Source of the DNA: Bacteroidales bacterium
GTDB taxonomy: Bacteria; Bacteroidota; Bacteroidia; Bacteroidales; UBA932
DNA length: 28,193 nucleotides
Reading direction: 5' to 3'
NCBI GenBank assembly: GCA_024689525.1
Contig: JAILDI010000054.1
Coordinates: 1-28,193 of the forward strand
This document shows, in pieces, positions 1 through 28,193 of this stretch. A program made the translations under genes and the position numbers. The stretch's first letter is position 1, and each line of letters starts with the position of its first letter. The notes beneath the pieces were generated by a model. The model ran no database searches. It was not told the DNA's origin and was given only the letters and a program-made list of their open reading frames with translations.

Positions 1-1
1 C

Positions 2-187
2 GACATCCCTCCGTATGCCGTTGCCGCAGGTAATCCCTGCCGGGTAATCCGGAAACGTTTTGATGATGAATTCATAGCCTACCTCTTGGACTTGAAATGG
101 TGGGACTGGGACATCGAGAAGATCGAGGCCAACTTTGAGGCCCTATCCAGCGGAGATTTGACACTGATCAAGAAGAATGAGAGGTAA
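2..187 (+). CDS. CatB-like xenobiotic/sugar O-acetyltransferase, C-terminal fragment
   Basis: This is the last 61 codons of a gene that begins before the window. The frame opens with a PPYAVAAGNPCRVIRKRF stretch, the usual exit from a left-handed beta-helix (hexapeptide repeat) acyltransferase of the CatB/Vat type. In that family a glycine-asparagine-proline turn carries residues that contact acetyl-CoA. The tail, with a WWDW cluster followed by an IEKIEANF helix, is also typical of this family. The enzymes use acetyl-CoA to acetylate a hydroxyl group on a sugar or an antibiotic, in the cytoplasm. The substrate cannot be told from this fragment. The stop codon is followed after 19 bases by the next small gene, so the two may be co-transcribed. 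Confidence 0.8.
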   Translation, partial: DIPPYAVAAGNPCRVIRKRFDDEFIAYLLDLKWWDWDIEKIEANFEALSSGDLTLIKKNER

Positions 188-206
188 ATCCCAATTTATT
201 TTTTAG

Positions 207-413
207 ATGACACTCCCAGAAGCCATAGTTTATCTTCTCGCTTCATCCAACCACGGCATGAAGACAGAAGTGATTGCGCGCATGGTTAACGAGAAAGGAT
301 TATACAAGAGGCGGGATGGAAAGCCGGTGGATGGAAGACAGGTTTATGCAGTAGTTATGGCCCATCCTGATACGTTTGTGAAGAGTGAGGGATTGATACG
401 GCTGATGATATAG
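207..413 (+). CDS. Small HARE-HTH-like protein, 68 aa
   Basis: A short acidic-basic protein without signal peptide or membrane segment. Its pattern (an LPEAIVYLL helix, a glycine turn, a TEVIARMVNEKGL helix, a basic loop, then a helix ending in F...GLIRL) resembles the HARE-HTH winged-helix fold seen in RNA polymerase delta subunits and in restriction or chromatin proteins. It would then be a small nucleic-acid-binding protein, but the match is by eye only. It starts 19 bases after the acetyltransferase stop, and an upstream AT-rich stretch precedes the ATG. A hairpin with a T-tract lies about 70 bases downstream. Partner and target are unknown. Confidence 0.55.
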   Translation: MTLPEAIVYLLASSNHGMKTEVIARMVNEKGLYKRRDGKPVDGRQVYAVVMAHPDTFVKSEGLIRLMI

Positions 414-483
414 TGTGCAACGTGCAAGTGTGCAGTCCAGGTATTGAATTCTTGCCCAAAACCGCCCTTATATTATATATGTC

Positions 484-525
484 AAAATGGTGTCTGCCCC
501 CCAACGGGAATAATCACCATTTTTT
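484..525 (+). terminator. Long-loop hairpin with T-tract
   Basis: Arms AAAATGGTG (484-492) and CACCATTTT (515-523) pair perfectly around a 22-base C/G-rich loop, and the run of T continues to 525. It lies about 70 bases after the 68-aa gene and can terminate that transcript. The long loop makes it less certain than the other terminators here. Confidence 0.5.
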
Positions 526-665
526 AGAGGCTATATTTCCTCTTGCTCGTCAGGCTTAAAGTAGTGTAAATATGGATTGCAAGGGTCTGGAATCCACCTT
601 TTTGAGTTCCCATATACGCTCCAGATCCTCCAGAAAAAGGTTCGATATTATGTCACTTGGGGCTA

Positions 666-698
666 CGAAAAGTGCCAGCCAAGCGGCTGGCTTTTTCG
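666..698. terminator. Bidirectional hairpin terminator
   Basis: GCCAGCC (674-680) and GGCTGGC (685-691) form a perfect 7-bp GC-rich stem with a four-base AAGC loop. An A-run precedes it and a T-run follows it, extending the pairing to CGAAAA/TTTTCG-like flanks, so it would work on either strand. No gene directly abuts it; it may close a short untranslated RNA or be left over from a lost gene. Confidence 0.65.
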
Positions 699-721
699 TT
701 TTACGCCCCACGAGTAATTGT

Positions 722-830
722 GCGTGAAATGCAAGTGGTTGAGAATAAGCGATTTACGCGAAATGAGGTGGGCGGTTTACCCACCACGATTTGCATAAGT
801 GACTAGTACATAGCGAGTTACATTTCACGC
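722..830. repeat. 109-bp imperfect palindrome, copy A
   Basis: The ends are perfect 10-bp inverted repeats (GCGTGAAATG at 722-731, CATTTCACGC at 821-830). The exact centre (776) sits in the loop of a GGTGGG/CCCACC hairpin (767-772 and 780-785). By hand about two thirds of the positions in the two halves are complementary. A second element of exactly the same length and plan lies at 15119-15227. This looks like a small non-autonomous mobile element or a dispersed structured repeat. No flanking direct repeat is obvious. Confidence 0.65.
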
Positions 831-895
831 TGCGAGAGAGATTATAATTGATTCGGGCATAGTTTTCGCAAAAGGCAGGAAAAAATCCAAGCCTT

Positions 896-1513
896 ATGAA
901 ACGCCTTATAATATGTCTTTGTGCGCTTGTGGCAAGTGTTGCCATGAAAGCGCAATATGTGGTTTCCGACAAGTATAACCTCTGGTTCGAAGATACCGGA
1001 AACGAAGTGATTACCCGCAAGGCGGTGCAGTGCGAGGAGGATTACCAGGATTTGTGGAACGGGTGCACCGTGAGGATTATGAGCAGGCGCGTTTACATCT
1101 ACCGGAATGGGTATTCCATCATTTATGGTGATGAGATCAATCTGCTTTACAATGGCTACTACCGCGTGAAGCGCAACGGCACCTGGTACCTAATAGACCC
1201 GGAGGGTGACACTGTGGACGGGATTTACGGTAAGCAGATTTATTATTATCCCTGGGGATATGTAGCGGTGGAGAGGAGCTCCGGATACTGGGATGTATAT
1301 CACTGCAGCGGCCGTAAAGTTGACTTCTATTCGGACGAATCGCCCATCATCTTTTCCAACGGTTGCTGGGGCGTCCGCCACGGGAAATACTGGTATGTCT
1401 ACAACAGCGACGGCCGCCAACTGGATGGCGTATATGGCGACACCATCACTCTCCTGAACGATGGCCGATGGAAATGCGTCCGCGGCAGCTATGTCTCCTA
1501 TGTAGATCCATAA
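896..1513 (+). CDS. Secreted WG-repeat-like protein, 205 aa
   Basis: The first 20 residues form a Sec signal peptide (basic start, hydrophobic LIICLCALVASVA core, cleavage probably after the AMKAQ region). The rest is rich in Tyr, Trp and Gly and is built of short repeating strands such as NGTWYLIDPEGD, SGYWDVYHCSGR and GKYWYVYNSDGR spaced about 30-45 residues apart. This matches WG/KWG-type repeats, which form beta-rich surface proteins, often of unknown function. The mature protein should be periplasmic or surface-exposed. It lacks a lipobox cysteine. It stands alone: a palindromic element and about 65 bases precede it and a strong terminator follows directly after its stop codon. I do not recognise a specific function. 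Confidence 0.75.
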   Translation: MKRLIICLCALVASVAMKAQYVVSDKYNLWFEDTGNEVITRKAVQCEEDYQDLWNGCTVRIMSRRVYIYRNGYSIIYGDEINLLYNGYYRVKRNGTWYLIDPEGDTVDGIYGKQIYYYPWGYVAVERSSGYWDVYHCSGRKVDFYSDESPIIFSNGCWGVRHGKYWYVYNSDGRQLDGVYGDTITLLNDGRWKCVRGSYVSYVDP

Positions 1514-1545
1514 AAAAAGGCAGCCTTCAACAAGCTGCCTTTTTT
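1513..1545. terminator. Bidirectional terminator between the WG-repeat gene and tRNA-Leu
   Basis: AAAAAAGGCAGC (1513-1524) pairs perfectly with GCTGCCTTTTTT (1534-1545) around a 9-base loop. With A-run and T-run on opposite sides it serves both converging transcripts, the WG-repeat gene on plus and the tRNA on minus. Confidence 0.9.
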
Positions 1546-1548
1546 GTG

Positions 1549-1631
1549 TGCGCGAGACCGGAGTCGAACCGACACGTCCAATGGACACTACCTCCTGAGA
1601 GTAGCGCGTCTACCAATTCCGCCACTCGCGC
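1549..1631 (-). tRNA. tRNA-Leu (anticodon CAG)
   Basis: Reading the minus strand, the acceptor arm GCGCGAG/CTCGCGC is perfect with discriminator A. The D-arm carries the AATTGGTAGA loop, the anticodon stem-loop is CTACT-CTCAGGA-GGTAG, and the T-loop is TTCGACT. The long variable arm (around GTCCATTGGAC) marks a class II tRNA. The seven-base loop places CAG in the anticodon, reading CUG leucine codons. The CCA end is not encoded and must be added after transcription. A full promoter lies just upstream. Confidence 0.95.
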
Positions 1632-1643
1632 TCTTGGGGGATG

Positions 1644-1674
1644 CAAAGGTACAAAGAAATTTTGATTCCGCAAA
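1644..1674 (-). promoter_or_regulatory. Bacteroidota-type promoter of tRNA-Leu
   Basis: On the minus strand the -33 element TTTG (1671-1674) is followed by a 19-base spacer and an exact -7 element TACCTTTG (1644-1651). Initiation would fall near 1637, a few bases before the mature tRNA 5' end at 1631. It matches the known Bacteroides consensus TTTG/TAnnTTTG. Confidence 0.85.
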
Positions 1675-1680
1675 TTTTTT

Positions 1681-2415
1681 TCAAATCAGAAACCAAAGCT
1701 TTTCCGTGTGGGTCCAGGAATCGATGCGGAAACTGATGTCGGTCAGGGAAATGTCAATGTCCAGGACTACGTCCCGGAGGTCCGCCTCTCCCCAGTCGTA
1801 GCCGCTCTGGAGGAGGTATTCGCCCAGGGCAAACGTCCAGCCGGAGCCAAGCGTGAGCAGCAGCGAGGCGTCCCGCTGACGGGGGACGCGGAAGCTGCAG
1901 CGGCCGGAAGGGCCGGGTTCCGCGACACATCTGAACGGGCCCTCGAGGGGATTCCCGTCACGCCCGTAGCCGCAGACGTTGCCGGAAACGGTTACGGGCA
2001 GTGGCTTCCATCCTGCGGGACTCTTGAACTGAATATCCACAAGGCAATACGCCTTATGCAGCGGAGGAGCGCACGAGGCCTCCTCCGAGTCGGTAAAAAC
2101 GCGCCCCACGCCCAAATACACTTCAGGACACTGCTCCCCTTCCCGTATTACTACTCCCCCATCCCACACAGCCCCACAAACAGCAGTCATCCGCACGTCC
2201 GGCCGCGGCACGCGCCACGTAACCGAGGTGTCCCCGGGAACCACGGCGTCCATCTCAAAAGACGGCCCTTCCAAAAGCAGGCGTACGTCTCCGGGCGCAT
2301 CGGCCACTTCAATAGTTAAAGCACAGGGACAAAGATCCCGGTCCTCCTTGACAAACTGACATGCGAGGACAAAAAAAATTAACGTAAGGAGGACCGGGAT
2401 TTTATCTGCGTGCAT
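1681..2415 (-). CDS. FimB/Mfa2-like lipoprotein, 244 aa
   Basis: Residues 1-19 form a lipoprotein signal peptide ending in the lipobox VLAC (Cys19). The mature start, CQFVKEDRDLCP, is the pattern with which FimB/Mfa2-family fimbrial anchor proteins begin (Cys, then an acidic stretch, then DxCP). The C-terminus (GEYLLQSGYDWGEADLRD, then DIDISLTDISFRIDSW) also matches the end of that family. At 244 residues it is shorter than the usual 300 or so, so one domain may be reduced. Members sit on the cell surface and anchor or start fimbriae. No fimbrilin gene is nearby; instead it overlaps the upstream metallopeptidase gene by 14 bases and is surely co-transcribed with it. The start codon lies inside that overlap. 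Confidence 0.65.
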   Translation of the reverse strand: MHADKIPVLLTLIFFVLACQFVKEDRDLCPCALTIEVADAPGDVRLLLEGPSFEMDAVVPGDTSVTWRVPRPDVRMTAVCGAVWDGGVVIREGEQCPEVYLGVGRVFTDSEEASCAPPLHKAYCLVDIQFKSPAGWKPLPVTVSGNVCGYGRDGNPLEGPFRCVAEPGPSGRCSFRVPRQRDASLLLTLGSGWTFALGEYLLQSGYDWGEADLRDVVLDIDISLTDISFRIDSWTHTEKLWFLI

Positions 2416-3964
2416 ATCTGTTGAACACCTGCCGGATCTGCGTTTCGCGTTCCGGATACAAAGTAATCAGTTCATCCTCAAGATCGTCGATGGAGCACAC
2501 GGAGGGCTTCAGCGCCTTGAATATCTCCCCGCAGGTCATACCTCTCTCATACAGGTATCGGAGTATCTGCGGGCGGAACCAGTACGAGGTTCCCACATCC
2601 GGCATCGACCCGCCATAGCGGTCCTTGAAAAGGACGCTCTCCATAAAATAGGCCCATACCTCTCCCACTTCGCAGTATCCGGCGCCTTCCCCGTTCCCGC
2701 TGCCATAGGACGTGCCCTCATACACGGTGGAGCTCAATATATATTTAATGTATTCCTGCCAATAGTCGTTCCCAGCCTTCACATAGTGGCTTGCGTGGGC
2801 CAGTTCGTGCGTGGTGAGCGCGTAAAGGGTATAATAGTCCGCCGCGCCCTTGCAGCCTATGGTGATATCCGGAAGGAACACGTTCAGGATATCGGCATAC
2901 TTTCCAAGCTTTTCCGACATCTGGGCAAGGTCCGTGAACACGCCCTGGTGCAGCATTGCCGCGCTTCCTCCCTTGATTTCACCCAGAATCCATATGGACA
3001 GGTTCTTGGGCGGCGTCTGGATATCCAGATCCGTCTCCACGCAACGCGTATAGTAATCATAGGCCGAGTTATTCACCACGCAGCGCCGATACAGCCCCGG
3101 ATCGTCGGATGGCTTCACGCAGACGTCCTTCCCCTCCGGAGAGCCTTTTCCAAGGGTCGATATGGACGCGGGCAGCAGCACCAGATTAAGCCCCAGGCTG
3201 AATCCCTTGCGGTTCTTGAACACAAGCCTGTAACGAGGCTCCGACGAAAACGCCACCGGAAGGGCATAATATCCGTCCCTGTCGGTGTACGACGAGGAAA
3301 ACTTCACGAAACTGTTGCAGACAACCAACACCTCAGCCACGCCGAAAGGCTTGCCCTCGTTCAGCGAAGGGTCAACCACCGTGATTCGCCCGGCCGGACG
3401 CCCCGCTTCCGCTTTGGTAACAGGCGGCAGCAGGGCCTCGTTCCCGGTTATCCGGTACGCCTCCCTCTCCACAGCCTGCCAGTCTATTATATCGGACGCG
3501 CGCGTGTACGCGTCGTGTTCCGATATATAACACTTGTCGATAAGCTCGCACTTGATTCCCTCCGGCACCTTATAGTCGCTGGGAACAACAACGTACTGCC
3601 AGGTAATATCCCCATCAGGTATTTCCGGGTCGTGATAGTAATCCCCTTCCCGGACGATGCGGTAGTCCAGCGGATGGTCCGCGATTGCGGAAACCGTGGA
3701 TTCCAGCAGCCGGTATTCCTCCTCGGAAGAAGGCAGAAACCGCAGGTACAGGTCTGTAGGGTCGACATTCACCCGGCCGGCCTTGGTGGGATACAGGTTT
3801 TCAATGGCCTTTGTAATATTGTCGACCGAATACGGGTCCTCCAGCCTTTCCCCAAGCTCTATCATTCCGTGATAGACGACATCCTCCTCCGGAGCGGGCG
3901 GCACGTCCACCCGCTCACAGGAGAACAGGGCAAACAAAGCAATAAGAATGATACTTCTTTTCAT
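2402..3964 (-). CDS. Surface lipoprotein with HExxH metallopeptidase motif, 520 aa
   Basis: From the ATG at 3964 the protein has a lipoprotein signal peptide with FSC at Cys16. A more upstream ATG at 3991 is open, but it falls in the promoter -7 element, so the downstream start is chosen. Around the middle lies a CarboxypepD_reg-like beta domain (GRITVVDPSLNEGKPFGVAEV...YTDRDGYYALPV). The motif HELAHASHY at about residues 386-394 has the HExxH zinc-binding signature, and an EVWAYFME helix some 45 residues later could supply the third ligand, a glutamate as in gluzincins. It is thus probably a cell-surface zinc peptidase. I do not recognise the family. It is the first gene of a pair with the FimB/Mfa2-like lipoprotein and has its own promoter. 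Catalytic activity is inferred, not shown. Confidence 0.75.
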   Translation of the reverse strand: MKRSIILIALFALFSCERVDVPPAPEEDVVYHGMIELGERLEDPYSVDNITKAIENLYPTKAGRVNVDPTDLYLRFLPSSEEEYRLLESTVSAIADHPLDYRIVREGDYYHDPEIPDGDITWQYVVVPSDYKVPEGIKCELIDKCYISEHDAYTRASDIIDWQAVEREAYRITGNEALLPPVTKAEAGRPAGRITVVDPSLNEGKPFGVAEVLVVCNSFVKFSSSYTDRDGYYALPVAFSSEPRYRLVFKNRKGFSLGLNLVLLPASISTLGKGSPEGKDVCVKPSDDPGLYRRCVVNNSAYDYYTRCVETDLDIQTPPKNLSIWILGEIKGGSAAMLHQGVFTDLAQMSEKLGKYADILNVFLPDITIGCKGAADYYTLYALTTHELAHASHYVKAGNDYWQEYIKYILSSTVYEGTSYGSGNGEGAGYCEVGEVWAYFMESVLFKDRYGGSMPDVGTSYWFRPQILRYLYERGMTCGEIFKALKPSVCSIDDLEDELITLYPERETQIRQVFNRYARR

Positions 3965-3988
3965 AAGCATTTCCATTTTAATCCTGTG

Positions 3989-4020
3989 CAAATCTGGAAA
4001 TACTTATCCGTGTATCCAAA
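3989..4020 (-). promoter_or_regulatory. Promoter of the metallopeptidase/FimB-like pair
   Basis: On the minus strand TTTG (4017-4020), a 20-base spacer and CAGATTTG (3989-3996) match the Bacteroidota consensus with one mismatch in the -7 element. The predicted start near 3982 leaves a leader of about 18 bases before the ATG at 3964 and excludes the ATG at 3991. Confidence 0.65.
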
Positions 4021-4137
4021 CTTTAAACGGTTAATTTCAAAATCGCCGCTACAGGCCCGCAAAAGGCCGATAATCGAAAAACCAAGTTGCCGAAAACAGC
4101 CCAAAAACACCCGTTTTGCCCTCAAAATGAAAAACAA

Positions 4138-4164
4138 CCGGCCCCCAGCATAGCTGGAGACCGG
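4138..4164 (-). terminator. Terminator of the dnaG-deoC run
   Basis: Arms CCGGCCCCCAGC (4138-4149) and GCTGGAGACCGG (4153-4164) pair at 10 of 12 positions around a three-base loop. On the minus strand a TTGTTTTTC tract follows. It lies 32 bases after the deoC stop codon. Confidence 0.7.
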
Positions 4165-4196
4165 AAATGATTGAAAAGTGCGGAAACGGAAAAGGA

Positions 4197-5090
4197 CTAG
4201 AAATAAGCCACGGTTTTCTGTTCCACATAGCTGAGCAGCTGGTTTGCAAGGCGGCTCACGCCGAAGCGGAAGAGATCCTTGTTAAGCCACTCCGGGCCGA
4301 GAATAGACGACACTATGGAATAGTAGCACACGGCATCCATTGCCGATGAGATGCCTCCTGCAGCCTTGAAGCCCACTTTCTTGCCTGTTGACTCGTAGTA
4401 CTTCTTGATGCATTCGCACATCACATAAGCGGCGACGGGTGTGGCGTTCACCTCAACCTTGCCGGTGGATGTCTTGATGAAATCGGCCCCGTTCTCCATT
4501 GCCAGGAAGGACGCGTTGGCGATGGCCTCGTGGCTCACCAGAAGGCCGGTTTCCAGGATAACCTTGAGCACAACCTTGCGGCCAAGTTCCTCAGCAACCT
4601 TGTCGATGAGCTTGCGGCTCTCCAGAATCTCGTTCCCTGCGGTATAGAAGTCGCCGGCCAGGAAGGTATTCAGGGCAAGGACGATGTCGATTTCATCGGC
4701 CCCGCCGCGAACCGCCATCTCGATCTCGTGAAGCTTCACCTCCAGGAAACTCTGGGAAGTGGGGAAACAGCCGGCCACAGTGGTAACGTGCACTCCGGTG
4801 CCCTCCAGGGCGTCTTTCACCACCGGTGCGAAGTTGGGATATACGCACACCGATGCGGGAAGGGGCCACTCGGGATAGTCCTTCTTGAATGCGGGAACCT
4901 TGTCGGCAAGCTTCTTCACGCTGGCCACGGTGTCCTTGGTGCTGAGAGTGGTGAGGTCCATGATGGAGAAGCATTCCTTGAGGACCTTCTCGGAAACAAC
5001 TTCATCCAGATTCTTTGCAAGGAGGTTGAGATGCTTTGCGATGGCCTCCTTGTCCGGCACGTAGTTGTACTTTGTAAACAGTTCTTCCAT
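4197..5090 (-). CDS. deoC: Deoxyribose-phosphate aldolase
   Basis: DeoC cleaves 2-deoxyribose 5-phosphate into glyceraldehyde 3-phosphate and acetaldehyde in nucleoside breakdown, in the cytoplasm. The sequence shows the class I aldolase TIM-barrel signature: the ADFIKTSTGK motif with the Schiff-base lysine at about residue 206, an earlier EIDIVLALNTFLAGD strand, and a KAAGGISS strand carrying the second active-site lysine. At 297 residues it belongs to the longer DeoC group, with a helical extension of about 40 residues at the N-terminus. It starts four bases after the radical SAM gene stop and is the last gene of the minus-strand run, followed by a terminator. Confidence 0.95.
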   Translation of the reverse strand: MEELFTKYNYVPDKEAIAKHLNLLAKNLDEVVSEKVLKECFSIMDLTTLSTKDTVASVKKLADKVPAFKKDYPEWPLPASVCVYPNFAPVVKDALEGTGVHVTTVAGCFPTSQSFLEVKLHEIEMAVRGGADEIDIVLALNTFLAGDFYTAGNEILESRKLIDKVAEELGRKVVLKVILETGLLVSHEAIANASFLAMENGADFIKTSTGKVEVNATPVAAYVMCECIKKYYESTGKKVGFKAAGGISSAMDAVCYYSIVSSILGPEWLNKDLFRFGVSRLANQLLSYVEQKTVAYF

Positions 5091-5094
5091 AGTG

Positions 5095-5844
5095 TTATCC
5101 TTTTATTTGTACATTATATCCTTCGTCGATGAGAGGCTGCACCAGCGAGCGCATTTCCTCCGCAGTATATTTCTCCAGACCGGCCATAGGCACCGGCCTG
5201 TCGATGGTGTAGACCATAATCTCCCTGGGCTTCAGCACCCGCACGATGTCCATCCACTCCGCGGCCCAGTCCCCGCTGCAGAACGTCGGGGCCTTCAGGA
5301 ACATAGTCTGCATCACAAAATCGCCATCAAAACGCTTCATATCTTCCACCACCTGCGAAACCTCATAGTCCCCCGCCGGATTGTTGATTATCTTCACAAG
5401 CTCCGTACGGGGCGCGTCCAGCTTCAGGATAGGGTTGTCCACCTTCCGGAGTGCCTGGAACACATCCTCCCGCCATATCTTCGTGGCATTCGTCAGCACC
5501 GACACTTTAGCCGCAGGATAAAACTTATCCCTAAGCGCCAGGGTATCATCGACAATGGCCGCAAAATGGGGATTCAGCGTGGGTTCGCCGTCGCCGGAGA
5601 AGGTTATCGAGTCGATGGGCGTGCCGGCGTCCAGGCAAGCCAGGAGCTTGCTTTCCAGCGCCGTGCGCACGTCATCGGCCGTCGGAATCGACCTGTCTCC
5701 CCTTCCGTCGCGATTCCAGCCGCATTCGCAATAGATGCAGTCGAAATTGCACAGCTTTCCCTCCCGGGGAAGAAGATTGATTCCCAGGGACGAGCCCAGC
5801 CTCCGCGAAAAGATGGGGCCGAAAACAGTGTCTTCCCTTAACAT
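5095..5844 (-). CDS. Radical SAM protein of the COG0731-like type, 249 aa
   Basis: A CNFDCIYC motif (Cys32, Cys36, Cys39) binds the 4Fe-4S cluster that cleaves S-adenosylmethionine. A fourth cysteine at residue 41 follows closely. The FGPIFSRRLGSSLGINLLP start and the FSGDGEPTLNP strand are typical of the group around COG0731, which is distantly related to wyosine-forming and activase-type radical SAM proteins. There is no sign of a peptide-modifying or extra cluster-binding C-terminal domain. The substrate is unknown. Its start overlaps the amidohydrolase stop by 7 bases and deoC follows after 4 bases, so it is co-transcribed with both. The context does not fix a pathway. Confidence 0.85.
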   Translation of the reverse strand: MLREDTVFGPIFSRRLGSSLGINLLPREGKLCNFDCIYCECGWNRDGRGDRSIPTADDVRTALESKLLACLDAGTPIDSITFSGDGEPTLNPHFAAIVDDTLALRDKFYPAAKVSVLTNATKIWREDVFQALRKVDNPILKLDAPRTELVKIINNPAGDYEVSQVVEDMKRFDGDFVMQTMFLKAPTFCSGDWAAEWMDIVRVLKPREIMVYTIDRPVPMAGLEKYTAEEMRSLVQPLIDEGYNVQIKG

Positions 5845-7022
5845 ATCCTTCTCGATTTGCTGCCTTTAACCAGCTTGTCGCCTTTAAGTCCTTCAATAAG
5901 CACGAGTCCGGGGCGCTTTCCCTCTTCTATCGTGCCGATGATATTCTCCCTGCCAAGGAAACGGGCGCCGTTCAGGCAGGCCCATTCCAGCAGTTCCCCG
6001 AGCGCGAGCTCCGGGAAATTCTCCTGCAGGCAGCGCATTTCGTCCACGATGCACAAATCGTCGTTTGACGACAGTGAATCCGTGCCGATGCAAAGCTGCA
6101 GCCCCTCCCTGCGCATCATATCCACAGGGGGTAATGTCTTGTGTATGAACAGATTGGATAGCGGGCACAGGGCAATGAACGGATTCTGCATCAGGGCCTT
6201 CACCAGCCTTGCGCCGCCCACTCCCATACTGCACTCGTGAACCAAAAGTATATTCTCACGGAACGGTGCGGGATGCACCTCCAACAGCCTGTCCACAAAG
6301 TATTCCAGCGACGACTGCCCCGTAACTGGCGGAGTGGACATCCCTGCCTTCACGCGGTTCTCCCACATAGGGCCGCTGCCGCTGCGTATCATATCCTCCT
6401 CCTGGTCGGATTCTTCGCTGTGGTACGACAAAAAGCCGCTCCGCAGCCCGGCCGCGCTGGCAGCCGTCAGCAGCTGAGGGCTCATCGTATAGCAGGCGTG
6501 CGGCGTCGGAGCGGCATCCAGGCCATACTTGCGGGCCTCTTCCTGCAGTTTGGACACGCACGCCATCACCCCGTCGCAGTCCTTGGGCTCTGTCCCGAAT
6601 ACCTCCAGGAACGTGCGGGTGTACATCGGACTGTCCTTCTTCAGCGGGAAGGTATCGGCACAGTTGGAAATATCGGCCATTGCCTGCACGCCCTGGTTCC
6701 AGAGGCGGTCCATCGCGGCTCGGATATCGGCCATCTTCTCCTCGTGGCTCTTGAAGTCCCGGAGTTCATTTATCTGGTCGATGAACCCTGCCATTCCGCT
6801 GCCCTTGCGGAACATCCCCTTCAGATAGGAAAGCTCCACGTGGCAGTGCGCATTCACGAATCCGGGGACGATGGCGCCGTCGAAGAACACTTTCTCTTCC
6901 GACGGCCTGCAGCCTTCGCCCACGGCGTGAATCAGCCCCGTGTCGTCGTATTCCACGAAGCCGTTCACCAGAGGGGTGCTCCCCTTAAGGGAGTAAACGT
7001 ACTTGGCAGCTATCCTGTTCAT
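5838..7022 (-). CDS. Amidohydrolase-family deaminase/hydrolase, 394 aa
   Basis: The protein has the composite amidohydrolase fold: a short N-terminal beta domain, GFVNAHCHVEL with metal ligands His59 and His61, a later LSYHSEES strand, LLVHE with a further His, and IGTDSLSSNDDL with the metal-binding Asp. The order of motifs fits the SsnA/chlorohydrolase/aminodeoxyfutalosine deaminase branch, which hydrolyses C-N bonds on nitrogen heterocycles. The substrate cannot be assigned. The chosen ATG (7022) gives the standard AAKYVYSL start; an ATG at 7043 would add seven residues. It overlaps the upstream DUF4296 gene by 38 bases and the downstream radical SAM gene by 7, so translation is probably coupled. 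Confidence 0.85.
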   Translation of the reverse strand: MNRIAAKYVYSLKGSTPLVNGFVEYDDTGLIHAVGEGCRPSEEKVFFDGAIVPGFVNAHCHVELSYLKGMFRKGSGMAGFIDQINELRDFKSHEEKMADIRAAMDRLWNQGVQAMADISNCADTFPLKKDSPMYTRTFLEVFGTEPKDCDGVMACVSKLQEEARKYGLDAAPTPHACYTMSPQLLTAASAAGLRSGFLSYHSEESDQEEDMIRSGSGPMWENRVKAGMSTPPVTGQSSLEYFVDRLLEVHPAPFRENILLVHECSMGVGGARLVKALMQNPFIALCPLSNLFIHKTLPPVDMMRREGLQLCIGTDSLSSNDDLCIVDEMRCLQENFPELALGELLEWACLNGARFLGRENIIGTIEEGKRPGLVLIEGLKGDKLVKGSKSRRIC

Positions 7023-7506
7023 GAGGAATAAAACGGGTTTCAAAATAAGCGGAATCCATACTGGTGCGGATGTTACCCAGATTCAGGGAATCCGGATAGA
7101 ACATCAGGGCGATGGAATCCATTGGCATATGGTCGATGTCGGTATATTTCAGCCTCCAGTCGCGTTTTTCAATCTCCTTCTCCACCTGCCTCTTGTCCTT
7201 TTCCATCTGCGCGGCAACATCCCTGAACACCCTGGAGAATCGCTCCGGGTCTCTCAGGTAATGCTGGATGCTGTACATATAGTCGTCGGTATTGTATCCG
7301 TGCTCCTTGAAGATGCCTTCATATACCAGAATGGAGTCCGGGATGGTGCCGATGCGCCTGTCCACCTTGAGCTGCTGGTCCCGCATAAGCATCTCATACA
7401 CAATCTGCTTAAGTTCCTTGGTGGGTATGAGCCTGGTCCTCCTGCACGAGGCAAAGAGTGCAAGCACCAGCATCAGGGCAACGATATGACGGACCTTCAG
7501 GCGCAT
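6985..7506 (-). CDS. DUF4296 lipoprotein, 173 aa
   Basis: A basic start and a hydrophobic core end in the lipobox LFASC (Cys21). The mature part has an IPTKELKQIVYEMLMRDQ helix, then ILVYEGIFKEHGYNTDDYMYSIQHYLRDPERFSRVFRDV, which is the DUF4296 core. A charged coiled-coil-like helix of Lys and Glu follows. The family is restricted largely to Bacteroidota and its function is unknown; the protein should be attached to the inner face of the outer membrane or to the surface. Its ATG overlaps the pheT stop codon by one base (TAATG), and its 3' end overlaps the amidohydrolase start. Being locked between housekeeping genes suggests a constitutive role. Confidence 0.85.
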   Translation of the reverse strand: MRLKVRHIVALMLVLALFASCRRTRLIPTKELKQIVYEMLMRDQQLKVDRRIGTIPDSILVYEGIFKEHGYNTDDYMYSIQHYLRDPERFSRVFRDVAAQMEKDKRQVEKEIEKRDWRLKYTDIDHMPMDSIALMFYPDSLNLGNIRTSMDSAYFETRFIPHEQDSCQVRLLP

Positions 7507-9950
7507 TACCTCAACACTGCTCCGAATTCATTCTTGAAGCCGTCCAGAACCCTCTGCATCGTATTTTCCACCTCGATATCGGTGAGAGTGCGTTCGGGAT
7601 CCTGAAGCACGAAGCCAAGGGCATACTGTTTCTTTCCGGCAGGGATCTTGTCGCCACGGTAGACGTCGAACAGCGACACGCTGCGGATGAGTTTCTTTCC
7701 TGTGCGGAGGGCCGATTTGCGAAGATCGGCATAGCTCACGCCCTCGTCCAGAAGCAGGGCAAGGTCGCGCCTGACCTCCGGGAAGCGGGGCAGTTCCGTG
7801 AAGTTGAACTTGTCGCGCTTGATCAGCTGGAAGAGCCTCTGCCAGTGAATCTCAGCGGCGAATACGGGCTGCTTGATGCCGAAGCGCTTGAGCAGCGCAG
7901 GATTGATTGTACCCAGTGTGAGCAGCGGCTGTACGTCGCGGCCGGGCAGGCCGTAGACCATACCCTCGGCAAAAATATCGGCCGGAGCCGGAAGCACTGC
8001 AAGGGTGGAAAGGTCGATGCGGTAGCGCGCCAGAAGCAGCTCCACATAGCCCTTGAGCTGGAAGAAATCCGACTTGCGGGCTCCAGTGCGCCACGCCTTG
8101 TCCGGCGTACCGGTGATGAACAGGGAGAAGCACTGATGCTCCTCATAGCCCTCCAGAGTTTCGCCCGGGAGTTCCGGCAGGCGGCGGTAAACCGAGCCGT
8201 ACTCGAAGAAACGCAGCGAAGAAGCCTGCCTGTTGATATTGTAGGCCACCACCTCCAGGCCGTTGAGAATCAGCGTCTGGCGCAGCACATTGAGGTCCTG
8301 GCTCAGCGGATTCACGATATGGACGCAATTCTCCGCCGGATAAGTGGTGAGGCCCTTATAGTAATCCTCCTTGGTGAGGGAGTTGTTCATTGTCTCCGTG
8401 AAGCCGTTGGAGGCCAGGAAATTGGAGATATTGTTGCGAATGGCCTCGGGCTCCGGTGAAGGGCTGGGGTTCACGCTCATACGCAGGCTGTCCGGAAGGT
8501 CGATGTTGTTGTAACCGTAGATACGGAGCACCTCTTCCACCACGTCGCACTCGCGGGTGACATCGACCATATATGTAGGAGCCGCAACCAGGGCGCCGTT
8601 CTCGCGCTTTGCAACCCATTGGTAATTAAGGCATTCCAGGATCTTTTCGATGGTATCGGCACCAATCTCCTTGCCGATGAAGCGCTGCATCCTGCCATAG
8701 TCCAGGTCGATCAGTTTCCTGCCGATGACCTGCGGATAAACCTCGCGCACCTTGCCCACGACCTTGCCGCCGGCGACCTCCTGAATGAGGAGGGCCGCCC
8801 TCTTTGCGGCGAACAGCGACATCTCCGGATCCGCGCCCCTCTCGAAGCGGAAGGAGGCGTCCGTCGACAGCTGCTGACTCTTGGCCGTGCGGCGCACCGA
8901 CACGGGATCGAAATATGCGCCCTCGATGAAGACGTCAACGGTGGAGTCGCTCACGCCGGAATCCTCACCGCCGAATACACCTGCAATGCACATCGGCCCT
9001 TCTGCATCGGCAATGACCATATCCAGCTTGCTCAGCTTGCGGTCGATGCCGTCCAGGGTCTTGATCACCTCGCCTTCCCCGGCGCGGCGCACTATCACAT
9101 TGCCGCCGCGGATCTTGTCGGCGTCGAAGGTATGGAGCGGCTGGCCCAGCTCGAAGAGGATGAAATTGGACACGTCCACCACGTTGTTGATGGGCTTGAG
9201 GCCGATGCTCTGGAGCTTTTCCGCCAGCCACTGCGGCGACGGGGCCACTTTCACGCCCTTCACCGTGATGCCGGTGTAGCGGGGTGCGCCATCGGTGTCC
9301 AGAACCTCGACGGGGATGGATTCGCCCTCGCCTTCCTTGAATGCATCGACCTTGGGCATCTTCAGCTCGCAGGGGATGTCCTTGGAGCGCAGATATGCGT
9401 ACAGGTCCCTGGCAACGCCCCAGTGGGAAGCCGCGTCGATGCGGTTGGCCGTTATCTCGTATTCGATCACGGTCTCTTCCTTCAGACCCAGGAAATCCTT
9501 GGCGGGAGTGCCGGGAACGGCATCCTCCGGAAGAACCATAATGCCGTCGTGGGATGTGCCGATGCCCAGCTCGTCCTCCGCGCAGATCATTCCGAACGAC
9601 TCCACTCCGCGGATCTTGGACTTCTTGATCTTGAAGTCCCCGGGGAGCACCGTGCCGATGCGCGCGAACAGAACCTTCTGCCCGGCGGCAACGTTGGGGG
9701 CTCCGCAGACCACGGTAACGGGCTCCGGCGAGCCGTCGTTCACGGTGGTGATATGAAGATGGTCCGAATCCGGATGTTCAACGCAGGTGAGCACGTGTGC
9801 CACCACGACGCCGGCAAGACCGCCGGGAATCTGCTCCGCAGTTTCCAGCGAGTCCACTTCAATGCCGATTGAGGTCATAGCTTCCGCTATCTGCTGAGGT
9901 GTAAGGTCGGCCACCAGATAGTCCTTGAGCCAATTACAGGAGAGTTTCAT
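7506..9950 (-). CDS. pheT: Phenylalanine-tRNA ligase beta subunit
   Basis: PheT pairs with PheS to form the heterotetramer that charges tRNA-Phe. At 814 residues it has full length. An OB-fold tRNA-binding domain lies near residues 40-150 (VVAHVLTCVEHPDSDHLHIT). The B3/B4 editing region follows (GAPRYTGITVKG, NNVVDVSNFILFELGQPLHTFD), then the B5 domain and the catalytic-like core. The ferredoxin-fold anticodon-binding domain forms the end (FPEVRRDLALLLDEGV...YALGFVLQDPERTLTD). pheS is not in the window. Its ATG overlaps the ftsY stop by one base (TAATG) and the DUF4296 gene follows in the same manner. Confidence 0.97.
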   Translation of the reverse strand: MKLSCNWLKDYLVADLTPQQIAEAMTSIGIEVDSLETAEQIPGGLAGVVVAHVLTCVEHPDSDHLHITTVNDGSPEPVTVVCGAPNVAAGQKVLFARIGTVLPGDFKIKKSKIRGVESFGMICAEDELGIGTSHDGIMVLPEDAVPGTPAKDFLGLKEETVIEYEITANRIDAASHWGVARDLYAYLRSKDIPCELKMPKVDAFKEGEGESIPVEVLDTDGAPRYTGITVKGVKVAPSPQWLAEKLQSIGLKPINNVVDVSNFILFELGQPLHTFDADKIRGGNVIVRRAGEGEVIKTLDGIDRKLSKLDMVIADAEGPMCIAGVFGGEDSGVSDSTVDVFIEGAYFDPVSVRRTAKSQQLSTDASFRFERGADPEMSLFAAKRAALLIQEVAGGKVVGKVREVYPQVIGRKLIDLDYGRMQRFIGKEIGADTIEKILECLNYQWVAKRENGALVAAPTYMVDVTRECDVVEEVLRIYGYNNIDLPDSLRMSVNPSPSPEPEAIRNNISNFLASNGFTETMNNSLTKEDYYKGLTTYPAENCVHIVNPLSQDLNVLRQTLILNGLEVVAYNINRQASSLRFFEYGSVYRRLPELPGETLEGYEEHQCFSLFITGTPDKAWRTGARKSDFFQLKGYVELLLARYRIDLSTLAVLPAPADIFAEGMVYGLPGRDVQPLLTLGTINPALLKRFGIKQPVFAAEIHWQRLFQLIKRDKFNFTELPRFPEVRRDLALLLDEGVSYADLRKSALRTGKKLIRSVSLFDVYRGDKIPAGKKQYALGFVLQDPERTLTDIEVENTMQRVLDGFKNEFGAVLR

Positions 9951-10873
9951 TATTGTATATCTTCTTTTTTAAACAAATCTGACACAAATTCTTTTTTGTC
10001 GAATACTTTCAGGTCGTTGACGCCCTCGCCTATTCCGATGTATTTGATGGGGAACTTGAACTGGTCCACGATTCCAACCACCACGCCTCCCTTGGCGCTG
10101 CCGTCCAGCTTGGTGACGGCCATCGAAGTGACATCCGTCGCCTTGGAGAACTCGCGGGCCTGGATGAAGGCATTCTGCCCGGTGGAGCCGTCCAGCACCA
10201 GGAGAACCTCGTGAGGGCCGTCCGGTACGATGCGCTTGATCACGTTGCGGATCTTGGTGAGCTCGTTCATCAGATCCACCCTGTTGTGAAGGCGCCCTGC
10301 AGTGTCGATGAGCACCACATCGGCCTCCCTGGCCACCGCCGATTTCACGGCGTCGAATGCCACGGAAGCAGGATCCGCGCCCATCGGCTGCTTGACGATT
10401 GCCGCGCCGGTGCGCTCCGCCCATATCGTGAGCTGCTCCACGGCAGCCGCACGGAACGTGTCCGCCGCGCCGAGGACCACCTTCTTGCCCTGGGCGGCCA
10501 GCATCGAGGCCAGTTTGCCGATGGTGGTGGTCTTGCCCACTCCGTTTACGCCCACAACCAGCATCACATACGGTTTCTTACTGAAGTCGAAGGGCTGGAC
10601 GGGGGCATCGTCCTCTCCCAGGAGCTTGGCAATCTCGTCGCGGATGATGTCCACAAGTTCGTCCATCGACACATATTTGTCCCGCTCCACGCGGTCCTCG
10701 ATATTGTCGATGATCTTGAGGGTGGTGTCCACGCCCATATCCGAGCCCAGGAGGGCTTCCTCCACGGCGTCCAGAACGTCGTCATCGACCTTGGACTTCC
10801 CCACGATGGCCCTTCCGAGCTTCTGGAAGAAGTTCAAATTGGTTTTCTGTACGCCTTTGTCAAATATTCCCAT
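9950..10873 (-). CDS. ftsY: Signal recognition particle receptor FtsY
   Basis: FtsY is the membrane-associated GTPase that receives SRP-bound ribosomes and hands nascent membrane proteins to the Sec translocon. The sequence holds a helical N domain (residues 1-95) and a G domain with GVNGVGKTT (108-116), DTFRAAAVEQL, DTAGRLHN and TKLDGSAKGG. At 307 residues it lacks the long acidic A domain of the E. coli protein, as is usual in Bacteroidota. The gene sits between metG and pheT, with 21 bases separating it from the metG stop. An exact TATATTTG box lies seven bases before its ATG, so it may have its own, nearly leaderless transcript besides readthrough. Confidence 0.96.
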   Translation of the reverse strand: MGIFDKGVQKTNLNFFQKLGRAIVGKSKVDDDVLDAVEEALLGSDMGVDTTLKIIDNIEDRVERDKYVSMDELVDIIRDEIAKLLGEDDAPVQPFDFSKKPYVMLVVGVNGVGKTTTIGKLASMLAAQGKKVVLGAADTFRAAAVEQLTIWAERTGAAIVKQPMGADPASVAFDAVKSAVAREADVVLIDTAGRLHNRVDLMNELTKIRNVIKRIVPDGPHEVLLVLDGSTGQNAFIQAREFSKATDVTSMAVTKLDGSAKGGVVVGIVDQFKFPIKYIGIGEGVNDLKVFDKKEFVSDLFKKEDIQ

Positions 10874-10880
10874 TATCCTG

Positions 10881-10888
10881 CAAATATA
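10881..10888 (-). promoter_or_regulatory. -7 element before ftsY
   Basis: On the minus strand TATATTTG is an exact match to TAnnTTTG in the 21 bases between metG and ftsY. Initiation would be expected near 10874-10876, directly at the ftsY ATG (10873). I see no clear TTTG at the right distance upstream, so strength is uncertain. Confidence 0.45.
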
Positions 10889-10894
10889 CGCATT

Positions 10895-13072
10895 TTATCC
10901 CACAATCGCACCGTTGGTGATGGCCTCCACGGGGCTTACAAGGCGCATTTTGCCGTCGCCCTGCTTTGCCATCAGGATCATTCCGCAGGACTCGATTCCG
11001 CGTATCACCCTGGGTTCCAGATTGGCAAGGATGCAGATCTGGCGGCCCACCATATCTTCCGGGCTGTAATATTCAGCGATGCCGGAGACTATGGTGCGCT
11101 TGTCCAGGCCTGTGTCGATCGTGAGCTTGAGCAGCTTGTCCGTCTTGGGAACGCGCTCCGCCTCAAGCACTGTGGCCACGCGGATATCCATTGTTCCGAA
11201 CTGCTCGAAGGTTACCGGAGCCTTTCCGGGCTCCACTTTCTTTGCTGCCTCTTCCGCTGCCTTTGCCTTCTCCGCAGCCTCCCTGGCAGCCTTGATGGCC
11301 TCCAGCTTTGCAATCTGGGCGTCCACCTCGGCATCTTCAATCTTGCGGAACAAAAGCACCGCCTCGCCCAGCTCGTGCCCGGGTTTCAGCAGCTCCGCCT
11401 CGCCCAGCATATCCCAGTTGAGAACAACGTCGTATGACTGCTTCACCGAAGTGTGAAGGGCGGCGGATTCGCCTTCCTTGTAGAAGTTCACCGTCGGCTC
11501 GCCTTCTCCGGCGCGGTGGTCCGTGCCGGCATCGACCCCCACCTTAAGGATGTCGCGCAGCTTCTGGGCGCTGAACGGGGTGAAGGGCTCGAACGCGATG
11601 GCCAGATCGGCACATATCTGGAGACAGGTGTAAAGGATGGAACCGGTGCGCTCCAGGTCGGTTTTCGCCACTTTCCAGGGCTCCATATCGGAGATGTATT
11701 TATTGCCGATGCGGGCTATGTTCATCGCCTCCTTCAGGGCCTCGCGGAAATGGAAGGTGTCCAGGTATTTCTCCATCGCCTCCCTGCAGGGCTTCACGCC
11801 GTCGAGGGTTTCCTTGTCGATGGCTTCCGGCTTGGCGTTGGCGGGCACCTTGCCGCCGAAATACTTGTGGGTGAGCACCACTGCCCTGTTCACGAAGTTT
11901 CCGAACACTGCCAGGAGTTCGCTGTTATTCCTGCTCTGGAAGTCCTTCCAGGTGAAGTCGTTGTCCTTGGTTTCCGGGGCGTTGGCCGTGAGCACATAGC
12001 GCAGCACGTCCTCCTGTCCGGGGAACTCGTCTTCGTATTCGTGCACCCATACGGCCCAGTTCTTCGACGTGGAGATCTTGTCGCCTTCCAGATTCAGGAA
12101 CTCGTTGGAGGGCACGTTTTCCGGCAGAATGTAGTCTCCGTAGGCCTTAAGCATCGACGGGAACACTATGCAGTGGAACACGATATTATCCTTGCCGATG
12201 AAGTGGATAAGCCTTGTGTCCTTGCTCTTCCACCACTTCTCCCAGCTTTCAGGGAGCAGTTCCTTTGTGTTCGAGATGTAGCCGATGGGGGCATCGAACC
12301 AAACGTACAGGACCTTGCCCCCGGCACCCTCCACGGGCACGGGAACACCCCAGTCCAGGTCCCTGGTGACTGCACGGGGCTGCAGGCCGCCGTCCAGCCA
12401 GCTCTTGCACTGGCCGTACACGTTGGTCTTCCATTCCTTGTGCTGTTCCAGGATCCAATCGCGGAGCCAGGGCTCGTACTTGTCCAGAGGCAGATACCAG
12501 TGGGTGGTCTTCTTCTTCACGGGTGCGCTTCCGCTGAGGCTGGAGCGCGGGTCGATAAGCTCGTCCGGGCTAAGGGTGGAGCCGCATTTCTCGCACTGGT
12601 CGCCATAAGCGTTGGGGTTGCCGCATTTGGGGCAGGTGCCAAGGATGAGGCGGTCCGTAAGGAACATTCCGGCTTCTTCATCGTACAGCTGCTCCGACTC
12701 CTTGGTGATGAAATCGCCCTGGTCGTACAGTTTGCGGAAGAATTCCGAAGCATTCTCCCCGTGCACATCGGAGGATGTGCGGGAATATATGTCAAAGTTG
12801 ATTCCCAGGCGCGTGAAAGCGTCCTTCATCACCTTATGGTATTTGTCCACTATATCCTGGGGGGTGACTCCCTGCTGGCGGGCCTTGATGGTGATGGGCA
12901 CGCCGTGCTCGTCACTGCCGCACACGAACAGCACATCCTCCCCGCGCATACGCAGATAGCGCACGTAAATGTCGCCGGGTATGTATGCACCTGCAAGGTG
13001 GCCGATATGCACCGGTCCGTTTGCGTAAGGCAGCGCGCAGGTTACCAGGGTTCTCTTGTGTTTATTCTCCAT
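10895..13072 (-). CDS. metG: Methionine-tRNA ligase
   Basis: MetG charges initiator and elongator tRNA-Met. The ATP-binding HIGH motif is at residues 22-25 ([11 protein letters not shown]) and the second signature appears as KISTS near residue 331. A zinc knuckle starts at residue 147 (CPKCGN, then CEKCGS). The last 110 or so residues form an EMAP II-like tRNA-binding domain ([31 protein letters not shown]), joined by an Ala/Lys/Glu-rich linker. This is the long, dimeric form, 725 residues from the chosen start. The ATG at 13072 gives the usual [19 protein letters not shown] start; an ATG at 13093 would add seven residues. Its start overlaps the end of dnaG by 11 bases. Confidence 0.97.
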
Positions 13073-15044
13073 ATCTCTGTTTTTGTTTTTCACGTCCGAG
13101 CCGGAGGAGCAGCACCCTTCTGGCTTCGCTCACCCGGTTCATCTCTTCCATTATCTGTTTCTGCTGCTCGGGGCTTGCCGCAGCGAGCTTTTTCGTCAGC
13201 TCCTGCAGGCGCTCCTGCATCCTTTTCTCGTGATAGGCCAGTATGGCCCTGGGCACGTACTGCACCAGCCACGAGCCACGGGATGTGAGGCTGCGGGCGA
13301 AAGTATCCACCGTGAGCATATACTTCTCCACCGACAGGTGCGTGGCCACTGTGGCGATCCTGCGGTCCGGGCTGTTCACCAGGCTGCGGATTATCGCGTC
13401 CTGGGACTCGCCGGCATCGTACAGACGGAAATATGCGTCGTAGGTGTCCCTGTAGGCCGTATTCGAAAACACTATATTGTCGGCCGCGAAAGCCGAGTCG
13501 ATGAATTCCGCAACGCTCTGGGGATCGTCCCCGGCATAGAACTCCGAGTCCGATTCGAAATCCATATGAGTGGTTCCGTCGGTGAGGATGAAGCCCAGGA
13601 TTTCGCGCTCCGACGGGGCCAGCACGGCATTGTCCTCCAGCGGCTGGAGCTCAGTGGGCACGGTTGTCCGCGGCACCGACGTCTTTACCTCAAGCGGCAC
13701 TTCGGGAGCGTTTTCCCTGCGCGGCACCTCATTGACAGTCCTGCGCCTGGTGGTGCGTATGCGCGCGAAAAGGAGGTCGGCGTCCACCTTGAACTGGGCC
13801 GCCAGCATATCGACATAAACCTGGCGCTTCACCGCATCGGGGATATCGGCAATCGTATCGGCAATCTCGTTGATGGTGTTGGCGCGGCGAACGGGGTCGT
13901 TTCCGGCATCGGCCATAAGGAGGTCGGTCTTGAATATGACGCCGTCCTTTTCATTCTGGTCGATATATTCCTGCACTTCCGCCAGGCTATGCTTGCGGGA
14001 GTACGAATCCGGATCGTCGCCGTCCGGGAGGAACACCACGCGGGCATTGAGGCCGGCCTTGAGTATGAGGCCCACGGCGCGCACAGCCGCATGAAGGCCC
14101 GCACTGTCGCCGTCGTACATCACGGTGATGTTATCCGTGAAGCGCTTTATCACCTGCACTTGCTCCTCTGTGAGCGATGTTCCGCAGGAGGCCACCACGT
14201 TCTTTATACCCAGCTGGTACATCGACAGAACATCAAGATAGCCCTCCAGCAGGTAGCACTTGTCGGCGTCGCCGATGGCCTTGCGGCCCTGGTACAGCCC
14301 GTACAGTGTGCGCGACTTCACATAAATTTCCGATTCCTTGGAGTTTACGTACTTCGCAATCTTTTCCGTCTTGGTGCTGAGAAGCGTCCTGCCGCCGAAC
14401 GCAACTACGCGTCCGCTGCGGGAATGGATCGGGAACATCACACGGTCAAAGAAACGGTCGTGAATGCTGCCGTCTTCCCACTCCGCACAGAGGCCGGTTT
14501 CCACAAGGTATTCCTTCTTGTACCCTGCTGCGAGCGCCTGCTGAGTGAACACGTCCTTCGATTTGGGCGCCCATCCCAGGCCGAACTCTTCAATCGTCTC
14601 GTCCAGAAGCCCGCGGCTGCGGAAATACTGGTAGCCTATCGTGTGCCCCTCTTCAGTCCTGAGCTGCTCCTTGAAGAAATTGAAAGCATAATCGGAAACC
14701 AGATGCAGGCTCTCGCTGTGCTGCCTTGCCGCAATATCCTCCGCACTCTCCTCCTTCTCCTGTACCGTAATGTGATACTTGTTGGCAATCCACTTCAGAG
14801 CCTCCACGTAGCTCATATGCTCATATTCCATCAGGAAACCCACGGCCGACCCCGCCTTTCCGCACCCGAAGCACTTGAAAATGCCCCTCGAAGGCGTCAC
14901 GTAGAACGACGGCGTCTTCTCATTGTGGAACGGACAGCACGCCACATAACTGGACCCGCGCCGCTTCAGCTGCACGAAATCCCCCACAACCTCCTCTATC
15001 CGGGCCGCGTCCAATATTTCGTTAACCGTCTCCTGTGGAATCAT
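13062..15044 (-). CDS. dnaG: DNA primase
   Basis: DnaG makes the RNA primers for replication. The N-terminal CHC2 zinc finger has ligands Cys37, His40, Cys58 and Cys61. The RNA polymerase domain includes the TOPRIM fold, with LLEGYLDV (catalytic Glu267) and [12 protein letters not shown]. The C-terminal part after about residue 430, which would contact the helicase, is less conserved and ends in a basic Arg/Lys/Gln-rich helix. At 660 residues the length is normal for Bacteroidota. It is the first gene of the packed minus-strand run that continues through metG to deoC. An exact TATATTTG box lies 19 bases before its ATG. Confidence 0.97.
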
Positions 15045-15062
15045 ACTAATCCAATAATCCTA

Positions 15063-15070
15063 CAAATATA
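15063..15070 (-). promoter_or_regulatory. -7 element before dnaG
   Basis: TATATTTG on the minus strand matches the Bacteroidota -7 consensus exactly. Initiation near 15056 would give a leader of about 12 bases. No matching TTTG is seen 19-21 bases upstream; the region there is GC-rich and leads into the 109-bp palindrome. Confidence 0.55.
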
Positions 15071-15118
15071 CGAATATTTCCGCACATACGCGCACCCGCC
15101 CCGCGCGAAAGAATAATT

Positions 15119-15227
15119 GCGTAAAATGGATGTGATTAATAATCAACAAGATACGAAAAGTAAATGCGGCAAAACGCCGCATTTAAAATCAGTAAATCGC
15201 TGATACACAGCGAATTGTAGTTTACGC
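15119..15227. repeat. 109-bp imperfect palindrome, copy B
   Basis: The ends are inverted repeats (GCGTAAA at 15119, TTTACGC ending at 15227). The exact centre (15173) is the loop of a perfect 10-bp hairpin: TAAATGCGGC (15161-15170), loop AAAAC, GCCGCATTTA (15176-15185). Length and plan equal copy A at 722-830, with about 60% ungapped identity outside the central hairpins by hand count. It lies between the DUF3127 gene terminator and the dnaG promoter. Confidence 0.65.
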
Positions 15228-15242
15228 GCAAGTAAACGCAAA

Positions 15243-15273
15243 CAGAGGCCAGTCCATAACGGGCCGGCCTCTG
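15243..15273 (-). terminator. Terminator after the FKBP-DUF3127 pair
   Basis: CAGAGGCC (15243-15250) and GGCCTCTG (15266-15273) form a perfect 8-bp stem. On the minus strand a TTTGCGTTT tract follows. It is 19 bases past the DUF3127 gene stop codon. Confidence 0.65.
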
Positions 15274-15291
15274 CTGTGCATTTGTGAACAA

Positions 15292-15762
15292 TCAGAAGGG
15301 GAGATCGTCTTCAGAGAGATCCTCCGGGGGCATGTCGTCCAGGGTGGGAGCCGGGGCGTCGAAGGCGGGGGCCGATGCGGGAGCATAAGCCGGGGATGAT
15401 GCCTGGGCCGATGCCGGAGCATAAGTCGGGGCAGACGCCTGGGCCGGTGCGTAAGCGGGAGCTGCGGCGACGGGCGCGGGTGCGCCTGCGGGGGCGAGTT
15501 TCCAAATCTGCAGGTCGTTGTACCACCTGCCGTTGAACTCGCGGCTCTTAAGGTTGAAGGAAACCTTCACCTTGTCGCCTGCCGCATACTTCGCCAGATC
15601 CTGCACCTTGTCCTGACCCCATGCCGTGAAGCATGCCTGGGCAGTATAGTTGCCGTCCGGGAATTCAAGCACGAACTCCTGTTTCGCCCAGGGGCCGCGG
15701 GCACTCGTGCCCTGCTGCACCGCCATGAGCTGCTTGATTGTTCCTTCGATCTCGAGTGCCAT
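15292..15762 (-). CDS. DUF3127 protein with SSB-like acidic C-terminal tip, 156 aa
   Basis: Residues 1-88 match the DUF3127 domain of Bacteroidota (IKQLMAVQQGTSARGPW, KQEFVLEF, CFTAWGQDK, VSFNLKSREFNGRWYNDLQIWKL). The alternating strands suggest an OB-like fold. Residues 89-138 are a low-complexity linker of Ala, Pro, Tyr and Ser with a repeated APAYAPA-type unit. The protein ends in SEDDLPF, which closely resembles the acidic DDDIPF tip by which bacterial SSB recruits partners such as RecQ, PriA and primase. This suggests a single-stranded DNA-binding role. That is inference; DUF3127 has no established function that I know of. It follows the FKBP gene by three bases. Confidence 0.8.
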   Translation of the reverse strand: MALEIEGTIKQLMAVQQGTSARGPWAKQEFVLEFPDGNYTAQACFTAWGQDKVQDLAKYAAGDKVKVSFNLKSREFNGRWYNDLQIWKLAPAGAPAPVAAAPAYAPAQASAPTYAPASAQASSPAYAPASAPAFDAPAPTLDDMPPEDLSEDDLPF

Positions 15763-15765
15763 GAT

Positions 15766-16521
15766 TTACTTCTTGGCAGGTTCGGGTTCTGCAACGGGCT
15801 CTACATAGGGCTTCACATCGAGGAGGTCCACAACGAACTTGAGGGTTGCGTTGGGCTCGATGCCGCGGCTGCCGCGCTCGCCATAAGCGAGTTCGCCGGG
15901 GATCACGAGTTCGATCTTACCGCCCTTGCCGACGAGCTGGAGGCCTTCGCCCCAACCGGAGATAACGCGGTTGAGAGGGAAAGTGACATCGTCACCGGCA
16001 TCGAACTGGGTACCGTCGATGAGGGTGCCCACGTAGTTCACGACCACGGTGTCCTGCAGGGAAGTGGGGTGCTCCTCACCTTCCTCGAACAGGGTGTAGG
16101 CGATACCGCTCTCGGTAACCTGGGTGCCTTCGCCCTTCAGGTAGTTCTCAATGTAGTTCTTACCCTTTTCGTCGTTGAGGGCAGCCTTGTACTCGCTCAT
16201 CTTCTCAAGATGACCGTCGAGGATACGGCCCATTTCCATGGGGTTGATGCGGAACTGCTCCACGAAAGAGGAATCCTGGGGATCGCCCACGGAGTTGGCG
16301 GCTTTCTTCATGCCCTGCAGCACCTGGCTGTAGTTGAGCTTGCCGAAGCCATAGTTCTTGATCATCATACCGAAGTTCACACCAAGGAGATAGCTGGCGG
16401 AGTCGATTTCGGTGGTGGTGGGAAGAAGGGCGCGAACCTCTTTGCTTCCCTCGGGAGCGTTGCCGCAAGACGCCATGACGGCCGCTACGGCTGCGATGAC
16501 GATGAGTTTTGAAATCTTCAT
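15766..16521 (-). CDS. FKBP-type peptidyl-prolyl isomerase lipoprotein
   Basis: The protein has a lipoprotein signal peptide with lipobox VMASC (Cys19), a helical FKBP N-terminal dimerisation region (SYLLGVNFGMMIKNYGFGKLN) and a C-terminal FKBP domain (DTVVVNYVGTLIDGTQFDAG...VISGWGEGLQLVGKGGKIELVIPGELAYGERG). This is the FkpA/Mip architecture, a chaperone that isomerises proline bonds in the cell envelope. The Asp, Trp and Tyr positions of the active pocket appear present. A Glu/Pro/Lys tail of about 15 residues ends the protein. Length (251) is normal. It is the first gene of a pair with the DUF3127 protein and has an exact -7 box upstream. Confidence 0.93.
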   Translation of the reverse strand: MKISKLIVIAAVAAVMASCGNAPEGSKEVRALLPTTTEIDSASYLLGVNFGMMIKNYGFGKLNYSQVLQGMKKAANSVGDPQDSSFVEQFRINPMEMGRILDGHLEKMSEYKAALNDEKGKNYIENYLKGEGTQVTESGIAYTLFEEGEEHPTSLQDTVVVNYVGTLIDGTQFDAGDDVTFPLNRVISGWGEGLQLVGKGGKIELVIPGELAYGERGSRGIEPNATLKFVVDLLDVKPYVEPVAEPEPAKK

Positions 16522-16581
16522 GATTCTATAACTAGTTTAAATTGTTTTCGGTTTTGCCTCCCCCTTGGGGGAAAAAGCGCG

Positions 16582-16589
16582 CAAATTTA
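16582..16589 (-). promoter_or_regulatory. -7 element of the FKBP-DUF3127 pair
   Basis: TAAATTTG on the minus strand matches TAnnTTTG exactly. Initiation near 16575 gives a leader of about 53 bases that contains the self-complementary CCCCCAAGGGGG at 16560-16571. A clear TTTG -33 element is not seen; a T-run occupies that position. Confidence 0.5.
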
Positions 16590-16640
16590 CTATTTTTTCC
16601 TTAAAAAGCCGAATTTATTTCATAATATCTTCCGGCCAAC

Positions 16641-16670
16641 TTGTTTTTTATCCGTTTTTTCACTAAATTG
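16641..16670 (+). promoter_or_regulatory. Possible recQ promoter
   Basis: CTTG-like -33 (TTG at 16641-16643), a 20-base spacer and TAAATTG (16664-16670) resemble the Bacteroidota promoter with mismatches in both elements. The position, about 22 bases before the recQ ATG, is suitable. Confidence 0.35.
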
Positions 16671-16692
16671 TGGAGCGAAAAAATTAGGACTA

Positions 16693-18859
<2,167 letters not shown>

Positions 18860-18888
<29 letters not shown>

Positions 18889-19726
18889 TGTCGGTGTCCC
18901 GGCGCCACCACGTCATCTGGCGCTTGGCATAATGACGCGTATTACGCTGGATCAGGCGCACAGCCTCGTCCAGCGTTGTTATTCCGTCCAGATAATCGAA
19001 GAGTTCCTTGTATCCCACCGTCTGCAGCGCCGGGCAGTCGCGGTACGGAAGCAGGCTCTGCACCTCCTCCAGAAGGCCCCGGTCCATCATATCCAGAACC
19101 CTTTTGTCGATGCGCTCATAAAGCTCCTCCCGCGGCAGTGTGAGCCCGGTTTTCACGATTTCGAAATCGCGGTCCTTCGTGCTTCGCGACTTGAAGGACG
19201 AGAACGGCCGGCCGGTGTAAAGGCACACTTCCAGCGCCCTAACGACCCTCTGGCCGTTGGACAGGTCGATTTCATCGGCCGTCTCCGGATCCAGCTGGCG
19301 CAGTTGCTCCGCCAGCACCTCCACGCCCTCCGACTCCAGGCACTCCGTCAGCTGCTCGCGGTACTGCGGCGGAACGTCCGGGAAGCAGTCCAGGCCGTAG
19401 CAGAAGGCGTCGATATACAGCATCGACCCGCCTGTCATAATCAGGGTTTCATGGCCGTCGGCAAAGAGCTTATTCACAAGCTCAAGGGCGTCCAGCTCAT
19501 ATTTTCCGGCGGTGTAGACGGCATCGACAGGAAGGGTCTGGATGAAATAATGCTTCACCGCCGCAAGCTCCTCCTCCGAGGGCACGGCGGTGCCGATTGT
19601 CATTTTCTGGTAAAGCTGGCGCGAGTCGCAGTTGATGATGGGGCAGCCGTACTCCTGCGCCTTTTTGATGCTATAGGCGGTTTTGCCGGCCGCGGTGGGG
19701 CCCAGGATAATCTCTACCCGCCTCAC
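18860..19726 (-). CDS. miaA: tRNA dimethylallyltransferase
   Basis: MiaA adds an isopentenyl group to A37 of tRNAs that read codons starting with U. The P-loop GPTAAGKT spans residues 9-16. NCDSRQLYQKMTIGTAVPS (substrate-binding Asp and the DSRQ motif), GGSMLYIDAFCYGLD, NGQRVVRALEV and the final NTRHYAKRQMTWWRRD (tRNA-binding) are all present. At 288 residues it is slightly short but complete. Its start overlaps the end of the upstream pRiA4b-like gene by four bases, so translation is likely coupled. Its 3' end overlaps the 3' end of recQ by 29 bases, so the two stop codons sit inside each other's coding sequence. Confidence 0.96.
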
Positions 19727-20286
19727 TCCTCGTTTTCGTCGTAGATTTCCTTGCCGTCTTCGTCGCCGTCCTCTTCTTCCTCATCCTCGTCCTCAAGGTC
19801 CTCGTCGTCGAAGTCTTCATCGTCGTCCAGGCCGGGAATGCCCTCCCCGGGGAGACGGCGATGATGGTCCGGAAGGTCTTCGAAGGCCACATAGCCGTTC
19901 TCGAATTCGATTGGATTGGGGCCCTTGGAATCGACAATTACAGGATAGGTCGATGACAGGCCTTCCCCATCCTCCTCCACACTGATATTCACGCTCTTGC
20001 GGTTGGTTACGTCGTAGAAGTACACGAAGCTCACGGCCCCGTCGTTCACTGCCTTGGCAATGGTGACTTCATCCACCGCGCCGGCGCCGAGGTCGAACAG
20101 GCCGTAACGGGCAACCACGTCGCCCAGGGGATCCATCGCCTTGAACATTATCAGCTGGTCCTGAGGAAACTCCATATCTGCGCGCATCTGCTTGTGCAGG
20201 GTATAGAGAGTTGTGTCCCCGCCTGCCTTATACACCCTGTAGAAACCTTTGATGCCTGATAATGTGACTTTTACTCTGAATATCAT
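19723..20286 (-). CDS. pRiA4b ORF-3-like protein with acidic tail, 187 aa
   Basis: The start (MIFRVKVTLSGIKGFYRVYKAGGDTTLYTLHKQM) and the repeated short beta strands resemble the plasmid pRiA4b ORF-3/IS1096 passenger TnpR-like family, a ubiquitin-like or ferredoxin-like fold found in many bacteria. Residues from about 150 onward form a strongly acidic tail of Asp and Glu runs. There is no signal peptide or membrane segment. Similar genes lie before miaA in other Bacteroidales as I recall, so this is probably a conserved cytoplasmic protein rather than part of a mobile element. Function is unknown; the tail suggests binding to a basic partner. It has a full promoter upstream and overlaps miaA by four bases. 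Confidence 0.75.
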   Translation of the reverse strand: MIFRVKVTLSGIKGFYRVYKAGGDTTLYTLHKQMRADMEFPQDQLIMFKAMDPLGDVVARYGLFDLGAGAVDEVTIAKAVNDGAVSFVYFYDVTNRKSVNISVEEDGEGLSSTYPVIVDSKGPNPIEFENGYVAFEDLPDHHRRLPGEGIPGLDDDEDFDDEDLEDEDEEEEDGDEDGKEIYDENEE

Positions 20287-20321
20287 AACTACAATCGGCT
20301 TAAGAGGATTTATTCACAACT

Positions 20322-20353
20322 CAAATATAGCAATTTTTTGCTTTTCCGGCAAA
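20322..20353 (-). promoter_or_regulatory. Promoter of the pRiA4b-like gene and miaA
   Basis: On the minus strand TTTG (20350-20353), a 20-base spacer and an exact TATATTTG (20322-20329) form a complete Bacteroidota promoter. The start would be near 20315, giving a leader of about 28 bases. It overlaps the opposing yigZ promoter. Confidence 0.85.
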
Positions 20354-20368
20354 AAAACGCTAATTTCG
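20337..20368 (+). promoter_or_regulatory. Promoter of yigZ, placing the start at the ATG
   Basis: TTTG (20337-20340), a 20-base spacer and TAATTTCG (20361-20368, one mismatch to TAnnTTTG) precede yigZ. Initiation six or seven bases downstream coincides with the ATG at 20376, which predicts a leaderless message. Confidence 0.6.
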
Positions 20369-20375
20369 TACTCCG

Positions 20376-20975
20376 ATGAATCCGAGTGACGAATATCGCA
20401 GCATAGCCGCTCCCGCGGAGGGTCTGTTCAAGGACAACGGCTCGCGTTTCATAGCGCTGGCGTACCCCGTGGAAAGCGAGGAAAGCGTGAAGGAAATCGT
20501 TGCAGGGCTCAGGAAGGAGTATCACGACGCAAGGCATCACTGCTACGCGTACAGAATCGGGCACGACGGAGCCGTATTCCGCTCGTCGGACGACGGAGAA
20601 CCGTCGGGCTCGGCCGGCCGCCCTATCCTGGGGCAGATCGACTCGGCGGGGCTGAGCGACATCCTTGTGGTTGTGGTACGGTACTTCGGCGGCATCAAAC
20701 TGGGTATTCCCGGGCTCATCAGGGCATACAAAAGCTCCACGGCGGACGCCCTTGCGAATGCGACGGTAGTGGAAAAGACGGCCGGGACGGTGTACAGGAT
20801 ATCGTTCGACTATCTTTCCATGAACGCGGTGCAGAAGGTTCTCAAGGATATGAACCTTCCGCAAAGTTCGCAGGAGTTCTCCCAAAGCTGCTCCCTGGTA
20901 ACCAGGGTAAGGCTCACGGAGGACGATGCTTTCAGGCAGCGGCTGCAGGGAGTGGCGGAAATAGAACAAGTATAA
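20376..20975 (+). CDS. YigZ/IMPACT family protein
   Basis: Family motifs are complete: a GSRFIALAYPV start, HHCYAYRIG, SDDGEPSGSAGRPIL and VVVVRYFGGIKLGIPGLIRAY. A C-terminal ferredoxin-like domain of about 70 residues follows. The family is widespread, binds nucleic acid in some studied members, and is related to the eukaryotic translation regulator IMPACT; its bacterial role is not settled. Length (199) is normal. The ATG at 20376 fits the family start and lies at the predicted transcription start. A tandem copy of ten bases (ACAAGTATAA, 20966-20985) covers the stop codon. serC follows after 31 bases, without a clear promoter of its own. Confidence 0.92.
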   Translation: MNPSDEYRSIAAPAEGLFKDNGSRFIALAYPVESEESVKEIVAGLRKEYHDARHHCYAYRIGHDGAVFRSSDDGEPSGSAGRPILGQIDSAGLSDILVVVVRYFGGIKLGIPGLIRAYKSSTADALANATVVEKTAGTVYRISFDYLSMNAVQKVLKDMNLPQSSQEFSQSCSLVTRVRLTEDDAFRQRLQGVAEIEQV

Positions 20976-21006
20976 ACAAGTATAACCACATAATACCTAT
21001 TAACTA

Positions 21007-22080
21007 ATGAAAAAAGTACACGTATTCAACGCCGGCCCCTGCATCCTTCCGCAGGTTGCCATCGAAAAGACCAGGGAAGCCATGATCGACTTCGCCGGTA
21101 CAGGCGTATCTCTTCTGTCCATCTCCCACCGCACCAAGGAATGGGACGCGGTGATGGATGAAACCAGGGCCCTCTGGAAAGAACTGCTCCACATCCCGGA
21201 CACCCACGAGGTGGTATTCCTGGGCGGCGGCGCGTCCCTCCAGTTCCTGTATGTCGCAATGAACTATCTGGAGAAGAAGGCCGCATATCTGGACACCGGC
21301 GTATGGGCCCACAAGGCCCTCGTAGAGGCCCAGGGCATCGGCGAGGCCTATGCCATCGCCTGCTCCAAGGACAAGAACTACACCTACATCCCCAAGGGCT
21401 TCGAGATTCCCAAGGACATCGACTATCTGCATATCACCACCAACAACACAATCTACGGAACCGAAATCCATGAGGACATGGACTGCCCCGTTCCCCTGAT
21501 TGCCGATATGTCGTCTGACATTATGTCCCGCCCTGTCGATGTTTCCAAATACGACCTTATCTACGGCGGAGCCCAGAAGAACGTCGGTCCTGCTGGCGTA
21601 ATCTTCGCCATCATCCGCAAGGACTCCCTTGGCCGCGTCACCCGTCATCTCCCCACCATGCTCAACTACCAGACCCATATCGACAAGCTGAGCATGTTCA
21701 ACACTCCCCCCGTATTCGCCATTTTCGTGATGAATGAAACCCTGAAGTGGCTCAAGAGCATCGGCGGCGTGGAAGAGATGTACAAGATCAACAAGGCAAA
21801 GGCGGATCTGCTCTATGGCGAAATCGACCGCAACAGCATGTTCGTGGGCACCGCAGCCAAGGAGGACCGCTCCCTGATGAACGTGTGCTTCGTGATGGCT
21901 CCCGGCAAGGAGGAACTCCAGGACGAGTTCTTCGCCTTCGCCAAGGAGCGCGGTATGGTGGGCATCAAGGGCCACCGCAGCGTTGGCGGCTTCCGTGCAT
22001 CTCTGTACAACGCCTGCCCCATCGAGGATGTCCAGGCCCTTGTTGACTGTATGAAGGAATTTGAAAATCTGAAGAAATAG
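21007..22080 (+). CDS. serC: Phosphoserine aminotransferase
   Basis: SerC converts 3-phosphohydroxypyruvate to O-phosphoserine with glutamate, using pyridoxal phosphate; it also serves pyridoxine synthesis in some bacteria. The start ([15 protein letters not shown]), the GGGASLQF phosphate loop, [21 protein letters not shown] and [11 protein letters not shown] with the cofactor lysine at residue 191 are all present. The C-terminal FVMAP...[18 protein letters not shown] segment is typical. Length 357 is normal. serA follows after one base, so the two enzymes of the pathway are co-translated in the reverse of their reaction order. Confidence 0.97.
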
Positions 22081-22081
22081 T

Positions 22082-23008
22082 ATGAAGGTACTGTTAGCAA
22101 CCCAGAAACCCTTCGCGGCAAAGGCCGTGGAGGGTATTGTGGCTATTCTCAAAGAGGCCGGCCACGAAGTTGTAAAACTCGAAAAATATGAGGCGCAGGC
22201 CGACCTGGTGGCCGCAGTGGCCGATGTGGAGGCAATGATCATCCGCTCCGATAAAGTGACGGCGGAAGTCATCGCAGCCGCACCAAAGCTCAAGATCGTC
22301 GTGCGCGCAGGCGCCGGATTCGACAATGTCGACCTGGAAGCCGCAACCGCCGCCAAGGTGGTTGTGATGAACACCCCCGGCCAGAACTCCAACGCCGTGG
22401 CGGAACTCGCCCTGGGCCTGATGGTCTTTATGGCCCGCACACAGTTCACTCCCGCCACCGGCAGCGAGCTTCAGGGCAAGCGCCTCGGCGTACAGGCCTA
22501 TGGCAACGTGGGCCGTCTCGTGGGCCAGAAGGCTAAGGCCCTGGGTATGGAAATCTCGGCCCTTGATCCCTTCCTCACCGATGAACAGATTATCGCCGGC
22601 GGAGCGGATCCCGTGCACTCCGTGGAGGAGCTCTACGCAGCATCGGACTATCTTTCCATCCACATCCCCGCCCTTCCCGCTACCATCAAGAGCATAGGCT
22701 ACGACCTTATCACGAAGATGCCCAAGGGCGCTACCCTGGTTAACACCGCCCGCAAGGAAGTCATCGACGAAGATGGCCTCATGAAGGCCCTGGAAGACCG
22801 TCCGGACCTGAAATACGTCACCGACGTAATGCCGGACAACTACGCCGCCCTGCAGGAAAAATTCGGCCTCCGCGTCTTTGCCACGCCCAAGAAGATGGGT
22901 GCACAGACCTCCGAAGCCAATGTGAACGCCGGCCTCGCCGCCGCCCGCCAGATTGCGGACTTCTTCGCTACCGGTAACACTAAATTCCAAGTAAACAAGA
23001 AATGGTAA
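22082..23008 (+). CDS. serA: D-3-phosphoglycerate dehydrogenase, short lysine-type
   Basis: SerA oxidises 3-phosphoglycerate with NAD, the first step of serine synthesis. Substrate-binding VRAGAGFDNVDLEAA, the NAD fold (GVQAYGNVGRLVGQKAKALGM) and NTARKEVIDEDGL with catalytic Arg224 identify the family. At 308 residues it lacks the ACT and intervening domains that carry serine feedback in larger forms. The canonical TPH motif reads TPKKMGAQTSEAN, so Lys270 stands where the catalytic His is expected, and the matching Glu position looks replaced (VTDVMPDNY). This agrees with the lysine-type short enzymes I recall from Bacteroides and Entamoeba. Its 3' end overlaps the DUF1015 gene by 7 bases. 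Confidence 0.92.
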   Translation: MKVLLATQKPFAAKAVEGIVAILKEAGHEVVKLEKYEAQADLVAAVADVEAMIIRSDKVTAEVIAAAPKLKIVVRAGAGFDNVDLEAATAAKVVVMNTPGQNSNAVAELALGLMVFMARTQFTPATGSELQGKRLGVQAYGNVGRLVGQKAKALGMEISALDPFLTDEQIIAGGADPVHSVEELYAASDYLSIHIPALPATIKSIGYDLITKMPKGATLVNTARKEVIDEDGLMKALEDRPDLKYVTDVMPDNYAALQEKFGLRVFATPKKMGAQTSEANVNAGLAAARQIADFFATGNTKFQVNKKW

Positions 23009-24264
23009 GAGTTAAACCCTTTGCCGCAATACGCCCTCCGAAGGATTTGGTCACGGAGGTAGCGGCACCGCCGTATGATGTCCTGAATTCGGAAGAGGCG
23101 CTGGCTATGGCCGGAGAAAAGAGCCTCCTGCATATCACAAAGCCGGAAATCGACTTCAAGCCCATCGCCGGTGAGCACGAGCAGCGCACCTACGACAAGG
23201 CCGTGGAGAACTTCAAGCTCTGGAAAGAGCGCGGGTGGCTGGTACGCGAGGATAAGGAAAAGTACTATGTGTATGCCCAGACTATGGGCAAACGCACCCA
23301 GTACGGCATAGTCCTCTGCGCCCACACGGATGATTATGCCAATGGCATCATCAAGAAGCACGAGCTCACCCGCAAGGACAAGGAAGACGACCGTATGGTG
23401 CACGTGCGCATCCAGAACGCCAACATCGAACCCGTATTCTTCGCTTTCAAGGACAATGCGGAACTTGGCGAAATCATCGCCCGCACCGCAGCCGGGAAGC
23501 CGGAATACAAGTTCGTGGACGAGAACAAGTTCACCCACACCTTCTGGGTGATCGACGACGATGCCGTGAACGCCCGCATCACCGAAATCTTCACCAAAGA
23601 GGTCGATGCTTTCTATGTGGCCGACGGTCACCACCGCACGGCTGCAGCCGCCCGCGTGGGAGCAGAGAAGAAGGCCCAGAATCCTCATCACACCGGCAAC
23701 GAGGAGTACAACTACTTCATGGCCGTGTGCTTCCCCCAGAGCCAGCTCGCCATCATCGACTATAATCGCGTGGTGAAAGACCTCAACGGTTTCAGCGAAG
23801 AAGAGTTCCTGAAAGCCCTGGAGGCCGATTTTGATGTGGCCCTGGCCACCAAGCCTCGTTGCGGTCGCCCGGCAAAGCCCTATGCCCCGGCAGCCCTTCA
23901 CAACTTCTCCATGTACCTTGGCGACAAGTGGTACAGCCTCACCGCCAAACCCGGCCGTTATGACGACAACGACCCCATCGGCGTTCTGGATGTTACCATC
24001 CTGTCGAACCTCGTTCTGGACAAGCTCCTCGGCATCAAGGACCTCCGCACGGACAAGCGCATCGACTTCGTGGGCGGCATCCGCGGCCTTGGCGAACTCT
24101 CCCGCCGCGTAGATTCCGGCGAGATGAAAGTGGCCTTCGCCCTGTATCCAGTGTCCATGGACCAGCTCATCCGCATCGCGGACACCGGCAACATAATGCC
24201 GCCCAAAACCACCTGGTTCGAACCCAAGCTCCGCAGCGGCTTAGCGATACATTCGCTGGATTAA
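23002..24264 (+). CDS. DUF1015 protein, serine-operon associated, 420 aa
   Basis: The protein fits the DUF1015 family over its whole length: an AAPPYDVLN segment near the start, KHELTRKDKEDDR, VADGHHRTAAAARV (DGHHR at residues 208-212), NYFMAVCFPQSQLAIIDYNRVVKD and, at the end, GDTGNIMPPKTTWFEPKLRSGL-like residues. It is cytoplasmic. Its function is not established to my knowledge. It overlaps serA by 7 bases, so it is translated with the serine pathway; as I recall the same order occurs in other Bacteroides-type genomes. The DGHHR motif recalls the conserved DGHHR/GxHR loop of ParB/Srx-fold proteins, a group that includes serine kinases, which hints at a phosphoserine-related role. That link is speculative. 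Confidence 0.9.
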   Translation: MVRVKPFAAIRPPKDLVTEVAAPPYDVLNSEEALAMAGEKSLLHITKPEIDFKPIAGEHEQRTYDKAVENFKLWKERGWLVREDKEKYYVYAQTMGKRTQYGIVLCAHTDDYANGIIKKHELTRKDKEDDRMVHVRIQNANIEPVFFAFKDNAELGEIIARTAAGKPEYKFVDENKFTHTFWVIDDDAVNARITEIFTKEVDAFYVADGHHRTAAAARVGAEKKAQNPHHTGNEEYNYFMAVCFPQSQLAIIDYNRVVKDLNGFSEEEFLKALEADFDVALATKPRCGRPAKPYAPAALHNFSMYLGDKWYSLTAKPGRYDDNDPIGVLDVTILSNLVLDKLLGIKDLRTDKRIDFVGGIRGLGELSRRVDSGEMKVAFALYPVSMDQLIRIADTGNIMPPKTTWFEPKLRSGLAIHSLD

Positions 24265-24303
24265 ACCGCTGCAGCGATCCCATTTATTAACAACTGCTTA
24301 CAA

Positions 24304-24337
24304 AAAGTCCTCTGGCTCAAACGCACCAGAGGACTTT
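24304..24337. terminator. Bidirectional hairpin, left edge of the AT-rich region
   Basis: AAAGTCCTCTGG (24304-24315) pairs perfectly with CCAGAGGACTTT (24326-24337) around a 10-base loop. It ends the serine operon on plus and the 216-aa lipoprotein gene on minus. The same stem recurs at 27146-27177. Confidence 0.85.
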
Positions 24338-24344
24338 GCATAAA

Positions 24345-24594
24345 GGTATTCCGCCTCCCGATCAATAATCATTTCCCGGAAAGCAAATTCTTTAGTGGGA
24401 AAGAGGATCATAATCGTCTGTCAAATCAAACAATCCGTCCTTAACGGAGAATGGGTGAACCACCCCAAGGGAATCAGTATACTGTCCCGTCATCGTAAAA
24501 TTACCGGCAAGAATACGCTCCTCAGGTGACCATTTGCGAATGCGTATTTTTGTCTCCGAAACATCGACAAGTTGGTATTCCGCCTCCCGATCAA
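24345..24594. repeat. Pair of 21-bp direct repeats
   Basis: A 21-base sequence beginning GGTATTCCGCC occurs identically at 24345-24365, beyond the lipoprotein gene stop, and at 24574-24594 inside that gene, where it encodes DREAEY on the minus strand. One mismatch and three further matching bases follow in both. The spacing is 229 bases. Confidence 0.9.
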
Positions 24595-25042
24595 CAATAT
24601 GCGGTATAATACCACCATTAGCATCTCCTATTCTTTCGCCCATATGCGAAATTGCTGGTAATAATAGATACCAGAACTCGGTTTCGACATCATTGAACTC
24701 GGCATCAGACTCAAGTAAATCAGAGGAAAAAGTAAAAGAAATCTCAGGAAACGGCATGGTACTAACGTAGTAACCATTCGATATTAAACTGGCATTAATT
24801 ATGGCAATCGAAGTCTCATCATCAATACTATACTTTGCAAATCGATGAATAGGGTAGATGAATCCGCCAGAGGTTTGTTGATTCACTTTTATATTATCAA
24901 TAGTAAAAGAAAGGGTACCCTTCCCCTCGGCAGTTTTTTTATTAAAATAATAATCACTACGCGAAACGTCGTAATCAGAAAAGTCGAAATCACAGGAAGT
25001 TGTGAGGATGATAATACCAACAATATACAAATACCTTTTCAT
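24392..25042 (-). CDS. Lipoprotein of unknown function, 216 aa
   Basis: A hydrophobic signal (YLYIVGIIILTTSC) gives a lipobox with Cys17, so the mature protein is lipid-anchored in the envelope. After the cysteine comes an acidic segment (DFDFSDYDVSRSDYY). A beta-rich body follows with SFTIDNIKVNQQ, FTFSSDLLESD and FTMTGQYTDSLGVVHPFSV, the last typical of Bacteroidota adhesin-like or immunoglobulin-like lipoproteins. I do not recognise a family. Base composition and codon use are more AT-rich than in the neighbouring serine operon. It lies 90 bases downstream of the small exported peptide gene on the same strand and has its own -7 box, so the two may be expressed together or separately. Confidence 0.85.
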   Translation of the reverse strand: MKRYLYIVGIIILTTSCDFDFSDYDVSRSDYYFNKKTAEGKGTLSFTIDNIKVNQQTSGGFIYPIHRFAKYSIDDETSIAIINASLISNGYYVSTMPFPEISFTFSSDLLESDAEFNDVETEFWYLLLPAISHMGERIGDANGGIIPHIVDREAEYQLVDVSETKIRIRKWSPEERILAGNFTMTGQYTDSLGVVHPFSVKDGLFDLTDDYDPLSH

Positions 25043-25071
25043 ACATTAATCTCTATCATTAGTGTCCACTG

Positions 25072-25079
25072 CAAAAATA
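25072..25079 (-). promoter_or_regulatory. -7 element of the 216-aa lipoprotein gene
   Basis: TATTTTTG on the minus strand matches TAnnTTTG exactly and would start transcription near 25065, 23 bases before the ATG. No TTTG is visible at -33. Confidence 0.5.
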
Positions 25080-25132
25080 GTAAAATCTATTCATTATTTA
25101 TCATCTACTTACTTTATTATTCATTCGCGCCG

Positions 25133-25273
25133 TCAATCATCTCCATTTGGCCGAGGAGTAATCACTATCGTCGTATCACCATCAGTCCATGTTTTGGAGA
25201 ATACTGTTGAAAAGGGTGCGCAGACGATTATCATCATGCAAATAATTATCTGCAGGTGTTTTGTCGTTTTCAT
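25133..25273 (-). CDS. Small exported peptide, 46 aa
   Basis: Read on the minus strand from the ATG at 25273, the frame gives a basic start (MKTTKHLQ), a hydrophobic core (IIICMMIIVCAPFSTVF) and a likely signal peptidase site near SKTW. A mature peptide of about 20 residues remains, rich in Thr, Asp and Pro and ending PRPNGDD. An exact TATATTTG box lies 24 bases before the ATG, which is the spacing seen at the other genes here and strongly supports a real gene. It is too short for usual gene calling. The divergent neighbour is a membrane TPR-HTH regulator. A role as a secreted signal or toxin-like peptide is possible but unproven; I recognise no homologue. Confidence 0.65.
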   Translation of the reverse strand: MKTTKHLQIIICMMIIVCAPFSTVFSKTWTDGDTTIVITPRPNGDD

Positions 25274-25296
25274 ATATCATACTGTATTTATCGCTA

Positions 25297-25304
25297 CAAA
25301 TATA
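25297..25304 (-). promoter_or_regulatory. -7 element of the small peptide gene
   Basis: TATATTTG on the minus strand is an exact consensus match with a predicted start near 25290 and a leader of about 17 bases. Its -33 region (around 25325) lies inside overlapping inverted repeats. Confidence 0.65.
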
Positions 25305-25310
25305 GAACAC

Positions 25311-25356
25311 ATTCTTTTCTATTCATAAAGAATAGCATAACATTTTCAAATGCTAT
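25311..25356. promoter_or_regulatory. Cluster of overlapping inverted repeats, candidate operator
   Basis: Three perfect inverted repeats overlap between the divergent promoters: ATTCTTT/AAAGAAT (25311-25317 and 25327-25333), CTATTC/GAATAG (25319-25324 and 25330-25335) and ATAGCAT/ATGCTAT (25332-25338 and 25350-25356). They cover the -33 region of the peptide promoter and could bind a dimeric regulator. AT-rich DNA gives such repeats by chance fairly often. Confidence 0.45.
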
Positions 25357-25434
25357 ATTGTTGATATTTAGATAGTTGGACATTTGCCGCATAACATTTT
25401 ACGTTTCGGAGCACAAATAACGGAGAATATTCTC

Positions 25435-25442
25435 TATATTTG
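25435..25442 (+). promoter_or_regulatory. -7 element of the TPR regulator gene
   Basis: TATATTTG is an exact consensus match 20 bases before the ATG at 25463; transcription would start near 25449. A TTTCG at 25404 is the nearest -33 candidate but lies somewhat too far upstream. Confidence 0.6.
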
Positions 25443-25462
25443 AACGGAGACAGTTTTTCTTC

Positions 25463-27118
25463 ATGAGGAAATTATTATTACTTTCAGTTATAATCGCTTT
25501 GGCATACTCTTGCCAACGACTGGAGACTCGAAGAGCCCTAGATAGAGCCTCAAATCTATTATATGAAAGGCCTGACAGTTCACTTGCAGTTTTGGAAAGC
25601 ATCAGAATCGATGGTATACCTTGCAAGAAAGACCGGGCAAGGTATGCCTTGTTGAAGAGCGCCGCCTTTGACAAGAATTATATTGATATCTGCTCGGACT
25701 CTCTTATTGGAATAGCAGTAGATTATTATGCCGGACACCAGGGCAAAGATAAACAGGCAATGGGGGCTTTTTATTATAAAGGGATTGTCCTAAAGAATGC
25801 CGGATCTTACGAAATGGCCATCGTATCGTTTGAAAAAGCAGAAAGGATTGCCGAGTCGATTGGCGACAATTATCATTTGGGGCTCATTAACCGGAATAAA
25901 TCCGAGATTTTCAATAGCTGTAATAACATCAAAGAAGCCATCGTGCTTGAAAAGAAGGCTATTGAGTATTTTGATAAAGCTAACGCTCAAATTTATTCTC
26001 TTTACGCAAAACGCGGTCTGGCGGTTCTCTACAATAATGATAAACAATACCTGGCAGCGGCGGCCGTATTGGATTCTATTGAATTATACAGTCCTGATTT
26101 GTCTTTTTCATATAAATGCCGATTATTAAGGGCAGAAGGCATAATTGCAAAAAATAAAAATCTCAGAGAAGCAATCTTATTATATCTTTCAGTCCCGGAA
26201 GAGTATTATTTTATTACTGATTACGGACATCTTGCATTAGCATATGAACGAATTGGCCAAAGAGATTCTTCCGACCTCATGATAAACCAAGCCTACCATA
26301 ACGCCAGAAATGAACTAGACTCTGCAACTGTTGATTTTATGCATGCCCATATCGTTGTAAACCGTAAAGACTATGAAACGGCTCACGATCTGGTATTCCA
26401 CGCAGCACTTGTCCAGGATTCATTAACTAGAGTATTACTGACGCAATCGATAAACAATGCTCAACGCGACTTCTACAGACAGGAGGTCCAATTACAGGAA
26501 TTATTTGCAAAACAGAAGCAGAGGAACGGCTTTTTAATTATTATGATTGTGATTCTCACATCATCATTAATAATTGTAACCCAATTAAGCAGAAATCGGA
26601 AGAAAGATGTTGTAATACGAGAACAAATGGCGCAGCTGACTCTTAAGAGCGGAGCATTATCTGAAACGATTAAGCAGAATGCCATTCTGACGTCATCCTT
26701 ATTCAACGAGAAGTATTTCCATCTCGAAAAAATATCTTCAGACTTCTATTCATGCACAAATGAAACGGAAAGGGAACAGCTCCTTCTCGAATTTAAACGT
26801 CAATGTGCCAGCTTTAAAGATAACCAACAACTATTTTCTGATTTAGAAATACTCTTAAACAAGAGTTGTAATAATGTGATGCAAAAGATTAGAGAGCAAG
26901 TTCCTTCAATAAAAGGAAAGAACCTCTCCATTCTCTCATTGTTCTTCTCCGGAATGCCCTATGAAATCATACAAATCCTTATCGGTAGCCAATCTGTTTT
27001 TGCCTTGAGGACAGCTAAGACTAGATTCAAAAAAATCATTCTGGCATCAAATGCAAAAGACAAGGAGCTCTTTCTTTCTTTGCTATCAACAAACCAATCT
27101 ATAAAAGACAATATATAA
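25463..27118 (+). CDS. TPR membrane regulator with C-terminal HTH, 551 aa
   Basis: The N-terminus is a signal sequence with a possible lipobox cysteine at residue 17 (LAYSC). Residues 30-340 form degenerate TPR helices (AMGAFYYKGIVLKNAGSYEMAIVSFEKAERIAES is the clearest). A single membrane segment follows near residues 355-375 (FLIIMIVILTSSLIIV), then a basic stop-transfer and a coiled-coil stretch. The end (NLSILSLFFSGMPYEIIQILIGSQ, then ALRTAKTRFKKIIL) resembles a LuxR-like HTH. This is the known Bacteroidota plan of a periplasmic TPR sensor joined through the membrane to a DNA-binding domain. The ligand is unknown. It is transcribed away from the small exported peptide gene, making that peptide a candidate ligand or target. 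The gene is AT-rich. Confidence 0.85.
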   Translation: MRKLLLLSVIIALAYSCQRLETRRALDRASNLLYERPDSSLAVLESIRIDGIPCKKDRARYALLKSAAFDKNYIDICSDSLIGIAVDYYAGHQGKDKQAMGAFYYKGIVLKNAGSYEMAIVSFEKAERIAESIGDNYHLGLINRNKSEIFNSCNNIKEAIVLEKKAIEYFDKANAQIYSLYAKRGLAVLYNNDKQYLAAAAVLDSIELYSPDLSFSYKCRLLRAEGIIAKNKNLREAILLYLSVPEEYYFITDYGHLALAYERIGQRDSSDLMINQAYHNARNELDSATVDFMHAHIVVNRKDYETAHDLVFHAALVQDSLTRVLLTQSINNAQRDFYRQEVQLQELFAKQKQRNGFLIIMIVILTSSLIIVTQLSRNRKKDVVIREQMAQLTLKSGALSETIKQNAILTSSLFNEKYFHLEKISSDFYSCTNETEREQLLLEFKRQCASFKDNQQLFSDLEILLNKSCNNVMQKIREQVPSIKGKNLSILSLFFSGMPYEIIQILIGSQSVFALRTAKTRFKKIILASNAKDKELFLSLLSTNQSIKDNI

Positions 27119-27145
27119 CACGGCTGACTATAAGCCATTTACAGT

Positions 27146-27179
27146 AAGTCCTCTGGTGCATTTACACCAGAGGACTTTT
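27146..27179. terminator. Bidirectional hairpin, right edge of the AT-rich region
   Basis: A perfect 13-bp stem, AAGTCCTCTGGTG (27146-27158) with CACCAGAGGACTT (27165-27177), has a six-base loop and a TTTT end. It lies between the converging regulator and ROK kinase genes. The 11-bp core equals that of the hairpin at 24304-24337. Confidence 0.85.
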
Positions 27180-27215
27180 CGTAAAGCACTGGGCATCAGC
27201 GCATTTGCCGCAGGA

Positions 27216-28175
27216 CTAGCCTTCCCAGGCGAGGGCCGAGGCGCCGAGGATTGCGGCGTCGGACTCCTTGAGCTGGGAGTAAACGAGTTTCACCTTGCCG
27301 CGCCACAGAGGGAGGACATTTTCGTCCATAGCCTTCTGGATGGGTTCCGTGAGGAACTCCTTGGAGCGGGCCAGGCCGCCAAAGAGCACGATGGCTTCCG
27401 GAGCGGAGAACTCGATGAAATCGGCAAGCTTCTCACCCAGGATGCGACCGGTGAACTCAAAGATCTTGAGCGCAAGTTTGTCGCCTTCCTTGGCTGCCTC
27501 GTACACGTCCTTGGAAGAAATCACGTCCAGGGAGCGCAGCAGAGAGGGTTCGTCGGTCATTTCCAGCCATTCGCGGGCGGTGCGGGCGACGCCGATTGCG
27601 GAGCAGTATGCCTCCAGGCAGCCGGTCTTGCCGCAGTTGCACGAGCGGCCGTTGTGACGCACGGCGCAGGTGTGGCCGAGCTCGCCGGCAAAGCCGTCGT
27701 GGCCATAGACCACATTTCCGTCGATGACGATACCGGAGCCTACACCCGTTCCCAGGGTAATCATGATGAAATTCTTCATACCCCTGGCGGCGCCATAGGT
27801 CATTTCACCCACGGCTGCGGCATTTGCGTCATTGGTGAGCACAACCCTGAGGCCGTCCATCTGGGCCGACAGCATATCGGCAAATTCGATAACCTTTGCG
27901 CCGCCCCACTTGAGGTTGGGTGCAAATTCAATCGTACCTTTGTAGTAGTTGCCGTTGGGGGCGCCTACGCCGATACCCGTTACCTGGCCTTCTACGCCTG
28001 CTTCAGCGATGATGCGGTGAAGGGCCTCCGCCAGATTGGCGATGAAAACTTCCACATCGTCGGTGTCGTCCGAGCGGATGACAGTTCTAGCGAGAACCTC
28101 GCCGCGGCGGTTGACGATACCGCATTTGGAGGTTTGTCCACCGATGTCGATACCAATTACATAGTCCTGTACCAT
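27216..28175 (-). CDS. ROK-family sugar kinase (probable glucokinase)
   Basis: ROK kinases phosphorylate glucose or related sugars such as N-acetylmannosamine with ATP. The ATP-binding GIDIGGQT lies at residues 8-15, the catalytic region is TNDANAAAVGE, and ITLGTGVGSGIV is the second phosphate loop. The zinc site that defines the family is complete (GELGHTCAVRHNGRSCNCGKTGCLEAY). No HTH precedes the kinase domain, so this is an enzyme rather than a NagC-type repressor. At 319 residues it is full length. Glucose is the most likely substrate, but the sequence alone does not decide. The window ends 18 bases upstream of its ATG, so its promoter is not visible. Confidence 0.92.
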   Translation of the reverse strand: MVQDYVIGIDIGGQTSKCGIVNRRGEVLARTVIRSDDTDDVEVFIANLAEALHRIIAEAGVEGQVTGIGVGAPNGNYYKGTIEFAPNLKWGGAKVIEFADMLSAQMDGLRVVLTNDANAAAVGEMTYGAARGMKNFIMITLGTGVGSGIVIDGNVVYGHDGFAGELGHTCAVRHNGRSCNCGKTGCLEAYCSAIGVARTAREWLEMTDEPSLLRSLDVISSKDVYEAAKEGDKLALKIFEFTGRILGEKLADFIEFSAPEAIVLFGGLARSKEFLTEPIQKAMDENVLPLWRGKVKLVYSQLKESDAAILGASALAWEG

Positions 28176-28193
28176 AACTTATGCCTTTTTAAT

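Follow-up and report, generated by a model that had tools for sequence, protein, structure and literature searches.

A Bacteroidales cassette with a TPR membrane protein, a small exported partner and a conserved intergenic repeat element: a putative regulatory circuit

Introduction

Among the closest described counterparts of the locus considered here is the BT_3442/BT_3441 and MACPF cluster of Bacteroides thetaiotaomicron. In the available part of its description (PMC2954219), a TPR protein has a small Ig-fold protein and lipoprotein cargo for neighbours, as in the cassette to which the locus belongs; unlike in the circuit proposed below, no regulatory role is put forward for BT_3442 and no operator is described in that part of the text. 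The regulator studied here is encoded in a window of 28,193 nt (the whole stretch of DNA that was analysed: contig JAILDI010000054.1 of assembly GCA_024689525.1, from a Bacteroidales bacterium of the UBA932 lineage). It matches the BT3442 model (NF053779) over residues 4–392 with an E value of 2.4e-7, but since its score is 29.9 bits against a cut-off of 940, it stands outside the BT3442 family. The same model is matched at E ≤ 0.001 by 22 of 33 regulator homologues.

Further likenesses are found in the Bacteroides C10 protease, or Bfi-Bti, operons, where a small exported beta-rich protein lies beside a C10 protease (PMC3462683 and PMC2873492, in their available parts). The same holds in five relatives of the present block; no protease is encoded in the block itself, in contrast to these operons. 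The main text of PMC2873492 as available does not contain the words regulator, tetratricopeptide or TPR. BT2221 has been named BtiZ and described as a staphostatin-like inhibitor (PMC3462683, available part), and is counted among the DUF3244 proteins (PMC10434189, likewise in part). Exported partners of the regulator in related genomes match DUF3244 (PF11589, Pfam) in 7 of 21 cases at E ≤ 0.01, and the partner profile finds the PDB entry 3sd2 at E 4.3e-5; the 46-aa open reading frame (ORF) of the window has only the part that precedes this domain.

RRNPP peptide sensors such as Rap and NprR are cytoplasmic, and their helix-turn-helix (HTH), if there is one, is N-terminal. The window regulator differs in having a lipobox cysteine, a transmembrane (TM) segment and a putative HTH at its C-terminus (table 1); it may work by analogy with the RRNPP group, of which it is not a member. 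No circuit of the kind outlined here was found in the available parts of the literature on DUF3244, BT3442, BVU_0276 and TPR membrane regulators of Bacteroidetes. Likewise, neither the repeat element nor the minimal partner was found in the available literature on DUF3244 and TPR regulators, and the direct-repeat element with its fixed promoter spacing appears to be new.

The circuit that we propose, and to which we give a somewhat better than even chance, is one in which the direct repeats allow the regulator to turn on the exported operon, while the TPR domain of the regulator reads the exported product.

Composition and setting of the block

The block has a GC content of 0.380 (38%), against 0.566 (57%) in the remaining window, and third-position GC is 0.36–0.40 in its genes against 0.73–0.76 in the serA, DUF1015 and ROK genes. 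The two hairpins that bound it are near copies of each other, 79% identical over 48 nt. Inside lie the 46-aa exported ORF and a lipoprotein gene on one strand and the TPR-transmembrane regulator on the other (table 1). The initial annotation had described an AT-rich accessory module between matching hairpins, with shifted codon use and this gene content, and it is borne out on each point; the block is also not conserved in all relatives, being carried by none of 12 in the stretches downstream of DUF1015.

Table 1. Features of the block, with positions in the window.
Feature	Position	Strand	Remarks
Left hairpin, terminator-like	24304..24337		between DUF1015 gene and lipoprotein gene; TTTTT after it on the − strand
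Lipoprotein (cargo), 216 aa	24392..25042	−	weak match to NCBIfam Riean_0653 (27 bits, cut-off 57)
Exported ORF, 46 aa	25133..25273	−	signal peptide (by eye) and tail TWTDGDTTIVITPRPNGDD; resembles only the N-terminus of relatives' DUF3244-type partners
Putative −7 box of exported gene, TATATTTG	25297..25304	−	its TTTG at 41 bp from repeat 2, a spacing shared by 17 further loci
Direct repeat 2, GCATAACATTTT (AAAATGTTATGC on exported strand)	25335..25346	+	nearer exported gene
Central element, ATATCAAC	25360..25367	−	between the repeats; ATnATCA in many relatives
Direct repeat 1, GCATAACATTTT	25389..25400	+	54 bp from repeat 2
Putative −7 box of regulator gene, TATATTTG	25435..25442	+	
Regulator, 551 aa	25463..27118	+	lipobox Cys17; TPR superhelix ~18–322; TM 357–375; putative C-terminal GerE-like HTH ~486–528, weak
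Right hairpin	27146..27179		near copy of left hairpin; between regulator and ROK kinase gene

The chromosomal site can be recognised in related genomes. At the set threshold, the DUF1015 protein is encoded in 337 of 398 genomes of the family of genome G008, and serC and serA adjoin it as in the window in nine of the 12 relatives examined downstream. No regulator match above 30% identity, the level above which matches were reported, lies beside DUF1015 (≤1.5 kb on each side) in the best 30 genomes. One of the 12 (G787) has a distant regulator, of 27% identity, about 10 kb past DUF1015. The ROK gene is present in 28 of the 30 genomes, and in G643 and G649 it is less than 1 kb away from DUF1015. 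The DUF1015–ROK gap of G643 (about 110 bp) contains a single hairpin with the same core as in the window, TCCTCTG...CAGAGGA; in the 1.37 Mb of locus sequence this core was found at no other place (L126 and L150 being the same place). The window has two copies, one on either side of the block. We infer that the cassette may have entered at a terminator common to both genomes, which was doubled in the process. A single recent import, as argued from AT content, is weakened, since low GC is common to the whole family. Regarding a phage or plasmid origin, matches were only distant (three phage and nine plasmid records, below 60% identity), and among viral contigs none of the 222 stretches that fit a pattern encodes a relative.

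The lipoprotein has three homologues, which are 62–73% identical in alignment, and its structure model is poor (pLDDT 40). As a TATTTTTG box lies 37 bp ahead of its start (one is also present in 422 of 5000 shuffles), the 46-aa peptide and the lipoprotein may be transcribed apart.

The regulator protein

The nearest relatives of the regulator (P0002–P0008) are 55–70% identical to it, and the genomes searched contain no match above 42% identity. Its TPR fold is modelled with a pLDDT of 85.5, and a fold search with about residues 9–326 has the peptide-binding TPR proteins LGN, RapI and NprR among its matches, together with many unrelated TPR proteins. The regulator probably spans the inner membrane.

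Support for the C-terminal HTH is weak. Using hhalign, a GerE alignment built from eight of 29 fetched loci matches this domain with a P value of 2.2e-4 over 47 columns for alignment A3 and of 0.05–0.1 for alignment A1; other parts of the regulator give 0.029 or worse. No Pfam HTH model matches the protein, and nothing convincing came from a PDB profile search. Action of an HTH on the shared intergenic region, as first annotated, is compatible with the conserved element found there.

The cassette across Bacteroidales

The neighbourhood of the regulator was compared in 79 loci from the top 80 of 358 relatives, scanned by the regulator alone, and in five further stretches. Two loci in which the regulator ORF was not found (L045, L075) and three with identical regulators (L018, L072, L153) were dropped, and the short-flank loci L080–L109 were also left out of the neighbour count, giving 79 different regulators (27 close and 52 distant). 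A DUF3244-type exported ORF lies within 1.5 kb of the regulator in 48 of the 79 (18 of 27 close and 30 of 52 distant); a later-found locus, L005, is the forty-ninth such case and the nineteenth close one. The remaining 31 of the 79 have no such neighbour, and some of these loci end at contig ends. Beyond 1.5 kb, a single DUF3244-type match was found in 962 kb of regulator loci, and there was none in 42 control loci (261 kb), which are housekeeping stretches of unmatched composition, one of them (L151) with a distant regulator at its end. The exported ORF is divergent from the regulator in 17 of 18 close loci, while in 25 of 30 distant ones it follows the regulator downstream and shares its strand.

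The usual partner is an exported DUF3244-type (Ig-like) protein of about 130 aa. Regulator homologues do not consistently lack an exported neighbour, and on that count the initial idea of a sensed peptide was not refuted; the typical partner is a protein of this kind, and not a peptide. Judged from sequence, the window block is a member of a widespread Bacteroidales cassette made up of a lipid-anchored TPR regulator that probably spans the membrane, a small exported partner and, often, secreted or surface cargo. Seven of the 18 close loci have a C10 protease or an RHS-type protein as cargo, and several others have cargo without a Pfam match. Where close loci lack a DUF3244-type partner, the same side is occupied in L001 by a serpin, in L152 by a DUF4249 lipoprotein, and in L011, L015 and L017 by other proteins whose start, judged by eye, resembles a lipobox.

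The nature of this cargo bears on an alternative that has a real, though less than even, prospect of being correct, namely that what the regulator senses is a different signal (cargo that is misfolded or unexported, or a cell-wall or host signal) and that the exported protein is output only, acting as a protease inhibitor or cargo chaperone, the kind of role put forward for the Bacteroides C10 protease inhibitors. The gene after the exported partner encodes a C10 protease with an I69 pro-domain in five close loci (L003, L006, L007, L019, L022), and BtiZ, as noted above, joins the staphostatin-like and DUF3244 descriptions in one protein. Against this, exported proteins of this kind are also found ahead of RHS-type proteins, in L004 and L012, and the window retains a tail without the inhibitor-like domain.

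The 46-aa exported ORF

Compared with a profile of 16 close partners, the 46-aa ORF ranks first of the 317 window ORFs of at least 25 aa, with 19.8 bits (E 1e-5); the next ORF scores 5.4 bits. None of 217 unrelated exported N-termini reaches 19.8 bits against the whole N-terminal profile (best 17.6, next 8.2), a score that in the 46-aa ORF is partly due to the signal peptide. With a profile of the mature tail only, the ORF scores 13.4 bits and the 217 unrelated N-termini score at most 2.4; the tail match spans about 12 residues, and its best single stretch, TDGDTTIVITPRP, gives 11.1 bits. Only positions 1–43 of the seed profile align to the ORF, and since the solved DUF3244 domain (3sd2) aligns from position 48 onward, the window ORF keeps what precedes the domain. 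The Ig-like domain is not in the ORF, and no remnant of it was found within 24265–25470 or after the stop codon. The 46-aa form is a stripped-down variant of the DUF3244-type partner. A short exported ORF also fills this slot in two further close relatives, one of 34 aa that precedes a lipoprotein (L154) and one of 31 aa that overlaps a 251-aa ORF on the opposite strand (L010); neither is among the best tail matches or has the tail motif.

A different explanation, which we regard as somewhat unlikely, is that the ORF is a decayed DUF3244 gene whose Ig-like domain has been deleted, leaving a functionless peptide alongside a regulator, element and lipoprotein that still work. The full protein is present in most close relatives (18/27), the tail resemblance is short, and in a large protein search nothing had three words in common with the 46-aa sequence, all of which speaks for decay; but there is no damage to the promoter box, repeat spacing, start position, signal peptide or tail motif, the surroundings hold no domain remnant, and the slot is filled by a short exported ORF at two other loci, albeit in both cases without the tail motif.

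The intergenic element

The region between the divergent genes contains two direct repeats and a central element (table 1). On the exported strand, a pair of TGTWAY motifs 54–56 bp apart occurs in 20 of 26 close upstream regions, against a mean of 0.07 and a maximum of one in shuffles and two on the opposite strand; L023 was left out because its sequence is lacking. In the window, AAAATGTTATGC occurs twice at 54 bp, which is reached by 92 of 20,000 shuffles. The element is mainly one of a single clade, since the regular expression did not find the pair in 49 of 51 distant upstream regions or in any of 51 distant downstream regions; L186, a distant locus outside this set of 51, has the element.

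A matrix of the repeats, trained on 12 loci chosen by motif and spacing, gave p values of 0.005 for the window, 0.005 for L004 and 0.010 for L022, none of which had been used for training; the values were 0.035 for L009, 0.055 for L155 and 0.085 for L035, and L008, L031 and L039 were not significant. The regular-expression and shuffle counts are independent of the matrix, with the qualification that motif and spacing were first noticed in the same loci. Across 12 genomes, the three-part pattern has 14 matches, of which eight are upstream of DUF3244-type genes, two beside regulators with other neighbours and four elsewhere; a reversed control pattern has seven.

The −7 box of Bacteroidetes promoters has the consensus TAnnTTTG. 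Among the 24 loci with the pair, the window included, 18 have a TTTG that starts exactly 41 bp from the G of repeat 2, and 19 have one at 40–42 bp (one at 42), compared with 3.7% for this three-offset slot at random places in the same regions. The 24 loci are the 20 found by regular expression, the window, and L004, L014 and L022, in which the first base has to be relaxed for the repeat pair to be found or the pair is more distant. TTTG is missing at 40–42 bp in L002, L010, L012, L013 and L154; two of these, L010 and L154, are the loci with the short ORFs described above. Four close loci without a DUF3244-type partner (L011, L015, L017, L152) nevertheless have the same 41-bp arrangement. From repeat 2 to the exported start codon, the distance is 68 bp in the window and 67–77 bp in 13 of 15 loci (84 and 123 bp in the others), with the starts of four genes shifted to the signal-peptide methionine. 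From repeat 1 to the regulator start, it ranges from 11 to 67 bp in 14 loci, leaving out L014 (342 bp).

Activation of the exported gene fits this geometry better than repression of both divergent genes, given the fixed 41 bp at repeat 2 and the varying distance from repeat 1 to the regulator, and the spacing strengthens the case that the exported operon would be activated through the repeats. Repression of both divergent genes from the shared region, with feedback, is improbable: the repeats do sit between two divergent promoter boxes, but repeat 2 lies upstream of the exported box at its fixed distance (18/24) and repeat 1 keeps no fixed distance from the regulator start.

The proposed circuit and its meaning

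Sequence comparison establishes that regulator and exported partner are paired, that the repeat element keeps fixed distances from TTTG and start codon, and that the 46-aa ORF is similar to the partner N-terminus. In the activating circuit that we favour, the cytoplasmic C-terminus of the regulator would bind both repeats, which lie close to the promoter of the exported operon; the bound regulator would activate that operon, as the comparative data suggest. Gene pairing, topology and fold are consistent with an exported partner that signals back by docking in the periplasmic TPR groove; if it does so, output would track how much partner is exported or free of cargo. In the window version, the partner would have shrunk to a signal peptide and tail, with the lipoprotein as cargo. 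A further step, which we consider rather doubtful, is that the N-terminal tail of the partner (D-G-x-x-I-x-I-x-x-x-P) is itself the ligand of the TPR groove, the window being a natural minimal system.

In gut Bacteroidales, little is known of what the DUF3244 and TPR proteins do that lie beside C10 proteases, MACPF proteins and other secreted proteins. The conserved DNA element, taken with a regulator whose chain probably crosses the inner membrane, offers a testable answer to how such cargo may be controlled, and the 46-aa form may reveal which part of the exported partner matters. Were the tail the ligand, the cassette would constitute a trans-envelope peptide-signalling circuit in Bacteroidales, one that makes the expression of cargo such as secreted proteases, RHS proteins and lipoproteins depend on the export of its companion.

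The three-part element and its neighbours in relatives

The direct-repeat element is independent of the kind of partner encoded beside the regulator, because its direct repeats and the 41-bp spacing to the TTTG promoter-box core are retained at four close loci that lack a DUF3244 partner (L011, L015, L017 and L152). The regulator at L017 is identical to that at L018; one lies on a contig labelled Lachnospiraceae and the other comes from a Bacteroidales bin, so the former contig is probably mis-binned. In three further relatives (L228, L229 and L230), DUF3244 was matched weakly within 889-aa open frames.

Additional copies of the three-part element also occur. At L192, a second copy lies directly downstream of a regulator, ahead of an ORF in which a signal peptide may lie internally (~84 aa) and of a gene judged TIR-like on visual inspection. 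In another genome (L194), a comparable copy is followed only by short ORFs. In relative genome G649, the gap between the DUF1015 and ROK genes spans 676 bp (L149, 4878-5554) and, by eye, seemingly contains other inverted repeats.

Sequences flanking the lipoprotein gene

Through a 25-nt repeat (96% identity), the stretch encoding DREAEY in the lipoprotein recurs beyond its stop codon, adjoining the left hairpin. This second copy may be what remains of the 3′ end of a different lipoprotein gene, or else the scar of a recombination event. Upstream, the TATTTTTG box may act as a promoter of its own for the lipoprotein gene.

Features around the lipoprotein gene
Feature	Position	Strand	Remark
25-nt repeat, copy	24345-24369		
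25-nt repeat, copy	24574-24598		
TATTTTTG box	25072-25079	-	37 bp ahead of lipoprotein start codon
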